This document shows positions 1-64,000 of a stretch of DNA of 64,000 nucleotides, piece after piece. The DNA comes from Glutamicibacter sp. JC586. Its GTDB lineage: Bacteria > Actinomycetota > Actinomycetes > Actinomycetales > Micrococcaceae. The position numbers were made by a program, and so were the translations under genes. The DNA lies in assembly GCF_009805585.1 (NCBI RefSeq), contig NZ_VHIN01000002.1:558001-622000 (forward strand). The letters are read 5' to 3'. The notes below the pieces were generated by a model. That model worked only from the letters and a program-made list of their open reading frames with translations. It was not told the DNA's origin and made no database searches. Within the stretch, counting starts at the first letter, position 1. Every line of letters begins with the position of its first letter.

Positions 1-2
1 AG

Positions 3-374
3 ATGATTGATGAGATCCTGGACCAGGTAGCCACGGTTGCTGGTAATCCATTCAGCGTCCCCACCCACACTCCAGTGGAGTTGGTGGATAATGATCCGCT
101 CGAAGAGGTCGTTGAATCTTTCCGCGCAGGTACCATGAACCTTGGCTGGGATGCCACAGTTGCTCAGGTGGTGCTGGAAGCCTACTCACTGGTTGAGGAC
201 GATTCCGATGAGAACCCTGATGCGGTGATGCGGGTTCGCATGCCCGTCGGTACCGCGCGTGCTTTTGCCATGCGAACCCATGAAATTGTCGCCGCGGGCC
301 GTCCGGTCTGTTCAAGCTGTGGCTACCCGATGGACCCTGACGGCCACCAGTGCCAGGGCCCGGAACTTTCATGA
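3..374 (+). CDS. DUF3090 family protein (5' end outside window)
   Basis: This is the C-terminal 123 residues of a DUF3090 protein, a conserved actinobacterial family of unknown biochemical role that is normally about 190-200 residues long. The true start is therefore upstream of the window. The visible part has the acidic mid-region and the C-terminal CSSCGYPMDPDGHQC, a likely zinc-binding cysteine/histidine knuckle. Its stop codon overlaps the ATG of the next gene (ATGA at 371-374), so the two are translationally coupled. The coupling fits the usual DUF3090-SCO1664 pairing. Confidence 0.85.
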   Translation: MIDEILDQVATVAGNPFSVPTHTPVELVDNDPLEEVVESFRAGTMNLGWDATVAQVVLEAYSLVEDDSDENPDAVMRVRMPVGTARAFAMRTHEIVAAGRPVCSSCGYPMDPDGHQCQGPELS

Positions 375-1138
375 CCACGGTTGATCTGCTCCCCGGTGAT
401 TTGGAGCTGACTGGTCGAATCACCACAGCTTCCAACGCCACCTTCTTGGGTACCATCGGTGAGCAAAGCGTTGTCTACAAACCGGTCAAGGGCGAAAAAC
501 CACTCTGGGATTTCCCGCATCAGACTCTAGCTAACCGCGAGGTGGCTGCGTACTTGGTGTCGCAAGCGCTGGGCTGGAACATTGTTCCTCGTTCTTGGCT
601 ACGTGATGGCCCATTCGGTACTGGTATGGTCCAGTTATGGCAGGACGTTGATATCAACCAGCACCCGGTTGACCTCGTCATGACCAAAGATGCGCCGAGC
701 AGCGGATGGAAGAACGTGCTAACCGGCGAAGACGAGAATGGACAAGAAGTCAGCCTGCTCCACGAAGACACCGAGCAACTGCGACGCATGGCAGTCTTTG
801 ACGTTCTGGTAAACAACGCTGACCGCAAAGGCGACCATGTTCTGGCCATGGAAGACGGCCACCGTTTCGGTGTAGATCACGGATTATGCTTCCATGAGGA
901 GCACAAGCTGCGTACGGTGTTATGGGGCTGGATAGGCCAGCCGCTCATGGAGGAAGAACTCCAAGAAATTGACCGCCTAGTAGAGGCCCTGAATTCGACC
1001 CTTGGCACAGAACTCGCCGAACTACTCAGCGAGCCAGAGATCCAGGCATTCGCCACACGCTGTCAGGTGTTGCGAGGTGAAGGACATTTCCCCGCCCACA
1101 GTGGTGATATGCCCGCAGTACCGTGGCCACTGTTCTAG
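371..1138 (+). CDS. SCO1664 family protein (PI3/4-kinase-like fold)
   Basis: This 255-residue protein belongs to the SCO1664 family, annotated as related to phosphatidylinositol 3/4-kinase catalytic domains. The substrate is unknown. Kinase-like segments visible are SVVYKPVKGEKPLWDFP near the N-terminus (nucleotide-binding lysine region), VFDVLVNNADRKGDHVL (catalytic loop, with N and D) and FGVDHGLCFHEEHKLRTVLWGW (metal-binding D). I chose ATG 371, which overlaps the preceding stop, over GTG 350. In many actinobacteria this pair is followed by mshC; here the next gene is an opposite-strand acetyltransferase. Confidence 0.85.
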   Translation: MTTVDLLPGDLELTGRITTASNATFLGTIGEQSVVYKPVKGEKPLWDFPHQTLANREVAAYLVSQALGWNIVPRSWLRDGPFGTGMVQLWQDVDINQHPVDLVMTKDAPSSGWKNVLTGEDENGQEVSLLHEDTEQLRRMAVFDVLVNNADRKGDHVLAMEDGHRFGVDHGLCFHEEHKLRTVLWGWIGQPLMEEELQEIDRLVEALNSTLGTELAELLSEPEIQAFATRCQVLRGEGHFPAHSGDMPAVPWPLF

Positions 1139-1158
1139 TGCAACAGTGAGCGTCCGCG

Positions 1159-1665
1159 TTATTCTTCACTAAGTCTGCGACGCCAGATTCGTGTATGCGC
1201 TGTGACCGCTCCATGCTGATATGGCACCACGTTATTCGTTGGTTCGTAGCCCAACGCGATCCAGAACGGTTCCGCAAATTCGGCATTCGTATCCACGATC
1301 GAAATGCGAAGCCAAACGAAACGTTGTGCTTTGCCTAATTCATGGACAACGTGCTTGTGCAGTCGACGGCCAAGACCTTCGCCGCGGCGGCTCCGGTCGG
1401 TCATGAGTAACCCGATATGAGCTGAGTCCGGCGCCGGCCACCCCTGAATGATGTCAGCGTAAGCAAGCAATTTACCTGCTTCCCATAAACCGAAGCCGAT
1501 TTTTTGCTGTCTCATGGTGTTGGAAGGTAGCGCCGTCAAGGCTTGGGACGCGGCGTCTTTAGCTACCGCAGATCCTTGGATACGCATCGTATAGTCGGCA
1601 TTTGATTCCATCAGTAGTTGGAGAGCTTCAGAGTCGTGAAGAGCGACGGGGCGAAAATGGATCAT
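1159..1665 (-). CDS. GNAT family N-acetyltransferase
   Basis: This 168-residue single-domain GNAT acetyltransferase starts with IHFRPVALHDSEALQLL and carries the acetyl-CoA pyrophosphate loop SRRGEGLGRRLHKHVVHEL (R/Q-x-x-G-x-G/A). It ends in an FAEPFWIALGYEP segment typical of the beta6-beta7 region. Substrate is unknown. Its start overlaps the stop of the methyltransferase at 1662 by four bases, so the two form a minus-strand operon with the methyltransferase first. Confidence 0.85.
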   Translation of the reverse strand: MIHFRPVALHDSEALQLLMESNADYTMRIQGSAVAKDAASQALTALPSNTMRQQKIGFGLWEAGKLLAYADIIQGWPAPDSAHIGLLMTDRSRRGEGLGRRLHKHVVHELGKAQRFVWLRISIVDTNAEFAEPFWIALGYEPTNNVVPYQHGAVTAHTRIWRRRLSEE

Positions 1666-2384
1666 ATTGCTCGTGCTTCAAAAATCATGATGTCTTGGCT
1701 ACCGTCGAACGGTGTCTTGTTCCAGTCGCCCCAAACGGTAGTAACCTCAAACCCGGCGTCGCGTAATCCCTTGCAGACTTGTTGTTGCGTACGGAAAGTG
1801 AGGATCAGTTCTTCTTGTATATGTTCGCCGGTCCTGGTGAACTCAGTAAATGTTTTCAACAACACCCTACCTTCGCCCAGTTCTTCTGTCCTGTTCCACT
1901 CGATCAGTGGACCGAGTGGTGTGTCTATGCTTCGTGGATCTTGCTCATTCCAGGACTCCCACGCCCGTTGTAATGGGTTTCTCGATTCAAAAGCCAGCAA
2001 CGCTCCCTTGGGCATATTTTTGCGAATATCCGCTAAAGTCTGTGCCCAATGTGGGTCTGGAATGTGTTGAGCGACGTTGCCGGTCAGCACCGCAAGATCA
2101 AATAACCCATGTTCCAGAACGCTTGAGTTTCCTTGAACCCAAGACACATTTTCGGCGTATTGACGCTGACGTGCGTAGGCCAACATCGTTGGCGAGGGAT
2201 CAACCCCGAACACTTCCTTGTTTCCAACTGTCAGGGTTACGGTGAGAATTCCGGTTCCGCACCCCAGGTCTAGGATTCGGTGCACGTCTGTCCGGTTCGC
2301 TAACGAACGGTAATAGTCGTGGTCTGCACCATCTGGATTCATGAGGTCGTAGAGGGCGACGATTTTAGGATCGTAGTCAGTCAA
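1662..2384 (-). CDS. Class I SAM-dependent methyltransferase
   Basis: This 240-residue methyltransferase has motif I, ILDLGCGTGILTVTL, followed by VFGVDPSPTMLAYARQR (motif II acidic residue) and FDLAVLTGNVAQHI (motif IV region). The substrate cannot be told from the sequence. It sits 15 bp downstream of the VOC protein on the same strand and overlaps the following GNAT gene, so 2804 to 1159 looks like one three-gene transcript of small-molecule-modifying enzymes. Confidence 0.88.
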   Translation of the reverse strand: MTDYDPKIVALYDLMNPDGADHDYYRSLANRTDVHRILDLGCGTGILTVTLTVGNKEVFGVDPSPTMLAYARQRQYAENVSWVQGNSSVLEHGLFDLAVLTGNVAQHIPDPHWAQTLADIRKNMPKGALLAFESRNPLQRAWESWNEQDPRSIDTPLGPLIEWNRTEELGEGRVLLKTFTEFTRTGEHIQEELILTFRTQQQVCKGLRDAGFEVTTVWGDWNKTPFDGSQDIMIFEARAI

Positions 2385-2399
2385 TGTTCCTCCTAGGAA

Positions 2400-2789
2400 C
2401 TAGAGATGATCCGGAGTCATGATCTCGATCCGATTACCAAAACCGTCCCGGGCATGGAATCGAACAAATCCTTCAAAGGTATCCCGTTCCGCCCAAGAGA
2501 TTTCATACCCGCCATCCTGGATCCGTTGCGCCACCGCTTCCAGCTCAGTTATCGACTCGCAAACCAACCCAGGATGAGCCTTACGAGCCGCCCGAAATGG
2601 CTCATCAATGCCGAGGTGGATCTCGGCAATGACCGTGTCCCCGTCAAAGGCGCGGAACCAGCAGCCACCGCGCCCTTTCAGGGCCGCAGGTTTGGCCACT
2701 TCTTTGAGGCCAAGAGCTAGCGAATAGAATCGGTGCGCTTCTGCTTCCTCACCTCTGGGCATAGAAAGCTGAACGTGGTGAAGCTCCAT
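2400..2789 (-). CDS. VOC (glyoxalase/bleomycin-resistance fold) protein
   Basis: This is a small vicinal-oxygen-chelate protein of about 129 residues. It has the N-terminal beta strand MELHHVQLSMPRG, a central GGCWFRAFDGDTVIAEIHLGI and the C-terminal FHARDGFGNRIEIMTPDHL strand with the E of the metal site. Members include lactoylglutathione lyases, dioxygenases and drug-binding proteins; function here is unassigned. I favour the internal ATG at 2789 (MELHHV) because the fold begins there. ATG 2804 would add five residues. Confidence 0.8.
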   Translation of the reverse strand: MELHHVQLSMPRGEEAEAHRFYSLALGLKEVAKPAALKGRGGCWFRAFDGDTVIAEIHLGIDEPFRAARKAHPGLVCESITELEAVAQRIQDGGYEISWAERDTFEGFVRFHARDGFGNRIEIMTPDHL

Positions 2790-2901
2790 TATGCTCTCCT
2801 TCAATGATCAGTTAAGGCTCAATCTAGCAGTCCTTGATCTTGAACATTTTTGCTGCGCACGATCCATCACAAATCGTCGGCTTCTGGGGCAGAATGAAAT
2901 C

Positions 2902-3405
2902 ATGAACGCTCATGATGTATTTGCTGATTTCATTCAACGTCCCATCGACGCTACCGGGTATCTCCCCAGCCTAGAACCAGAACAGTTGAATGCTCACCCT
3001 GCAGGTCACCCAAACTCTGTGGCCTGGTTGCTGTGGCACACCGGTCGTGAGATCGACGTGCAGCTCTCGGACCTATCGGGCAAACCGCAAGTTTGGGAAG
3101 AATTCCGGGACCGCTTTGAACTAGGCGAGTTAGGAGAATCCGTAGGCTACGGTCATACCAGTGAACAGGCCGAACAGATCAAGGTTGACGACCAGAAGCT
3201 ACTGATGGACTACGTTAATTCTTCCGTCCGGGCCCTGGGCGAATACGTCGCTTCCCTTTCCGAACAGGATCTCGATGTAGTCATCGATGATCGGTGGGAA
3301 ACTCCTGTAACCCGCGGAGTTCGCTTGGTTTCCATCGTTGATGACGCCACCCAACATATCGGCCAGGCCGCCTATGCAGCCGGAGCAATCTTGGCTTCGA
3401 GGTAG
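2902..3405 (+). CDS. DinB/DUF664 protein, probable mycothiol transferase
   Basis: This 167-residue four-helix DinB-like protein has the characteristic HPNSVAWLLWHTGREIDVQLSDL and a C-terminal VDDATQHIGQAAYAAG helix. The three metal-ligand histidines (WHTGR, QHIGQ and the N-terminal region) fit the mycothiol-S-transferase/DUF664 group, which conjugates the actinobacterial thiol mycothiol to small electrophiles. That assignment is by family, not shown here. I use ATG 2902, where the domain starts, rather than ATG 2791 upstream. It is transcribed divergently from the VOC gene. Confidence 0.8.
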   Translation: MNAHDVFADFIQRPIDATGYLPSLEPEQLNAHPAGHPNSVAWLLWHTGREIDVQLSDLSGKPQVWEEFRDRFELGELGESVGYGHTSEQAEQIKVDDQKLLMDYVNSSVRALGEYVASLSEQDLDVVIDDRWETPVTRGVRLVSIVDDATQHIGQAAYAAGAILASR

Positions 3406-3436
3406 TTAAAAATCAGGCGCCAAGGAATCGGGCTCC

Positions 3437-3625
3437 CTATGGCTCTACGCGAACGTTCTTGGCCAGAGTCTTAAAACGAACACCGTCGTCCTGTTGAACA
3501 GTGATCGTCACTGCGCCCGTCTTACTGATGTTCTTATCCGCCGCAATTCCCGACTTCCCCTTATGAGTTCCGGCAATAACCGTGCAGCGCTGACCATTAG
3601 CTACTTCGAGCGTGTTCTCGTCCAT
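3437..3625 (-). CDS. Small KOW-motif protein
   Basis: This 62-residue protein is almost entirely a KOW motif: NGQRCTVIAGTHKGKSGIAADKNISKTGAVTITVQQ. KOW domains bind RNA in ribosomal L24/L26 and NusG/Spt5. Here the domain stands alone without a NusG NGN domain, so a small RNA- or ribosome-associated protein is possible but unproven. It lies 9 bp downstream of the tandem-GNAT gene on the same strand and is probably co-transcribed with it. Confidence 0.65.
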   Translation of the reverse strand: MDENTLEVANGQRCTVIAGTHKGKSGIAADKNISKTGAVTITVQQDDGVRFKTLAKNVRVEP

Positions 3626-3634
3626 GGCTCTATC

Positions 3635-4681
3635 CTATTTCAGCGCCTTGACCATAATCAGGCATGGCGTACTTTCTCCCCAGATTTCGGTTTCTTCCAA
3701 CGCCAAAAATCCACAGCGCTCATAAAAGTGTCGTGTTCTGGCATATCCTGCGTCAGGATGTGAAGCACCAAGCGTTTTTACCTCCAGCAAACGCACTGCC
3801 CTCGCACGGGCATCGGCTTCTATGGCTTTGATCATCGCGGTGCCCACTCCCCGACCCTGCGCGCCGCGTTCAACAACCATCAAATGAATTTCTGCCGCAT
3901 GCGGGAAATGACGATCAATCAAAGTCACCCCAATGACGCGCCCCGCGTCGTCGCGTACAGACCATGTTTCTTTGGTTTTGGCTGCTTGAATATATTCTTC
4001 ATTCGCCTCGGGCTGGCCGAACCATTCGGGGACTGACGCCAATAAATTCGCAACTTCAACCGGGATTTGTTCATCTCTTTCAGCTTGAAGTTTCGAGTCA
4101 CCTAAACCCATGGTGTTTCTCGACTGCCAGTCACTGCGCAGTAGGCCGTAGACCCACGAGTCGGAGGTAACCAGGTTGACCGTGCAGTCCTGCCGCAATG
4201 TTCCTTCGCGTTGAAAACCCAGCTTTTGAAGTACGCGTACTGAGGCGGCATTCCTCGTGTCGACTTCGGCTTGAACACGATTCAGGTCGAGCGTTTCAAA
4301 AGCCCATGCCAACAGGCTTTGGGCGGCTTCTGTGGCATAGCCTTGACCCCAGGATCGTTCAGTGAGGCAGTACCCCAAAGAGGCACTACGGAATTCTGGA
4401 TTCCACGAGTTGAATGTGCACCATCCCAGGAACGCTCCGTCCGAGTTTCGTTCAATCACCACTCGGATGCCGGTTCCCTCACGTTCTCGGCGCAAGTTGC
4501 CGTCCATGAACCGCGCGATAGCCGACCGATCTGTCCACGGCGGACTGTCCCAAAATTCAAGGACCTTGGCATCACTCTGAAGCTCAAACAGATCCTGAGC
4601 ATCGGACTGTTCGAAAGGCCGCAGCGTGAGCCTTGGTGTATGAAGCGTCGGGGCGCGCCATGCATTACTGAGCTGGGTCAT
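3635..4681 (-). CDS. Tandem GNAT acetyltransferase (two fused domains)
   Basis: This 348-residue protein contains two complete GNAT domains. Residues about 10-185 are a RimJ/RimL-type domain (TPRLTLRPFEQSDAQDLF, RSWGQGYATEAAQSLLAWAF, ASVRVLQKLGFQREG). Residues about 200-348 are a second, differently typed domain (AEIHLMVVERGAQGRGVGTAMIKAIEADA, HFYERCGFLALEE). The linker at about 185-205 is polar. The reading frame is continuous across both, so it is a natural fusion. Substrates are unknown. It is followed by the KOW gene. Confidence 0.85.
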   Translation of the reverse strand: MTQLSNAWRAPTLHTPRLTLRPFEQSDAQDLFELQSDAKVLEFWDSPPWTDRSAIARFMDGNLRREREGTGIRVVIERNSDGAFLGWCTFNSWNPEFRSASLGYCLTERSWGQGYATEAAQSLLAWAFETLDLNRVQAEVDTRNAASVRVLQKLGFQREGTLRQDCTVNLVTSDSWVYGLLRSDWQSRNTMGLGDSKLQAERDEQIPVEVANLLASVPEWFGQPEANEEYIQAAKTKETWSVRDDAGRVIGVTLIDRHFPHAAEIHLMVVERGAQGRGVGTAMIKAIEADARARAVRLLEVKTLGASHPDAGYARTRHFYERCGFLALEETEIWGESTPCLIMVKALK

Positions 4682-4708
4682 GACTGCATCATGCCACGTT
4701 CGGCAAGA

Positions 4709-6013
4709 TTAGTCAGTGAGGATTGTTCTCGCCGACGGGATAAAAACGGTAGCGATGGCGCCGGAGTCACCAGGAGCGTTCGAAAGCTGCAGTGTTCCGC
4801 CGAATCGTGTGAGTGTTCGCTGGGTAATGGCCAGCCCAAGCCCCGTTCCGGCAACATCTTGTCCGGCTTCCCGATGGAAGGGATCCACGACCCTTTCCGG
4901 CTGGCGGAGACCAGGCCCATGGTCAATAACGTCAACGCGGGTTCCGTCAGCTTCACGAGCCGCCCGCACAAAAATCGGCCCAGCATGACCTGCATACAGC
5001 ACTGCGTTGCGCACCAAATTCTGTAGCACGATTTGCATCCCTGATTCCGGAACCAAGTCCGCTGCCGCATCCTCGATTTCCCAAGCCAGGTCGGCCCCGG
5101 TGCTCAGTTCCAGATCCATGAGATTACTGGCCACAACGCGAGCCACTTGTTCCAAAGGGACCAAGGGGTCATCGGGGGCCGTGGCATCTGAGAGAACGAG
5201 GAGTTGATCGCATAAAGAGCGCAACCTCGCCAGTCCGTCACGCAGGGCATTCTCGCGGTGCTCACGCTGTTCGATGGTTTTGGCTGAGATCAGGTGCTCT
5301 GCTTGAAGTGATACCGCGGTGACTGGAGTTCGTAGTTCGTGGGCGGCCTCCGCGGCAAATCGTCGTTGCCCCTCGAGGACTTCGGCAGCTCGTTGATGAT
5401 GGGCATCGAGGGCTTGAACAAATCCGGCGAGTTCCGCCGGAATTCGCATAGGTGGCAAGGGGTCCAACGACCCATCATCACGTCGTTCGAATTCGCGGCG
5501 CAGTATCTTCAGCGGCTTGAGCCCCCACATAATCACCAGCCACGCGGCCAGGATCAACAGTGGTGCCCCTAGGACAATCGGGATCACCGTAGAAATCATG
5601 GTCTCGTGCACCGCATCATCGCGCACGGCGATTGGCTGAAGCACCGCGATACGACGTGAATCGCTAAGGGTCCGAACTATCGCTCGCTGCTGCTGTTGAC
5701 CTGCTTCAATGGTGGAAAGACCATCGGAAACTGGTCCTTGAAGTCCTTTGGGCCCATTGGTCCCGTTCAACGCGATCACGTCTAGACCGGAAGCATTCTG
5801 CACGTTGGTGGGCTGTGAGAAGGAGAATTCGTCGCTACGACTATCCACAATCTCGGCAAAGCCGATGAGCAAACTATCTTGGGCTTCTGTAGCTTCGGTC
5901 AAGGCTCGCTGGTAGGCCCAAAAAGTGGTTGCCGCCGTGGCCAACAAGACCAGCACCACCAGTGCAGCTGCGAGCCTAAACTGTAGCGAGGCCGTGCGCT
6001 GATGAGTGCTCAT
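4709..6013 (-). CDS. Sensor histidine kinase
   Basis: This 434-residue membrane histidine kinase has an N-terminal TM helix (FRLAAALVVLVLLATAATTFWAYQRAL), an extracytoplasmic loop of about 110 residues, a second TM (IPIVLGAPLLILAAWLVIMWGL) and a HisKA box with phospho-acceptor H in AAEAAHELRTPVTAVS. The HATPase_c domain has N (VLQNLVRNAVLYAG), G1 (DVIDHGPGLRQPE) and G2 (AGTGLGLAITQ) boxes. Its ATG overlaps the stop of the response regulator (ATGA at 6010-6013), so the pair is one operon. The stimulus is unknown. Confidence 0.92.
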   Translation of the reverse strand: MSTHQRTASLQFRLAAALVVLVLLATAATTFWAYQRALTEATEAQDSLLIGFAEIVDSRSDEFSFSQPTNVQNASGLDVIALNGTNGPKGLQGPVSDGLSTIEAGQQQQRAIVRTLSDSRRIAVLQPIAVRDDAVHETMISTVIPIVLGAPLLILAAWLVIMWGLKPLKILRREFERRDDGSLDPLPPMRIPAELAGFVQALDAHHQRAAEVLEGQRRFAAEAAHELRTPVTAVSLQAEHLISAKTIEQREHRENALRDGLARLRSLCDQLLVLSDATAPDDPLVPLEQVARVVASNLMDLELSTGADLAWEIEDAAADLVPESGMQIVLQNLVRNAVLYAGHAGPIFVRAAREADGTRVDVIDHGPGLRQPERVVDPFHREAGQDVAGTGLGLAITQRTLTRFGGTLQLSNAPGDSGAIATVFIPSARTILTD

Positions 6014-6681
6014 TGTCCCCTCGGAATCATCCAGCCCAAGCCGCGAACGTTTCGTATGACCTCGGCACCAAGTTTTGTACGCAGCCGCTTGATCAAAAAG
6101 TCGATGGCATTAGATTCAATCTCGATGTCGCTTTCATACACTCGCGATTCAAGTTGTCCCCGTGAGAGGACCACACCTGGGTGCATCATGAGCGACCTGA
6201 GTAGGGCGAGCTCGCGGCGAGTAAGCTCCACGGGTGTTCCTGATGGGCTGGTGGCCAACGCCGAGGCTTCGTCGAGGCTGATATTGCCGGCTTTGAGCTG
6301 CACGGAATTATGGGGTGTTCCCCGCCTTCCGACCGCGCTCAGTCGTGCGCGCAGTTCTTCATAGGCGAATGGTTTCACCAGGTAGTCATCCGCTCCAGCA
6401 TCGAGTCCAGTAACCTTTTGCTCGACCGTGCCTCGTGCGGTCATGACGATAACTGCTGGTCCACCCTCCGCTTGCTCGGCGCGGAGGGTCTGCAGCACCT
6501 GAATTCCATCGATATCAGGCAAACCCAAGTCCAGCAGGACCACATCAAAATCGCCGAGGCGAGCGTATTGCTGTGCCGAGGCACCGTCGCTGACCACTTC
6601 CACGACGTGGGAGTCATCGCTCAGCCGTTGTGCCAGCACGGAGGCAATCATCGTGTCATCCTCAGCCATCAGGATCCTCAT
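6010..6681 (-). CDS. Response regulator, OmpR/PhoB family
   Basis: This 223-residue regulator has a receiver domain (MRILMAEDDTMI acidic pocket, VVLLDLGLPDIDG with the phospho-accepting Asp, VIVMTARG, and YLVKPF with the conserved Lys). The winged-helix DNA-binding domain is at about 125-223 (ELTRREL...AIDFLIKRLRTKLGAEVIRNVRGLGWMI). I chose the start at MRILMAEDD (6681); the 12 extra residues from 6717 precede the receiver fold. It is translated ahead of, and overlaps, the kinase gene. It lies 55 bp downstream of the COG4705-type gene and may share its transcript. Confidence 0.92.
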   Translation of the reverse strand: MRILMAEDDTMIASVLAQRLSDDSHVVEVVSDGASAQQYARLGDFDVVLLDLGLPDIDGIQVLQTLRAEQAEGGPAVIVMTARGTVEQKVTGLDAGADDYLVKPFAYEELRARLSAVGRRGTPHNSVQLKAGNISLDEASALATSPSGTPVELTRRELALLRSLMMHPGVVLSRGQLESRVYESDIEIESNAIDFLIKRLRTKLGAEVIRNVRGLGWMIPRGQ

Positions 6682-6736
6682 AGTTGCCTTTCTCGATAAC
6701 TCGTCAAGATCAATCATGGGATACTGTTTGGCGAAA

Positions 6737-7972
6737 TCACAATGATGCTAGCAACGACTGCAAATGTTGCGCGGCCTTCAAGCTTGAGGCCTGATCTGGA
6801 TTGTTAGCGCGCAAGGCGGTCAGCTCCTCATCGATGGCCTTGTCCAAAGTGCCCCAGTCAGATGGTGAGCGAGGCTTAAGCCCGGCTTCCGCGCTGTCCC
6901 ACGCAGTTTCCAAATCCTTCACGCGCGTCTTGCCACCGGCGAGATCCCCCGCTTTGACTTTGGCAGTGACATCATCATTGATTTGGGCAAAGCTGGAAAG
7001 ATCTCCCAGCGGTCCGTGGCTGGCCTTCGACGACGAGGCATTGGCCGCATTAGCTGGTGCGTGAGCGACTTGAACCGCCGTGATCGAGCCTGCAGCGATG
7101 ATGATTGCTAGTGCCCCGGCACCTGCCCAGAGCAAGTCACGAACCTTTCCTCCATGAGCTTTCTGGCCTTTGACCAATACCCCGTGACGGTTCACCAAGA
7201 GCTGTTCGCGAATCACCAGCACGATGATCACGACCAGGAAGAGGATGCTGGTTGCTTGAGCACCCAGCCCCATGCCACCGTAGCTTCGATCTTGCGTCAA
7301 TAGGTCACCGATTGAAGCGCCCAACGGACGGGTGAGCACGTAGGCAATCCAGAATGCAGCCACGGTAGAAACACCAATTCGCGTGGCCAGGCCGCTGAGG
7401 ATAATGAGAACTGCAAAGATGACCGATCCCCACATGAATCCCAAGCCTAGGGCTTCGGTGGCCAAATCGCCGGCAGCAGTACCTAGGGCAAAGGCGGTCA
7501 AGATTGCTGCCCAGTAGAAGGCCTCACGACGGAATGTATCAATCGAAGTAATGGCCAAGGTTCGTTCCTGGAGGTACCACGCGGTGAATACGACGATGAG
7601 CAGAACGCTGAAGACTGCTGTAGAAACGTAGAGGCTGACTCCTAATGTGTCGGTGAAGAAGTCAGTGATTTGGGTGCCGACGATGCTCACGAGCACCACG
7701 GTGAGCCAGTAGATCCACGGAGTGTATTGCCGAGTGCGGAATTGAATGACCAGTGCCACTGCAAGCAAGAAGACCATCATGCCGGTGGTCACTATAGAAC
7801 CGAGTCCAACGTTGACTGCGAGGTAGTCGGCAAACGTCTCGCCAACAGTGGTGGACAAGATCTTGATGATCCAGAAGGTTGCGGTAATGACCGGGACCTT
7901 CATCCACCGAGAATTCCCTTGGCTCAATAAGCCTTGCCGAGTTGGACCTTCAACGGGATAAGCCATGCTCAT
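6737..7972 (-). CDS. COG4705-type multi-pass membrane protein
   Basis: This 411-residue integral membrane protein carries about 10 hydrophobic segments in its first 260 residues. They include two repeated units beginning with W(I/A)xKxL(S/A)T.xGE/DxxAD (KILSTTVGETFADYLA; LTRPLGASIGDLLT), typical of COG4705 membrane proteins. A further TM (LLWAGAGALAIIIAAGSITAVQVAHAP) leads into a helical C-terminal domain of about 110 residues that is likely extracytoplasmic. AGGAGC lies just before ATG 7972. It is upstream of the two-component genes on the same strand, so it may be part of the signal or the response. Transport substrate is unknown. Confidence 0.75.
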   Translation of the reverse strand: MSMAYPVEGPTRQGLLSQGNSRWMKVPVITATFWIIKILSTTVGETFADYLAVNVGLGSIVTTGMMVFLLAVALVIQFRTRQYTPWIYWLTVVLVSIVGTQITDFFTDTLGVSLYVSTAVFSVLLIVVFTAWYLQERTLAITSIDTFRREAFYWAAILTAFALGTAAGDLATEALGLGFMWGSVIFAVLIILSGLATRIGVSTVAAFWIAYVLTRPLGASIGDLLTQDRSYGGMGLGAQATSILFLVVIIVLVIREQLLVNRHGVLVKGQKAHGGKVRDLLWAGAGALAIIIAAGSITAVQVAHAPANAANASSSKASHGPLGDLSSFAQINDDVTAKVKAGDLAGGKTRVKDLETAWDSAEAGLKPRSPSDWGTLDKAIDEELTALRANNPDQASSLKAAQHLQSLLASL

Positions 7973-8039
7973 CTGTTGCTCCTTTGTGAAAATCGGTCGG
8001 CTTTCGCCGCTCTCGCACTAGTGTGCCGATACTAAATGA

Positions 8040-8329
8040 GCTGAAAATGAGCTGACTCGAAATGCGCTGGGCCCGGTGGCATTCGACCATGTGCACCATG
8101 GCCTCAGCATTGAGCTCAGCCGTTGGCCGTGTCGCAAAGGCGCTCGCACAGGAGTACCCCATTCGGCCCTGCACTTTGGCCCATCTTCGCTGGTCGGGAG
8201 ACAACAGTTTGAGCTACGCGTCGAGATTCCAACTGACGAAACGAACTGAACTACGAAGTCGTGATCGAAGCCGCTGCCATTGACGACATCGCCCCTAATG
8301 GCAGTATCGGCGGACGAGTCGCTTCCTAG
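8040..8329 (+). pseudogene. Possible decayed gene between COG4705 and SRPBCC genes
   Basis: The 450 bp gap 7973-8424 has no intact gene. On the plus strand, an open stretch without a start codon runs 8040-8249 and reads like protein (ENELTRNALGPVAFDHVHHG...RQQFELRVEIPTDE). The protein-like reading appears to continue in another frame (ELNYEVVIEAAAIDDIAPNGSIGG) to a stop at 8327-8329. This would fit an N-terminally truncated, frameshifted remnant. I do not recognise a family, and chance open frames cannot be excluded. Confidence 0.22.
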
Positions 8330-8424
8330 CCTTGAGCGAATCGGCCGGATGGAACATGTCACCCAAAAATGGTGACCACGATGAGTCACAAAATGTCTGA
8401 ACCGTCGGAACTCACAGCGATACG

Positions 8425-8889
8425 TTAGCCCTCCACGAGTTTGGCTAGTTGTTCGGTGACGAAGGTCCAGCCCTCGCGAAGGCCGAGCTCGTCGTGAGTG
8501 GCCCTTGCCTGAGCATCACCATGTCGGACAACAATACGGTACAAGGTGCCTTCGGAGTGATCACTCAAGGTGACGTCGCCGGTTACGCATACCGGCATAG
8601 GCTGTGCTGGGCGCAATGTGGAATCTACGGCGTTGGTGAAGACCAGTCGTTCCTCGTGGTCGACCACCAAAAATGCGGCATCCATGTGAGGCCCGAAATT
8701 AGATCCGTCCTCGCTCATTTGCGTGACAAATCCGCCGCCGGCCTTGGCCTCAAAGAATTCAACTCGGCATGTGTAGGGTTCTGGAATCCACCACTTTGCG
8801 AAGAGCTCAGGATCGGTCCACGCGTTCCAGACGATCGAGCGCGGTGCCCGAATAACGTGCTCGATGACGAGGTCTAGTTCTGGATTCAT
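8425..8889 (-). CDS. SRPBCC/AHSA1-like domain protein
   Basis: This 154-residue START-like protein has the diagnostic N-terminus IEHVIRAPRSIVWNAWTDPELFAKWWIPEPYTC and C-terminal GLREGWTFVTEQLAKLVEG helix of AHSA1/YndB-type SRPBCC proteins. These bind hydrophobic ligands in a helix-grip cavity; the ligand is unknown. ATG 8889 (MNPELD) is preferred to 8958 because the fold starts there. It stands alone between two non-coding gaps. Confidence 0.83.
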   Translation of the reverse strand: MNPELDLVIEHVIRAPRSIVWNAWTDPELFAKWWIPEPYTCRVEFFEAKAGGGFVTQMSEDGSNFGPHMDAAFLVVDHEERLVFTNAVDSTLRPAQPMPVCVTGDVTLSDHSEGTLYRIVVRHGDAQARATHDELGLREGWTFVTEQLAKLVEG

Positions 8890-8997
8890 GGGTGTACTCC
8901 ATTTCGCGCTGTGCCGTTGGAACCTACTGCTCCGCCCCACTAATCCTAGGCGGTTCACGAACGAGGCACACCTGTTCTCGTCTTTAGCTGATTCCGG

Positions 8998-9630
8998 CTA
9001 ACGCCCTTGGAAAAACTTCCGGGCGGAATTGATCAGCCACATCACGTCTTTGAGCTTCATCCCTTCAACCCCGGGTACGTAAATGTTCCGATACGCGCGG
9101 TCAAAAGGAATGCCAGCAACCGGCGCAATCCTGTCACGCAATTCAGCTGCAAGCACCTGGTTGACGATATGGAATCCTGACTGTGTCAAAGGCAAAACCG
9201 CCCGCCACACAGACTCCGAATCATGTTCAGCGCGAACGATTTGGCGTTGAGCCATGCCAAAATCATGCCACGGAATCGGTCCGAGTCCGCGCAACGTCAG
9301 CCCAGCAGCTTCGAGGACCACCGGTTGCTCTTCATACTCTCGATACGTTGAGCGTTGTCGGTGCCACCGACCGTATACCAACCCGCCTAGCAAGACCGGC
9401 AGTATTAGCCCTCCGGCGAATCCAGCGATGCTAGCAGCAGAATCAACAGCGCCGGAGGCGACAGCAATGAAGAATCCGGCAATGACGAGAACAAAGAGCA
9501 AACCCACAAAGACGAACAGGACCTTGATCAACACCGACATCGATTTGGACCAGAAGGCCGGCGCACCTTGCAAACTAACACGACCCGTGGCTTGTAATGT
9601 CGCCCAAGCTTGGTTGACATCGTATTGCAT
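8998..9630 (-). CDS. YcxB-like membrane protein of unknown function
   Basis: This 210-residue protein has two adjacent TM helices (VLIKVLFVFVGLLFVLVIAGFFIAVA and IAGFAGGLILPVLLGGLVYG) followed by a soluble beta-rich domain. That domain contains LTLRGLGPIPWHDFGMAQRQIV, similar in layout to YcxB-type domains, and ends in KDVMWLINSARKFFQG. I chose ATG 9630 (MQYDVNQAW); 9681 would add 17 low-quality residues. Function is unknown. An inverted repeat lies about 40-80 bp upstream and could be its regulatory site. Confidence 0.6.
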   Translation of the reverse strand: MQYDVNQAWATLQATGRVSLQGAPAFWSKSMSVLIKVLFVFVGLLFVLVIAGFFIAVASGAVDSAASIAGFAGGLILPVLLGGLVYGRWHRQRSTYREYEEQPVVLEAAGLTLRGLGPIPWHDFGMAQRQIVRAEHDSESVWRAVLPLTQSGFHIVNQVLAAELRDRIAPVAGIPFDRAYRNIYVPGVEGMKLKDVMWLINSARKFFQGR

Positions 9631-9666
9631 TCGAGCACTCCACTGCTGATTGATTCCGTTACCTAT

Positions 9667-9711
9667 ACAACCTGTCTGCAATTAATCTATAGCATAGTCA
9701 GAACAGGTTGT
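9667..9711. promoter_or_regulatory. Inverted repeat upstream of the YcxB-like gene
   Basis: Nine-base arms ACAACCTGT (9667-9675) and ACAGGTTGT (9703-9711) are perfect reverse complements with an AT-rich 27 bp spacer. The position, just upstream of the 9630 start, suits an operator or a promoter-overlapping site. No regulator can be assigned. Confidence 0.35.
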
Positions 9712-9757
9712 GCTTGAAGATTCCACGAGCATTAATTGGGTGCAACCTGCTTCATGA

Positions 9758-9955
9758 GCGCCCATCACTAACCCATTAGTACGCGCCCAGCTAGACGAAA
9801 AGTACGCACACCTTGATCACGATTATTCCGCCGATCAACAAGCTACCTGCCCGCACTGCCATTCCAACATTCATCGTTGGAGTCGGCCCAAGGTCCTGGA
9901 AGGCACCGCGTTGGGCGCGACAAAGCGGAACCGAGTTTTCTTGTGTCCAACGTGA
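9758..9955 (+). pseudogene. Start-less CxxC zinc-ribbon-like remnant
   Basis: The frame is open from the TGA at 9755-9757 to the TGA at 9953-9955 and translates to about 65 residues. These include ATCPHCHSNIHRWSRPKVLEG and, 30 residues on, VFLCPT, which resembles a zinc-ribbon tail. There is no ATG, GTG or TTG in the usable part, so it is most likely the 3' fragment of a lost gene. The rest of the gap 9631-10027 holds the inverted repeat and nothing else recognisable. Confidence 0.25.
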
Positions 9956-10027
9956 AGTACGGAAGCTAGCGAATAAGTTAGGCGGCCCCTGAAATTTGAC
10001 CTTGTCGCAACGTCAAGGTTTACCTTC

Positions 10028-10951
10028 GTGGCTATGACTATTTCAGTAATTGACACCGCGCCGAGCATGCGCGGAATTCTCGCCGCGGCGCCCGAGGACC
10101 GAGCCGATCTTGTCCGTGAAATGTGGTCTGCCGTAGCCGGCCTGTACCACTTCATCCCGGACGGCGTGGACATGGCGATGGTGCACCGTCAGAGCTTCGG
10201 CTTCGACGTGCACGGCACAACCGAACCGATCAGGCAAGCTCTCGATCGGCTCGTCAAGGCCAAGGCTTGGCACCGAATCAAGACCGCCATCGAGTCCGGA
10301 CTTACTGCGTTGCAAGTGGCAGCCCCAGAAATTCAGGTGCCTGATCTGACGGTCCTCCTGGTCCTGGGCAATCCAACTGACAAGCACTTCATTGACGAGA
10401 TCCAAGGGCTGTCTGCATTCGGCGGAATCAGCGGCTACATCACCATCACCATTTGGCCGACTCCTCAGGTTCTGGAACGTCTCGAAGCCATTGCCGTACA
10501 TGAACTGCACCATAATGTGCGGTATTCACCAGGCGGCCTTCTCTGGGATCCGATGACGGTCACGGTTGGTGAACAGGTGATCTCCGAGGGCCTCGCCGAC
10601 GTGTTTGCTACTGAAATGTACGGGGAACTCGGGTACACACACTTCGTCAGTGCGAGCACTCGTACTGACGACGACGTGCTTCTGAAGGTCGCAGATGGGC
10701 TGCACATCACCGGCATGCAGAACTTCACCGCCTGGATTCACGGGGATGCTAGCGCTCGCCAATTTGGAGCGGCACCGGTGGGCCTGCCCACGGGTGCAGG
10801 TTATGCAGCTGGAACACGACTAGTTCGAGCTTATCTCGATCTGACTGAGTCCACTGCAGCACAATGCGTTGCCACGCCTGCACACGAAATACTGCGCGTC
10901 GCGGCCCCTAAACTGGGGTTGCACCTCAAAAATGAGAACTGGGATCAATAG
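10028..10951 (+). CDS. DUF2268 putative Zn-dependent protease
   Basis: This 307-residue protein has a zincin motif HELHH (in AIAVHELHHNVRY) and a downstream GEQVISEGLADVFATEMYG glutamate helix, the arrangement of DUF2268 predicted zinc proteases. No signal peptide or TM is seen, so it is probably cytoplasmic. GTG 10028 or ATG 10034 could be the start. The MerR gene follows after 20 bp in the same direction, suggesting a regulator-enzyme operon. GC content rises sharply from here to about 18100 compared with the flanks, consistent with acquired DNA. Confidence 0.8.
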   Translation: MAMTISVIDTAPSMRGILAAAPEDRADLVREMWSAVAGLYHFIPDGVDMAMVHRQSFGFDVHGTTEPIRQALDRLVKAKAWHRIKTAIESGLTALQVAAPEIQVPDLTVLLVLGNPTDKHFIDEIQGLSAFGGISGYITITIWPTPQVLERLEAIAVHELHHNVRYSPGGLLWDPMTVTVGEQVISEGLADVFATEMYGELGYTHFVSASTRTDDDVLLKVADGLHITGMQNFTAWIHGDASARQFGAAPVGLPTGAGYAAGTRLVRAYLDLTESTAAQCVATPAHEILRVAAPKLGLHLKNENWDQ

Positions 10952-10971
10952 CGAGCAGGAGGTAGTAGCAC

Positions 10972-11766
10972 GTGGAATGGACAGTGCAAGAGCTCGCAGA
11001 GCGTGCGGGCATCAGCGGGCGTACCCTGCGTCATTACCACCAGATCGGACTGCTCGAACCAGACCGCGTCGGATCCAACGGCTACCGCTACTACGGGGCC
11101 GACGCGGTCTCCCGCCTGCAACGGATCCTGCTCCTGCGGGACACGGGCATGCCGCTGGCTGACATCGCGGCCGTGTTGAATGCACCCAGGACACCTGAGG
11201 TGGAAATCGAAGCGCTTGCTGGGCACTTGGAAAGTCTCGCCCAGGAGCGCGAGTCATTGGATCGACGCATCAGGGCCGTAGAGCACACACTGTCGATGCG
11301 CCGCCAAGGCCGCGAACCTCGCATGGATGTCATGCTCGAGGGATTCAATGACCGATACGAGGAAGAGGTTGTCGAACGCTGGGGTCGGGACGCATTCGAC
11401 GCATCGAATCGGTGGTGGCACGGGAAATCGGTCCAGCAGCAGAAGGATTGGAAAGCCCGAGCCGAAGGCCTACTCGCCCGGTGGCGTGTGATCCAGCAGG
11501 AGGGGCATGAGTTGGACTCCGCCATAGCGCAGGAGCACGCGGCCGTTCACGTGGAGTGGTTGAAGGAGATTCCAGGAACCCCTACCCACGCAGGCGATAC
11601 CGCAAAGTCCGTCGACATGATTCGAGGTCTCGCGGACCAGTACGAAACGAACCCCGACTTCCACGTCGCCTTCGGGACCCCGAGGGCCGCACGGTTCGCC
11701 GCAAACACGTTGCGACTCCACGTGGGAAGAATAGAGTCCTCTTTTACGGATGACCTCGGGGGTTAG
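10972..11766 (+). CDS. MerR family regulator with TipAS-like C-terminus
   Basis: This 264-residue regulator has an N-terminal MerR winged helix (WTVQELAERAGISGRTLRHYHQIGLLEPDR.GSNGYRYYGADAVSRLQRILLLRDTGMPLADIAAVL), a coiled coil (LESLAQERESLDRRIRAVEHTLS) and a helical C-terminal domain like the TipAS antibiotic-binding domain. GTG 10972 has an AGGAGG nine bases upstream. Its stop lies exactly at the edge of repeat A (11763), the left limit of the repeat array. Confidence 0.87.
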   Translation: MEWTVQELAERAGISGRTLRHYHQIGLLEPDRVGSNGYRYYGADAVSRLQRILLLRDTGMPLADIAAVLNAPRTPEVEIEALAGHLESLAQERESLDRRIRAVEHTLSMRRQGREPRMDVMLEGFNDRYEEEVVERWGRDAFDASNRWWHGKSVQQQKDWKARAEGLLARWRVIQQEGHELDSAIAQEHAAVHVEWLKEIPGTPTHAGDTAKSVDMIRGLADQYETNPDFHVAFGTPRAARFAANTLRLHVGRIESSFTDDLGG

Positions 11767-11811
11767 TTAGAAAATCTAAACTCCACCGAGTTCCGGCGGA
11801 TACCAACCTCT
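11763..11811 (-). repeat. Repeat A (ychF 3'-end-like, left limit of array)
   Basis: Read on the minus strand this encodes EVGIRRNSVEFRFSN-stop, mimicking the YchF C-terminus VEFRFNV. Its left arm CCGGAACTCGGTGGAG is like repeats B and E. Its right arm uses the codons TTT AGA for Phe-Arg, as the resident ychF does (repeat F), whereas B, D and E use TTC CGC or TTC CGG. It therefore looks like a chimeric outer junction. Confidence 0.6.
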
Positions 11812-11861
11812 AACCTCAGCCAACTTTTGGACCGAGGCCTCCCCGCAACTACGCTGAACCA

Positions 11862-12365
11862 GTGACTCCGCCAAATACCCAACGCCTCCGCTTCCGCCGC
11901 ATGCGGCCTGCTGACATCGATCTCATGGCCGACATGCTCGGGGATCCTGAAGTGATGCGTTTCTACCCCTCCGCAAAAACACGCGAGCAGGCAGCCAGGT
12001 GGATCACTTGGAATGAAGAGAACTACGCGGAGCACGGCTACGGCCTATGGATCGTCGAGACGATCCACGGCGAGTTCGTTGGCGACTGCGGCCTCACCTG
12101 GCAAGAGGTGAATGGCGCACCCAAGCTCGAGGTCGGCTACCACGTCGTCACCGCAAGGCAGGGCCTCGGTTACGCGACCGAAGCCGCCATTGCATGCCGC
12201 GACTACGCACGCGACGTTGTAGGCTCACCCGAGTTGGTCGCCATCATCCACCCCGAGAACGAAGCTTCGGAACGCGTCGCCCGAAAGCTCGGTATGCATC
12301 GACTGGCAGACGACCATGGTGGAAACATTCCCGTCCGGACGGTTCTCGGGATGACGTTTGAGTAG
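11862..12365 (+). CDS. GNAT family N-acetyltransferase (module between repeats A and B)
   Basis: This 167-residue RimJ/RimL-type acetyltransferase has TQRLRFRRMRPADIDLMADMLGDPEVMRFYPS, YHVVTARQGLGYATEAAIACRDYA (acetyl-CoA loop) and NEASERVARKLGMHRLAD. GTG 11862 begins the domain directly; no strong Shine-Dalgarno is visible. It is the only gene of its module, 50 bp from repeat A and about 55 bp from repeat B. A hairpin at 12381-12415 follows it. Confidence 0.85.
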   Translation: MTPPNTQRLRFRRMRPADIDLMADMLGDPEVMRFYPSAKTREQAARWITWNEENYAEHGYGLWIVETIHGEFVGDCGLTWQEVNGAPKLEVGYHVVTARQGLGYATEAAIACRDYARDVVGSPELVAIIHPENEASERVARKLGMHRLADDHGGNIPVRTVLGMTFE

Positions 12366-12380
12366 TAGCGAACTGAGAAC

Positions 12381-12415
12381 ACAAGCGCCGGCTCCTTTCA
12401 GGGGCCGACGCTTGT
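12381..12415. terminator. Hairpin after GNAT gene, next to repeat B
   Basis: The arms ACAAGCGCCGGCTCC and GGGGCCGACGCTTGT pair with two mismatches around a TTTCA loop, giving a strong GC-rich stem without a good U-tract. It lies six bases left of repeat B. An equivalent hairpin sits beside repeat D (16513-16548). Confidence 0.5.
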
Positions 12416-12420
12416 GCAAG

Positions 12421-12488
12421 AGGTTGAACCGGAACGCGACTACACGTTGAAGCGGAACTCCACCGAGTTCCGGCACATACCAATCTCT
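12421..12488 (-). repeat. Repeat B (ychF 3'-end-like, with second partial copy)
   Basis: On the minus strand it reads EIGMCRNSVEFRFNV-stop followed at once by a second partial copy (GCGTTCCGGTTCAACCTCT). The core 12453-12472 is a perfect inverted repeat, CGGAACTC-CACC-GAGTTCCG. Positions 12431-12463 are identical over 33 bases to 16566-16598 in repeat D. The remainder of the gap, 12489-12741, holds no recognisable gene. Confidence 0.7.
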
Positions 12489-12741
12489 CGCGATCAGTAG
12501 CCAGGCTTCAAGAGCTAATCATTCCGCGGGCCAGAGCGTTGCACTGACTCATCTCGTACTGTGCACGACAGAGACCAGGTGCGCATAGCCACCGGCCATG
12601 CTCCGGAGCATGTTCGCCGGGATGCGGTCGGCCAGTTATTGCAGGGGATCGATGCCGCAAAGTCAAACGCTTCCCACGCTCCTGAGCACCCTGATGGGGC
12701 GCAGAAGAATCTCAGATAAAGGTATGCCAAGTCATCGCCAG

Positions 12742-13899
12742 CTATTCGGACGCCGACTGTTTCGCTGTCGTGTACGCGGTGTGGGCGGCGAGAACAGCCG
12801 TCACGGCGAGCACGGCGACGCTTAACGCAATCACCGGCAGGTAGTTGATCAGCAGCAGCGCGGCGATCGTGATCACCAACAGCACGGCCACTGCGATGAA
12901 CCGGGATCGCGCAAGTCGTCCGAAGCGGGACCGGAGGAACAACAAGTTCCCTGCCAGGTAGACGAGCGGACCTGATGCAGTCACAAGAACGACTGCGGGC
13001 GTGAGGTGGTCGTGGGAGAGCCTCAGCTCTATGGAGACGGCAACGAGGATCGCACCCATGACCATGAAGGCATGCGCATAAGCATAGGCCGATCGGAGAG
13101 CCCCAGTTGAAGAGTCCCCACCGTGAGTATTCGGGCCAGCAAGGGCGAAGTAGTTCCACCAGAGCACGAACAGGGATGCGAAGCCGACGAGCATGCTCAG
13201 GGCGAGCGCCGGGGTGAGTTGGCCGTGGGAGACGATGCTGCCGCCCATGAGCAGGATGGACTCGCCGAGGGCGATGATGAAGACGAGACGGTTTCGCTCA
13301 GCCAGGTGCTCGGCGTCCGTGTCCCACTGATACATGGGGGCTGCGCCGATGCCGGGGATCCGGTAGTGGGCCAGCGGGGCTGCATAGTCGATGAGCACCG
13401 CGATCAGCCAAAGACCCAGCCGCCACTCGAAGGGCAGCGCCGCACCGAGTACCCAGAAGATGCCGGCCAGCGCGGTCCACAGCAGCAACATGCGGTAGTT
13501 GGCTGCGAGCTGGTGCCCACGGTACGCGATCATCATGAACACTGGACGAAGGAGGCCCATGAACAGGTAGCACCCGACGAACAGCCAGGCTCCGTCGCCG
13601 AAGGCGCTCGGAATGGCGATCGACATGCCCAATGCGGCAAGCATGAGCACCCCGGAGAGCAGCTGCACCGGTGTACGGCTCGGATTCAGCCAGTTCATCG
13701 CCCAGGCGGTGTAGTTCCAGCCCCACCACACCGCGGCGAACACCACGATGGTCTGGGCAGCACCCTCCCAGGAGAGGTGGTCGATGAGCAGGTGCGAGAG
13801 CTGGATGATGGCGAAGACGTAGACCAAGTCGAAGAAGAGTTCGACGGGGCCGACCTCGGATCGACGGTGCCCGGTGCGGGCGAGCGGGACGGCAGTCAT
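12742..13899 (-). CDS. Low temperature requirement protein A (LtrA) family
   Basis: This 385-residue multi-pass membrane protein opens with the LtrA signature EVGPVELFFDLVYVFAIIQLSHLL and has about ten hydrophobic helices, with EHLAERNRLVFIIALGESILLMGG in the middle. LtrA proteins are named from a Listeria cold-growth locus; their molecular activity is unknown. I used ATG 13899 (MTAVPLARTG), since the 29 residues upstream are arginine-rich and unlike the family. It lies 102 bp after the NTF2 gene on the same strand, in the module between repeats B and C. Confidence 0.88.
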   Translation of the reverse strand: MTAVPLARTGHRRSEVGPVELFFDLVYVFAIIQLSHLLIDHLSWEGAAQTIVVFAAVWWGWNYTAWAMNWLNPSRTPVQLLSGVLMLAALGMSIAIPSAFGDGAWLFVGCYLFMGLLRPVFMMIAYRGHQLAANYRMLLLWTALAGIFWVLGAALPFEWRLGLWLIAVLIDYAAPLAHYRIPGIGAAPMYQWDTDAEHLAERNRLVFIIALGESILLMGGSIVSHGQLTPALALSMLVGFASLFVLWWNYFALAGPNTHGGDSSTGALRSAYAYAHAFMVMGAILVAVSIELRLSHDHLTPAVVLVTASGPLVYLAGNLLFLRSRFGRLARSRFIAVAVLLVITIAALLLINYLPVIALSVAVLAVTAVLAAHTAYTTAKQSASE

Positions 13900-14001
13900 G
13901 GTTGGCGAACCTCGTGTGTGTTGTTGTGCGGGGCTTCGAGGGCGACAGCAACGAGCGGACATCCATTTGGCTGGACGCCCGCTCAAGATGCCAGTGTCGG
14001 C

Positions 14002-14331
14002 TCAGCCTTCGCGGATCGTCATCTTCGCGAGCTTGTCGCCGTCGATGTCGAAGACGAACTTCGAGCGGCCGTTGGCGTGGTTGGAGCGCCAGTCGCCGAT
14101 GACGGTGACCGTTCTACCGGCGACGTCGACCTCCTCAACCGCGAGGGTGCCGCGCGAACCGATGAACTCTTTGTCACTCCAGGTTTTGATCTGCCCGCGT
14201 CCAATGAAGTCGCGTCCCCAGTCGTCCACGGCCCCGTCAGGAGCGAAGGCGTCGAGGAAGGCTTGTTCGTCGTGGTCGTTGACTGCGGCGATGAACGAGG
14301 CCACGGGTTCGGGGATGGTGGGTGCTGCCAT
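14002..14331 (-). CDS. NTF2/SnoaL-like small protein
   Basis: This 109-residue cone-shaped NTF2-fold protein (VASFIAAVNDHDEQAFLDAFAPDGAVDDWGRDFIGRGQIKTWSD... VIGDWRSNHANGRSKFVFDIDGDKLAKMTIREG) belongs to the SnoaL-like group that includes small isomerases and ligand-binding proteins. GAGGAG lies before the ATG. It follows the SDR gene by 30 bp, so the two are probably co-transcribed and may act on the same substrate. A truncated protein of the same fold is encoded at 15978-16163, across repeat C. Confidence 0.85.
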   Translation of the reverse strand: MAAPTIPEPVASFIAAVNDHDEQAFLDAFAPDGAVDDWGRDFIGRGQIKTWSDKEFIGSRGTLAVEEVDVAGRTVTVIGDWRSNHANGRSKFVFDIDGDKLAKMTIREG

Positions 14332-14361
14332 GGGGGTGCTCCTCTTTTCGTAGGGTCTAGC

Positions 14362-15117
14362 TCAGCGGGTGGTGTAGCCGCCGTTGGCGAAGATTGTCTG
14401 GCCGGTGATCCACCAGCCCTCGGAGGCGAGAAAGCGGACGATTGGGGCGATGTCCTCGATTTGAGTGAGTTGGTTGCCCATGCCCTGTGACTTGTGGAAC
14501 TCGACCCGCTCAGGGGTCTCCTGACCGTAGAAGAACGGGGTGTCCATGGGGCCGGGTGCTATCGCGGTTACGGAGATGCCGCGATCGGCAAACTCTTTGG
14601 CCGCAGCGCGCGTGAAGTGCTCCACCGGACTCTTGCCTCCGGCGTAGGTGGAATAGCCGTCAGTGAAGGCCGCCAACAGGGCGGTGACGATGGTGATGAT
14701 CTTGCCACCGTCAGCGAGGTTCTTGCCGGCCTCCTGAATGAAGAAGTAGGCGGCCTTGGAGTTGACGTCGAACATCGAGTCGTACTCGTCCTCGGTGGTC
14801 TCCACGATCGGCTTGCGCAAGACCTTGCCGACAGTGTTCACCGCGATGTCGATCGTGCCCAGCGCCGCTTCCGAATCGGCGAACAGGCGGGTCACGTTCG
14901 CCGGGACTGTGAGGTCTGCCTGGAACATAACGCCCTTGCCTCCTGCGGCTTCGATAGCGGCGAGCGTCTGCTCGGCGTCGGCGCGGCTGGAGTCAGAGTT
15001 GTAGTGGATCGCTACGTTCGCGCCGGCCTCGGCCGCCTGGCGGGCGATCAACCCGCCGAGGTTCTTCGCGCCGCCCGCGATCAGAACGTTCTTGCCCTTG
15101 AGTGTGTGCTCAGCCAT
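14362..15117 (-). CDS. SDR family oxidoreductase
   Basis: This 251-residue short-chain dehydrogenase has a Rossmann start KNVLIAGGAKNLGGLIARQAAEAGANVAIHYNSDS (NADP-leaning, with S/R after beta2), a VNTVGK segment, catalytic YSTYAGGKSPVEH (YxxxK) and ITAIAPGPMDTPFFYG. Length matches the classical SDR family. GAAGGAGC precedes ATG 15117. It is divergent from the TetR gene at 15182; the 64 bp between them carries GTATCATC repeats, making it the likely target of that repressor. Confidence 0.93.
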   Translation of the reverse strand: MAEHTLKGKNVLIAGGAKNLGGLIARQAAEAGANVAIHYNSDSSRADAEQTLAAIEAAGGKGVMFQADLTVPANVTRLFADSEAALGTIDIAVNTVGKVLRKPIVETTEDEYDSMFDVNSKAAYFFIQEAGKNLADGGKIITIVTALLAAFTDGYSTYAGGKSPVEHFTRAAAKEFADRGISVTAIAPGPMDTPFFYGQETPERVEFHKSQGMGNQLTQIEDIAPIVRFLASEGWWITGQTIFANGGYTTR

Positions 15118-15129
15118 GATGCTCCTTCT

Positions 15130-15156
15130 GTATCATCAGTATGCAACAGTATCATC
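15130..15156. promoter_or_regulatory. Candidate TetR operator between SDR and tetR-like genes
   Basis: The 64 bp divergent promoter region has a direct repeat GTATCATC at 15130-15137 and 15149-15156, with a further GTAT at 15139-15142 between them. Such duplicated half-sites in a TetR-SDR intergenic gap commonly mark the autoregulatory operator. The exact footprint is inferred. Confidence 0.4.
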
Positions 15157-15181
15157 CCGCTACATCAGCTAACATAGCATC

Positions 15182-15874
15182 ATGACAGTAACGCCGACAA
15201 GCCATACACGGGAGCGATTGATTTCGGCGGCTGCCGACCTCATCGCTGCCGCCCCCGGGGAGGAGTTCTCGCTACGTGCGGTGTGCGAGACCGTCGGTGT
15301 GAAGATGCCGACGCTGTACCACTTCTTCGGCTCCAAGCAGGGGCTGATCAACGCGGTCATTAAACATGGATTTGACCTGTACCTGGGCGAGAAGTCTTCG
15401 ATGGAGTCGTCCGGCGACCCCATCCAGGACATCCGCGTCGGATGGGACGCCCACGTCGCCTTCGGCCTGGCCAACCCCGGCTTCTACTCACTCATGTACG
15501 GCAAAGTTCAACCAGGCTACTCCCCTGAAGCGCAGTCGCGGCCAAGCAAAATCCTGCTCGGCCTCATGACGCGTGCAGCCACACAGGGCCGGCTCGCCGT
15601 TCCTGCGCAGCAGGCTGCGGCACACATCCTCGTGACAAATATCGGTGTCACCCTGCGGCAGATCGTCTTGGCAGCGCCGGACCCTGCCCTCTCTCAGGCT
15701 GTCCGTGAAGGTGCTATCTCAGCGATCACCGGTGCGGGAACACGGGCCGACAACCCGATCACCACCACCATCGAGCTCGCCGCAGCACAACCAGACGTCC
15801 TTGGCAGGGCAGAGACCCAGCTCCTCATCAAATGGCTCGGCGAGCTGAGCAGGGATAACGAGAAGCTGCAGTAG
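15182..15874 (+). CDS. TetR/AcrR family transcriptional regulator
   Basis: This 230-residue regulator has an N-terminal TetR helix-turn-helix (RERLISAAADLIAAAPGEEFSLRAVCETVGVKMPTLYHFFGSKQGLINAVIKHGFDLYL). A C-terminal ligand-binding domain contains WDAHVAFGLANPGFYSLMYG, as in the TetR_C group that senses small organic molecules. It faces the SDR/NTF2/LtrA genes and presumably represses them and itself. The stop at 15874 is about 65 bp before repeat C. Confidence 0.92.
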   Translation: MTVTPTSHTRERLISAAADLIAAAPGEEFSLRAVCETVGVKMPTLYHFFGSKQGLINAVIKHGFDLYLGEKSSMESSGDPIQDIRVGWDAHVAFGLANPGFYSLMYGKVQPGYSPEAQSRPSKILLGLMTRAATQGRLAVPAQQAAAHILVTNIGVTLRQIVLAAPDPALSQAVREGAISAITGAGTRADNPITTTIELAAAQPDVLGRAETQLLIKWLGELSRDNEKLQ

Positions 15875-15940
15875 GCGAGTGCCACGAACTTCGGAGAGGC
15901 ACAGCGGTCCCGGAGGGAGACAAGAGACCTTCTTCCATCA

Positions 15941-15970
15941 CGCAACCGAGTTCCGGTACAGAGCAACCTC
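15941..15970 (-). repeat. Repeat C (half copy)
   Basis: On the minus strand it encodes EVALYRNSVA-stop: the left arm GTACCGGAACTCGGT matches repeats A, B and E, but the sequence diverges before the VEFRFNV part. It looks like a half-site or a decayed copy. It separates the TetR gene from a truncated NTF2-type gene. Confidence 0.5.
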
Positions 15971-15977
15971 ACGTCAG

Positions 15978-16163
15978 TCACGCGAACAGCGGCCGCGGGT
16001 CGAAGGTCACCCTCACGGAGACAATCTTTCCGTATTCGACGTGCGTCCAGTTCGCGACCTGCAAGGGGGCTCTGTCCCCCATCCGCAGTTCGGACCAGGT
16101 AATGACGTCGTCCTCAGATGCGAGACGGAGAAGAACCTTGTTCGACGTCGTGGCAACGAACAT
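15978..16163 (-). pseudogene. Truncated NTF2/SnoaL-like protein fragment
   Basis: This 61-residue frame ends in DVITWSELRMGDRAPLQVANWTHVEYGKIVSVRVTFDPRPLF, which matches the C-terminal half of SnoaL/NTF2-like proteins (about 110-130 residues). The N-terminal half is missing and the upstream minus strand (16164-16510) shows no continuation. Its stop is eight bases from repeat C. It may be the remnant of a module whose start was lost by deletion. Confidence 0.55.
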
Positions 16164-16512
16164 CCCGCCTAGACCCTCGATGAATTCGTCTGCCCGTTAT
16201 GTTGTTGACAGCTCCTGAACACCGAAAAACATAGGAAAAAACATAGGAGCTGTCGGCCGACCAATCTCGGCATGGTGTCTTGCCCCTGCTTATCCAATAG
16301 TCCGGGGGTGTTGCCACCGAGAATGGGATGGCAGCGTGGTGATTGCTGATTAGGGTCGCGACGCCAAGGGTGGCGAGGACTTGTCGCATGGCCGCTGCGT
16401 CCAGTCCAGAAGTTCCTGGTGTGGATCACCCTGTTCCAGACCGGCAGCGCGATCAGCCGAACATTTCGCTAGTCCCAGGCGCGGCGACTCGCCTGCTTGT
16501 CGCTCATAAATC
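16164..16512. other. Gap with no recognisable gene
   Basis: Between the NTF2 fragment and the hairpin beside repeat D I see only short unrelated open frames. A tandem AAACATAGGA (16228-16248) repeats once within 20 bp. Nothing is assignable. Confidence 0.4.
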
Positions 16513-16548
16513 GAATGCCCGGCTCTCCATTGGGAGATCCGGGCACTC
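16513..16548. terminator. Hairpin next to repeat D
   Basis: Arms GAATGCCCGGCTCTCC and GGGAGATCCGGGCACTC form a long GC-rich stem with small mismatches. It lies about ten bases left of repeat D, the same position that hairpin 12381-12415 holds beside repeat B. It has no clear U-tract. Confidence 0.45.
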
Positions 16549-16557
16549 GAGCGGGAC

Positions 16558-16623
16558 ATTGAAGCGGAACGCGACTACACGTTGAAGCGGAACTCCACGA
16601 CGTCGCCGCACGTACCAACCTCT
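16558..16623 (-). repeat. Repeat D (ychF 3'-end copy with donor-like codons)
   Basis: On the minus strand it encodes EVGTCGDVVEFRFNV-stop, the only internal copy that keeps the genuine YchF residues GDVVEFRFNV. It uses GC-rich codons (GAG TTC CGC TTC AAC GTG TAG) unlike the resident gene, followed by a second partial copy. It looks like the 3' end of another organism's ychF carried in with the module. Confidence 0.7.
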
Positions 16624-16645
16624 GGGGACTCAGCACCATTGCCGT

Positions 16646-16661
16646 CATCTTGTACAAGATG
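16646..16661. promoter_or_regulatory. Palindromic operator of the Phd-RelE operon
   Basis: CATCTTGTACAAGATG is a perfect 16-base palindrome 12 bp upstream of the antitoxin ATG at 16674. Phd/YefM antitoxins autoregulate by binding such palindromes in their own promoter. The assignment is by position and symmetry. Confidence 0.6.
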
Positions 16662-16673
16662 TACCATTAGGCC

Positions 16674-16919
16674 ATGACTTCCGTGACCCTCTCCGACTTC
16701 CGCAACCGTCAGGCCGACCTCATCGCGACGGCGCAGCGCGAGCCCGTCGAGATCACGTCCCGCGGCGCTGGTCGACGTGCAGTCGTCGTATCCCCGGAGT
16801 TCTACGATCGTGCGCTCCAGGCGCTGGAAGATCAAGCCGACATTCGCACCGCGGCGGCCGCACGTCAGGAGACTGAGCGCGTCTCCCAAGAGGATCTGGC
16901 CGCTGAACTCGGATTCTGA
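16674..16919 (+). CDS. Phd/YefM-type antitoxin
   Basis: This 81-residue antitoxin has the Phd/YefM N-terminal fold (TSVTLSDFRNRQADLIATAQREPVEITSRGAGRRAVVVSPEFYDRAL) and a charged, probably disordered C-terminal tail that would wrap the toxin. The toxin GTG begins three bases after its stop. A perfect palindrome lies just upstream. It opens the module between repeats D and E. Confidence 0.92.
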   Translation: MTSVTLSDFRNRQADLIATAQREPVEITSRGAGRRAVVVSPEFYDRALQALEDQADIRTAAAARQETERVSQEDLAAELGF

Positions 16920-16922
16920 TCC

Positions 16923-17180
16923 GTGACGTACCGGATCACCTACGTCGCATCGGCGGCGAAGGCTCTCCGCAAGCTCGATCGACAGGCCGCTCGGCGAATC
17001 TTCGAGGCGATCACCAGCCTGGCGGACGACCCTCGACCGCCAGGCTGCATCACGCTCCAGGGCGGCGACGGCGAACTGCGCATCAGGGGCGGCGACTACC
17101 GAGTCATCTACGACATCGTGGACGACGAGCTGATCGTGCTGATCCTCCGGGTCGGCCACCGACGAGAGATCTACCGATGA
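16923..17180 (+). CDS. RelE/ParE-type toxin
   Basis: This 85-residue toxin begins YRITYVASAAKALRKLDRQAARRIFEAITSLADDPRP and ends LRIRGGDYRVIYDIVDDELIVLILRVGHRREIYR. The C-terminal R-x-G-x-Y-R-V-x-Y and GHRREIY residues are those of RelE-type ribosome-dependent mRNA interferases. Its stop overlaps the ATG of the hydrolase gene (ATGA at 17177), so three genes appear to be translated as one operon. Confidence 0.92.
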   Translation: MTYRITYVASAAKALRKLDRQAARRIFEAITSLADDPRPPGCITLQGGDGELRIRGGDYRVIYDIVDDELIVLILRVGHRREIYR

Positions 17181-18091
17181 ACGGTGACGTATTGCCCAGG
17201 ATCGCCGATTCTGAGCTGGAGGCCTGGCTCACCGCCATCGCAGAACAGGGGCACAGCGCGCCATCGATAGCGCAACTCCGTGCGAAGCGGGCTCGACCAG
17301 GCGGGCCCGACATCCCGGTCGTGAATGACCTGGTCATTGCTGCCGACGGTGGCACCCGCATCCCGGTCCGCACCTACCGACACGACACGATGAACACGCG
17401 CGCCACATGTGTCTACGCCCATGGCGGCGCATTCGTGTTCGGGGATCTCGACTCGCATGACCGCGCGTGCCGACGCCTCGCAGCTCTCGGCGGCGTAGAC
17501 GTCGTCGCGGTGGACTATCGACTCGCACCCGAGCACCCGGCCCCCGCAGGCATCGACGACGTCCGCGCCGTGCTCGGGTGGCTCGAGGAGCGTGTTGCGG
17601 GCGAAGTCCCCATAGGGCTTGCGGGCGATTCCGCAGGAGCCCTCATTGCCTTCCTCGCCGCGTGCGCATCCGACGTCGCGATCGACCAGCTTCTCCTGAT
17701 CAATCCCAATGTGGATCTCGCTCTCTCGAAGCCCAGCGTGCTGACCAAAGGCGAGGGCTGGGGTCTGGACGCACGGGATCTGGAGTGGTTCGTGTCGCAG
17801 TGGGCACCCACGGCCGCATTGCGCGAGAGCCACGCGCTCAGTCCGTTACAGCAGCCGCCTTCGACCGCTCCGATGACGACGATCATCACGAGCGAGCATG
17901 ACCCGCTCCGCGACGAAGGGCTGGATCTGGTCGAACACCTGCGAAATGCAGGACGCCTGACGGCGCACCATCACCTCGAGGGCATGGTCCACGGTGTGAT
18001 CAACCTGGACACCATCTCCCCCACAGCTCGGCGAATGGGCGATGAATTCTTGACCGACTTCGCAGAGGATCTCAATCAGTCCAGAGACTGA
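17177..18091 (+). CDS. Alpha/beta hydrolase, hormone-sensitive-lipase type
   Basis: This 304-residue esterase/lipase has the HSL-family oxyanion motif in YAHGGAFVFGDLDSHDRACRRLA, nucleophile GLAGDSAGALIAFLA (GDSAG), catalytic Asp in ITSEHDPLRDEGLDL and His in HHHLEGMVHGVIN. No signal peptide is present. It is cytoplasmic and probably cleaves short acyl esters. It is coupled by ATGA to the RelE toxin, so it is the passenger of a toxin-antitoxin module. Its stop lies inside the edge of repeat E. Confidence 0.9.
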   Translation: MNGDVLPRIADSELEAWLTAIAEQGHSAPSIAQLRAKRARPGGPDIPVVNDLVIAADGGTRIPVRTYRHDTMNTRATCVYAHGGAFVFGDLDSHDRACRRLAALGGVDVVAVDYRLAPEHPAPAGIDDVRAVLGWLEERVAGEVPIGLAGDSAGALIAFLAACASDVAIDQLLLINPNVDLALSKPSVLTKGEGWGLDARDLEWFVSQWAPTAALRESHALSPLQQPPSTAPMTTIITSEHDPLRDEGLDLVEHLRNAGRLTAHHHLEGMVHGVINLDTISPTARRMGDEFLTDFAEDLNQSRD

Positions 18092-18151
18092 ACCGGAACG
18101 CCATCAGACGTTGAACCGGAACTCGACGGAGTTCCGGTACGTAGCAACCTC
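18089..18151 (-). repeat. Repeat E (ychF 3'-end-like, perfect inverted core)
   Basis: On the minus strand it encodes EVATYRNSVEFRFNV-stop, then a second partial copy (GCGTTCCGGTTCAGTCTCT). The core 18117-18136 is CGGAACTC-GACG-GAGTTCCG, a perfect inverted repeat, flanked further out by GTTG and CAAC. The hydrolase stop codon is at its left edge. Confidence 0.7.
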
Positions 18152-18180
18152 ACGCGCCATGCCGTTTTTTGCTTTTCCGG

Positions 18181-18669
18181 TCAGCTCTTGGCCGCGGACA
18201 CCCGACGGATCAATCGTGCAGCCCCCTGGCATACCAGTGCGGCGGGCAGGAGCAATGCGACGCCGTTGACCGTATCCCGGAACCGCAGCTCGCAGCCGTC
18301 CCTCTGGAGTTCTCGACGGGCCATGAGTGCCCCGGGAAGCATGATAGGCAAAGCCGTCGCAACACCGGCCGTGTAACCACGCTGCGCAACTGAAGCGACG
18401 AGGTGAGTCACGACGTGGGCTTCCAGCCCGGTAACGACTGCCCGATACATCGCAGACTTACCGGCGGAGTGCACGCCGCGGCCACAAGCCACCGCCACCA
18501 GAATTCCTATCAGCCCCACGGCGATCCACGATTGCTGCGGCGTGATCCTGAGTTGTTCTACACCAGTGCGGTCCACGAGACGATCACAGGATGCAGGAAA
18601 CGCGAATGCCTCCTCGATGTCGTGGATTATCCATGCCGCAAAAAGTGCAGTCGGCCCCTTCCAACTCAT
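18181..18669 (-). CDS. HXXEE domain membrane protein
   Basis: This 162-residue integral membrane protein has the family-defining WIIHDIEEAFAFP (HxxEE) near the N-terminus and EAHVVTHLVASVAQRGYTAGVATALPIMLPG, with conserved histidines for a possible metal site, plus four or five hydrophobic helices. Biochemical function is unknown. ATG 18669 (MSWKGP) begins the family homology. It is the single gene of the module between repeats E and F. Confidence 0.8.
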   Translation of the reverse strand: MSWKGPTALFAAWIIHDIEEAFAFPASCDRLVDRTGVEQLRITPQQSWIAVGLIGILVAVACGRGVHSAGKSAMYRAVVTGLEAHVVTHLVASVAQRGYTAGVATALPIMLPGALMARRELQRDGCELRFRDTVNGVALLLPAALVCQGAARLIRRVSAAKS

Positions 18670-18771
18670 AACTCGCCCTTCGCTTCGCGCATCCAAACCG
18701 GTTGAATCTGCTGGCCCACGTCCACCCGCATCAATTCACAGCCTACGGAGTGTTTAAAGCCATGCGATCGA

Positions 18772-18825
18772 GAGGTTGAACCGGAACTCCACTAAACGTT
18801 GAATCTAAATTCCACGACGTCGCCG
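18772..18825 (-). repeat. Repeat F (native ychF 3' end plus partial copy)
   Basis: This is the actual end of ychF (GDVVEFRFNV-stop, with AT-leaning codons TTT AGA), followed directly after the stop by a cassette-type partial copy TGGAGTTCCGGTTCAACCTC. The second copy resembles the arms of B and E rather than the host gene. It therefore marks the junction between chromosome and array. Confidence 0.7.
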
Positions 18826-19877
18826 TCCTTCATGATGTAGTCCTTGCCTTCAATGCGTGCCTTGCCCGCAGACTTGGCATTAGCCACCGAACCGGCGGCG
18901 ACCAGGTCCTCAAAGCCAATGACCTCGGCCTTGATGAAGCCACGCTGGAAGTCGGTGTGGATTACGCCGGCAGCCTCAGGTGCGGTGGCACCCTTGCGAA
19001 CGGTCCAAGCACGCGATTCCTTCGGGCCAGCGGTCAGGTAGGTCTGCAGGCCCAGGGTGTCGAAGCCGACGCGAGCAAGCTTGTCCAGACCGGACTCTTC
19101 GATGCCGGCGTCTTCCATCATTTCCTCGGCTTCGTCCTCTTCCAGCTCGGCGAGCTCGGATTCGAACTGGGCGTCAAGGAAGATCGCCTCGGCTGGAGCA
19201 ACCAGTGCGGAGAGCTTGGCCTGCATCTCGGCATCGGCCAGACCAGCCTCATCGGTGTTGAACACGTAGATGAATGGCTTGGTGGTCATCAGCTGCATTG
19301 GTGCCAGCTCTTCAAGGTCAACGCCCTTGGTCTTTGCCGCGGCGAACAGGGTGATGCCTTCTTCGAGGATCTTCTGCGCTGCCAGCACTGCATCCAGGAA
19401 GGACTTCTCGATCTTCTTGGTGCGCAGTTCCTTTTCCAGGCGAGGCAGCTGGTTCTCGATGGTCTGCAGGTCCGCGAGGATCAGCTCGGTAGCGATGGTC
19501 TCGATATCCGAGGCCGGGTCCACCTTGCCGTTCACGTGGATCACGTCGTCATTCACGAATGCGCGGGTGACCTGGCAGATCGCATCGGCTTCGCGGATGG
19601 TCGCCAGGAACTTATTGCCCAGGCCTTCGCCTTCCGAAGCGCCCTTGACGATGCCGGCGATATCCACGAAGGAGACGGTCGCAGGCAGGATGCGCTCGGA
19701 ATTGAAGATTCCGGCGAGCACCTTCAGCCGCGAGTCAGGCAACGGCACGACACCCACATTGGGTTCGATGGTTGCGAACGGGTAGTTGGCTGCCAGCACC
19801 TGGGCACGGGTCAGCGCGTTGAACATGGTGGACTTGCCGACGTTTGGCAGTCCGACGATTCCGATAGTAAGAGCCAC
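18792..19877 (-). CDS. ychF: Redox-regulated ATPase/GTPase YchF (Obg family)
   Basis: This 361-residue P-loop NTPase of the OLA1/YchF subfamily associates with ribosomes and prefers ATP. It has Walker A GLPNVGKSTMFNALT, switch II FVDIAGIVKGASEGEGLGNKFL, an NTDE region in place of a canonical NKxD, a long coiled-coil insert, and a C-terminal TGS domain ending KDYIMKDGDVVEFRFNV. It is full length. The last codons act as the boundary of the repeat array, and the coding sequence is preserved despite adjacent insertions. Confidence 0.97.
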   Translation of the reverse strand: MALTIGIVGLPNVGKSTMFNALTRAQVLAANYPFATIEPNVGVVPLPDSRLKVLAGIFNSERILPATVSFVDIAGIVKGASEGEGLGNKFLATIREADAICQVTRAFVNDDVIHVNGKVDPASDIETIATELILADLQTIENQLPRLEKELRTKKIEKSFLDAVLAAQKILEEGITLFAAAKTKGVDLEELAPMQLMTTKPFIYVFNTDEAGLADAEMQAKLSALVAPAEAIFLDAQFESELAELEEDEAEEMMEDAGIEESGLDKLARVGFDTLGLQTYLTAGPKESRAWTVRKGATAPEAAGVIHTDFQRGFIKAEVIGFEDLVAAGSVANAKSAGKARIEGKDYIMKDGDVVEFRFNV

Positions 19878-19955
19878 GGGAGGAAATTCTACCTTTTACT
19901 AGTGATGAGCGCGCAATGGTGTACTGGCGCTTGAATTCTTATTGACAGATCAGGG

Positions 19956-21041
19956 CTATGGGCGGGCGTGCCCACCCAGGGCACGTTCCTCGTCGCCAGC
20001 TTCCTTGAGCTTGCCGCGGATTTCCTTGGGCAACGAGAAGATGATGTCCTCTTCCGCGGTGGTCACTTCGGCCACATCGGTGAAGCCGTAGTCGGCCAGC
20101 AAGGAAACGACTTCGCGCACCAATACCTCGGGCACCGAGGCACCGGAGGTCACGCCCACGGTGGAGACTCCTTCAAACCAAGACTCGTCCACTTCGTTGG
20201 CGAAGTCCACGCGGTAGGACGCCTTTGCCCCGTGGTCCAAGGCGACCTCAACAAGCCGCACCGAATTTGAGGAGTTGGCCGAGCCCACCACGATCACCAG
20301 ATCGGCCTGTGGTGCGATGTTCTTGATCGCGGCCTGACGGTTGGTGGTGGCGTAGCAAATATCATCGCTGGGTGGATCCTGCAGATTAGGGAAACGCTTG
20401 CGCAGTCGGCGCACGATCTCCATGGTCTCATCCACGCTCAGGGTGGTCTGTGAGAGCCAGATCAGCTTGTCCGGATCCTTAACCTGAACGGTGTCGGCTT
20501 CTTCCGGGTTGTTCACGATGGTGGTCACTTCCGGAGCTTCCCCGTAGGTGCCTTCCACTTCTTCGTGGCCTTCGTGGCCGATCAATAGGATCTCATAGTC
20601 GTTCTTGGCGAAGCGCACGGCTTCGCGGTGCACCTTGGTCACCAGCGGGCAGGTTGCATCAATGGTCTGCAGGTTGCGATCGGCGGCGGACTGAACCACC
20701 GCTGGAGAGACACCGTGGGCGGAGAAGACCACCAGGGCACCTTCTGGGACCTCTTCGTTTTCTTCGACGAAGATCGCACCGCGGGACTCCAGTTCGGAGA
20801 CCACGTGCAGGTTGTGCACGATCTGCTTACGCACATAGACCGGTGGGCCGTAGTGCTCCAGCGCCTTTTCAACTGCTACAACCGCACGGTCCACACCGGC
20901 GCAATAACCACGAGGAGCCGCGAGCAGTACCTTACGTTCGGTCACCTGCGGAGAGGCAGCGGCAATCTCGGCCGGGGTGCGACGAATACGCGGAACCCGA
21001 GGCATTGACAGCGATACCGGAATGGAAGTGGAAGTAGCCAT
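19956..21041 (-). CDS. ispH: 4-hydroxy-3-methylbut-2-enyl diphosphate reductase
   Basis: This 361-residue IspH/LytB catalyses the last MEP-pathway step, reducing HMBPP to IPP and DMAPP. Three [4Fe-4S] cysteines are visible in [28 protein letters not shown] and [11 protein letters not shown]. Catalytic-site residues [14 protein letters not shown] and [14 protein letters not shown] are present. It has an N-terminal extension of about 35 residues, as is common in actinobacteria. It is next to ychF on the same strand with a 78 bp gap, and divergent from nothing nearby. Confidence 0.97.
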
Positions 21042-21141
21042 ACCTCTAGTCTACGAACTGGATGCAAGTTAGCCCATGCTCATATGATGCGCGCCACCTC
21101 ATAGCCGCTGTGAGTTCCACCTCCACATTTGCTCGGTACCC

Positions 21142-22338
21142 CTAGCACGGCAGTGAACTGGGCAGTTTCACACTGGTACGCAGGATCGATCCGGCGTGAT
21201 CACCACCTCGGTAGGCACGGCAGACTCCTAGTCCCCGCGCCCCCAAATTGGCTTTAATCTGCCGTAGTGCATCGGGCGAGAAACCGTACCATTGCATGTG
21301 CATCAAGACGGTGTCACCACCAACCGCGCCCGAGGCACGAGCGACGGTGATCGACTTAGATTTCACTTTCCAATCTTCGGTATCCCGAGTCCAGGTCCAC
21401 GGTGCCATGCCCCTAGAGTCGTACCCGCACCGCACTGAGCCGTCGATCGCCCCGTAGGGTGGGCGCCCGAAGTTGGTGTGCACCCCGGTACCGCCTAATT
21501 GTGACCCAACCTGCTGACAGCTCAGTGGCCGCAAATCCGGGTGGCTGACCGAATGATTGATCACCCATTGGCCTTTAGCCCGGGCCAAGCTGGCAAGATC
21601 CACGCCGTAGCGAGATTTATATGAGGCGAAGCAGTCTCCGGTGGGGGCGAGCACCATCCCAATATTGGCGCTGGCGGCATAGTCAATGGCTGCCTTGTAA
21701 GAGCTCAAGCTGCTCGGGCAATCATCAAAAGTCAGCACCACGCGGGAGGTACGGTTCGGCCCCTTACCAAGTGGTGTTGCCGGCGGCTTGGGATAGGTGG
21801 TGACATAACTTCCACTGACCCAGCCGGTGTATCCGCCGTAACTCACCCGATACCAACCGTTGGAAGCTCGGGAATAGGCAGAGACCGTGGCCCCCTTGGG
21901 AATGGTGATCAGGATCCGATAATTGGTCGAGGTCCCGGTACGCAGGTTCAGGCTATCCAAGGTACGTACGGAGGCAGCTACCACGTAGGAGTTACTGACA
22001 TACCCGGTTCGCCCGTCGTAGCTGACCTTGTACCAACCATTAGAGGCTCGCCCGAGCACTGGAACCGACGTGCCTTTGGGAATACTGACCAGGACCGAAT
22101 ACGCCGTGGAGGCTCCGGCGCGCAGGTTCAGGTTGTCAGTGGTGCGCACCCGCGCTGGCAAGTCGATGGATAGTTCCGTGCTGATGCTGAGCGTGGCCGC
22201 TCGCGCTATGGGTGCCACGGATCGAGCATCCGGTTGCGCCATTGCGGCCACGGGTACAGATCCGGCAGCCAGACCCAGGACCAGCGCAATCGCAGAGAGC
22301 GAATGAGTGGTGTCAAGATGGAATTTTTGCCCAAACAT
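21142..22338 (-). CDS. Secreted protein: two SH3 domains plus polysaccharide deacetylase
   Basis: This 398-residue exported protein has a signal peptide (LSAIALVLGLAAGSVPVAAMAQ) and two bacterial SH3 domains at about 65-120 and 128-182 (VRTTDNLNLRAGASTAYSVLVSIPKGTSVPVLG; VRTLDSLNLRTGTSTNYRILITIPKGATV). A NodB-type deacetylase domain follows (VVLTFDDCPSS, NHSVSHPDLR, RPPYG, VLMHMQWYG) with the Asp-Asp and HxxxH metal residues. The SH3 repeats suggest anchoring to peptidoglycan. The substrate could be peptidoglycan or another cell-wall glycan. Confidence 0.9.
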   Translation of the reverse strand: MFGQKFHLDTTHSLSAIALVLGLAAGSVPVAAMAQPDARSVAPIARAATLSISTELSIDLPARVRTTDNLNLRAGASTAYSVLVSIPKGTSVPVLGRASNGWYKVSYDGRTGYVSNSYVVAASVRTLDSLNLRTGTSTNYRILITIPKGATVSAYSRASNGWYRVSYGGYTGWVSGSYVTTYPKPPATPLGKGPNRTSRVVLTFDDCPSSLSSYKAAIDYAASANIGMVLAPTGDCFASYKSRYGVDLASLARAKGQWVINHSVSHPDLRPLSCQQVGSQLGGTGVHTNFGRPPYGAIDGSVRCGYDSRGMAPWTWTRDTEDWKVKSKSITVARASGAVGGDTVLMHMQWYGFSPDALRQIKANLGARGLGVCRAYRGGDHAGSILRTSVKLPSSLPC

Positions 22339-22633
22339 GATCTTGCGTCTTTCTCTAAAGCTTCCCCATGCTCAACAGTTTCCGCGCGCGAGACCTTAGG
22401 AACAATAGCTTTCAACAGGCTTAATCAAACCGTTGGAAAAGTTCTGAGAAGTACATTTCGAAGACTCAAACTACGACAAACTTCACCCGATCCGAGACCA
22501 TTGCTCCATCTTGACCCGAGGCTCAGGGCAACCGGGAATTCGTTGATCTGTCGGTGCCATGCGGTAGTCTCACTTGTGCAGCGGCGATCATCAACGTCGG
22601 TGCCAATCATCGACTTTTCAAGGAGCGGCCAGG

Positions 22634-23896
22634 ATGGAGCCCCAAACACCAGCAAGCCTGCCGGCCACCGCTTCTCAGACCACCGCGGACAACCCGTGGC
22701 CGCTGCGCCTGCTCTCGGAGAAGCTGAAAATCCACATCGAGAACTCCCCCGTTGTGTGGGTTGAAGGTCAGTTGTTGGAAGCGAATCTGCGTAACGGACA
22801 TGCTTACCTCACCCTGCGCGATGTGGACGCTGATTTCTCGTTCTCGGTAACGATTTGGTCTTCTACCATGCGCAAACTTGATGCCACTCCACAGGTAGGT
22901 TCGCGGGTGGTGGCGCAGGTGAAACCAAGCTTCTACGCAAAAACTGGACGTTTATCTTTGAACGCCACGGACCTTCGCCCGGTGGGTTTGGGTGAACTTC
23001 TGGTGAGGCTAGAACGCTTGCGCCAGGCTTTGGGCGCCGAAGGATTATTTGATCCTGGACATAAGCGAGCTCTCCCGGTGCTTCCCGGGCGTATCGGCTT
23101 GATTACCGGTCGTGACTCGGATGCAGAAAAGGATGTTCTGCGTAATGCCACCCTGCGTTGGCCCTCGGCACAGTTCCGCGTCATCAATACCGCCGTTCAG
23201 GGCGTGGACGCAGCCAACCAGGTGATTGCAGCACTCCAAGAACTCGATTCCGATCCAAACATTGATGTCATCGTTATTGCCCGTGGTGGCGGCGCCTTAG
23301 AGGACTTGCTCCCCTTCTCCAACGAAGATTTAGTCCGCGCAGTTTTTGCCGCCCAAACCCCGGTGGTTTCTGCCATCGGGCATGAGGCAGACCGTCCAAT
23401 CCTCGACGATGTGGCGGACCTTCGGGCCTCAACGCCCACCGATGCTGCCAAGCGCATTGTCCCTGATTTGAACGAAGAATTTGCCGGTTTGCACCAAGCA
23501 CGCAATCGCTTGGAACGGTCAATCAACAATCTCATCGAGCGCGAAGCACAGCTATTAGCATCGGTGCGAGAACGCCCGGTTCTGGCCAACCCACAGGTGA
23601 TGGTCAGCGTACGGGCTGAAGATCTGGAACGATGGAAACAGCGTTCCAGCGATCTTTTGCACTACAAGGTGCAACGAGCTCGTGATGAAATCACCCACCT
23701 GAAATCGCAGGTACGTGCGCTGTCCCCACAACAAACCTTGGACCGTGGTTACTCGGTCACTCAACTCGCTGACGGAAGCATCGTGCGAGAAGCCGCCCAT
23801 GCACCGGTGGAATCGCAACTATTTATCCGCCTAGCCTCTGGCCAGTTGACCGCGCAGACCACCGCATCCATTCCCGCTAAAGACACCGCGAACTAA
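22634..23896 (+). CDS. xseA: Exodeoxyribonuclease VII large subunit
   Basis: This 420-residue XseA has an N-terminal OB-fold (PWPLRLLSEKLKIHIENSPVVWVEGQLLEANLRNGHAYLTLRDVDADF) and a nuclease core (RIGLITGRDSDAEKDVLRNATLRWP, VIVIARGGGALEDLLPFSNEDLVRAVFAAQTPVVSAIGHEADRPILDDVADLRASTPTDAAK). A coiled-coil C-terminus ends in QTLDRGYSVTQLADG. Start ATG 22634 (MEPQTP) has AAGGAGCGG upstream. It degrades single-stranded DNA with XseB, whose gene follows after 21 bp. Confidence 0.96.
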   Translation: MEPQTPASLPATASQTTADNPWPLRLLSEKLKIHIENSPVVWVEGQLLEANLRNGHAYLTLRDVDADFSFSVTIWSSTMRKLDATPQVGSRVVAQVKPSFYAKTGRLSLNATDLRPVGLGELLVRLERLRQALGAEGLFDPGHKRALPVLPGRIGLITGRDSDAEKDVLRNATLRWPSAQFRVINTAVQGVDAANQVIAALQELDSDPNIDVIVIARGGGALEDLLPFSNEDLVRAVFAAQTPVVSAIGHEADRPILDDVADLRASTPTDAAKRIVPDLNEEFAGLHQARNRLERSINNLIEREAQLLASVRERPVLANPQVMVSVRAEDLERWKQRSSDLLHYKVQRARDEITHLKSQVRALSPQQTLDRGYSVTQLADGSIVREAAHAPVESQLFIRLASGQLTAQTTASIPAKDTAN

Positions 23897-23917
23897 GACA
23901 AGAATTCTGGAGCCATC

Positions 23918-24148
23918 ATGAACACGCAAATCCCTGAAGACATTGCCCAGCTCTCCTATGAGCAAGCCCGCGAAGAACTGCTCACCGTGGTCAGCCAGCT
24001 AGAGACCGGCGGCGTTGCGTTGGAAGCTTCGCTCGCACTCTGGGAACGCGGCGAAGCCTTAGCCACTCACTGCGAGAACTGGCTCAACGGTGTTTCGCAG
24101 CGCCTCGAACAGGCTCGCGCCCGCCACGAAGAGGCCAACGAACAATAG
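23918..24148 (+). CDS. xseB: Exodeoxyribonuclease VII small subunit
   Basis: This 76-residue XseB, of normal family length, has LSYEQAREELLTVVSQLETGGVALEASLALWERGEALATHCENWLNGVSQRLEQA, the two-helix hairpin that binds the XseA coiled coil. It is co-transcribed with xseA and converges with the ppk2-type gene, whose stop is 16 bp away. Confidence 0.95.
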   Translation: MNTQIPEDIAQLSYEQAREELLTVVSQLETGGVALEASLALWERGEALATHCENWLNGVSQRLEQARARHEEANEQ

Positions 24149-24164
24149 GATTTGGAATCGGGAA

Positions 24165-25043
24165 CTATCTAGTCGCTTCTAGTCGTCCCTTTTCCTTCTC
24201 AACGTCGAAAGTTGCTTCGGGCCAATCGGGTGTAACTTTCTGCAAGGTATCCAGCAGCAATTCAGCCACGCATAACCGAGCACGCCACTTTTGATCTGCC
24301 GGCACGACGTTCCACGGTGCGCTCTGGGTGTTGGTCCGGTTGATGGCGATCTCGTAAGCCTGCTGGTAGTCCTCCCACAGCAGACGATCATCGATATCAC
24401 CCGGAGAGTACTTCCAATGCTTATCAGGGCGTTCAAGTCGCTCAGAGAGGCGTTCGTACTGTTCATCACGACCGATATGTAGCATTACCTTAATGGGGTG
24501 GATGTTCTTCGCGTTCAGTTGCTCTTCTAAGTCAACAATCTTCGAGTACCGTGAGTCCAGCTCCTCCGGCTCGGCCAGTTCCTTCACCCGGGCAATGAGT
24601 ACGTCTTCGTACTGTGACCGGTCAAAAACGCCGACTATTCCTTTTTTGGGAAGCTGTTTGTTGATGCGCCATAAGAAGTCTCGCGCGGCTTCGGCTTTGG
24701 TTGGGGCTTTAAACGCATGATGTTGAACGCCTTGAGGGTCCAGCATTCCTAGGACATGGCGAACAATGCCTCCCTTTCCGGAAGTGTCCATCCCCTGCAA
24801 GATCAGCAGGACCGATGGTGCCGGCTGTCCCTGAACCGATGCAGCGAAGAGTCGCTCCTGCAGTTCTGAGAGCTGCACAGCCAGCTCTTCCATGCGCACC
24901 TGTGCAGCCTTCTTGTTTTTCGGTGCGCCCTTAGGCCACCACTCTGGGTTCTTGGTGGCGCGGTCCGCGATCTTCAAATTTGGCTCAGCGCGCAGGGCTT
25001 TGATGAGGTTCTTCGGGTATGAGCTCAATGCAGACTCCTTCAA
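24165..25043 (-). CDS. PPK2 family polyphosphate:nucleotide phosphotransferase
   Basis: This 292-residue PPK2 kinase has Walker A VLLILQGMDTSGKGGIVRHV, lid region HHAFKAPTKAEAARDFLWRINKQLP, Walker B GIVGVFDRSQYEDVLIARV and RPDKHWKYSPGDIDDR. It transfers phosphate from polyphosphate to a nucleoside mono- or diphosphate. The short single-domain form fits class I or III. Nucleotide preference cannot be told. It stands alone, convergent with xseB. Confidence 0.93.
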   Translation of the reverse strand: MKESALSSYPKNLIKALRAEPNLKIADRATKNPEWWPKGAPKNKKAAQVRMEELAVQLSELQERLFAASVQGQPAPSVLLILQGMDTSGKGGIVRHVLGMLDPQGVQHHAFKAPTKAEAARDFLWRINKQLPKKGIVGVFDRSQYEDVLIARVKELAEPEELDSRYSKIVDLEEQLNAKNIHPIKVMLHIGRDEQYERLSERLERPDKHWKYSPGDIDDRLLWEDYQQAYEIAINRTNTQSAPWNVVPADQKWRARLCVAELLLDTLQKVTPDWPEATFDVEKEKGRLEATR

Positions 25044-25144
25044 TGGAACGTGTAGCTCTAAATCTAGTGATCAGATCGCGTTGTGGCTAGAAGATTTCGG
25101 AGTCTCGATGACTAATGATTGCTACAAACACTTTGTGAACTTCT

Positions 25145-25402
25145 TTAGGATCAGTTTCCCTCGCCCCACAATCCAGGCATGAAAAGGCCGATGCCTGTTT
25201 TCATGCAGCGGGTGAGCCCGATTGAGTTCCGCAAAAACAGCGGCGGCAAAGCGCATCAGATATTCGATGTCTCGTCGGTTGGGATCCCATCATTCATGGC
25301 CTGAAGAGACCAACGCACGGAGAAGTGCCTTGCGCTAATGGGAGATAATTTTTCGAATATTTCGGGCCAGCGTTCTTCGATCTCAAACTTCGATGACATA
25401 GA
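25145..25402 (-). pseudogene. Remnant of antitoxin/Fic-type toxin pair
   Basis: On the minus strand, a 47-residue frame (MSSKFEIEERWPEIFEKLSPISARHFSVRWSLQAMNDGIPTDE...) ending at 25256 resembles VbhA-like Fic antitoxins. Its TGA overlaps an ATG (TGATG) that opens MRFAAAVFAELNRAHPLHENRHRPFHAW, a degraded version of the Fic signature FAELN..HPFxxGNGR. The toxin frame stops after about 39 residues instead of the usual 180 or more, and the GNGR loop is lost. I read it as a decayed, internally deleted toxin-antitoxin locus. Family assignment is by eye. Confidence 0.4.
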
Positions 25403-25511
25403 GAAAGTCTCACTTGAGAGATTCCGAAGTTTATCGTTTCCTAGCCCAAGCAAATGAGTTTCTGCCTTCAGGCACTTAGTTTGCCTCCATGCTCTTGAGG
25501 GCAAAAAGAAA

Positions 25512-25550
25512 AGCACCACCGAAAAACCAAAACGGTCATTCGGCGGTGCT
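25512..25550 (-). terminator. Intrinsic terminator of the aminotransferase gene
   Basis: Stem AGCACCGCCGAAT / TTTCGGTGGTGCT on the minus strand (one mismatch), followed by TTTTCTTTTTG. It lies 13 bp beyond the aminotransferase stop. Confidence 0.8.
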
Positions 25551-25562
25551 ATCCCTAAAGCT

Positions 25563-26783
25563 CTAGGCCCGTGCGCGCCAGTCCTCCAGGAACTGTCCGA
25601 TGCGGCCTACCGCGTCGGTCAGGTCCCGCACATTAGGCAGCGTCACCAGACGGAAGTGATCCGGGCGAACCCAGTTGAACGCCGTGCCCTGAGTGACCAG
25701 GATTTTCTGCGCCTTGAGTAGCTCAAGAGCAAAGACCTCATCATCATGCATTGGGTAAACTTCGGGATCCAACTTCGGGAACATGTACAGCGAGCCCTTG
25801 GCCTTCTGCACCGAGACACCCGGGATAGCGGTGAGCAAGTTGTAGGCTGCGTCGCGCTGTTCCAACAGGCGTCCACCAGGCAGAATCAAATCATTGATCG
25901 ACTGGTATCCACCCAGAGCGGTCTGGATGGCGTGTTGTGCTGGAACGTTAGCGCACAGGCGCATATTGGTCAGCAGGTTGATGCCTTCAATGTAGTCGGC
26001 CGCCTGATGCTTAGGACCGGAAATCGCCATCCAACCAGCACGAAAACCGCACACACGGTACGCCTTGGACAGACCCGAGAAAGTCAGGATCAAAACGTCA
26101 TCGGCAAGGGAAGCAGTATTGATGTGCTCGGCATCATCGTAAAGGATCTTTTCGTAGATCTCGTCCGAGTAAACAATCAGTGAGTGCTTCCGGGCAAGCT
26201 CCAGGATCCCTTCAAGGGTTTCCTTTGGATAAACCGCACCGGTCGGGTTATTCGGGTTGATGATCACAATGCCCTTGGTGCGATCGGTGATCTTGGATTC
26301 CATGTCTTCTAGATCTGGAAGCCAGCCCTCTTCTTCGGTGTTCAGGTAGTGCACCGGGGTGCCACCAGCCAGTGATACCGAGGCGGTCCACAATGGGTAA
26401 TCCGGAGCTGGGATCAGGATCTCGTCGCCATTGTTCAACAGCGCGTTCAACGAGAGAGTGATCAGCTCGGAGACGCCGTTACCTAGGTACACGTCATCCA
26501 CGCCAATGGTTTGAATGCCACGGGTTTGGTAGTACTGAGACACTGCGGTGCGTGCGGAGAGAATGCCACGGGAGTCCGAGTAGCCCTGGGCATTTGGCAG
26601 GTTGCGAATCATGTCGACAAGCACCGCGTCAGGCGCTTCGAAGCCGAACGGCGCGGGATTGCCGATGTTCAGCTTGAGGATACGGTGTCCTTCGGCCTCC
26701 ATACGCTGGGCGTGCTCCAATAGCGGCCCGCGGATGTCGTAGAGGACATTGTGCAGTTTCGTCGATTGCTTGAATTCTGCCAT
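25563..26783 (-). CDS. PLP-dependent aminotransferase, AlaA/AspC type
   Basis: This 406-residue class I/II fold-type I aminotransferase has YLGNGVSELITLSLNALL, IVIINPNNPTGAVYPKETL, VYSDEIYEKILYDD and the PLP-lysine segment LTFSGLSKAYRVCGFRAGWM. The close match in layout to alanine aminotransferase AlaA suggests pyruvate/glutamate specificity, but this is by family. It is full length with its own terminator at 25512-25550. Confidence 0.92.
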   Translation of the reverse strand: MAEFKQSTKLHNVLYDIRGPLLEHAQRMEAEGHRILKLNIGNPAPFGFEAPDAVLVDMIRNLPNAQGYSDSRGILSARTAVSQYYQTRGIQTIGVDDVYLGNGVSELITLSLNALLNNGDEILIPAPDYPLWTASVSLAGGTPVHYLNTEEEGWLPDLEDMESKITDRTKGIVIINPNNPTGAVYPKETLEGILELARKHSLIVYSDEIYEKILYDDAEHINTASLADDVLILTFSGLSKAYRVCGFRAGWMAISGPKHQAADYIEGINLLTNMRLCANVPAQHAIQTALGGYQSINDLILPGGRLLEQRDAAYNLLTAIPGVSVQKAKGSLYMFPKLDPEVYPMHDDEVFALELLKAQKILVTQGTAFNWVRPDHFRLVTLPNVRDLTDAVGRIGQFLEDWRARA

Positions 26784-26890
26784 GATTACACTTTCTCATG
26801 TCAGGTGTGCAAAACACACCTTGTTACTCGACCGCCGTCGGCAGCGGCCGAAATCCTAGTGGGTCGAATTACAAGAGCAGTGCGTTCCTG

Positions 26891-27796
26891 CTACTCGATA
26901 ATCCATGCCCAGCGGGTCGCTGCCTGTGCCGGGGTCATGGCGCCAGGCTTGTTGACCATGCGGTTCAGATCCACCAGAGTCTGTTGCGAGAGTTCGCCGG
27001 TGATCTTGTTGAGTTCGCTTTGGGCTTTGTCGTCGACGTTCTCGCCGGCGAGCAGCATGTAAGGCTCGGCGTTGAACAGTTTGGCGCTATCGGAAATGGC
27101 TTTGAAGCCTTCGTCGGAGATGATCGAACTACCAGCGCTGATCGCTACGGCTCGGTCCACCGAGGCACGAAGTTGGGTGGCAAGCTCCGAAGTTTCAACG
27201 ACAGAAATTTTCGGTGACGCGCACCCCTCGCCTTCCAGGGCTGACTGAAGGTTGCTCGTCTCGGTCTCATCTGTGATGACGGTAAGTTTGGCGCAGGCTT
27301 TGGCCAAGGAAGACAGTGAATCAACCTCGTGGGTGTAGGCCTCGGCATTGCTCATGACTAATTCCTTGCCGGCGTCTGCCGGGCTCAGGTCAAGTGCTTT
27401 GATCTGATCACCGGAGTCGTTGATTTCTGTGCGCAGATTTTTCAGATCATCGGTAGATAGAACACCGTCTTCACCGGTAATGCTCGCAGAGTCTTTGGAT
27501 AAGAACAGGGCGGTACCGGCTTGGTCTACGGCAACATCAGCCTGGCCATCCTTCACCTGCTTGAACGGATCGTCGCTGGACTTGTTGATCTGGGCTGTAT
27601 ACCCCTTGGATTCCAGAGCCTTCTTATAGACCTCGGCCAGAGTCTGTTCCACTGGACGCTCGCCTCGGGCAATCTTCAGAGTCACGTTCTTGCCGGACTC
27701 GTTGGTTGAGCTCTGCTCGTTGGAAGTGCATGCGGCAAGAGGCAGCAGCAGGGCGAGGCAGAGGACACTGAGTCGAGAAGATTTGCGCAAGTTCAT
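26891..27796 (-). CDS. Lipoprotein, glycine-betaine/OpuAC-type binding protein
   Basis: This 301-residue exported protein has a lipobox signal (LSVLCLALLLPLAACTSNEQ). The substrate-binding-protein-like body includes LAEVYKKALESKGYTAQINKSSDDPFKQVKDGQADVAVDQAGTALF and a C-terminal ...AQSELNKITGELSQQTLVDLNRMVNKPGAMTPAQAATRWAW, like OpuAC/ProX domains. No permease or ATPase gene is adjacent, so it is an orphan binding protein. The ligand is uncertain. Confidence 0.75.
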   Translation of the reverse strand: MNLRKSSRLSVLCLALLLPLAACTSNEQSSTNESGKNVTLKIARGERPVEQTLAEVYKKALESKGYTAQINKSSDDPFKQVKDGQADVAVDQAGTALFLSKDSASITGEDGVLSTDDLKNLRTEINDSGDQIKALDLSPADAGKELVMSNAEAYTHEVDSLSSLAKACAKLTVITDETETSNLQSALEGEGCASPKISVVETSELATQLRASVDRAVAISAGSSIISDEGFKAISDSAKLFNAEPYMLLAGENVDDKAQSELNKITGELSQQTLVDLNRMVNKPGAMTPAQAATRWAWIIE

Positions 27797-27836
27797 ATCC
27801 CTATTGATTCTATGGCAGAGACTTGAGTTTCAGCGG

Positions 27837-28307
27837 TTACTTACCGGGCGCGGTCAGTCGCAAGATGCTATCCACACGCTCAATGCAGTTCAACTTCTGA
27901 ATCTCTTCGCGAGTAAACCAAGCAGCCTGAGAAGTGGATCCGTTGACTTCGTGGCGAAGTTCTCCTCCGGTGAGCTTGGCCCGATAGGTTACGGCGACCG
28001 TTTGCATGGGATAGCCTTCACCGGAATATCGTTTGGCTCCAGGAATGACTCCGGTAGTGACATCCAGCAATTCTAATTCGCCGACCGCGTATCCGGTCTC
28101 TTCATAGACTTCGCGCTTGGCACCTTCGATAATTGGCTCGCCTAGGTCAATGCCGCCTCCTGGCAGTGACCAGCGAGGCGTGAACTTTGGATCACGATGG
28201 CGCATATCCCAGAGCGTCAACAGAATTTTTCCTTCATGCTCTACCAAGCAGTACGCTGCCAGCCTGGTATCGAAGAATTCACCTGTGTGCTCAGAACGAC
28301 GTGTCAT
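27837..28307 (-). CDS. NUDIX hydrolase
   Basis: This 156-residue NUDIX protein has a complete Nudix box, GGGIDLGEPIIEGAKREVYEETGY, within an AAYCLVEHEGKILLTLWDMRH...PRWSLPGG fold. It hydrolyses a nucleoside diphosphate linked to an unknown moiety. It ends 40 bp before the lipoprotein gene on the same strand and is divergent from the Lrp gene. Confidence 0.9.
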   Translation of the reverse strand: MTRRSEHTGEFFDTRLAAYCLVEHEGKILLTLWDMRHRDPKFTPRWSLPGGGIDLGEPIIEGAKREVYEETGYAVGELELLDVTTGVIPGAKRYSGEGYPMQTVAVTYRAKLTGGELRHEVNGSTSQAAWFTREEIQKLNCIERVDSILRLTAPGK

Positions 28308-28418
28308 ATCCCCAATATATCGGTTTGTTCACCGTTTATTTGCCCTACCGCTCAGGGCATAACGCACATTATTCGCTAAATATCCCACTGAGTCCTTTGG
28401 ATGTGATGAAATATTCTT

Positions 28419-28925
28419 ATGGTCCCGCACTCAGAGCATTCTCCAAACGTCGATCTAGATGAAATTGATCGAATCATCATCGACGAACTGGTAGCTAACG
28501 CACGTATCTCGAACGCCACTTTGGCGCAGCGCGCGGGCATCGCCCCGTCCACTGCCTTGCTGCGCACTCGTTCACTAGTAGAACGTGGCATCCTCACCGG
28601 CTATCACGCCGAGGTTGCCCTTAGTTCTGTTGGTCGCACCGTGCAGGCATTAATTTCCGTGAAGTTGCGTGCACACGACCGCGAAAAGATTGATACTTTC
28701 GTGGCGCGGATTCCTCGCCTGCCAGAAGTTCTATCCATGTTCCATGTTTCTGGCGGTACGGACTACCTGCTACACATCGCTGTGGGTTCCACTGACGCGC
28801 TACGTGACTGGGTCTTGGATAACTTGGCCACGGACGAATCTGTGGGCCACACCGAGACGACCCTGGTCTTTGCTCATCACCGAGGCAACCAAGGTCCCCT
28901 GCCATCAGAAGACATGATGAGCTAG
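28419..28925 (+). CDS. Lrp/AsnC family transcriptional regulator
   Basis: This 168-residue regulator has an N-terminal helix-turn-helix (VDLDEIDRIIIDELVANARISNATLAQRAGIAPSTALLRTRSLVERGILTGYHAEV) and a C-terminal RAM ligand-binding domain (VQALISVKLRAHDREKIDTFVARIPRLPEVLSMFHVSGGTDYLLHIAV). It likely senses an amino acid. A strong terminator follows at 28956. Confidence 0.94.
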   Translation: MVPHSEHSPNVDLDEIDRIIIDELVANARISNATLAQRAGIAPSTALLRTRSLVERGILTGYHAEVALSSVGRTVQALISVKLRAHDREKIDTFVARIPRLPEVLSMFHVSGGTDYLLHIAVGSTDALRDWVLDNLATDESVGHTETTLVFAHHRGNQGPLPSEDMMS

Positions 28926-28955
28926 TCAGGCTAAGCTCAAAAGTTTTTAACGAAC

Positions 28956-28989
28956 TGAGGTCCCCACCAATTTTCTTGGTGGGGACCTC
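28956..28989. terminator. Bidirectional terminator
   Basis: A perfect 15 bp stem, TGAGGTCCCCACCAA / TTGGTGGGGACCTCA, with a TTTTC loop. It sits between the convergent Lrp gene and the membrane protein gene at 29012 and can serve both. Confidence 0.85.
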
Positions 28990-29011
28990 AATTCATTATG
29001 TTCTAAAAGTC

Positions 29012-29887
29012 TTAGGCGCGACGGCGCTGCATCACTGCATCTAAGTTCAGGCGAGGCTTGGTGGACGATACGGACAGATCCGCAGCTGGCAAGGTGCCTG
29101 TAACCGGAGCGACAGTTTCTGCAACTGGTGCGGTCGATTCCTTGGAAGCCGTTTCCTGGGCTGGAGCTTCTGGGATGGACTCAGCACGCTTAGCAGCAAC
29201 CGAAGTAACCGCTGCGCGCTCTTCCGCCGAAACTTCGGTAGCCAAACGCTTTGCATCTTCCGAAGCCTTCAAGCTGATCTGCTTGCTTGGGCGCAGTGGC
29301 TGTTGGGCAGGAAGTGGAGCCTTCTGGGTGCGAGCTGCTGGAGCTTCATTTACGGTCTTCGCAGCCTGAGCAATACGCTCACTTGCCTCGACGTAGGTTG
29401 GCTTAGGCACTCGCGTAGGCATCCAAGTATCTGGCTGCTTTACGCCTCCGCGACCGTGAGCCACACGCAAAGCTTCGGCGCGAAGCTCTTCAGCGGTGAT
29501 GGCAGGAGCCCGGCGAGAGGAACCTGGACGAGCGTCAAATACTTCTTCACCCTCGTGCTTGCGGGCAACAACCTTGTTGGCAGCATCTTCAAATGCAGGA
29601 GTCTGGAGGGCTTTCTGACGAGTTGCTTCGAGGTGTTCAAGCAGCTTGCGGTTCCGGTCGCGTACAGCGAGCATCCGCAAGGTGGCGAACGAAGCCACCG
29701 CGAGCAACGCGAACAAACCGACCGTGCCAAAGGACAGCGCCGTAAAGGGAGCCAGAACAACTCCAACGACAGTGGCCAAAATTGCTAAGACACCGATCAG
29801 TGCAACGGACAAACGACCATAGCGCACACGAATCTTGAGTTGGGACGCAGCATCTTTCTGCGATTCGCTCTGGGACGTGCCAGCCAT
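29012..29887 (-). CDS. Membrane protein next to RimJ-like gene; SepX/GlpR candidate
   Basis: This 291-residue protein has a short basic N-terminus, two tightly spaced TM helices (VALIGVLAILATVVGVVLAPF and TVGLFALLAVASFATLRML), a charged coiled-coil (RDRNRKLLEHLEATRQKALQ) and a long Ala/Pro/Glu-rich, probably disordered cytoplasmic tail. Its place beside a RimJ-type acetyltransferase and fthC resembles the actinobacterial neighbourhood of the cell-division membrane protein SepX/GlpR. No sequence motif proves it; function is inferred from architecture and context. Confidence 0.5.
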   Translation of the reverse strand: MAGTSQSESQKDAASQLKIRVRYGRLSVALIGVLAILATVVGVVLAPFTALSFGTVGLFALLAVASFATLRMLAVRDRNRKLLEHLEATRQKALQTPAFEDAANKVVARKHEGEEVFDARPGSSRRAPAITAEELRAEALRVAHGRGGVKQPDTWMPTRVPKPTYVEASERIAQAAKTVNEAPAARTQKAPLPAQQPLRPSKQISLKASEDAKRLATEVSAEERAAVTSVAAKRAESIPEAPAQETASKESTAPVAETVAPVTGTLPAADLSVSSTKPRLNLDAVMQRRRA

Positions 29888-30067
29888 GTGGGTCCTCCAT
29901 CACCGATTGGGTCGGTCAAATCTCGTAGAGTCGAATATGACTCTTTCGTCTCAACCCTATTCAACCTTTTGCACGGTGACACGCACATATGTCGGTGTGT
30001 CTATAAGTTTTCACCACGAGTCGGTGCATCAAAGAGCGGCGCAGCATCTAATACAGAGAATAAGAGC

Positions 30068-30775
30068 TCATCGTTCGTAGATGCGTTCGAGCATCGTGGT
30101 GGATAGCTCCTCACGATTCAATGCGAAGGTGCGATGATCAGCCCACGCACCGTTGATGTGCAGGAAGCCTCGACGTAAACCTTCGTCCCTGAACCCCAGT
30201 TTTTCCACTACCCGAAGGCTGGCCTCGTTCTCTGGACGAATGTTGATTTCCAACCGATGCAACTCTAATGATTCGAAGCAATGATCAATCACCAGGGCAC
30301 AGGCTTCAGGCATTAATCCGAATCCTGCGTGGCTGCGATCAATCCAATATCCGATCGAACCACTACGTGCGGCACCATACTGAATTCCCGAAAGGGACAC
30401 CTGCCCAATCAGTGGTGGCCTCGATTGATGTAACTGCGGAAGCGCAATCGCCCATGAGAAACCACTGCCATCACGCGCCGCCTCGTTTTTGGCCCGGATC
30501 ATTTGGGCAAAGGTCATGGGCTCGGGTACCCCCAGCGGGCTGGTGGGATCCCAAGGCTCCAACCACTGAGTGTTCGCGTAACGCAAGTTAATCCATTCAG
30601 TCTCATCTCGCAGGGTCAACTGGCGCATTAGCAGTCTGTCCGAGCTAAGTTCAGGGACCAGACGTGAGGCACGACTAGAGAAGAGCATGAGCACATCGTA
30701 GTACCGTTTTCGGAGCAGACCGTGTACCCAAGAAGTACGTTCCAATTCGTTGCGTTGTGCGTAAGCTGTAGTCAT
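30068..30775 (-). CDS. RimJ/RimL-type N-acetyltransferase
   Basis: This GNAT protein of about 235 residues has SSDRLLMRQLTLRDETEWINLRYANTQWLEPWDPTSPLG, IGYWIDRSHAGFGLMPEACALVIDHCFESLELHRLEINIRPENEASLRVVEKLGFRDEGLRRGFLHING. It fits RimJ ribosomal-protein-type acetyltransferases; the substrate is unproven. ATG 30775 overlaps the ATG of the divergent fthC gene. A downstream start is likely if both are expressed, because an overlapping divergent pair leaves no room for two ribosome sites. Confidence 0.85.
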   Translation of the reverse strand: MTTAYAQRNELERTSWVHGLLRKRYYDVLMLFSSRASRLVPELSSDRLLMRQLTLRDETEWINLRYANTQWLEPWDPTSPLGVPEPMTFAQMIRAKNEAARDGSGFSWAIALPQLHQSRPPLIGQVSLSGIQYGAARSGSIGYWIDRSHAGFGLMPEACALVIDHCFESLELHRLEINIRPENEASLRVVEKLGFRDEGLRRGFLHINGAWADHRTFALNREELSTTMLERIYER

Positions 30776-31388
30776 GACTGCAAATGCTGCCACCGGCCCT
30801 GAAGTGGAAAAGAAAGCCGTCCGCACCAAGATCCGGGCGGCCCGCCAACAGATGGCGGAGGAACAACGAGAGGACCATGGCAAACAGTTGGCCGCTACGG
30901 TGCTTGGCTACCTGACATCGAGCACCGGCATCGTGAGGAAAGTGGCAGCTTATTGCTCCTCCCCAGGAGAACCGGATACCTCAATCTTGTTGGATGCGTT
31001 GGTCAATGAAGGCATTGAAGTTTACTTGCCTATCTGTGAGCCAGACTTTGCATTGTCTTGGGCGGCTTACACTCCGGGTATTGAATTCTTACCAAGTAAA
31101 TTGGCGCCGGTTCTTGAGCCAGTGGGACCGCGGTTTGGTAATGAGATCTTTGATGACATAAACACCGTAATCATTCCTGCCCTGGCCATTGACGCGCAGG
31201 GACTTCGCCTTGGCCAAGGCGGTGGCTACTATGACCGGTTCCTGCCGCTCATTGATGACTCACCGGTGCGCGTGGCGGCGGTAGTTTATGATGAAGAATT
31301 TGTCTCTGAAGGTAGCTTCCCGGTGGCAGAACATGATCAGCCTGTCGACTTAGTTTTCACCCCGACGCAGGTTCATCAAATCCCCTAG
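30774..31388 (+). CDS. fthC: 5-formyltetrahydrofolate cyclo-ligase
   Basis: This 204-residue MTHFS-family enzyme converts 5-formyl-THF to methenyl-THF with ATP. It has VEKKAVRTKIRAARQQMAEEQR at the N-terminus, KVAAYCSSPGEPDTSILLDALVNEGIEVYLPI and the C-terminal LRLGQGGGYYDRFLPLI and FVSEGSFPVAEHDQPVDLVFTPT. Length is normal. ATG 30774 starts the family homology and overlaps the divergent GNAT start. Confidence 0.92.
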   Translation: MTANAATGPEVEKKAVRTKIRAARQQMAEEQREDHGKQLAATVLGYLTSSTGIVRKVAAYCSSPGEPDTSILLDALVNEGIEVYLPICEPDFALSWAAYTPGIEFLPSKLAPVLEPVGPRFGNEIFDDINTVIIPALAIDAQGLRLGQGGGYYDRFLPLIDDSPVRVAAVVYDEEFVSEGSFPVAEHDQPVDLVFTPTQVHQIP

Positions 31389-31486
31389 CGTTTCTGCTTT
31401 GCTGAAGCCATAGTTGCTCTTTGCTCTTACACACAGTTCGTTTACGATTGCCCATGCATGCAAGTACCGCGCAGTTGCATAGGGGA

Positions 31487-32197
31487 ATGAGTTACTTCTT
31501 CAAAACCGATACGGCACCTCGCCCACCGGTGATACCAAAACCCAAAGTTCGCGCGGTTCGAACCCGCAGCGAACTGATGCGCCGTTACAGAAAACCCTTA
31601 GCTATCGGTTTTGCGCTGTTGGCACTGGCGGGTACGCTGAACGTCTTTTCCTCAGGGCAGCTAAGCCAACGTGAAGTGGTCGTTGTGTCCACGGACATCG
31701 CTGCCGGCAGCGAGATATCAGCCAGCCACCTGTCGGTGCAGACAGCTCGACTAGACCCAGAGGATAACGAAGTCTATGAATCCGCAGACCAGCTCGTTGG
31801 CCAACGGGTAGCGGTGGGATTAGATGCTGGAACGGTAGTACGCAAATACGCGTTGGTAGGTCCTCAACTATTGGCTGGTGCGCAGTCGGGAACCGTGGCT
31901 GTTCCCTTGCGACTCAGTGACCCCGCAACGGTGACACTGCTTCATCCTGGGCAACTTGTGGATATTGTTTTGACCACCGGCGACGGATTTGATCAAGAAA
32001 TTTCCTCACGCACGATCGCCAAAGCCGTGCCCGTGTTGTGGGTTCCGCAAAGTGCGTCTAGTTCAGAATTCGGCATGCTCAACAGTGCGGCTCCCTCCGG
32101 GGAAGGAATCATTGTGGTTGCCGCAGCCAGCAGCTTATCCGATGATCTGTCCGGCGCAGTTTCACGCGGAAAAGTTTCAGCGGTGCTGGTGAATTAG
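31487..32197 (+). CDS. SAF-domain protein, CpaB/RcpC-like
   Basis: This 236-residue protein has a basic N-terminus, one TM (LAIGFALLALAGTLNVFSSG), then an SAF domain (VVVVSTDIAAGSEISASHLSVQTARLDP...VGQRVAVGLDAGTVVRKYALVG) and a CpaB-like region (AVPLRLSDPATVTLLHPGQLVDIVLTTG). CpaB proteins belong to Flp/tad pilus assembly, but no tad genes are nearby, so a separate envelope role is possible. ATG 31487 (GGGGA upstream) starts just before the TM region. Confidence 0.82.
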   Translation: MSYFFKTDTAPRPPVIPKPKVRAVRTRSELMRRYRKPLAIGFALLALAGTLNVFSSGQLSQREVVVVSTDIAAGSEISASHLSVQTARLDPEDNEVYESADQLVGQRVAVGLDAGTVVRKYALVGPQLLAGAQSGTVAVPLRLSDPATVTLLHPGQLVDIVLTTGDGFDQEISSRTIAKAVPVLWVPQSASSSEFGMLNSAAPSGEGIIVVAAASSLSDDLSGAVSRGKVSAVLVN

Positions 32198-32202
32198 GTG
32201 CT

Positions 32203-32520
32203 TTAGCCCCAGTGCGGTGGCTTTTCACGCTTCATGTGTTCTGCCAAATCTTCTTTGGCGTCGCCCCAGCTCCGAGGATCTTGATCTTTCGCCAGTAGAT
32301 CAGCCAAGGGGTCGCCCGACCGCTGCGAATTCTTAGCAGACGCTGACGGAAAATTTCCGTCAGCGGACTGTGATCCTGCAACTGCGCGGTCAACGGATTC
32401 AGAGTGTGGCACCGGGGTATAGCTGCCGGTGAGTTGAACTCGTTGTTCAAGGTGCTGTGGAGGTGCGACAACGCGCGGTCGCTTTCGGCGACCGCGCGTT
32501 GGTTCTTGCTCAGAAGTCAT
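32203..32520 (-). CDS. Small hypothetical protein coupled to the helicase-like gene
   Basis: This 105-residue hydrophilic, Pro/Arg-rich protein (TRGRRKRPRVVAPPQHLEQRVQLTGSYTPVPHSESVDRAV...) has a conserved-looking C-terminus, DPLADLLAKDQDPRSWGDAKEDLAEHMKREKPPHWG. I do not recognise a domain. Its ATG overlaps the stop of the 1404-residue helicase-like gene (TAATG), so the two are translationally coupled and may work together. Confidence 0.7.
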   Translation of the reverse strand: MTSEQEPTRGRRKRPRVVAPPQHLEQRVQLTGSYTPVPHSESVDRAVAGSQSADGNFPSASAKNSQRSGDPLADLLAKDQDPRSWGDAKEDLAEHMKREKPPHWG

Positions 32521-35500
32521 TACTTCTTAGAGCCTGCCTGTTCGGTAGTTTCCTTGGCAGGAACCGGTGCCGGAGTGCTTGGTTCTGCCACTTGCTCATT
32601 CGGCGTTTGCTCAGGCTTAGCTTCCGTTTCAGGGGCTTGGTCTTCGTTCTTGTCTTCGGCCTTAGAATCCGGCTTCGGCTCCAATTTAGTCTTGGCCGAC
32701 TTGAGCAAGCCGGTCTTTTCCTTTGGAGCTTCTTCAGTGGTCACTTCACGAGCCGAAACGGGACGAGCAGCCGCCACTGAGCTACGCGAAGTGGTCTCGG
32801 CAGCAACTGCAGTTGCGACCGGAGCCTTGAGTTGCAGGTACGTAGCGAGACGTTCCGTGACCGATCCGGGGTCAGTAAATACGTCGATGGTCCACAGCGG
32901 AACATAACGCCATCCGTGCTTCTCGAAGAATTCCGGACGCAGGCGGCTACGCTCACGAACCGTCAACTCTGCATAGTGCTCGGTGCCGTCGTAAACCACT
33001 GCCAGCGGACGGATACCGCTTTGCGCAGCGTCAAAGACGTGCGCCGAAAGATCAAGAACATCGCGGTAGTCCTCGGCAACAATCGCTCCACGTTCACGCA
33101 GACGGCGGGCCAGGTCAGAGACTAGCGGGTCAAAGCGTGGGTTGCGGGTAGCGCTCACTCCTGAATCGCCAGCCTGGACACGACCAAACAGATCAAAGAA
33201 CTGTCGGGCACCTCGATAGACGCGGCTCAGGTCAACGTCATTTGGCAACAGGCTAGACACCAAAGTCATACGGATACGTGAGCGGGTCATCGCAGCCACG
33301 AAGAGCTGCTCTCCACCTTCACGCGAGAGCGCACCAAATTCATGCAAGGTCTTACCGTGCGTGGTGCGTCCGTAACCCCAAGCGAAGATCACAGCGTCAC
33401 GGCGCAGGCCGATCAACCGGTCCATGGTCGTGACCACAAATGGTTCCTGCTTTGAACGCAGGTACTGCATGGCGTACTTGTGGTTTGGCAACTGCACACG
33501 AATTGCTTCAGCAATGGCTGCGGCATGGCTTCGGTTCGAGGCGATAACCGCCAGGGATTCTCCGCCATGGTTCTTGAAGTGTTCAAAGACTAAGTCAACA
33601 ACGCGGGCAACCTCAGCCACTGTGGTCTGCACACCGTCTTCACTGTTCATCAGCGAACCGGTGGCATCCGGTACGTATTCGGCGCGCAACAGCGGTGAAT
33701 TTCCACTGATGTTCACGGCCATTGGCAAACGTGAAATCGTTGAATCATAGTAGGTGGTGGACAGCTGCTCCACCAGGCCTTCGTCAATACCGCGGTAGAC
33801 AGTGGACAATGAACCAGAGACCAGTACCTTATTCAGTGCGGAGAGCGCCGAGACGTCCTGCTGATGTTCCACCACACGTGCGGTGGGATCCACAGAGACT
33901 TCAAAGCGCTTAGGGGCACCAAGCATTTCGTCACCGATGGCTATGACCTGGCTGGAGCGACGTACCGCGTCAAGTACTTCACGCAAGGAGAGGTAGTTAG
34001 CCTCAAGAAGGATCACTGCATCAAATTCTGCGTTTTCCGGCAGCGCACTGCCCAAAAGCAATGGTGCTGAGACAATAACCGGGGTCAGCGAACTCGCCAA
34101 CGGTGCGCCCAGACGGAAGAGGCCAGCGATGCTCGGGGTACCTTCCTTGAGCATATTGCGCAGGGCACGCGAACCTGCGCGATGATCAGCCAGCGCAGCC
34201 TTCCAGTTACGCGACAGAGCCCAACGTATCCGCTCCGGACCAGCAGCAATGTGCGCACCATCGGCCAGACGGTAATCAGCCTCGATCTTTTCCAGCTTGG
34301 AGCCGTCGTTCATGGCCAGGAAGTCATCCCCGGAAATCATGGCGTCCAGTACGGACTGCCACCACGCCAGTTCCAGTTCGCTGTCCACGGCATCAGCATC
34401 AATCTCACGCTCTGCGAAATCATCGAGCAGATCCCCCAAGCCAGCTTCGGTGAGCTGTTCAGAAATCAGGGTACGCTCGGGCAGTTCGCCCAAATCTTCG
34501 CGACGGTCTACCAGCGCAGCAATGAGGTCCAGGAGTTCGGCAATAGGCATTTCGCGCAGACGCGAGCCCACGGAGGAAGGCAGCATAGTGGCCAGTTTGT
34601 CGATGCGGGCGCCCGCGTCGTGGTAGCCGGCCTCAACATCCAAGAGCCCACCAGGGACCTGTGGGTTGCGCTGGCTGGTAGCGATGGCACGCCAAGCATC
34701 ACGCTGCACCGATACTGCCTGCAACGCGGACTGCAGGTCCGCAATGTGCATTCCGGGACGAACGTATTCCTTAGCAATCTTGCGCAGGCGGGAACGGACG
34801 ATGGAGCCCATTTCCACACCGTGTTCGCGGCGCCATGAACTGGTCGCGGTGGCCGCGATCAAATCATCGATGTCGCCTTCAAAAATGTCGGATTCGAATT
34901 TATCCAACGAACCACGCACGGCAACCAGCAACTGAAGCTGGTCCCCCCACTTGTCGTAGCTGTCTTCTAGACGGATCTGAGACTGCTGGGCAATCTTCTC
35001 CATGTGTTCATGAAGGATTGGAAGGTCTCGGCCCAGACCACTAGCCAACGACAATGCCTGTTCGGTGGCTTCAGCATTACGCAAGGGGGCACCATGCCAT
35101 GGGCTGGTGGTGTGTTCCTTGGAGTAGGCACCCAACTGGGCTGCACGCTTAAGCTGTGCTGCCACATGACCACGCTGACCCATGGAATCCAATACCGAAC
35201 GCTTCAGACGCACGGTAGTAGATGGTGCAGGTTCCAGTGCTGCCAAGCGCGCCAGCTCCTGCATGGCCTGGTATGGCGAGCATCCCCAGCGGCTACGCAC
35301 GGAGTGCAGCGACTTAACGTGTTCGTGCAGGGTATGGCGTGATTCGCGCAGGCGGTTGAATAGTGTGCGTAGCTGAGGTTCGGTCGCCTGCTCGTTGCGC
35401 AGGATCGCCTTAGTCAGCAAGGTGCGCAGCTTATCTGGATCCTCGTTGGGTTCCAGCAAAAGGCTGCCGGCATCCAGTTTCTGGTTAAAGAGCTGGACAA

Positions 35501-36734
35501 ATTCTTCGGCGGCTGAACGTTGTTCGGCCACCACCAGTACGCGCTTACCTTGAGCGGCCAACAATGCGGCCGCGTTCAGTGCGGTCTGTGTTGCACCGGT
35601 TCCGGCAGCAGCGTTGATGGCTACCGATTCACCGGCAGAAATGTAGTCGAGCATCTTGGCCTGAGACTCATCAGCGTCCAGCAAGTACAACTCATTCTCG
35701 GGATCACGATCATCCGAAGATTTAGCCAGCGTGGTATTGCCGGTGTGTACCTTGCGAGCCGAGTTCTCCTCGGAAACCACACCGTTCTGCTTACGCGAGC
35801 GGGTGGAGTCTTTGAGAATGTTGCGCACTCGACCAAAGCGCGAGCTTGGCTTTTCGTTGCCACTTCCCTCTTCGCTCTGATTCTCTTCGGCCTTGGCGTC
35901 TTCGGTCGCTGACTCGGTTTCACCCTTGGTGACGGTGCCGGCAACGCTTGGCTTTGCAGCTACAAGCTTGGCTAGGGCGGCCGCGGACTTATTTTCTGTT
36001 GCTGCTTTGGCCTGCTTCTCGTATTCGTCATAACGAATCAGTGCGTCAATGACTGGGTGCGAGGCCGAGAGCTTCGCCGGATCAGCTGGATCCATGAGTT
36101 CTGAGAACGTGGAAAGCAACAGGCGGTGTCCGACAACTACTCCGGGCACTTCTGACATCTGCTGGCGCAGGGCATCCATGCCACGAGCCGGGTCAAAACG
36201 AGCGATGGAGTACGCGGCAGCGTCCACTGCGTCCACGTCCACGCGTGCTTCGTGGTCCGCTTCAAACTGGCGGATGAACGCTGGAGACACGGTGGCACGG
36301 CCGACCAGCTGCAGGTCATAATCATCAGCGTCAACGTGCTTGGTCAGCGTGATGCGGCCGAGCATGATGGGAGCGGAGACCGGCTCGCTCTTACCATCAT
36401 GGACTGCTCGCCAATTGGCGACACCGGCGGCGAGGTAGCCAACATCGATGCCGCGCTCTTCCCAGAGCTCGCTGATTTTTGCCGACAGGGCGCGAGCGGT
36501 GCGACGTGCGGTGGCGTACTGCTCTGCGTCATGCAGCAGGGTGGAAAGGCGCGTGCGCCGTCCAGCAAGAAACTGCGCCAGACCCGAGGGGTTGGCGTGA
36601 GTGATATCGATGCTATTGGACGTCGAGGGAGCAAACCGCAAAGTGGTATCAGCACCCGCACTTTGTCCCAGGGATTTCACCCAGGTTGCTACCCGTTCGT
36701 TGGTAGCATTCTGTCCACTAGCCACGACAGTCAT
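32520..36734 (-). CDS. Large SF1 helicase-like protein with degenerate Walker motifs and REase_MTES_1575-like C-terminus
   Basis: This 1404-residue protein has a DUF4011-like N-terminal region, an SF1 helicase-like core and, at about 1260-1345, a Vsr/REase_MTES_1575-like domain (FDPLVSDLARRLRERGAIV..DLSAHVFDAAQSGIRPLAVVYDGTEHY...RSRLRPEFFEKHGWRYVPLW). Helicase-like motifs are recognisable but altered. Walker A reads AAAGTGATQTALN, with Ala (codon 35592-35594) where Lys is expected. Walker B reads AVILLEAN, with Leu-Glu for Asp-Glu. Later motifs (AIGDEMLGAP, RRDAVIFAWGYGRT, FVAAMTRSRIRM) remain. The tail is disordered and KE-rich. ATP hydrolysis is therefore doubtful. ATG 36734 is preferred over 36803. 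Confidence 0.85.
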   Translation of the reverse strand: MTVVASGQNATNERVATWVKSLGQSAGADTTLRFAPSTSNSIDITHANPSGLAQFLAGRRTRLSTLLHDAEQYATARRTARALSAKISELWEERGIDVGYLAAGVANWRAVHDGKSEPVSAPIMLGRITLTKHVDADDYDLQLVGRATVSPAFIRQFEADHEARVDVDAVDAAAYSIARFDPARGMDALRQQMSEVPGVVVGHRLLLSTFSELMDPADPAKLSASHPVIDALIRYDEYEKQAKAATENKSAAALAKLVAAKPSVAGTVTKGETESATEDAKAEENQSEEGSGNEKPSSRFGRVRNILKDSTRSRKQNGVVSEENSARKVHTGNTTLAKSSDDRDPENELYLLDADESQAKMLDYISAGESVAINAAAGTGATQTALNAAALLAAQGKRVLVVAEQRSAAEEFVQLFNQKLDAGSLLLEPNEDPDKLRTLLTKAILRNEQATEPQLRTLFNRLRESRHTLHEHVKSLHSVRSRWGCSPYQAMQELARLAALEPAPSTTVRLKRSVLDSMGQRGHVAAQLKRAAQLGAYSKEHTTSPWHGAPLRNAEATEQALSLASGLGRDLPILHEHMEKIAQQSQIRLEDSYDKWGDQLQLLVAVRGSLDKFESDIFEGDIDDLIAATATSSWRREHGVEMGSIVRSRLRKIAKEYVRPGMHIADLQSALQAVSVQRDAWRAIATSQRNPQVPGGLLDVEAGYHDAGARIDKLATMLPSSVGSRLREMPIAELLDLIAALVDRREDLGELPERTLISEQLTEAGLGDLLDDFAEREIDADAVDSELELAWWQSVLDAMISGDDFLAMNDGSKLEKIEADYRLADGAHIAAGPERIRWALSRNWKAALADHRAGSRALRNMLKEGTPSIAGLFRLGAPLASSLTPVIVSAPLLLGSALPENAEFDAVILLEANYLSLREVLDAVRRSSQVIAIGDEMLGAPKRFEVSVDPTARVVEHQQDVSALSALNKVLVSGSLSTVYRGIDEGLVEQLSTTYYDSTISRLPMAVNISGNSPLLRAEYVPDATGSLMNSEDGVQTTVAEVARVVDLVFEHFKNHGGESLAVIASNRSHAAAIAEAIRVQLPNHKYAMQYLRSKQEPFVVTTMDRLIGLRRDAVIFAWGYGRTTHGKTLHEFGALSREGGEQLFVAAMTRSRIRMTLVSSLLPNDVDLSRVYRGARQFFDLFGRVQAGDSGVSATRNPRFDPLVSDLARRLRERGAIVAEDYRDVLDLSAHVFDAAQSGIRPLAVVYDGTEHYAELTVRERSRLRPEFFEKHGWRYVPLWTIDVFTDPGSVTERLATYLQLKAPVATAVAAETTSRSSVAAARPVSAREVTTEEAPKEKTGLLKSAKTKLEPKPDSKAEDKNEDQAPETEAKPEQTPNEQVAEPSTPAPVPAKETTEQAGSKK

Positions 36735-37254
36735 TCCCTTCACTGAACCGACCACTTTCGGGCGCACTGCGGTACAGATGCGCCACTCTCTAACGTAGTG
36801 CACAAGCCCCGCAGATCACCGGTGCGAAACACGTTTTAACTGCGAGAAGCGGAACCGGGACCGACATTGGCTCGCATTCATTAAGCTTCATTGTGTTCCG
36901 CAAAAGGAAAACTCCCAGCTTTCAAAATAGAAACTTGCACCTCGGTAAAGTTCTCAAATTTCGATCGGCCAAGCACTGAAGCAGAGAACTAAAGACCCGA
37001 CAGGGTTCAACCCAAGGCAATAAACGGTGAATTGCCGCGTTGCAATGATGTTTCGAACGTTGGATACCCATTGCGCAACTCGTTCGAGCACAAGAGACCA
37101 ATGCCATGTAAACAGAAGACATAAATTATAAACGTCTCGTCAATAATCATTGAACAAGCTAACCCAGTGGTTTCATGGCAGGCACGTCATTAACAGTCAT
37201 TAAAACGAAAAAGCGATCCGGACTTGGGAAAATAGGAGTGTCTAGCTTCTATTC
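36735..37254. other. Gap between helicase-like gene and IS element
   Basis: There is no recognisable gene. The stretch is AT-richer than its neighbours and contains only short open frames without family resemblance. It must hold the promoter of the helicase-like gene. Confidence 0.5.
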
Positions 37255-38872
37255 CACCGAAATCAAGGATCACCTTTTCAGTGCACCATTCTACCCACGT
37301 TTTCCCTGCACTCCCGACCCAACTCACCAGCCAAGCCTTGGTCTCCCACGCAGGCTTGTCGGTGCTGAGCAACTTCTTGAACGCCTTGGACTTCCGGCGG
37401 GTCTGCGAAGACCGTTTCAGCCAGTTCGTGCCGGCCAGCGCAACCCACCGGCCAGGAAGAATCCTCGGCGCACTGGCACTCTCGCTGGCTGCCGGCGGCG
37501 AGCAAGCCACAGACATTAGCCAGCTACGCGCCTGCTCAGAGCTCTTCGGCCCCGTGGCGTCCGATGCCACGGTCAGCCGATTCATGCACCGGGTCAAGGA
37601 ACAACCAGAAGCCTTCGGCTACGGGTTCGCCACCATGACCCGCAGCCTTCGCTCCAAAGTCTGGACGGCGGCCGGGCCGCGGAATCCAGCCCAACACGCG
37701 ACGGCAAACAACCCTTTGATCATCGACATCGATGCCTCCTTGGTGCACGTGCACTCCGATAAAGAACACAGCGCCGGTACGTATAAAGGCGGGTACGGGT
37801 TCTCACCCATGATCGCCATGGCCGACTACGGCAAACCCAACGGCACCGGAGAAGTCCTCGCGGTGCACCTTCGCCCTGGAAACAAAGGAGCGAACTCAGC
37901 GGCCTCACATATCGAAGTGCTCACCCAGTCCTTGGCCCAGCTGCCGGACGATTTCTATGACGAACACGGGAACCTCATTGGCGAAAAGATCCTGGTCCGC
38001 ACCGATAGTGCCGGCTCTTCCCGCGAGTTCCTGCACCACCTGGATTCGCTGGGGATCCAATTCTCCACCTCGTATTCGCTGCCAGTCATCAAGGAACGGT
38101 TCATCCGGTGGATCGATGAGAAGAAGTACTGGGAACCAGCGCTGGACGCTGACGGCGTCCAACGTGATAATGCGTGGGTGATCGATGCCAGCAAGGTGAT
38201 AGAGCTGAAAGGCTACCCGCCAGGAACCCGGATCTATTTGCGTGCTGAACCGTTGCATCCCGGGGCGAAAGCGAACTTGTTCGATACGGACGGGAACCGT
38301 GTCACGGCGTTCCTGACCAATAGCCCGAGGTTCAACGTGGCATTCCTCGATGCCCGGCATTGGGCGCGGGGCCGGTGCGAGAACAGGATCAAGACGTTGA
38401 AGAGCACGGGGTTGGGCAAGCTTCCGTATTGGTCTTTTGCCGCGAATCAGGCGTGGGCAGACCTGGCGATGCTTGCACTGAATCTGGTGTCCTGGTTGCA
38501 GCTGGCCGTGCTACCCAGCGGGCACGAGGCAAGTTGCTGGGAGTTGAAGCGGTGGCGGTACCGGCTGTTTTCGATGGCGGGGAAGATCGTTTCTGGCGGC
38601 CGGCAGCGCCGGCTTCTGATCCCTGAGAGGGCGCCTGAAGCGCAGCTGTTATGCCAGTTGCAGAAGGGTATCGGTGAGTTGTTTCAGCGGTGGAGGCACG
38701 GCGAGCTGGCCGCCTGAACTGGTGGTTGTCCTGTTGTTTCTTTGGTTTTCGGAAGGTCATTTCAGTCCAGGTTGGTGGAGCTTGGCACCCAGCGCCGGTG
38801 GTTCAAGGCGCTCTTTGGCGTTAGCAGAATCGAAGACGGCCACCGGGAATCCTTTGGTACTGGATTTCGGTG
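37255..38872 (+). mobile_element. IS1380-family insertion sequence
   Basis: The element contains a complete transposase (37281-38717) bounded by CACCGAAATC at 37255-37264 and its inverted copy GATTTCGGTG at 38863-38872, with partial matching for several bases inward. The resulting 1618 bp fits the family. Ends are approximate: I see no matching target-site duplication right outside them. Confidence 0.6.
37281..38717 (+). CDS. IS1380-family transposase (DDE)
   Basis: This 478-residue transposase has catalytic residues in NPLIIDIDASLVHVHSDKEHSAGTYKGGYGF (first Asp), GEKILVRTDSAGSSREFLHHL (second Asp) and WARGRCENRIKTLKSTGLGKLP (Glu). The last lies in the ENRIK motif typical of IS1380/DDE_Tnp_1 elements. 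There is no stop or frameshift, so the element may be active. Confidence 0.92.
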   Translation: MHHSTHVFPALPTQLTSQALVSHAGLSVLSNFLNALDFRRVCEDRFSQFVPASATHRPGRILGALALSLAAGGEQATDISQLRACSELFGPVASDATVSRFMHRVKEQPEAFGYGFATMTRSLRSKVWTAAGPRNPAQHATANNPLIIDIDASLVHVHSDKEHSAGTYKGGYGFSPMIAMADYGKPNGTGEVLAVHLRPGNKGANSAASHIEVLTQSLAQLPDDFYDEHGNLIGEKILVRTDSAGSSREFLHHLDSLGIQFSTSYSLPVIKERFIRWIDEKKYWEPALDADGVQRDNAWVIDASKVIELKGYPPGTRIYLRAEPLHPGAKANLFDTDGNRVTAFLTNSPRFNVAFLDARHWARGRCENRIKTLKSTGLGKLPYWSFAANQAWADLAMLALNLVSWLQLAVLPSGHEASCWELKRWRYRLFSMAGKIVSGGRQRRLLIPERAPEAQLLCQLQKGIGELFQRWRHGELAA

Positions 38873-39358
38873 ACCGTCTGAACTCCGATGAAAAAGTTGG
38901 GCTAAATCTTCATACGTTACCGAGCTATTTAAACGGTTGCACAGGTAACGGCATGAGCACTTGCCAATGCGCGAAGAACTCGGATCATTAATTTCTCATA
39001 GAGCCTGGATTCAAGCCCGCGATGCCTTCAATTTTCTGAATTCCTCGGTTACCGTAGTCAATTCCTCCATCCGCAACTAAAAGTGCATTCAAATGATCGT
39101 TGGCGTACCAAATTGTTCCAGATAAACAGATCGTTTACTCGGTGTTGATGTAATTCAGCAGGGCAAGAGATCACCGCGCCGAGCAGCTCTAAGAGTATCG
39201 CCGTTGCCAAAGAATGAGTAAACCAAACCGTATTATTCGAGGCATTTCTACAAACAAATTTTGAAGCTGATTGCCGATGAACGAGGCGACCACCTCGTTC
39301 ATCGGCATGAATCTATGGTCAGGAATCGATCCATATCATATCAATCACACATCTGCAA
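38873..39358. other. Gap downstream of IS element
   Basis: No gene is supported. It holds the perfect hairpin at 39272-39307 and is AT-rich, unlike the IS and unlike the core genes. Confidence 0.5.
39272..39307. terminator. Perfect 15 bp hairpin, probable terminator
   Basis: TGCCGATGAACGAGG and CCTCGTTCATCGGCA are exact reverse complements with a six-base loop (CGACCA). It lies just beyond the stop of the minus-strand lipoprotein gene. There is no clear U-tract, so it could also be a protein-binding or RNA-stabilising site. Confidence 0.5.
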
Positions 39359-39910
39359 TTATGCGCAACGCTCAGATTTCCACTCGTATCTGACATTCCC
39401 ACGAACAGTGAAACTCTTCTTGGAATCAACATCTTTCTTGTAAGTTATTTGAAGTTGCGAGACTTCAGCATCCTCAACTCCCGACTCGATCTCACCATCA
39501 ACCGACACTTGCACGACCCCTCCGGCCGGAACCTCCAGAGGACCGTCTAATGGTCTGAGAATCTCGGCAACTTCCTGCACGTCAGGATTCGTAAGGTCTT
39601 CGTTAGTCCATGCTACTAGGCTCGCTGTACCGTCTGGCAGCACCGATGCCATTGAACTCATCGATTTCCAATGCTTTGCATTTACCGGCTGCACATTAGT
39701 TACCCACACAGAAGTCTCCGAATTGTTTGTCGCAACATCCGCTACATTGTTTTTTTCATGAAAAACAGAGCAATATGTATTTTCGATAGCGCCATCTGAA
39801 GCACCGAAAGACAATGGACCTTCTTGAACTGCTTTTGTGTTATCACACGCGCTGAGTCCAACAACGGCCACAACTACGAGACATGTAGAAAACACTTTTT
39901 TCATCATCAT
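39359..39910 (-). CDS. Lipoprotein of unknown function
   Basis: This 183-residue protein has a lipobox signal (VFSTCLVVVAVVGLSACDNTK). The polar beta-rich body (VWVTNVQPVNAKHWKSMSSMASVLPDGTASLVAWTNEDLTNPDVQEVAEILRPL) has one late cysteine pair candidate (C at the C-terminal ERCA). No domain is recognised. Its ATG overlaps the stop of the upstream secreted-protein gene, so they form one operon. Confidence 0.75.
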   Translation of the reverse strand: MMMKKVFSTCLVVVAVVGLSACDNTKAVQEGPLSFGASDGAIENTYCSVFHEKNNVADVATNNSETSVWVTNVQPVNAKHWKSMSSMASVLPDGTASLVAWTNEDLTNPDVQEVAEILRPLDGPLEVPAGGVVQVSVDGEIESGVEDAEVSQLQITYKKDVDSKKSFTVRGNVRYEWKSERCA

Positions 39911-41100
39911 TTAAGTTTAATGCTCCCAGCATTTTTTGCCGGCCAGTCTTTATGGCCACACAATTGTCGATTTTTCGATCCGGACTTGTAGATTACTCGT
40001 GTACTAGTTGTAAATCCTGATTGAGAAGACACAGAAATGCCGGCGATGGAAGGAAGGGTCAACCCCCGATTCCATGTAACTGCCCGTGTCTTGTCCTTGG
40101 TGAATGTCGAGTTCTTCAAGAATTTTACACATTTATGATTCTCGCTGAACCCTGTACCCTTCACCATGCTCATACCACCGGTAAAATCGATGGGGCGCAC
40201 TTGATAAGACTGCCGAATTCCCGGTCCGGACAAATTCTGACAAACAGTTGAGAACTTACCCGATTCCACCTGTGCTTTATAGAACCAAATCCCGCTCTTT
40301 TTGGTTGGAAAGTCCAGAGTAACGTCAGAGGTCACCGAAGTTGTTCCTCCAGCGCTAAAGCTCCCTTTTTTACCACTGGATGAAGAGGCTACACCCAAAG
40401 AGGAGTTCGTTCCTTTTCTGAACTGGAATTTTGCGGAAGCCCCAGTTGTATATAGGAACGTGGCACCAACCTGCGCGTAGGAAGTTCCGACCTTCTTCTC
40501 AAGTCGTGTACTACAAGAGTACGACGCAGGCGTGGCAACCGCGGCCTGAGTAGCCACCCCATTTGCGAGATCTGATTTTTGCACGTCACTTGCGGGTTTC
40601 ATGACAAATGCATCTTTACTTAACGAAACATTCGCAGCGGAACCTGCCTGGGAAAGCAGAGTTGGATTCGAAGTAGCGACATCAGTTCCCGAGAGTACGG
40701 TTGAATACTGATAAGGCGTTTGCCCATCATTCGCTACAATCATCACGTTTAGCGGTGTCGAACGCTTGGCTGCCGCACGCAATGCAGGTGCCAAGCTGAA
40801 TTTTCCGGAGGAATCGGTTTTTACCGAGGAGACTTCAGCCAGTTTTACAGACTGCCCCTCCTTGAGCTTGGCTAATTTCTGAGAGTCAGGCCACGCAAAA
40901 ACCTGTACCGGGGTGCCCGCCCGAACAGGCTTACCTTTGCCCGTTACCAGTTGGCCTTAAGTAAAGGTGCTCGGCGCCCCTTCAACAATTTGATCGTACG
41001 ATTTCTCTCCCGTAGCGAAAGCAGGAGTAACCCCACTACACACCAACATTGAGACACCAGCAATGGCGACAGCCGCTCTCATTCTTCGAGAATGTTTCAT
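39907..41100 (-). pseudogene. Secreted-protein gene with one in-frame TAA
   Basis: From ATG 41100 the minus strand encodes a good signal peptide (RRMRAAVAIAGVSMLVCSGVTPAFA), then 18 residues to a TAA at 40957-40959 (codon 48). The same frame then stays open for 349 further codons to 39907 without another stop. The part after the stop starts GQLVTGKGKPVRAGTPVQVFAWP, like a Big/carboxypeptidase-regulatory beta domain, and contains KTDSSGKFSLAPALRAAAKRSTPLNVMIVANDGQ. So one nonsense codon splits an otherwise intact 397-residue gene. Readthrough, recent inactivation or a base error are all possible. Confidence 0.8.
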
Positions 41101-41494
41101 TTCTCCCCTATGGCGATTGGGATGCTTCTAGCACAGCCAGGTCCCACGAGATACCGCATCCAGACGATGACGCGTACATGATTTTATTGCGCACTGAAGC
41201 CACTCTATCAACTTTTACGATTATCTCAAAAGAAGTTATATAGAGTCATGATTCATGCCAAAACTCCAAGTCATATCGGATAGCATATCCGTTCAATCAT
41301 TTTAATATTATAAATGTAACGATTTGGACACGAATGACCGCTGCCCCTTAGGTACGGCCCGAAAGGAGAGTTGTATAGGGGACCCGGTGTGGATCCTCGA
41401 AAGACTAAGTGTCTCTGAGACTGGCTAGTTTCAATGGACGCCAGTAAATACCTAGCCTTCGTGACTGGATTTTTTAAAACATCCCTAAAAAAAT
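41101..41494. other. Gap between secreted-protein gene and guaA terminator
   Basis: No gene or repeat is recognised. It is AT-rich, and presumably contains the promoter for the secreted-protein operon near 41101-41200. Confidence 0.5.
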
Positions 41495-41532
41495 CCCCCG
41501 CCTCTTGCCAACAACGCGGCAAAGGGCAGGGG
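41495..41532 (-). terminator. Intrinsic terminator of guaA
   Basis: On the minus strand CCCCTGCCCTTTGCC pairs with GGCAAGAGGCGGGGG (two mismatches), followed by ATTTTTTTAG. It lies about 18 bp beyond the guaA stop. Confidence 0.85.
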
Positions 41533-41549
41533 AATTTCTAGCTACAGGA

Positions 41550-43136
41550 TTACTCCCACTCGATGGTTCCTGGTGGCTTGGAGGTCACGTCCAGCACCAC
41601 TCGGTTGACCCCATCGACCTCATTGGTGATGCGGTTGGAGATCTTCGAGAGCAGATCGTATGGCAGGTGCGACCAGTCGGCGGTCATGGCATCCTCGGAA
41701 GATACCGGACGCAGCACGATTGGGTGACCGTAGGTACGGTGATCACCCTGCACACCTACCGAGCGAACGTCGGCAAGCAGTACAACTGGCATCTGCCATA
41801 CTTCATCGTCCAGACCTGCAGCGGTCAGCTCGGCGCGAGCGATCGCGTCGGCCTTGCGCAGGATGGACAGGCGCTCTTCGTTCACAGCACCGATGATGCG
41901 GATACCCAAGCCGGGGCCAGGGAATGGCTGACGGCCAACAATTTCCTCTGGCAAGCCGAGCTCGCGGCCTACGGCACGAACCTCGTCCTTGAACAGGGTG
42001 CGCAGTGGCTCGATCAGTTCGAACTGCAGGTCCTCTGGCAGGCCGCCCACGTTGTGGTGGCTCTTGATGTTGGAGGTACCTTCGCCGCCACCGGATTCCA
42101 CGATGTCTGGGTACAAGGTGCCCTGGACCAGGAACTTCACTGGCTCGCCCTCGGAAGCTGCTTCAGCGATGATCGCTGCTTCTGCTGCTTCGAAGGCGCG
42201 AATGAATTCGCGGCCGATGATCTTGCGCTTGGTCTCTGGGTCGGTGACACCGTCCAGCGCGGTCAGGAAGCGTTCGCGCTCATCAGCGATGTACAGCTTG
42301 GCGCCGGTGGAAGCGACAAAGTCCTTCTCCACCTGCTCAGCTTCGCCTTCGCGCAGCAGACCATGGTTGACGAAGACACAGGTCAGCTGGTCGCCAATGG
42401 CGCGCTGTACCAGTGCTGCTGCCACTGCCGAGTCCACGCCGCCGGATAGACCACAGATGGCCTTGCCGGTGCCGACCTGAGCACGGATGCGCTCGATCTG
42501 CTCGTCAGCGATGTTATCCGCGGTCCAGTCGCCCTTCAGGCCTGCACCGTTGTACAGGAAATTCTCCAGAACGTCCTGGCCGAACTCGCAGTGCTTAACC
42601 TCTGGGTGCCACTGCACACCGTAGAGGCGCTTGGCCTCATTGGCGAAAGCGGCCACTGGTGCACCAGCGGTGGTGGCCAGCACTTCGAAACCTTCTGGTG
42701 CAACCGAGACGGCGTCGCCGTGGCTCATCCATACGGTAGGGGCCTGTGCGGCACCTGCCAGGATGGAGCGTGCTTCGCCCTCAAAGGTGGTAGCGGTACG
42801 GCCGTACTCGCGCAGACCGGTTTCCGCCACGGTTCCGCCCAAGGCGTTAGCCATGGCCTGGAAGCCATAGCAAATACCCAAGACCGGCACGCCGGCTTCA
42901 AACAGGTCGGCCCCAACGGATGGGGCACCTTCGGAGTAAACGCTGGAGGGACCACCGGAAAGGATGATCGCTGCAGGGTTCTTGGCCAAAATGGCTTCAG
43001 TAGAAAGGGTGTGCGGAACGATCTCCGAGTACACACGGGCCTCACGTACGCGGCGAGCGATAAGCTGCGCGTATTGGGCCCCGTAGTCGACGACCAGAAC
43101 CGGCTGATGTTCTGGATTGAGGGGAGCAGTAGTCAC
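41550..43136 (-). CDS. guaA: GMP synthase (glutamine-hydrolysing)
   Basis: This 528-residue GuaA converts XMP to GMP. A class I glutamine amidotransferase domain has [10 protein letters not shown] (nucleophile Cys), QWHPEVKH (His/Glu) and [12 protein letters not shown]. The ATP-pyrophosphatase domain has [15 protein letters not shown], and the C-terminal dimerisation domain ends GTIEWE. Start is GTG 43136. It is the last step of the guanine branch; guaB and a guaB3-type paralogue are also in this window. Confidence 0.97.
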
Positions 43137-43217
43137 CGTTACAGTCTACGCGGTTCACCGCCTGCGAAACAGTTCAGGCGCTGTCATCAGCGTCACCTAG
43201 GGCGTCACACAATAAAA

Positions 43218-43248
43218 ACGGGCGAACCAGATGATCTGGTTCGCCCGT
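43218..43248. terminator. Terminator between DUF3817 gene and guaA
   Basis: ACGGGCGAACCAGAT and ATCTGGTTCGCCCGT form a perfect 15 bp stem with a one-base loop. A TTTTTATT tract follows on the minus strand, so it ends the DUF3817 transcript. Confidence 0.88.
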
Positions 43249-43271
43249 CAAGAATCTATTTCTTCCCCGGA

Positions 43272-43736
43272 TTAGTAGCGCTTGGCAGCTTTAGGGTGTG
43301 CCGCCAATTCGCGATCCACTTCTGCATGCACCTTGGACTCGGTGTAGAAAGACAGGAATGGAACCACGCCACCCAAGGCGATGGTGATGAAGCGAGTGAA
43401 TGGCCAACGCATCAGCGACCAGAGTCGGAAGTCAGCGAAGAGGTACACCACGTACAACCAACCGTGAGCAATCAAGATGCCCAAGGAGATGTTCGCTCCC
43501 CCGGTGATTTCCGCCCGATTGAACATTCCTACCGAGTTGGCGGTGCCATCAGCTAGGTTGCCACCGATAAAGAGTTCTAGAGACCAGAAGTACTTGAAGA
43601 TCATCTCCACCACGAGCAGCAGCAGCATGACACCGGTGATGTATGCAAAGACCTTGTAAAACTTGGCGGCGCTGCGAATCTGCGCTGGGGTGCCGCCGAA
43701 TTTGCGGGGCTTCGGTGCTGGAGTGGTGCTGGCCAT
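43272..43736 (-). CDS. DUF3817 membrane protein
   Basis: This 154-residue protein of the DUF3817 family is normally found near guaA and SURF1-like genes in actinobacteria. It has three or four TM segments (VFAYITGVMLLLLVVEMIFKYFW; ANISLGILIAHGWLYVVYLFADF; FITIALGGVVPFLSFYTE). ATG 43736 (MASTTPAPKP) starts the family part. No catalytic residues are evident; function unknown. It lies 42 bp after the SURF1 gene on the same strand, so they are likely co-transcribed. Confidence 0.88.
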   Translation of the reverse strand: MASTTPAPKPRKFGGTPAQIRSAAKFYKVFAYITGVMLLLLVVEMIFKYFWSLELFIGGNLADGTANSVGMFNRAEITGGANISLGILIAHGWLYVVYLFADFRLWSLMRWPFTRFITIALGGVVPFLSFYTESKVHAEVDRELAAHPKAAKRY

Positions 43737-43778
43737 GACAGGTGATTCCTTCCGAATCAAAGAAAAGATTATGTACGT

Positions 43779-44570
43779 TTAGTTCTCGTTATTGGTGCCG
43801 TTGTCGCGCGCTTGAGCAGCACGCTCAGCGATCTCATCCAGATCACGATGGTAGTCATCCTTCACCATGCGGTACCAGAGGAAGATGGCGAAGCCGGCAA
43901 AAACGACCCACTCAATACCGTAGAAGACGTTCAGCCAGTTGATCTGCGCTTCCTGTGGCTGCGGACCGACATAAATCGGATCCAGTCCAGGCTGATCTAC
44001 GGCCTGGCCTTTGACGGTAGTGATCTGGTGGCCTGAGACAAATCCGTCATAAAGGACCGAATCCCAAATATTCGCTAGCTGCGCCGAGGTAATCGATGGC
44101 AGAGTTTTACTGCGAAGATCGTGTTCGTTTTCAGGGCCTTCATTCGGCAGTAGACGACCGGTAACTTCCAGCTCGCCAGTGGGTGCAGTTGAAGGAGTGG
44201 TGGCTTCTGGTTGCCATCCGCGCACAACGATGATGCCGGCATCTTGTTTGGCTCCGTCAACCTTGAACTCGGTGACTACCCAAACACCTTTATGGCCATC
44301 GTCAATGCGGTCGCTGATCAGCCGATCCGTGCCGGGAACAAATTCACCGGTGAATTTTACAATCTGATCAGCCTTGGTGCCGAAGAGTTCAACACCGATG
44401 TCTACGTGCTTAGTCAGCTCTACTGGTTTCTCGGTTTTATCGACCTTGACCAGAGGCTCGCTCTCTGAAGCGCCGAACTGCCAGCCTGAGAGGGCAACAA
44501 ATCCGGTAGCGATGGCCAGCGCGGCAAGGAGGGCGCCGATCCACTTGAGTTTTAGAGCGGTTTTAAACAC
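43779..44570 (-). CDS. SURF1 family protein (cytochrome oxidase biogenesis)
   Basis: This 263-residue protein has the SURF1 two-helix topology: an N-terminal TM (WIGALLAALAIATGFVALSGWQFGAS), a large external domain with GEFVPGTDRLISDRIDDGHKGVWVVTEFKVDGAKQDAGIIVVRGWQPE and TGRLLPNEGPEN, and a C-terminal TM (INWLNVFYGIEWVVFAGFAIFLWYRMVKDDY). It helps assemble haem-copper oxidase subunit I. The C-terminal tail is charged. Confidence 0.9.
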   Translation of the reverse strand: MFKTALKLKWIGALLAALAIATGFVALSGWQFGASESEPLVKVDKTEKPVELTKHVDIGVELFGTKADQIVKFTGEFVPGTDRLISDRIDDGHKGVWVVTEFKVDGAKQDAGIIVVRGWQPEATTPSTAPTGELEVTGRLLPNEGPENEHDLRSKTLPSITSAQLANIWDSVLYDGFVSGHQITTVKGQAVDQPGLDPIYVGPQPQEAQINWLNVFYGIEWVVFAGFAIFLWYRMVKDDYHRDLDEIAERAAQARDNGTNNEN

Positions 44571-44790
44571 CCCTTAACCGTACTTCTATTTGCCGTAGAA
44601 CTCGAAACGAAAGGTGCGTGAGATTGGCCCAACAGCCTATCTAAGTGCTCAGGGAACCCTCGGTACGGCTCGATCGTTGAAGGGACTCATGCACCGGTCT
44701 TGTCGCGAATCCATAGCCACGATGTCTACGGCCGTTAGAATTTTTCTACGTACCAGCCTCACACTCGGGACGTAATTTGGAGATTGCTTG

Positions 44791-44961
44791 ATGAAAAAGA
44801 GTTTTGTTTCGCCGACTATGGCTTGGATAATTGCCGCTCTACTTTTCGTTATTGGTGCCTGGCAGTTTTCATCTGAGGCTCGCTCGCAGGGCGCCGCGTT
44901 GGTGGGACTGGCCCTGATCTGGGTTGTCATTGCAATCGTTGTGAGTCGCAATAAGCGATAA
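44791..44961 (+). CDS. Tiny two-helix membrane protein
   Basis: An ATG at 44791 opens 56 residues: KKSFVSPTMAWIIAALLFVIGAWQFSSEARSQG followed by a second hydrophobic segment, LVGLALIWVVIAIVVSRNKR-stop. GGAG lies eight bases before the start. It is too short for ordinary gene calling but has two clean TM helices and a basic tail. No family is recognised. Confidence 0.55.
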   Translation: MKKSFVSPTMAWIIAALLFVIGAWQFSSEARSQGAALVGLALIWVVIAIVVSRNKR

Positions 44962-45047
44962 AGCGTAAGTCGAGAGAGGCACAAAACCTTTGGGTCTTCG
45001 TTCAAAGAACCTTCACGGACTTTCACACTGAGAATTGATCCACCATC

Positions 45048-45089
45048 AGCAAAGGCTTGTCACTTCAGATGGAGTGACAAGCCTTTGCT
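45048..45089. terminator. Terminator of the guaB3-type gene
   Basis: AGCAAAGGCTTGTCAC and GTGACAAGCCTTTGCT form a perfect 16 bp stem with a ten-base loop, 26 bp beyond the stop at 45115. It lacks a long U-tract. Confidence 0.75.
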
Positions 45090-45114
45090 CGTGCTGCTAA
45101 TGCTGCTTAAAGTC

Positions 45115-46266
45115 TTAGAAGCGGTCAGACTCGTATGGAGAGAGAACCACATCTACGCGCTGGAATTCCTTGAGCGTCGAGTAGCCGGTGGTGGCCATCG
45201 AACGGCGCAGCGCGCCCACCAGGTTTGAGGTGCCATCGGTTTCCTGGGATGGACCGTAGAGGACCTTCTCCAACGAACCGACGGTGCCAACCTTGGCACG
45301 GTCACCGCGTGGGCTGGATTCGTGAACGGCTTCCATACCCCAGTGGTAACCAGCGCCCGGTGCTTCTTCAGCACGAGCCAGCGCGGTACCCAGCATGACT
45401 GCGTCAGCACCCATGGCGATGGCCTTCACAATGTCGCCGGAGTTGCCCATGCCACCATCTGCGATGACGTGAACGTAGCGTCCACCGGATTCTTCTATGT
45501 AGTCACGGCGTGCAGCTGCAACATCAGCAATGGCGGTGGCCACTGGTGCGTGAATGCCCAAGGTGCGACGGGTGGTGGAGGATGCTCCGCCACCGAAGCC
45601 CACCAAGACGCCAGCTGCACCGGTGCGCATCAGGTGCATGGCTGGGGTGTAACCAGCTGCGCCGCCAACGATGACCGGAACATCCAGCTCGTAAATGAAC
45701 TGCTTAAGGTTCAGCGGTTCGGTGGTCTTCGAGACGTGCTCGGCGGAAACAGTGGTGCCACGGATAACGAAGATATCAACGCCGGCAGCAACAACAGTCT
45801 TGTAGTACTCCTGGGTGCGCTGCGGGGTCAGCGAGCCGGCAACAACAACACCCGAATCACGGATCTCGGAGATTCGCGAGGTGATCAGTTCTGCCTGCAT
45901 TGGTGCGGAATACAATTCCTGCAGTTTCGCGGTGATCTTTGGATCATTGCGGGTAGCAGCTTCAGACTTCAGTCCGGCAATTTCTGCCAGTACCGATTCT
46001 GGATTTTCGTAACGGGTCCACAAGCCCTCAAGGTTCAGAACACCAAGGCCGCCCAGCTTGCCCAAAGCAATAGCAGTGGCCGGTGAAGTCACCGAGTCCA
46101 TTGGTGCACCCACGATTGGGGTGTCGAATTTGAATGCGTCAATCTGCCAGGACACCGAAACGTCCTTGGGATCACGGGTACGGCGATTCGGTACGATCGC
46201 TACGTCGTCCAGGGAATATGCCTTAGTTGCCCGCTTGCCGCGGCCGATCTCAATCTCGTTACTCAC
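45115..46266 (-). CDS. GuaB3-type IMP dehydrogenase-family protein
   Basis: This 383-residue TIM-barrel protein of the IMPDH/GMPR family has FDTPIVGAPMDSVTSPATAIALGKLGGLGVLNLEG, VIADGGMGNSGDIVKAIAMGADAVMLGTALARAEEAPG and a C-terminal GTSNLVGALRRSMATTGYSTLKEFQ. The two CBS domains of true GuaB and the canonical catalytic-Cys loop GPGSICTTR are absent. It is the actinobacterial paralogue next to guaA, thought to have lost or altered dehydrogenase activity. Confidence 0.9.
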   Translation of the reverse strand: MSNEIEIGRGKRATKAYSLDDVAIVPNRRTRDPKDVSVSWQIDAFKFDTPIVGAPMDSVTSPATAIALGKLGGLGVLNLEGLWTRYENPESVLAEIAGLKSEAATRNDPKITAKLQELYSAPMQAELITSRISEIRDSGVVVAGSLTPQRTQEYYKTVVAAGVDIFVIRGTTVSAEHVSKTTEPLNLKQFIYELDVPVIVGGAAGYTPAMHLMRTGAAGVLVGFGGGASSTTRRTLGIHAPVATAIADVAAARRDYIEESGGRYVHVIADGGMGNSGDIVKAIAMGADAVMLGTALARAEEAPGAGYHWGMEAVHESSPRGDRAKVGTVGSLEKVLYGPSQETDGTSNLVGALRRSMATTGYSTLKEFQRVDVVLSPYESDRF

Positions 46267-46336
46267 CTAACTAGGTTACCAAGTCTGAGCGGATTTCTTA
46301 CTTTTCATGGAGCTAGTGACCACGGCGATGACGCAA

Positions 46337-46380
46337 AAACCCTGCCTGATGATGCCAACAGGCATCATCAGGCAGGGTTT
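46337..46380. terminator. Terminator of the BtrH-like gene
   Basis: A perfect 20 bp stem, AAACCCTGCCTGATGATGCC / GGCATCATCAGGCAGGGTTT, with an AACA loop. It lies downstream of the minus-strand gene at 46402. Confidence 0.9.
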
Positions 46381-46401
46381 GTTTCCTTGAATTTTTGAAG
46401 A

Positions 46402-47712
46402 CTAGGCCTTGGAAGTCAAGGATTTTGCGGTGGCCGCGAGCGCGGTGGCTGCCCGTTCTTCAGCATCAGCAATTTTTTCGATCGCATCTGCCATACGAGC
46501 AAACATGTTGCTACGTTCTTCGACTGCGACATCTGGGTCAACAAGTTCCGCGAACTCATCCCAGTCGCGGGCCAATTGCAAGTAGTCTGCACTGTGCTCT
46601 CCCAATGCCGATAGACCAGGTAGTCCAGCAGCTTCGTCAAGGAAGTCTGCGTAAAAACCACGCAGGGCGCCTTCGCCACCAAAACGAGTGTCGGTAAGGA
46701 AGCTAGCTAGCTGGTTCATTCCACCAGCCAAGCGCTGCGGATCTGCGAACATGCGAGTCCATCCAGTCTTGGTGGTGGTGTCACGCAAGCGTGCGGCGAA
46801 GGTACGCATTCCGGTGATACCAAAGTTCTTGGCGAAGTGATCCGGGATGCCGGATAGCTCTCGGGTGCTCAGCAGGCGCGAGGTCGTTTCTTCAATGGCA
46901 ACCAGTGCATTGGCCGCCAGCAACTCTGCCTTCGGCGAGCGCGTTGATGGTACCCAAGCCTGCCAATGCTTTTCCTTCTTACGCTTGGCACGTGCGAACG
47001 CCAGGTCTTCTGGGCTGATGACGTTCAAGACGCCTGAACCATCATCAACTAAGAGATCATCTTCGTGTTCCCCCACGACGACAAGGTCAATGGTTTCTGC
47101 TTCATCAACTTCCTTGCCATCGATCCATGGCAGAGCGTTGATGGCAACGCGGACCACCACGGCACGGCCGGCATCGAGTGCTGCGTCCATGTACTCGACA
47201 GCCTTAGCAGCCGAACCGGTGGTGCGTTCATTGATTGTGGCACCTGAGCGCTCCAGCAGGTTCTGTGTGTATGGCTCAGGGTGAGCACGGGTGACCAGGG
47301 TGGCGGTAGTGGTTTCTTCGTATTCAAAGGTGAAGATCATGAAGCCGATACCACCGGCTAGCCCAGCTAGTAGCGCCTGGCTCAATGGCGCCTTGGTCAC
47401 TGGGTTGGTGATGCCTGCCTGCACGAATACACGGTGCCATAGTGCAGCGTCGTACTGGATGACATCTTCCGGCGCTGGATACTCGGGCAATTCTTCAGCG
47501 GCAGGAAGTGGCGCCGGTGCTGGCTTGGCTGCTTTGCCCCTGGCTTTGGCTTCGCGAGCTTCTTTGGCGTAGTCGCGGGCGGCAGCAGCACGGGCAGCTT
47601 TTGGGCTCTCCGGCTTGCCAGTCAGGATGTTCTTGCGCGCGGTAGTGTAGCTCTCCCCCGTGCGCGCCATTCGTTCGCGTGCTTGCTTCTTCAAGTTGGC
47701 TGGCTGGCCCAA
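46402..47712 (-). CDS. BtrH N-terminal / DUF4872-like protein
   Basis: This 436-residue protein has a basic Ala/Lys-rich lead (residues 1-85), then a BtrH_N-like domain (ALLAGLAGGIGFMIFTFEYEETTTATLVTRAHPEP..LLERSGATINERTTGSAAKAVEYMDAALDAGRAVVVRVAINALPW). A papain-like double-psi portion follows (VVVGEHEDDLLVDDGSGVLNVISPEDLAFARAKRKKEKHWQ). The helical C-terminal domain resembles DUF4872. BtrH is a butirosin-side-chain acyltransferase; this chromosomal homologue has no biosynthetic neighbours, so its role is unknown. Confidence 0.7.
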   Translation of the reverse strand: MGQPANLKKQARERMARTGESYTTARKNILTGKPESPKAARAAAARDYAKEAREAKARGKAAKPAPAPLPAAEELPEYPAPEDVIQYDAALWHRVFVQAGITNPVTKAPLSQALLAGLAGGIGFMIFTFEYEETTTATLVTRAHPEPYTQNLLERSGATINERTTGSAAKAVEYMDAALDAGRAVVVRVAINALPWIDGKEVDEAETIDLVVVGEHEDDLLVDDGSGVLNVISPEDLAFARAKRKKEKHWQAWVPSTRSPKAELLAANALVAIEETTSRLLSTRELSGIPDHFAKNFGITGMRTFAARLRDTTTKTGWTRMFADPQRLAGGMNQLASFLTDTRFGGEGALRGFYADFLDEAAGLPGLSALGEHSADYLQLARDWDEFAELVDPDVAVEERSNMFARMADAIEKIADAEERAATALAATAKSLTSKA

Positions 47713-47884
47713 AATAATGTCCTTTATTCGCGGTCGCGCACAGTCAAGAGTTCCCGCGCCGATTGGTGCTATCTGTGCTTTATTCTACGCGGACAAGCAG
47801 TCCAAGCACTGCCAAATCAGAGCCAAAGATTCGTTGAACGTCTCACCTCAAGAACGACGGATTCCAAAGGCCAGCCACTACACA

Positions 47885-48484
47885 TTAAGAACTAAAACTG
47901 GGGACTCCGGTAACTCTGGCAATAGCAGCTCGGATCTCTTCTGGATCTCGTGGCTGGGCATCAAGGGCACGGTGGATGGTCACGCCTTCAATGGTCGCGT
48001 CCAACAAGCGAGCAGTGAGCGGATCAAAGTGACGTTCTAGAGAAACTCGACTACGTCGCATCCATTCGCTAGTAATGGTCCTGAAAGCAGGCTCTCGGGT
48101 GGCGAGCGTATAGAGCTCATGAGACAAGACCAGTTCATCGTCATAGCCGCTGCTGGCTTGAAGGATTCTTTCGTAGACCTTTTCGCACGCTGATTGCTTG
48201 TCGGTTGCCGTATCCATCAATCGTTCAAAATCATCACTTACCCGGGTGGCAAGTTCACTGAACGCACTGTGTAGGAGGTCTTGCATGCCATCGAAGTAGT
48301 AGGTCATGGCGCCTAGTGGAACTCCCGCCTGCGCGGCCACTTTTCGGTGCGAGGTGCCTGTTACTCCTACTTCTGCGATCACTTGCAGACAGGCCTGAAT
48401 GATTTTCTCTCGTCGTTCAGGATCATTGCGGCGGCCGAGACGAGAACCGCTAGTTGGTTGATCTTTGGACATGTGATTAGCCAA
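47885..48484 (-). CDS. TetR family transcriptional regulator
   Basis: This 199-residue regulator has an HTH (RNDPERREKIIQACLQVIAEVGVTGTSHRKVAAQAGVPLGAMTYYFDGMQDLLHSAF) and a helical ligand domain with ATREPAFRTITSEWMRRSRVSLERHFDP. Its start overlaps the stop of the acetyltransferase gene by eight bases. Together with the divergent MFS gene it forms a typical self-regulated transporter locus, and the probable operator lies at about 49085. Confidence 0.9.
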   Translation of the reverse strand: MANHMSKDQPTSGSRLGRRNDPERREKIIQACLQVIAEVGVTGTSHRKVAAQAGVPLGAMTYYFDGMQDLLHSAFSELATRVSDDFERLMDTATDKQSACEKVYERILQASSGYDDELVLSHELYTLATREPAFRTITSEWMRRSRVSLERHFDPLTARLLDATIEGVTIHRALDAQPRDPEEIRAAIARVTGVPSFSS

Positions 48485-49061
48485 TACTCCGCACGACGCG
48501 AGCTGGGTTTCCTACAGCTACGACGTTGGCTGGAATGTCCTTTGTGACCACGGCGCCGGCACCAATGACCGAGTTGTCGCCAATACTCACTCCGGGGCAA
48601 ACAATCACTCCACCGCCGAGCCACACATTGTCGCCAATGGTGATGGGCTGAGCGGCTTCGAGTTTGTCGCGACGAGGCTGCGGATCTATCGGGTGGGTTG
48701 GAGTCAGCAGCTGGACGTTTGGTCCAATCTGACAGTCTTCACCGATGGTGATGGCGGCGACGTCCAGGGCGGTGAGGTTGAAGTTGATGAAGGTGCGATC
48801 ACCGATGTGCAGGTTTTCTCCGTAGTCCACAAATAGCGGTGAGTTCACCTGGACATCTTCGCCGAGGGTTCCTACGAGGTCTTTGAGGATTTCTCGAGCC
48901 CTGGGATCCGCAGCTACAACTGCACGGTGGTAGGCGTCCGCGAGCTGAACACCTCGTTGTTGAAGTCGAGCGTTTTCTGGATCATCCGAGATGTAAAGAT
49001 CGCCTGCAAGCATGCGCTCTCGGTTACTGCGTGAATCCCCTTCAAAATATTTCTCAATCAT
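48477..49061 (-). CDS. Maltose/galactoside O-acetyltransferase-type hexapeptide protein
   Basis: This 194-residue left-handed beta-helix acetyltransferase has MIEKYFEGDSRSNRERMLAGDLYISDDPENARLQQR (the mac domain) and NINLTALD... hexapeptide repeats ending in ITIGDNVWLGGGVIVCPGVSIGDNSVIGAGAVVTKDIPANVVAVGNPARVVR. ATG 49061 is preferred over 49157 because the mac domain starts there. It is divergent from the MFS gene and co-transcribed with TetR; it probably acetylates a sugar. Confidence 0.92.
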   Translation of the reverse strand: MIEKYFEGDSRSNRERMLAGDLYISDDPENARLQQRGVQLADAYHRAVVAADPRAREILKDLVGTLGEDVQVNSPLFVDYGENLHIGDRTFINFNLTALDVAAITIGEDCQIGPNVQLLTPTHPIDPQPRRDKLEAAQPITIGDNVWLGGGVIVCPGVSIGDNSVIGAGAVVTKDIPANVVAVGNPARVVRSIG

Positions 49062-49084
49062 GACTGCGAATATACACGACATTT

Positions 49085-49110
49085 GAGTACACTCGTACAT
49101 ATACTTTGAT
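49085..49110. promoter_or_regulatory. Candidate operator between acetyltransferase and MFS genes
   Basis: The divergent promoter region contains AGTACACTCGTACATATA, with two inverted GTAC half-sites around ACTC. Location and near-symmetry suit binding by the TetR protein at 47885. The assignment is inferred. Confidence 0.3.
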
Positions 49111-49166
49111 TCTCGCCCCGCGCGATGATTATCACCTGCTCTGGCTCCGAAAGACACCGCCGCCCT

Positions 49167-50387
49167 ATGTACTCGATCCTTCTGACGATCATCTATATTG
49201 CCTTTATCAGCCTTGGGCTACCCGACTCCCTTGTGGGATCCGGCTGGCCGGCAATGCATAAAGATCTTGATGTACCGCAATCCTTTGCCGGAATTCTCAC
49301 CATGGTCATTGCCGTGGGAACCATTCTTTCCAGCCTTGCCTCAGAACGAGTAACTCGTCGCTTCGGTGCTGGCCTGGTCACCGGCGTCAGCGTGGGTCTC
49401 ACCGCCTCAGCCTTGTTTGGCTTCGCATTCTCAGACCAGTTTTGGATGTTATGCCTATGGGCTATCCCCTATGGCGTTGGCGCCGGCGCGGTCGATGCTG
49501 CCCTGAACAACTACGTTGCCTTGCACTACGCTGCCCGCCACATGAATTGGCTGCACAGCTTCTGGGGCGTTGGTGCCTCAATCAGCCCATTGATCATGAG
49601 CCACGCACTAACTTCAGGCATGGGTTGGTCCGGCGCGTACAACATTGTTGGAATCGTCCAAGCTATCTTGACCGCTGTATTGCTCTTTACCCTTCCGCTA
49701 TGGGGCAAGGTCAATAACCTGCGAGCCAAAGACCATCAGCTTACCGAGGTCAGCGCCCAAGGTACTGATGCACCAACACAGCCAGCAGCGTCCACTCACG
49801 TTCCATTGGCACAGGCCTTGAAGATCCCTGGTGTCATTCTGGTCTTGGCAACCTTCTTCGCCTATTGCGCGCTGGAGAGCACCTCGATCCTATGGGCTTC
49901 GACCTACCTTGCCGATGGACGAGGCGTGGAAACTGCCACCGCAGCAGCCTTCGGTTCCCTATTTGTTCTTGGCATCACCGTGGGACGATTCCTTGCCGGC
50001 GTGGTCGCCGATCAATTTGGTGACCGGAACCTGATTCGTGGCGGCTTCCTCTTGGTGGCTCTAGGCGGATTGTTACTACTACTTCCCTTGCAGACCGACG
50101 TTCTGGCTCTGGCCGGATTGGTGATTGCTGGCCTAGGCGCAGCGCCCATCTACCCGGCCATCATTCACTCCACTCCGTCAAACTTTGGGCGCAACAACTC
50201 GCAAGCGATTATTGGCATTCAAATGGCTTCGGCCTACTTCGGTTCAACCCTGATGCCACCACTCTTCGGTGTTGCCTCCACTTGGGTTGGACTATGGATT
50301 TTCCCGGTATTTCTTGTTGTTCTTGCGATTCTCGGAGTGCTCTTCTCCGAGCGTCTCAATCGTCGTGTTGACGCAGTACTGGCCTGA
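49167..50387 (+). CDS. MFS transporter, sugar/fucose-permease-like
   Basis: This 406-residue transporter has 12 predicted TM helices and the family start ILLTIIYIAFISLGLPDSLVGSGWPAMHKDLDVPQSFAGILTMVIAVGTILSSLASERVTRRFG. GRFLAGVVADQFGDRNLIRGG follows in the second half, and DAALNNYVALHYAARHMNWLHSFWGVGA resembles the FucP/sugar MFS group. ATG 49167 (MYSILL) is chosen over 49125. It is regulated with the divergent acetyltransferase-TetR pair. Substrate unknown. Confidence 0.9.
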   Translation: MYSILLTIIYIAFISLGLPDSLVGSGWPAMHKDLDVPQSFAGILTMVIAVGTILSSLASERVTRRFGAGLVTGVSVGLTASALFGFAFSDQFWMLCLWAIPYGVGAGAVDAALNNYVALHYAARHMNWLHSFWGVGASISPLIMSHALTSGMGWSGAYNIVGIVQAILTAVLLFTLPLWGKVNNLRAKDHQLTEVSAQGTDAPTQPAASTHVPLAQALKIPGVILVLATFFAYCALESTSILWASTYLADGRGVETATAAAFGSLFVLGITVGRFLAGVVADQFGDRNLIRGGFLLVALGGLLLLLPLQTDVLALAGLVIAGLGAAPIYPAIIHSTPSNFGRNNSQAIIGIQMASAYFGSTLMPPLFGVASTWVGLWIFPVFLVVLAILGVLFSERLNRRVDAVLA

Positions 50388-50491
50388 CTCTAGAGCAGCA
50401 AGGACTAGAATTCAAAGAGAGGCTGGGCTATTGCCAACAGTCCAGCCTGATTTTTGTCTTAAACCTATCGCTAGGGATTGAACTGAGAACT

Positions 50492-50938
50492 TTGCTTCGT
50501 CACCGGTTGCTTCGGCTGTGGTTGCTCCCCGCGGTGTATGTGTTGGCCATGGCAGCCATTGCCTTCTGGCCAGTCCCGGTCGATTCCGCGGCAGGTCCTC
50601 AGCTCACGGCAACGCTGGCTTGGCTTCACGCTCACGGGATTCCTCGCTTTGTGAATTACCAGTTTGTTGAATTCGCAGCCAACATCATTTTCTTCATTCC
50701 GCTTGGATTCTTTCTCGGCTTTGGACTTCACCGGTTCTGGTTGGCGTGCGTTCTTGGGCTTGTCGCTTCGAGCGTGATTGAGCTTGGACAGCTTCTGTTT
50801 TTGCCTAACCGTTACGCGACCATCACCGACGTCGTTGCCAACACGCTCGGGACATTCTTGGGTGCAGTCATCTGGCTGGCCGTCAAAAGATTTCGGCAAA
50901 GACCACTGCCTCCGTCTGACCACGCCGACCTCCGCTAA
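50492..50938 (+). CDS. VanZ-like membrane protein
   Basis: This 148-residue protein has four TM helices and the VanZ signature FVNYQFVEFAANIIFFIPLGFFLGFGL..FWLACVLGLVASSVIELGQLLFLPNRYATITDVVANTLGTFLGAVIW (E, R and D of the family). VanZ-type proteins can give low-level glycopeptide tolerance, but most chromosomal members are uncharacterised. The start is TTG 50492, the first start codon before the first TM. Confidence 0.85.
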   Translation: MLRHRLLRLWLLPAVYVLAMAAIAFWPVPVDSAAGPQLTATLAWLHAHGIPRFVNYQFVEFAANIIFFIPLGFFLGFGLHRFWLACVLGLVASSVIELGQLLFLPNRYATITDVVANTLGTFLGAVIWLAVKRFRQRPLPPSDHADLR

Positions 50939-51001
50939 TAGTCCCGACGGCACATCGTAGATTTGTTACGGTCAAAAGTGAGACAGGCTAGTAAGCCTCT
51001 C

Positions 51002-51220
51002 ATGAATTTTCGGCTCGTCGGATCGGACGTGCTTCTCTTGTTCTTGGGTATCGGTATTGCGATGAGCATCGCGGTCGCTTTCGGAAGTCCCTTTCTTTGG
51101 GATTCCTCAGCTCATCCGGCACTCTACTCATCTTTGACCACAGCAGTGGCGTTCACGCTATTCTGCTCACTCGGCTCATGGATTGACCGCCGTCGCAAGA
51201 AAGATCAGTCCGCCTCGTAG
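51002..51220 (+). CDS. Tiny membrane protein, paralogue 1
   Basis: This 72-residue protein (MNFRLVGSDVLLLFLGIGIAMSIAVAFGSPFLWDSSAHPALYSSLTTAVAFTLFCSLGSWIDRRRKK...) has two TM helices and a basic IDRRRKK tail. The protein at 51856 shares the same layout and many residues (LGIG.A.S.AVAF.SP..W..S..PAL.S.LTTA.AF...C.LG..IDRRRKK). ATG 51002 is preferred to the upstream ATG 50963. Function unknown. Confidence 0.7.
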   Translation: MNFRLVGSDVLLLFLGIGIAMSIAVAFGSPFLWDSSAHPALYSSLTTAVAFTLFCSLGSWIDRRRKKDQSAS

Positions 51221-51855
51221 GACTGTCGCTGCCTAAGCGCCATGAAGCCACAAGGCTTCAAACGCTAACCGGTGTTTTTCAAGCGTATCGTGGTTCAGTT
51301 GAGGCCGACGATTGAAGTCCTGTTAATGGTTCTCCCGACACACTCGGAGTTCTAAGCAAAGTTCCAGAACTCCGCACGTCTAGAGCAGCTACAAAGAACT
51401 AGATAATACCGAGGTCTCCGACGAAACGTGGCAGAGAGGAGCCCAATTCGTCTTGCAAATGGTCTTGGCTGTGCTACGCGCCGGATTGTTCCACAGATTA
51501 CTCCACACGACAGGGAACACTTCCGCATTCGCATTCCCGGGTGCGCAGACAACTGTCATAAGCCCGTGAGAATAGATTCACCTGGCCAAAGGGCCCGCAT
51601 CCAGGATGCCCAATCACCAAGCTAACTCAACGGCATGGCGGCATGTATCAGTTCCGCTCAACGACCGCGTAACTGTCAGAACGAGACAATGTAACGGCCA
51701 CGAGAGCAAGGCTGGAAGCATGCCTATAAGTGCTATGCGTGTTCTGGTCCACGCACGAATCGATTACCCTCCTACTTAAGTATGATTTACCTCATCGGCG
51801 CCACTTGATACGGTGTACTCACGAGGTTACGCAAATAAATTGCGCATCTAACCTC
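51221..51855. other. Gap of about 630 bp between the two paralogous small genes
   Basis: No intact gene is recognised. Short open frames on both strands lack family resemblance. Because the genes on either side are duplicates, this may be relict DNA from the duplication or insertion. Confidence 0.4.
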
Positions 51856-52089
51856 ATGCAAATAAGAAATTCAGATCCATTGATAGCTACAACAGGAAGG
51901 TGCGCCATGTACTTGGGAATCGGATTCGCGCTATCCCTCGCGGTTGCTTTCGCCAGTCCCTATTTCTGGGCTGCTTCCGACAATCCAGCGTTGTTTTCAG
52001 CATTGACAACCGCAATTGCATTCGCGATTCTCTGCGGACTTGGCTTCACGATAGATCGTCGCCGCAAGAAGAAACACCCAGCCATCTAG
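51856..52089 (+). CDS. Tiny membrane protein, paralogue 2
   Basis: This 77-residue protein ends YLGIGFALSLAVAFASPYFWAASDNPALFSALTTAIAFAILCGLGFTIDRRRKKKHPAI, clearly paralogous to the 51002 gene. It has two TM helices and a basic tail. ATG 51856 is used; ATG 51907 (MYLGIGF) would remove the polar N-terminus. The gene directly precedes a frameshifted secreted-protein gene. Confidence 0.7.
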   Translation: MQIRNSDPLIATTGRCAMYLGIGFALSLAVAFASPYFWAASDNPALFSALTTAIAFAILCGLGFTIDRRRKKKHPAI

Positions 52090-52097
52090 GGGACATA

Positions 52098-52573
52098 ATG
52101 AAAAACTAGCAAAAGTTGCCACGACCATCCTGGTTACGTTCTCCCTCACTGCAGCCTCAGCAGTAGCGGCGTTTGCAGGACCCTCGGACTCTCACAAGGC
52201 AGGTCAGCCAACCTCGAAATATCTAGAACTCCAAGATGCAAACACCAAAGCTAGCTTGGATTACATCGTGAATACCCGGGTACCGTCAGCGGAAAGAAAA
52301 ACAGCCTACGGCATTGAACGAGACTACAATTTTTCAAGGAATTCGACTCTGACAGTTGTTGAACGGCACAAAACGCAGTTGAACGTTGCCACGCCCGCAC
52401 TCGACTCGGGGCAGGATTCGACAGGTTTTTACATCGACATGTCTCCGGCGGATCAGCGGTCCTTTGTGAACGGAGGCAGCGCCCTAATTCTTGGCTCAAT
52501 AGGTGCCCTAATGGGACCGTTTGCGGTTGTCGCACTACCGGTCTTGGGCTCGTATATCACGCCGCAACTCTAA
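52098..52573 (+). pseudogene. Secreted protein with frameshift in its start (A-tract)
   Basis: ATG 52098 is followed by five A and then hits TAG after three codons. Adding one A to the tract gives MKKLAKVATTILVTFSLTAASAVAAFA, a model signal peptide, in frame with the rest through 52573 (...YLELQDANTKASLDYIVNT...STGFYIDMSPADQRSFVNGGSALILGSIGALMGPFAVVALPVLGSYITPQL). The mature part would be about 130 residues with a Gly-rich hydrophobic C-terminus. It could be a phase-variable tract, a true pseudogene or a homopolymer error. Confidence 0.7.
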
Positions 52574-52961
52574 GGCTTGACTTGTGCAAAAGATAATAGA
52601 ACCATGCGGTTCTACTACACACTAGACGGTAACGCGGTTTCATCAAGATGCCTTTAGAAAGCGGCGAACGTCAAAACGCTCACCCGTGTTTCGCGACGTC
52701 TCTTCGCTCGCTCGAAGCTCATTTCGAAGCCTTTCAATGATTCACCATACAGCTGTGGAGCTCAGAGTAAAGGCCTTGGGCTCCACACCCGTTTGGTGAA
52801 TTCAAAGGGCTTGGTGCCACCGAATCTCCCAAATCTCAATTACTGGAACGCTCTTCTTATTCACTCAGTCGCATTTTGGGTCAGCTGAAGTGCTGTGGAG
52901 GCGTTCCCTCGACCGACTACACCCCCAATCTGGCCGAATTCGAACGTATTTCTAGCAAGAC
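52574..52961. other. Gap upstream of guaB terminator
   Basis: No gene is seen. An inverted repeat TGTGGAGC...GCTCCACA lies at 52754-52789 and may end the secreted-protein transcript. Confidence 0.4.
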
Positions 52962-53012
52962 AAAAGGTCCCGTCCGGAATGACGCTGAGCGCGATTCCGG
53001 ACGGGACCTTTT
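52962..53012 (-). terminator. Terminator of guaB
   Basis: AAAAGGTCCCGTCCGGAAT and ATTCCGGACGGGACCTTTT are exact reverse complements with a 13-base loop, giving a 19 bp stem with U-tract in either direction. Confidence 0.92.
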
Positions 53013-53021
53013 CAGAGGCGT

Positions 53022-54560
<1,539 letters not shown>

Positions 54561-54648
54561 TTAAATGGTAGAGCCCTTTTGGCGCTGTTGTTATTCCCGC
54601 ACGGGTCTGTGTGTCCAAGCTCATGTGTTCCCAAGTCTCCAACACGAC

Positions 54649-56772
54649 TTATAACCCGCCAGTAGCTTGGTTAAAGGCTTCGGCAAACTGACGCTTGGCA
54701 CTAACAACAAATGTCTTGGAAAGGTGTGAATCATCTAAGTACGTTGAAACATTACCGATCACAGCTTTGCAGACCCCATCAGGGCAGAGCAAGCCTGTCA
54801 TATCTAATGAGACAACTTGCTTTCCATAGTCATGCGTTGCCAAGAACTCATCAACCGGGTTCTTGGCGGCTAAGGCTTCGGCTGCTGAGCCGTCACAGGT
54901 TTCGGGATGCTTGGCGTTATTATCAACGCACTCGGCAATGGAGTAGGTATAGCGCGGGGTATCGCGCATGGCGATGACCCTGCTGCCAGCATCTAAGAAA
55001 GGCTGGATACCTTCTGCGTAGTGATCCACCATGGCTTCTTGTTCACCCGGGGTGCGGCCATCATCGGCGGTTTCCGCGACAGTCTTGGTCGCGGTGGTCA
55101 TCACCATTTTGGGAGCCAAGTTAGTCACGTACTTCTTGGCCGCGTCCTGGAAGTCGGCGCATTCGGGTTCGGAGCGGTCCGCATCGGAACCATAGCGGCA
55201 ACCCGGATGGAATACCATCACCCAACTACCACCGGACTTTTCTACTGCGTCGGTGGCTGCCTCGGACCAGTGCTGCATATGCGAGTCACCCAGCAGGACA
55301 AGGTCTGGAGCGCCGTCAAAGTTTCCGCCCTGTTCGCAAAACATGATTCGCTCATCATCAGGGTTGTTGGCTCCGGCGCATGAGGTGCCCGGTGACTGCC
55401 ATTCATCTTCCAATTCGGTTGCCAATGGCAAGGTCAGCGCGGCAGGCGAAGGATCCCAGTCATCACTTGCGGTGGCACCGGGATTATCGGCCACGCTCTG
55501 CGCGGCTGCCACGGCACTGCGGTGGGCTACATTGTTAGTCCAAGCGGTCACGGCGAGGTTTGCAATGCATAGCCCAAGGGCCACCACTGCCACCTGGCTG
55601 ATGACCTTGACACCCCTGGTTGGAACCCAGTGAGGGAAGTTGAAGCTGTTCTGCCAATTGTTGGCTGGCTTCTCAATGAAGTTCGTTGAGACCCACGAAG
55701 CAGCTATTGCGGCAATAATGAGCACCGCACCGTCGAGGAAGGACGCGTGATCTTTACCCGAGACTTCAAGGTAAAGAACCAACATGGGCCAGTGCCAGAG
55801 GTACATGCCGTAGGACAGATCCCCCAACTTCACCAACGGTTTCAAGGACAACAACCCTGAAGGGTTGGCCCAGCTAAGTGGTGCAGGGGCTGCAATGACC
55901 ATGGCCGCGGCCAGGGTCGGGATCAACGCCATGAACCCCGGGAACTGACCTTGAACGTCCAGTACGGCTCCACTGCCAATGATGGTAGCTAGCCCTACCC
56001 AGCCAGCGACTCGGCGAGCCTTCTCGGGCATCGTAGACAGCCAAGGTAGCGCCAAAGCCAGCAGGGAACCCAGCGCGAATTCCCAGAGACGTGCGCCGGT
56101 ATGGAAGTACGCAACTTGCTGGTTATTGGCGGTGATGTTGATGGAGAAGGCCAATGATCCTATGAAGATCAAGGAGAAGACAGTACCGGCGACCCAAGCG
56201 AAGTTTAAGCGTTTGAAGAACAGCTTCCACACAAGAGCACTGAAAGCCAGTACTACCGGCCAGAGGATAAAGATCTGTCCCTGAATAGATAGGGACCAGA
56301 AATGCTGCAACGGTGAGGCTGAGTCGGTGTTGAACGCGTAGTAATCAACCTGATGGTTAGCCAGATACCAGTTCTGTTTATAGAGGAAGGATGCTCTGGA
56401 CTGGTCAATCAGGTCCATCCAGCGGCTACTTGGTAGCAGAATCCATGCTGCAATAATCACGGTGATGATCACCGTAATGGCTTGTGGAATTAGGCGGGAG
56501 AATCGATGTAACCAGCCGGTGATGAGCTTGGGGCGTTCACCGCGGGCAATCCTGCGTGCGGTGGAAGAGGTGAGGAAAAAGGCTGAGAGCATCAAGAAGA
56601 TGTCCACTCCCCCAGAGACCTTAGAGAACCAGATGTGATAGCACATCACCAGCAGTACTGCTAAGGCTCGAAGACCCTGTAAGTCGACCCGAAAGCTAGC
56701 GCCTTTAGCGCTTTTTCGGGGCTGTTTGAGGGCTGTACTCACAAGCAATGCTTCCGTCGGGGACTCGGGCAT
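54649..56772 (-). CDS. Acyltransferase 3 / SGNH fusion (OafA/YrhL type)
   Basis: This 707-residue protein has an N-terminal acyltransferase-3 membrane domain with about ten TM helices (FRVDLQGLRALAVLLVMCYHIWFSKVSGGVDIFLMLSAFFLTSS, including the conserved R and H). An external SGNH-like domain follows (LVLLGDSHMQHWSEAATDAV...SRVIAMRDTPRYT; C-terminal LDDSHLSKTFV with the D-x-x-H pair). It likely O-acetylates a cell-wall or surface polysaccharide. It follows guaB with no obvious operon partner. Confidence 0.92.
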   Translation of the reverse strand: MPESPTEALLVSTALKQPRKSAKGASFRVDLQGLRALAVLLVMCYHIWFSKVSGGVDIFLMLSAFFLTSSTARRIARGERPKLITGWLHRFSRLIPQAITVIITVIIAAWILLPSSRWMDLIDQSRASFLYKQNWYLANHQVDYYAFNTDSASPLQHFWSLSIQGQIFILWPVVLAFSALVWKLFFKRLNFAWVAGTVFSLIFIGSLAFSINITANNQQVAYFHTGARLWEFALGSLLALALPWLSTMPEKARRVAGWVGLATIIGSGAVLDVQGQFPGFMALIPTLAAAMVIAAPAPLSWANPSGLLSLKPLVKLGDLSYGMYLWHWPMLVLYLEVSGKDHASFLDGAVLIIAAIAASWVSTNFIEKPANNWQNSFNFPHWVPTRGVKVISQVAVVALGLCIANLAVTAWTNNVAHRSAVAAAQSVADNPGATASDDWDPSPAALTLPLATELEDEWQSPGTSCAGANNPDDERIMFCEQGGNFDGAPDLVLLGDSHMQHWSEAATDAVEKSGGSWVMVFHPGCRYGSDADRSEPECADFQDAAKKYVTNLAPKMVMTTATKTVAETADDGRTPGEQEAMVDHYAEGIQPFLDAGSRVIAMRDTPRYTYSIAECVDNNAKHPETCDGSAAEALAAKNPVDEFLATHDYGKQVVSLDMTGLLCPDGVCKAVIGNVSTYLDDSHLSKTFVVSAKRQFAEAFNQATGGL

Positions 56773-57243
56773 GACTTCGGTGCTTTATATCCTTGACACG
56801 TCAGACAACCATTCACCCTACCAATTGCTCCTGTGCGGTACTCACAGCTGGAACGCTCATCCTCAGACGCTGATGTATTAAATTCATGGATTGTATTGGG
56901 CTGACGTGTGCGACTTTACGTAACACTCAGAAACGAACAATCCCCTGTGAACTCGCGGATTTGACGTGGGTCACTCTGGGTAGAATTCCGCATACCTTGT
57001 TCCAGTAAATTGTTGACCAGCCAGTTTTCGGCAGGCGCAACCACCAGCCATTGAACACACGTGACATTGCCTGAGGCCACGCAGATCGACTCCATCTTGG
57101 AGTCGACCGGGCTCATACTGTCGAGACAGGTCGAGCGTGCATGAATATCGGTTCCCCAAATGAGGAACTATTGCTACGGTCTTAGCCATGGGGAACAACG
57201 AAATACGCTCCGTCTCAAGAGCACAACTTCGAAAGGATCCATT
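56773..57243. other. Gap between acyltransferase and small secreted protein genes
   Basis: No gene is recognised. It contains a short hairpin (CGACTCCA/TGGAGTCG at about 57088-57106) and must hold the acyltransferase promoter and that of the small secreted protein. Confidence 0.4.
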
Positions 57244-57498
57244 TTGAATTTCAAACAAAAAGCATCAGCACTTTTACTATCAGCATCACTCTTGGTCGGC
57301 GCAAGCGTAGCTGCTGTTCCTGCTGCGGAGGCAACAACTTACCAAGCAAAAAAGTACTTCAGTAATCTATTGGCGTGCAGAATATGGACGTCGGCGAAAG
57401 CTCCTCAGCTGGCTGCGCAGGGCTACCATATTACGTCAACCACGTGTTCTAGTCTTGATGGTGCCACGTGGCGCGGATTGGTTGACTACACCCGTTAA
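57244..57498 (+). CDS. Small secreted protein, TTG start
   Basis: TTG 57244 follows GAAAGGATCC and opens an 84-residue protein. It has a signal peptide (NFKQKASALLLSASLLVGASVAAVPAAEA) and a mature part of about 54 residues (TTYQAKKYFSNLLACRIWTSAKAPQLAAQGYHITSTTCSSLDGATWRGLVDYTR) with two cysteines that could form one disulfide. A Phe/Tyr/Trp-rich small exported protein of unknown function; a bacteriocin-like or signalling role is possible but not shown. Confidence 0.65.
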   Translation: MNFKQKASALLLSASLLVGASVAAVPAAEATTYQAKKYFSNLLACRIWTSAKAPQLAAQGYHITSTTCSSLDGATWRGLVDYTR

Positions 57499-57709
57499 TT
57501 TTCAGTCTTCACGCCCGAAATGAATGGTCAGCGTAATGCTTAGGCTACTCACTGCGATCCATGTGCCACCAATGCTAGTGCCCAGGCGCTACAAGTGTGC
57601 GAAGGTCGTTCATTGACAGTCACTTCGAGTTGAGTAGACGACAAGTCGAAGCCAGACGCAGAAAACAGCGTTGGGATGAAACCTAGCTCGAAAATCAGAA
57701 CAAGCAAAA

Positions 57710-57751
57710 AACCGCCGCCGTCCCACGAGTAAACGTGGTCCGGCGGCGGTT
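57710..57751 (-). terminator. Terminator of groEL
   Basis: AACCGCCGCCGG and CCGGCGGCGGTT-type arms (with an inner CACG/CGTG) form a strong stem followed by TTTTTTGC on the minus strand, about 22 bp past the groEL stop. Confidence 0.85.
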
Positions 57752-57772
57752 CTAAAGCCGAGTCGCTTGGAC

Positions 57773-59380
<1,608 letters not shown>

Positions 59381-59410
59381 TTATCTCCTGAAACTTATAA
59401 GAGGTTGGCG

Positions 59411-59707
59411 TTACTTTACGACGACTGCCAGTACGTCGCGAGCCGAGAGTACGAGGTACTCTTCGTTGCCGACCTTGACCTCGGTTCCGCCGTACTTCGA
59501 GTACAGAACTACGTCGCCTTCAGCAACGTCTACAGGAACGCGGTTGCCCTTGTCATCGATGCGGCCTGGGCCTACTGCGACAACGGTGCCTTCCTGTGGC
59601 TTTTCCTTAGCGGAGTCTGGGATAACAAGGCCCGAAGCGGTAGTGGTTACGGCTTCGACCTGCTTGATGACAATGCGGTCTTCGAGCGGCTTGATGGAGA
59701 CAGACAT
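59411..59707 (-). CDS. groES: Co-chaperonin GroES
   Basis: This 98-residue GroES has [48 protein letters not shown].., the mobile loop region, and [35 protein letters not shown] 59707 has AAGGAGA upstream. It is first in the groES-groEL operon, repressed by HrcA through the CIRCE at 59868. Confidence 0.97.
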
Positions 59708-59867
59708 GGTCTCTCCTTTTCGTGTATGAACCAATGGTGGTAGGGGTGCGCCCTATGGCATTGGACCAACCGTCGTCGCGGTGCCAGTTGGTGGTATCCA
59801 GTCAGGCGGTGTGTCTGGCCAACGGCTAGCCGTGACTAGACACCCACACATGACTTTAGGACGTGCT

Positions 59868-59894
59868 TTAGCACTCGGTCAAGGTGAGTGCTAA
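59868..59894. promoter_or_regulatory. CIRCE element (HrcA operator)
   Basis: TTAGCACTC-N9-GAGTGCTAA matches the CIRCE consensus exactly in both nine-base arms. It lies 161 bp upstream of groES and just beyond the stop of the permease gene, so it is in the groESL promoter region and is the expected binding site of HrcA. Confidence 0.95.
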
Positions 59895-59902
59895 TGAATC
59901 CG

Positions 59903-61480
59903 CTAGTTCGTCACACCGGTTCGCGCAGAGCGCACAGCAGCCGACTCTTCAATATCCTCCGGAGCCGAGAGATCCATTTCGGAAAGCTTGACCATCTTGG
60001 ACTTGGTCACCCAACGATGCCCTAGCCATAGACCCAGGAATAGTGGCAGGCCAATGTAGGACGAAAGTACCTCTAGACCGTGACCAGCCAGGACCGCTTG
60101 ATAGTTCTGACCGATAATCACCACGATGAGCATTAGGAACGCAACAATCGGACCTAGTGGGAAGAATGGGGCACGGTATGGCAGATCCTTAACGCTCATT
60201 CCCTGGGCGAGGTAGCCACGGCGGAAGCGGTAGTGCGAGGCAGCAATGCCCACCCAAACAATAAATCCGCATAGACCGGAGACGTTCAATAGCCAGGTGT
60301 ATGCGGCGCCTTGACCTACCAAAGCGGTGAGGAATCCAAAGAGACCCACGGCAGCAGTGGCCAACAGTGCCATCACTGGGACACCCCGGGAATTGGTGCG
60401 CCCAAAAATCTTGGGCGCCTTGCCGTCATGAGCCATGGAGTAGAGCATGCGCGTAGAAGCGTAGAGACCCGAGTTGCCAGCCGAGAGAATGGCGGTGAGG
60501 ATTACTGCGTTCATGGCAGCGGCGGCAAAGGCAATACCGGCGCGCTCAAAGACCAGGGCAAAAGGCGAGGAAGCTACGTCGGCTTCTCCGCTGGCCAGCA
60601 GACTGGGGTCAGTAAAAGGAATCAGACAACCGATGACAAAAATGGCCCCAATGTAAAAGAGCATGATGCGCCAGAAGACGCGGCGGATCGCCTTGGGGAC
60701 TTCGCGTCGAGGATCTTTGGCCTCGCCAGCGGCAACACCCACCAGTTCGGTTCCTTGGAACGAGAAGCCCGCAATCATAAAGACCGAGATGATTGACAGC
60801 CATCCGCCGTGGAAGACCTCCTTGCCTTCCTTCCAGTTAGCCAACGGGTCAGTTTGTGAGCCGAGAACTCCAAAAATCATAAGTACACCGGCTGCGAGGA
60901 ACGCCACAACGGTGACCACTTTAATCAAGGCCAGCCAAAACTCGCCTTCACCAAAGGCTTTGGCAGACAGTGCGTTCAGCGCCGTCAGGGCCAGAAGGAA
61001 AGTTCCAGCCCACACCCAGCCTGGAACATCTGGCAGCCAGAATTTCATGACGATACCCGCGGCGACCAGTTCGGCGGCCACCGTGATGGCCCAGTTGAAC
61101 CAGTAGTTCCAGCCAATGGCAAACCCGAAAGAGGGTGAGACGAAACGGGTAGCAAAAGTCTGGAAGGATCCAGCTACCGGAATCTTGGCCGTCATCTCCC
61201 CCAGTGACTGCATGAGTAGATAGACCATGAGTCCCACCGCGGCGTAAGCAACCAGTGCACCTCCCGGTCCGGCTTCAGCAATAGTGCCACCGGAGGCCAC
61301 AAAGAGTCCGGTGCCGATGGATCCGCCGATGGCGATCATCTGCAAATGCCGACTGCTCATGCCGCGCTTGAGTTGGTTCTGAGCCAGAGGTGTTGAGGTG
61401 TCCACCCCGCGGGCTGTGGCTGGATTAAAGCCTCTCGACGCCTTTGTCGTTCGCTGCATAGTTTTCTTCACAGATGCCAT
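59903..61480 (-). CDS. Amino-acid permease (APC family)
   Basis: This 525-residue permease has 12 TM helices and the AAP-type start QLKRGMSSRHLQMIAIGGSIGTGLFVASGGTIAEAGPGGALVAYAAVGLMVYLLMQSLGEMTAKIPVAGSF, GYWINWAITVAAEL-like TM3 and GTELVGVAAGEAKDPRREVPKAI. It imports an amino acid by proton symport. Exact substrate (aromatic, GABA, Lys) is not decided by sequence. The stop is nine bases from the CIRCE. Confidence 0.9.
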   Translation of the reverse strand: MASVKKTMQRTTKASRGFNPATARGVDTSTPLAQNQLKRGMSSRHLQMIAIGGSIGTGLFVASGGTIAEAGPGGALVAYAAVGLMVYLLMQSLGEMTAKIPVAGSFQTFATRFVSPSFGFAIGWNYWFNWAITVAAELVAAGIVMKFWLPDVPGWVWAGTFLLALTALNALSAKAFGEGEFWLALIKVVTVVAFLAAGVLMIFGVLGSQTDPLANWKEGKEVFHGGWLSIISVFMIAGFSFQGTELVGVAAGEAKDPRREVPKAIRRVFWRIMLFYIGAIFVIGCLIPFTDPSLLASGEADVASSPFALVFERAGIAFAAAAMNAVILTAILSAGNSGLYASTRMLYSMAHDGKAPKIFGRTNSRGVPVMALLATAAVGLFGFLTALVGQGAAYTWLLNVSGLCGFIVWVGIAASHYRFRRGYLAQGMSVKDLPYRAPFFPLGPIVAFLMLIVVIIGQNYQAVLAGHGLEVLSSYIGLPLFLGLWLGHRWVTKSKMVKLSEMDLSAPEDIEESAAVRSARTGVTN

Positions 61481-61907
61481 GCAACACCAAAGTGGATTCG
61501 ATTGCGATGTGGGTCACTTCAGTTTTTTGGGCATTCAACAGCACCATTAGGCAGGCTGAAATCCCAACAGGCGAGTGTAGAGAAAAGCCACTGGCAGACT
61601 GTAAATGAGCCAGAGCCGCCTCCGCCATAAACAACACAAGATTCACACAAAGGGTTACGCATCCTTACCAGATGGCATGTCTAGCAAAAGCATCACTTAC
61701 TCAAGGAATGGCGACGCTTCATAATCGGCGGCGCAGCACAGGCTCCTATTTTCACAACGCAGCGCGCATTGACCGCTCAACGAGCCCAGCAAGCAGAGTC
61801 AAAAGAAATTGAATATGACGTCAATATGTCACATAGGTCACAGGCGGGCAGTGCACGTCTCTTCGTTCGGGAGCAGCATGAGAGCTGATCAACGATAGGC
61901 TTGAGTC
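61481..61907. other. Gap between permease and methyltransferase genes
   Basis: No gene is supported. A palindrome TGACGTCA at 61815-61822, within ATGACGTCAATATGTCACA, could be a regulator site for either divergent gene. Confidence 0.35.
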
Positions 61908-63149
61908 ATGGCTCAGGCTTCAAATGACTCAACGCTTCACGAACAATTCGCAGCACTGCTTTCCGCCGAAGGTTGGCAGTTGCTGTCCACCATTGACCCA
62001 TCCATGGTTTCTTCCAAGGATGCAGCATGGACCCTAAATGAAAAGCTACGCAAAGAAGGCCACTCTCCAGAAGTGGTTCGTGCGGTCATTGCTCAGTCTG
62101 AGCTTCGATACAAGGCACGCGTGAAGTTTGGCCCATTCGCTGACTCATTGATTTTCACCCCTGCTGGGTTGGAGCAAGCCACCCGCCTGACCATTGCCGG
62201 TCTGCACGCCCAACGATTCACCAAAGCGGGTGCAACTCACGTAGCTGACCTCGGCTGCGGAATTGGAACCGACTCCATCGCATTAGCCAGCGCCGGTTTG
62301 CAAGTGACTGCAGTAGAAAAGGATGAAACTACCGCTGCGGCCACCACCTTGAACTTAATGCCATTTGAAAATGCCTCGGTGGTCCATGGCGGCGCCGAGG
62401 AAACTGACCTAACCGGAATCGATGGAGTCTGGTTAGACCCAGCTCGCCGCACCGACGTGGCTGGCAGCACTCGCAGGCTCTTTGATCCTGAGGCCTTCTC
62501 CCCTCCCCTGTCTTTCGTTGAAAAACTCGTTGACTCAGGACTGGATGTCGGTGTGAAGCTCGGCCCAGGCCTGCCGCACGATGCTATTCCGGAAAATGCT
62601 GAATCAGTATGGATTTCTGATCACGGATCCGTCATTGAAGCATGTTTATGGTTCGGCAAGCTCAAACGTGAAGACGTGGTTCGCGCAGCCTTGGTCATTG
62701 ATAAAAACGGGGCACATGAGCTCACCAGCTACGTAGCTGCCAAAGATGACCCAGCCGCTGAAGTTGGAGAACTTGCCGCTCACATCTATGAGCCCGATGG
62801 TGCGGTAATTCGTTCCCACCTGATTTCCAAGCTCCTGGAAACCACCGGCGGCCATCTCCTTGATGAGCACATTGCGTACTTCACTCATGAAAAGGAGATC
62901 TCGACTCCGTTTGCCCGAGGCTTCAAAGTTCTGGCAGTTCACGACTACAACGTGAAGAAGCTTCGCAGCTGGGTCAAGGTCAATGGAATTGGCACTCTAG
63001 ACATCAAGAAGCGCGGTGTAGATGCGACTCCAGAGGAGCTTCGAAAGATTCTATTGGCGGGTGCGCCAAAGAGCGCGAAGAACCGTGCGACCTTAATGTT
63101 GGCGCGAATCGGTGAGAAACGTGTAGCTTTCGAGGTCTCACCTCACTAA
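61908..63149 (+). CDS. THUMP-like class I methyltransferase
   Basis: This 413-residue protein has an N-terminal alpha region (FAALLSAEGWQLLSTIDPSMVSSKDAAWTLNEKLRKEGHSPEVVRAVIAQSELRYKARVKFG), a SAM motif VADLGCGIGTDSIALASAGLQVTAVEKDE, a VWLDPARRTD motif, and a C-terminal THUMP-like segment (AYFTHEKEISTPFARGFKVLAVHDYNVKKLRSWVKVNGIGTLDIKKRGVDATPEELRKIL). Members are probably RNA methyltransferases; substrate unknown. Next gene is a gamma-glutamylcysteine ligase-type enzyme. Confidence 0.9.
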   Translation: MAQASNDSTLHEQFAALLSAEGWQLLSTIDPSMVSSKDAAWTLNEKLRKEGHSPEVVRAVIAQSELRYKARVKFGPFADSLIFTPAGLEQATRLTIAGLHAQRFTKAGATHVADLGCGIGTDSIALASAGLQVTAVEKDETTAAATTLNLMPFENASVVHGGAEETDLTGIDGVWLDPARRTDVAGSTRRLFDPEAFSPPLSFVEKLVDSGLDVGVKLGPGLPHDAIPENAESVWISDHGSVIEACLWFGKLKREDVVRAALVIDKNGAHELTSYVAAKDDPAAEVGELAAHIYEPDGAVIRSHLISKLLETTGGHLLDEHIAYFTHEKEISTPFARGFKVLAVHDYNVKKLRSWVKVNGIGTLDIKKRGVDATPEELRKILLAGAPKSAKNRATLMLARIGEKRVAFEVSPH

Positions 63150-63303
63150 TCTAAAGTGATACAGATCCCATCTGTACTGTGCACCACCCAAAGAGATGGG
63201 AAATATACAATAGAGATGGAAAAACAGCGGTTTACGTTGGATTTTCAGTTTTGTTTGTTCGGCTCCGGAGCTTTCCGTCCGAGTAGTCATCGCTAGGAGC
63301 GCC

Positions 63304-64000
63304 GTGCAAAAAATTGAGTTCGCAAAATCCGCCCAATCCACCATTGGTGTTGAATGGGAAATTGCTTTAGTCAATCGCGAAGATGCGGACTTGTGCTCGG
63401 TAGCTGAAGATGTCCTTGATCAACTCAAGGACGATGCAGGCCTGAGCCACGAAGACGAGCACCCAACGGTCAAGCCTGAGTTACTCATGAATACCGTTGA
63501 AGTAGTCACTGGTGTTCACAAGACCGTCGCCAGCGCTGCAGAAGAGTTACGCACCAACGTCCGAATGCTCAATGACGTTGCAGGAGAGCACGGAGTAGAC
63601 CTGTACTGCGCAGGCTCGCACCCGTTCGCTGCACCGACATTGCAGCCAGTGACCGACAAGGACCGTTACGCCAAACTCATTGACCGCACCCAGTGGTGGG
63701 GCCGCCAGATGGTGATCTACGGAGTGCACGTGCACGTGGGATTGGACAGTCGTGACAAGGCACTGCCAATCACCGACGGTTTGATCAATTACCAGCCACA
63801 TTTCCAGGCACTCAGTGCCTCCAGCCCGTACTGGGGCGGGGAAGATACCGGCTACGCTTCACAGCGTTCATTGATGTTCCAGCAGCTCCCAGCCGCCGGC
63901 ATCCCTTTTCACTTCAACTCATGGTCCGAATACGAAGCACACATCGCTGACATGCTGCACACCGGCGTGATTGATGATGTCTCGGAGATCCGTTGGGATG
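63304..64000 (+). CDS. Glutamate-cysteine ligase, GCS2/YbdK type (3' end outside window)
   Basis: GTG 63304, with TAGGAGC upstream, opens a frame that runs off the window after 232 codons. It reads IEFAKSAQSTIGVEWEIALVNREDADLCS (the GCS2 N-terminus), TVKPELLMNTVEVVTGVHKTV, DLYCAGSHPFAAP and QWWGRQMVIYGVHVHVGLDSRDKALP, all GCS2 family motifs with active-site E and H residues. YbdK-type enzymes form weak gamma-glutamyl bonds; actinobacterial ones are carboxylate-amine ligases. The product here is unproven. Confidence 0.93.
   Translation, partial: MQKIEFAKSAQSTIGVEWEIALVNREDADLCSVAEDVLDQLKDDAGLSHEDEHPTVKPELLMNTVEVVTGVHKTVASAAEELRTNVRMLNDVAGEHGVDLYCAGSHPFAAPTLQPVTDKDRYAKLIDRTQWWGRQMVIYGVHVHVGLDSRDKALPITDGLINYQPHFQALSASSPYWGGEDTGYASQRSLMFQQLPAAGIPFHFNSWSEYEAHIADMLHTGVIDDVSEIRWD

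Follow-up and report, generated by a model that had tools for sequence, protein, structure and literature searches.

Among the closest described counterparts of the locus analysed here are the SCC and ECC elements found at the 3′ end of rlmH. SCC elements occur in tandem, and some are known that have no recombinase. According to PMC6222049, these elements use the large serine recombinase family, carry variable cargo and enter a conserved gene in its 3′ region. Direct repeats of about 50 bp mark the ECC junctions, and both attR and the circle contain a dyad. Phage serine integrases of the A118/LI integrase type cross over at a central dinucleotide, and the position of their outer motif differs by 5 bp between attP and attB half-sites (PMC3783163). 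Under the rules published there each synapse requires two P-B contacts and attR × attR pairs in antiparallel only, so that exchange between P|B′ sites as direct repeats is not predicted.

Behind ychF, many actinobacteria accumulate rows of small, exchangeable gene modules, all bounded by one short site. We have analysed such an array in a stretch of 64,000 nucleotides from Glutamicibacter sp. JC586, referred to below as the window. As in SCC and ECC, the end of the target gene is restored and is repeated at the junctions; ychF ends in FRFNV in 17 of 20 loci compared, and in 7 of 10 array genomes (the others being G177 with EWRFSL, G163 with FRFAV and G072 with FRFSN). Unlike SCC and ECC, the target is ychF and not rlmH, the arrays examined have no large serine recombinase (where SCC has ccrA, ccrB or ccrC), the intervals between sites have a median of 1.33 kb with up to nine in a row, the arrays span several actinomycete families, and the TATCATAA at the centre of the SCC site is missing. 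The central dinucleotide and the 5 bp offset are shared with the phage integrases, but the arrays are made up of P|B′ junctions next to a ychF whose attB-like end is intact, with neither attL nor integrase. Like an integron, the array lines up small modules that can be exchanged, with all sites in one orientation and at one fixed chromosomal point, and with toxin-antitoxin, acetyltransferase and unknown genes as cargo. Yet there is no IntI-like gene nearby, the array is anchored to a housekeeping gene at its end, there are no attC-type sites as judged by sequence, and the genes occur in both orientations, which presumably means that they bring their own promoters. To our knowledge Actinomycetes are not known for integron arrays.

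The features of the window are listed below from ychF outwards, with domains assigned from Pfam. E values are those of a 26-site model, computed against the whole genome; the training set of this model includes the three complete sites of the window.

18792-19877, minus strand: ychF, 361 aa, ending GDVVEFRFNV; its 3′ end is the attB-like target, centre GT at 18814-18815
18793-18813, minus strand: right (B′) half at ychF, GGAATTTAGATTCAACGTTTA(G), with the last codons and stop of ychF
18128-18813, minus strand: module 1, HXXEE-family gene (ORF 18181-18696; PF13787)
18104-18151, minus strand: array site 1, complete P|B′, centre GT at 18126-18127, E = 5.0e-13
16599-18125, plus strand: module 2, Phd/YefM antitoxin (16674-16919), ParE-type toxin (16923-17180) and Abhydrolase_3 (17177-18091)
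16575-16622, minus strand: array site 2, complete P|B′ with a ychF-like inner left arm, centre GT at 16597-16598, E = 3.1e-15
15947-16596, no strand assigned: module 3, small, with a 61-aa open frame (15978-16163, minus), taken for an NTF2 fragment in the initial annotation
15924-15970, minus strand: array site 3, left half and centre intact, right half decayed, GT at 15945-15946, E = 0.0013 over model positions 1-27
12464-15944, no strand assigned: module 4, LtrA (12742-13986, minus), SnoaL_2 (14002-14331, minus), SDR (14362-15117, minus) and TetR (15182-15874, plus)
12441-12487, minus strand: array site 4, complete P|B′, centre GT at 12462-12463, E = 1.8e-15
11787-12461, plus strand: module 5, GNAT acetyltransferase (gene 11862-12365; PF13302)
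11764-11810, minus strand: array site 5, left half intact, right half the GGAGTTTAGATTTTC variant, centre GT at 11785-11786, E = 7.8e-5 over model positions 1-31
9950-11784, plus strand: probable module 6, MerR-TipAS regulator (10972-11766) and a 307-aa gene (10028-10951)

The initial annotation described six direct repeats oriented like ychF and took them for copies of the ychF 3′ end. All six are present on the ychF strand and represent a single 48-bp site, two copies of which are degraded. Their derivation from ychF holds for the right half, which corresponds to EFRFNV and the stop codon and recurs at the array sites, but not for the left half GGTTGGTATGTGCCGGAACTCG, which is absent from ychF. 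The array site is a hybrid. Both halves are conserved in sequence within a 48-bp dyad, where the inverted half-sites CGGAACTC and GAGTTCCG flank GT; the symmetry is weaker in other sites that have a ychF-like inner arm. The GGAGTTTAGATTTTC variant of the right half is also found at the start of one module in each of genomes G001 and G009. Taken alone the palindrome is only modestly significant in the window, with three matches at up to 3 mismatches against 0.32 expected, a number reached in 2 of 100 shuffles.

An outer motif is present as AACCTCTG on the left side, 19-26 nt from the centre, and as AACGTCTA on the right side, 14-21 nt from the centre, with 79% conservation at position 19 and 83% at position 14. 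When the motif was scanned over shifts of 0-10 the score was positive at a shift of 5 only. This spacing equals the published attP/attB offset of large serine integrases. P halves gave weak scores in 5 of 11 attL and 4 of 8 attR sequences (p = 0.003-0.12).

Strong relatives of ychF (E at most 8e-154) are present in 55 of 58 genomes, and G044, G046 and G050 have weak paralogue matches only. A site lies downstream of ychF in the same orientation in 13 of 18 Glutamicibacter genomes. The 26-site model gives 67 matches at E ≤ 0.01 in these 18 genomes. The ychF end itself accounts for 15 of them, another 47 follow ychF in the same orientation, and 5 are elsewhere. In the Micrococcales, at least 42 genomes out of 297 have full sites. 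The target is ychF in the 12 genomes that have site and ychF on one contig, in five named loci and in the arrays of the genus. One ectopic cassette is found away from ychF in G001; a search with its joined flanks for the empty site returned only self-matches, plus about 30 site bases in four genomes.

The modules are gained, lost and moved as units bounded by the sites. Relatives have site-to-site modules in common, and one module is missing precisely between neighbours that are 99% identical. Module 1 has 88.9% DNA identity over 692 bp to Agilicoccus flavus L073 and 87% to G009, where it lies 9.2 kb from ychF. Module 4 is 88% identical to G005, and 88% and 86% identical to G177 and G281, both of other families. 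Thus the HXXEE and LtrA/SDR modules of the window reappear at 86-89% DNA identity across family borders. The suggestion that the repeats are module boundaries is borne out by the alignments between genomes, which start within 45 bp of a site centre in 125 of 192 cases (mean 10.5 and maximum 21 in 500 random slides) and end there in 33 of 192 (10.9 and 22). Since starts greatly outnumber ends, many of the shared stretches comprise only the start of a module.

Around ychF the order and content of the arrays vary between relatives, with differences bounded by the repeats and no vertical conservation of one gene order. It had been proposed that modules enter one by one behind ychF and that the last codons of the gene are rebuilt at every step. 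Gain with a restored end is supported, but a strict order of addition is not, as the pair G009 and G011 differs by gain or loss at an internal site. Nor does the array probably stop at 11763 as first described. The MerR-TipAS gene and its neighbour (about 9950-11784) have a counterpart in G009 that is a module between two sites. This probable module 6 has 75-77% DNA identity to G009, G004 and G012, and the G009 relative of its 307-aa gene is DUF2268. No distal site for it was found in the window, including 9880-10030.

Partner sequences switch exactly at GT in four comparisons, and crossover occurs at or next to the central GT. These switches, together with a conserved left half that ychF does not have, rule out homologous recombination alone as the way in which the ychF end was duplicated.

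No recombinase was found in the array of the window, in agreement with the initial annotation, and no match to the large serine recombinase domain (PF07508) was found in this genome. Its serine recombinases (PF00239) are small, the nearest being a 189-aa frame 45 kb downstream of ychF and outside the window. Among 30 genomes with full array-type sites, 12, including that of the window, have no PF07508 match at E ≤ 0.001, and in the other 18 the PF07508 genes among the matches listed are on other contigs or at least 280 kb from the array.

The target was at first thought to have no known user. In 10 genomes, however, a clade of large serine integrases lies close to ychF, and the half-sites of several are clearly similar. 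These enzymes are carried by islands that use the same target and the same GT as the arrays, with related P half-sites in several cases. Unlike the arrays, the islands are about 8-41 kb where both ends were found, have the integrase on board and replace the tail of ychF. They leave P|B′ at the distal end, with ychF as B|P′, whereas ychF at the arrays is B|B′ with the tail restored; no intermediate between the two states was seen among these loci. A broken serine recombinase near ychF in G014 had no tblastn match to the G008 and G016 enzymes and was set aside.

Eight phage records have integrases 38-43% identical to the G008 enzyme, but no convincing ychF-type site was found with them in four phage regions examined. 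A search of these regions for GTNGAGTTCCG with one mismatch gave three matches, none beside an integrase gene and none like the array site. A viral contig collection had no exact match to two site patterns, and neither a viral contig with the site nor a plasmid with such an integrase was found.

We consider it probable that the array consists of small cassettes put at the ychF 3′ end by site-specific recombination at hybrid sites of the serine integrase type, with the enzyme provided in trans. Each boundary would be a hybrid attachment site with a P-type left half, a GT centre and the ychF B′-type right half encoding EFRFNV and stop, and a cassette would run from a B′ half through its genes to a P half. 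Crossover at the ychF GT (B|B′) would join the B′ half of the cassette to ychF, so that the C-terminus would be kept and an attB-like site remade for the next cassette, while each older boundary would persist as P|B′. The B′ half of ychF in the window was apparently supplied by the first module, given synonymous changes relative to other genomes and the similar start of the G009 copy of this module. The modules resemble SCC-like cassettes that are not autonomous and are moved in trans, since the arrays examined have no integrase and the genome of the window no large serine recombinase; the enzyme would therefore act transiently. The best candidates would be the large serine recombinases of the islands at the same ychF site in other genomes. 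We infer that such an integrase makes the arrays, that the free cassettes are circular, and that the reaction would tolerate hybrid sites as SCC recombinases appear to. Several observations weigh against this reading: the lack of an integrase in the arrays examined, the B|P′ state of ychF at the islands, the published pairing rules, the weak scores of some P halves, the excess of alignment starts over ends at sites, the ychF ends other than FRFNV in three of ten array genomes, and the searches for a viral or plasmid carrier that found none.

The system might go further and be a serine-recombinase counterpart of the integron. In that case ychF would be a permanently regenerated attB, the P|B′ sites would react as direct repeats, both with attB and among themselves, the enzyme would come in trans from islands or other transient carriers, and a cassette pool would be shared across families. 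We put this forward tentatively, and with some doubt. Such a counterpart would fall outside the published attP × attB and attL × attR rules.

Alternatively each module could be the remnant of a ychF serine-integrase island that has lost its integrase and P′ end. Modules would then spread and disappear when ychF and the modules held in common recombine by homology, and no dedicated cassette exchange would be needed. Islands with P|B′ at their distal end do exist at the same place, the arrays examined lack the enzyme, direct-repeat exchange of attR is forbidden by the standard integrase rules, and alignments stop at sites much more rarely than they start there. Yet the modules start cleanly with the B′ half directly after GT, and short modules are common to different families, several with both ends at sites. 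Moreover homologous recombination over 20-50 bp would not repeat switches exact to the GT in four comparisons, and we regard this origin as unlikely.

We give still less credit to another, unrecognised recombinase, host-encoded or cassette-borne, that moves the cassettes, the likeness of the half-sites reflecting only shared ancestry of the sites. It would account for arrays in genomes with no large serine recombinase match, and several module genes have no Pfam match. Against this, the 5 bp offset of the same 8-nt motif and crossover at GT are typical of serine integrases, and no recombinase family was found among the array-module proteins scanned, which came from a minority of the modules. 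Exchange of integron-type or Xer/dif-type modules by a tyrosine recombinase can be dismissed almost entirely, because despite the likeness of small mobile modules with toxin-antitoxin and acetyltransferase genes to sedentary integrons and pdif modules, the genome has just two PF00589 genes, the matches listed in the 18 genus genomes are all at least 170 kb from ychF or on another contig, the dif-like 11-6-11 site CGATAATCTACATTATGTAAA is unrelated to the array site, and the conserved site halves lack GTTRRRY, the signature of the structure-dependent attC sites of integrons.

In the open-access PMC literature, with the broader searches judged from titles and abstracts, we met no report of a serine recombinase or genomic island linked to ychF, and the main text of a Brevibacterium mobilome paper does not contain ychF. 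The only insertion beside ychF that we met there is that of a pneumococcal prophage, whose site is another one (PMC8637289, PMC6375853). Absence of the ychF array from print is weak evidence of novelty.

If our preferred reading of cassettes moved in trans is true, Actinomycetes have a widespread cassette-capture system fixed at one housekeeping gene. It would carry modules for toxin-antitoxin, Abi, acetyltransferase and metabolic functions from one family to another. A single 48-bp site downstream of ychF would then be a simple handle for listing this mobile gene pool, and would allow a direct test of repeated, order-changing cassette exchange by a serine integrase with hybrid sites. Both integrase islands inspected carry defence systems at the same site, Hma-like in G008 and type IIG R-M in G016, which suggests that ychF is a hotspot for defence and accessory genes in this order.

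The modules may also bring a terminator for ychF. A strict terminator test was positive after 11 of 119 sites compared with 0 of 200 random stretches, and the mean fold z after the sites was −1.7 relative to mononucleotide shuffles, which is suggestive.

The array of G000, the window's own genome (3.52 Mb; the window is part of its contig C11), is a row of modules behind ychF, each bounded by a 48-bp site with a central GT. (G, C and L numbers denote genomes compared, contigs and extracted loci.) Same-genus relatives of G000 include Glutamicibacter ardleyensis, G. protophormiae, and Arthrobacter sp. MYb213 and MYb229. The initial annotation had described six direct repeats oriented like ychF, with five modules between them. 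Both claims are borne out: the repeats are five array sites with the ychF end as the sixth, and five modules lie between them.

18792-19877, minus strand: ychF
18814, ychF orientation: site centre, ychF end
18126, ychF orientation: site centre, array
16597, ychF orientation: site centre, array
15945, ychF orientation: site centre, array
12462, ychF orientation: site centre, array
11785, ychF orientation: site centre, array
Five inter-site modules (Pfam): HXXEE; Phd-ParE-hydrolase; small module; LtrA-SnoaL-SDR-TetR; GNAT

MerR-TipAS and a DUF2268-like gene after the fifth module probably form a sixth.

A site model built from 26 sites was run on 18 whole Glutamicibacter genomes with a cut-off of E ≤ 0.01, giving 67 matches in 17 of the 18. 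Fifteen of these correspond to the ychF end itself. In 13 genomes a further 47 follow ychF on the same strand, at distances of up to 17 kb (32-40 kb in G016), and five are elsewhere. The training set held many of the 47, and the real test is the near-absence of matches elsewhere in the genomes. Of those five, three are weak matches; the other two (C1:432948 and 434372) lie on either side of a second module copy in G001. With a shorter pattern, all four matches in G000 with at most one mismatch are located behind ychF. The second copy in G001, ectopic module X (L096 4948-6417; G001:C1:432948-434416), lies between two sites on a different contig from ychF, and is 88.6% identical to the array copy in that genome. 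No empty counterpart of its location was found in the 17 other genomes of the genus.

The two halves of the site were compared using 86 sites at E ≤ 1e-3, of which 56 were full-length and not ychF ends, yielding 53 distinct left and right halves. Conservation reaches to about 26 nt in the left half and 22 nt in the right, and an [AT]AC motif starts at position 19 of the left half in 79% of cases and at position 14 of the right half in 83%. A stricter set of 48 sites (E < 1e-6, island loci left out) comprised 44 left and 45 right halves. Its most frequent 8-mers are AACCTCTG on the left (positions 19-26, 11/44) and AACGTCTA on the right (positions 14-21, 16/45), the latter corresponding to Asn-Val-stop of ychF. 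When the left outer motif was scored on right halves at shifts of 0-10, only shift 5 gave a positive value (+8.2), the other ten scores being negative. Rutherford et al. 2013 (PMC3783163) describe for serine integrases a zinc-domain motif that lies 5 bp closer to the centre in attB than in attP. Given the same 5-bp offset here, every array boundary is read as an element-type half (P) joined to a ychF-type half (B'). By its sequence the boundary P|B' is thus of attR composition, ychF retaining B and B'. In 17 of 119 sites a second B'-like half-core follows, starting 22-24 nt past the centre, and is perhaps the scar of an older exchange; it is present in the window at about 18084-18104, 16553-16575 and 12421-12441, and at sites of G001, G002, G003, G004, G005, G009, G011, G034, G300, L073 and L074.

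The crossover point was located by comparing near-identical modules lying next to different partners. At the start of module Z the sequence is identical rightwards from the GT and different on the left. At the ends of Z, X (G011/G001) and Y it is identical leftwards through the GT and differs from the first base beyond, with two mismatches in 38 in the identical part for X and Y. The seven remaining pairs are compatible but less sharp, since the partner sequences agree over more bases near the centre or divergence has gone further.

G008 and G016 have large serine recombinases near ychF (PF00239 and PF07508; frames of 531 and 573 aa, respectively), and G014 has a broken serine recombinase there. 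Relatives of the G008 enzyme at E ≤ 1e-60 occur in nine of 297 genomes, and in eight ychF adjoins the gene: directly in G032, G165 and G245, and further in G286, G244, G095 (match of 134 residues in a 685-aa frame), G131 and G294. In the ninth, G091, the gene lies on an 11.5-kb contig that does not contain ychF. All ten integrase-linked genomes (the eight plus G008 and G016) have another sequence in place of the ychF tail, for example TGLTSGSKK, HGITSASQGKK or SGSASKR. A far-side P|B'-type site with a ychF end is present in G008, G131, G294, G165, G286, G244 and G245; in the G016 candidate the right half has diverged, and the G032 and G095 islands yielded no far site. Scored with the array left-half matrix against 200,000 background 26-mers, island P halves gave p values from 1.5e-5 (G016) to 0.12 (G095), the resemblance being strong in four genomes (G016, G131, G294 and G165), weak in two (G032 and G095), and mixed in the others. 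Both annotated islands carry defence genes, type IIG restriction in G016 and a Hma-like helicase/methylase/ATPase system in G008, where an ArdA-family gene and the integrase lie beside it in the 12-kb island (L047 6318-18358). On the opposite strand, about 13 kb behind ychF and within the island stretch, G016 has another serine recombinase, a small one with a 193-aa frame (C1:2501535-2501936). Behind the G032 integrase are two ychF-strand genes, TIR-like and caspase-like by eye only (L078 1-1500). In G013 (L031 16436-17859) the island-type tail TGLTSGSKK is followed by an IS110-family transposase, with no PF00239 or PF00589 match near ychF; this is probably a rearranged island.

The main rival explanation is that the modules are remnants of such islands, left after loss of the integrase and the P' end. 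Several observations sit uneasily with such integrases acting at the arrays. None of the arrays examined carries an integrase. The junction at ychF is B|P' in islands and B|B' in arrays, and no intermediate was seen in the loci examined. Of the 30 genomes with full sites, 12 have no PF07508 match at E ≤ 0.001, G000, G002 and G009 among them; for the remaining 18, the matches listed all fall on non-array contigs or at least 280 kb from the array. According to PMC3783163 a synapse requires two P-B contacts, so that two attR sites pair in antiparallel alignment; the standard scheme thus does not provide for direct-repeat exchange, whether between array sites or between an array site and attB. The nearest precedent is SCC/ECC. 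As PMC6222049 describes, these elements have serine recombinases and insert into the 3' part of a conserved gene, and their 50-bp direct repeats show the dyad in attR and in the circular form. We therefore infer that cassettes at ychF would be exchanged in an SCC-like manner by an enzyme acting in trans.

We class the arrays with a known kind, serine-recombinase cassettes at a gene end; should hybrid sites prove to exchange with each other, their integron-like lifestyle would be new. No such array was found in the open-access papers covered on ychF or, on wider subjects, among the papers listed; the only insertion found there beside ychF is a pneumococcal prophage with a different site (PMC8637289, PMC6375853).

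For two large module proteins of G005, of 828 and 521 aa (L039 2065-4551 and 10079-11644), neither Pfam nor PADLOC gives a match at E ≤ 0.001. Among the aligned cassettes, the one shared most widely is a HigB-type toxin/HTH antitoxin module with 72-89% DNA identity across families (L042 17592-18156 in G012; related stretches in L061, L062, L065, L068, L072, L074, L041 and L039). At 2.0 kb behind ychF, a module of G. protophormiae contains a 69-residue piece of a foreign ychF C-terminus, 70% identical (G017:C10:15738-15944; L034).
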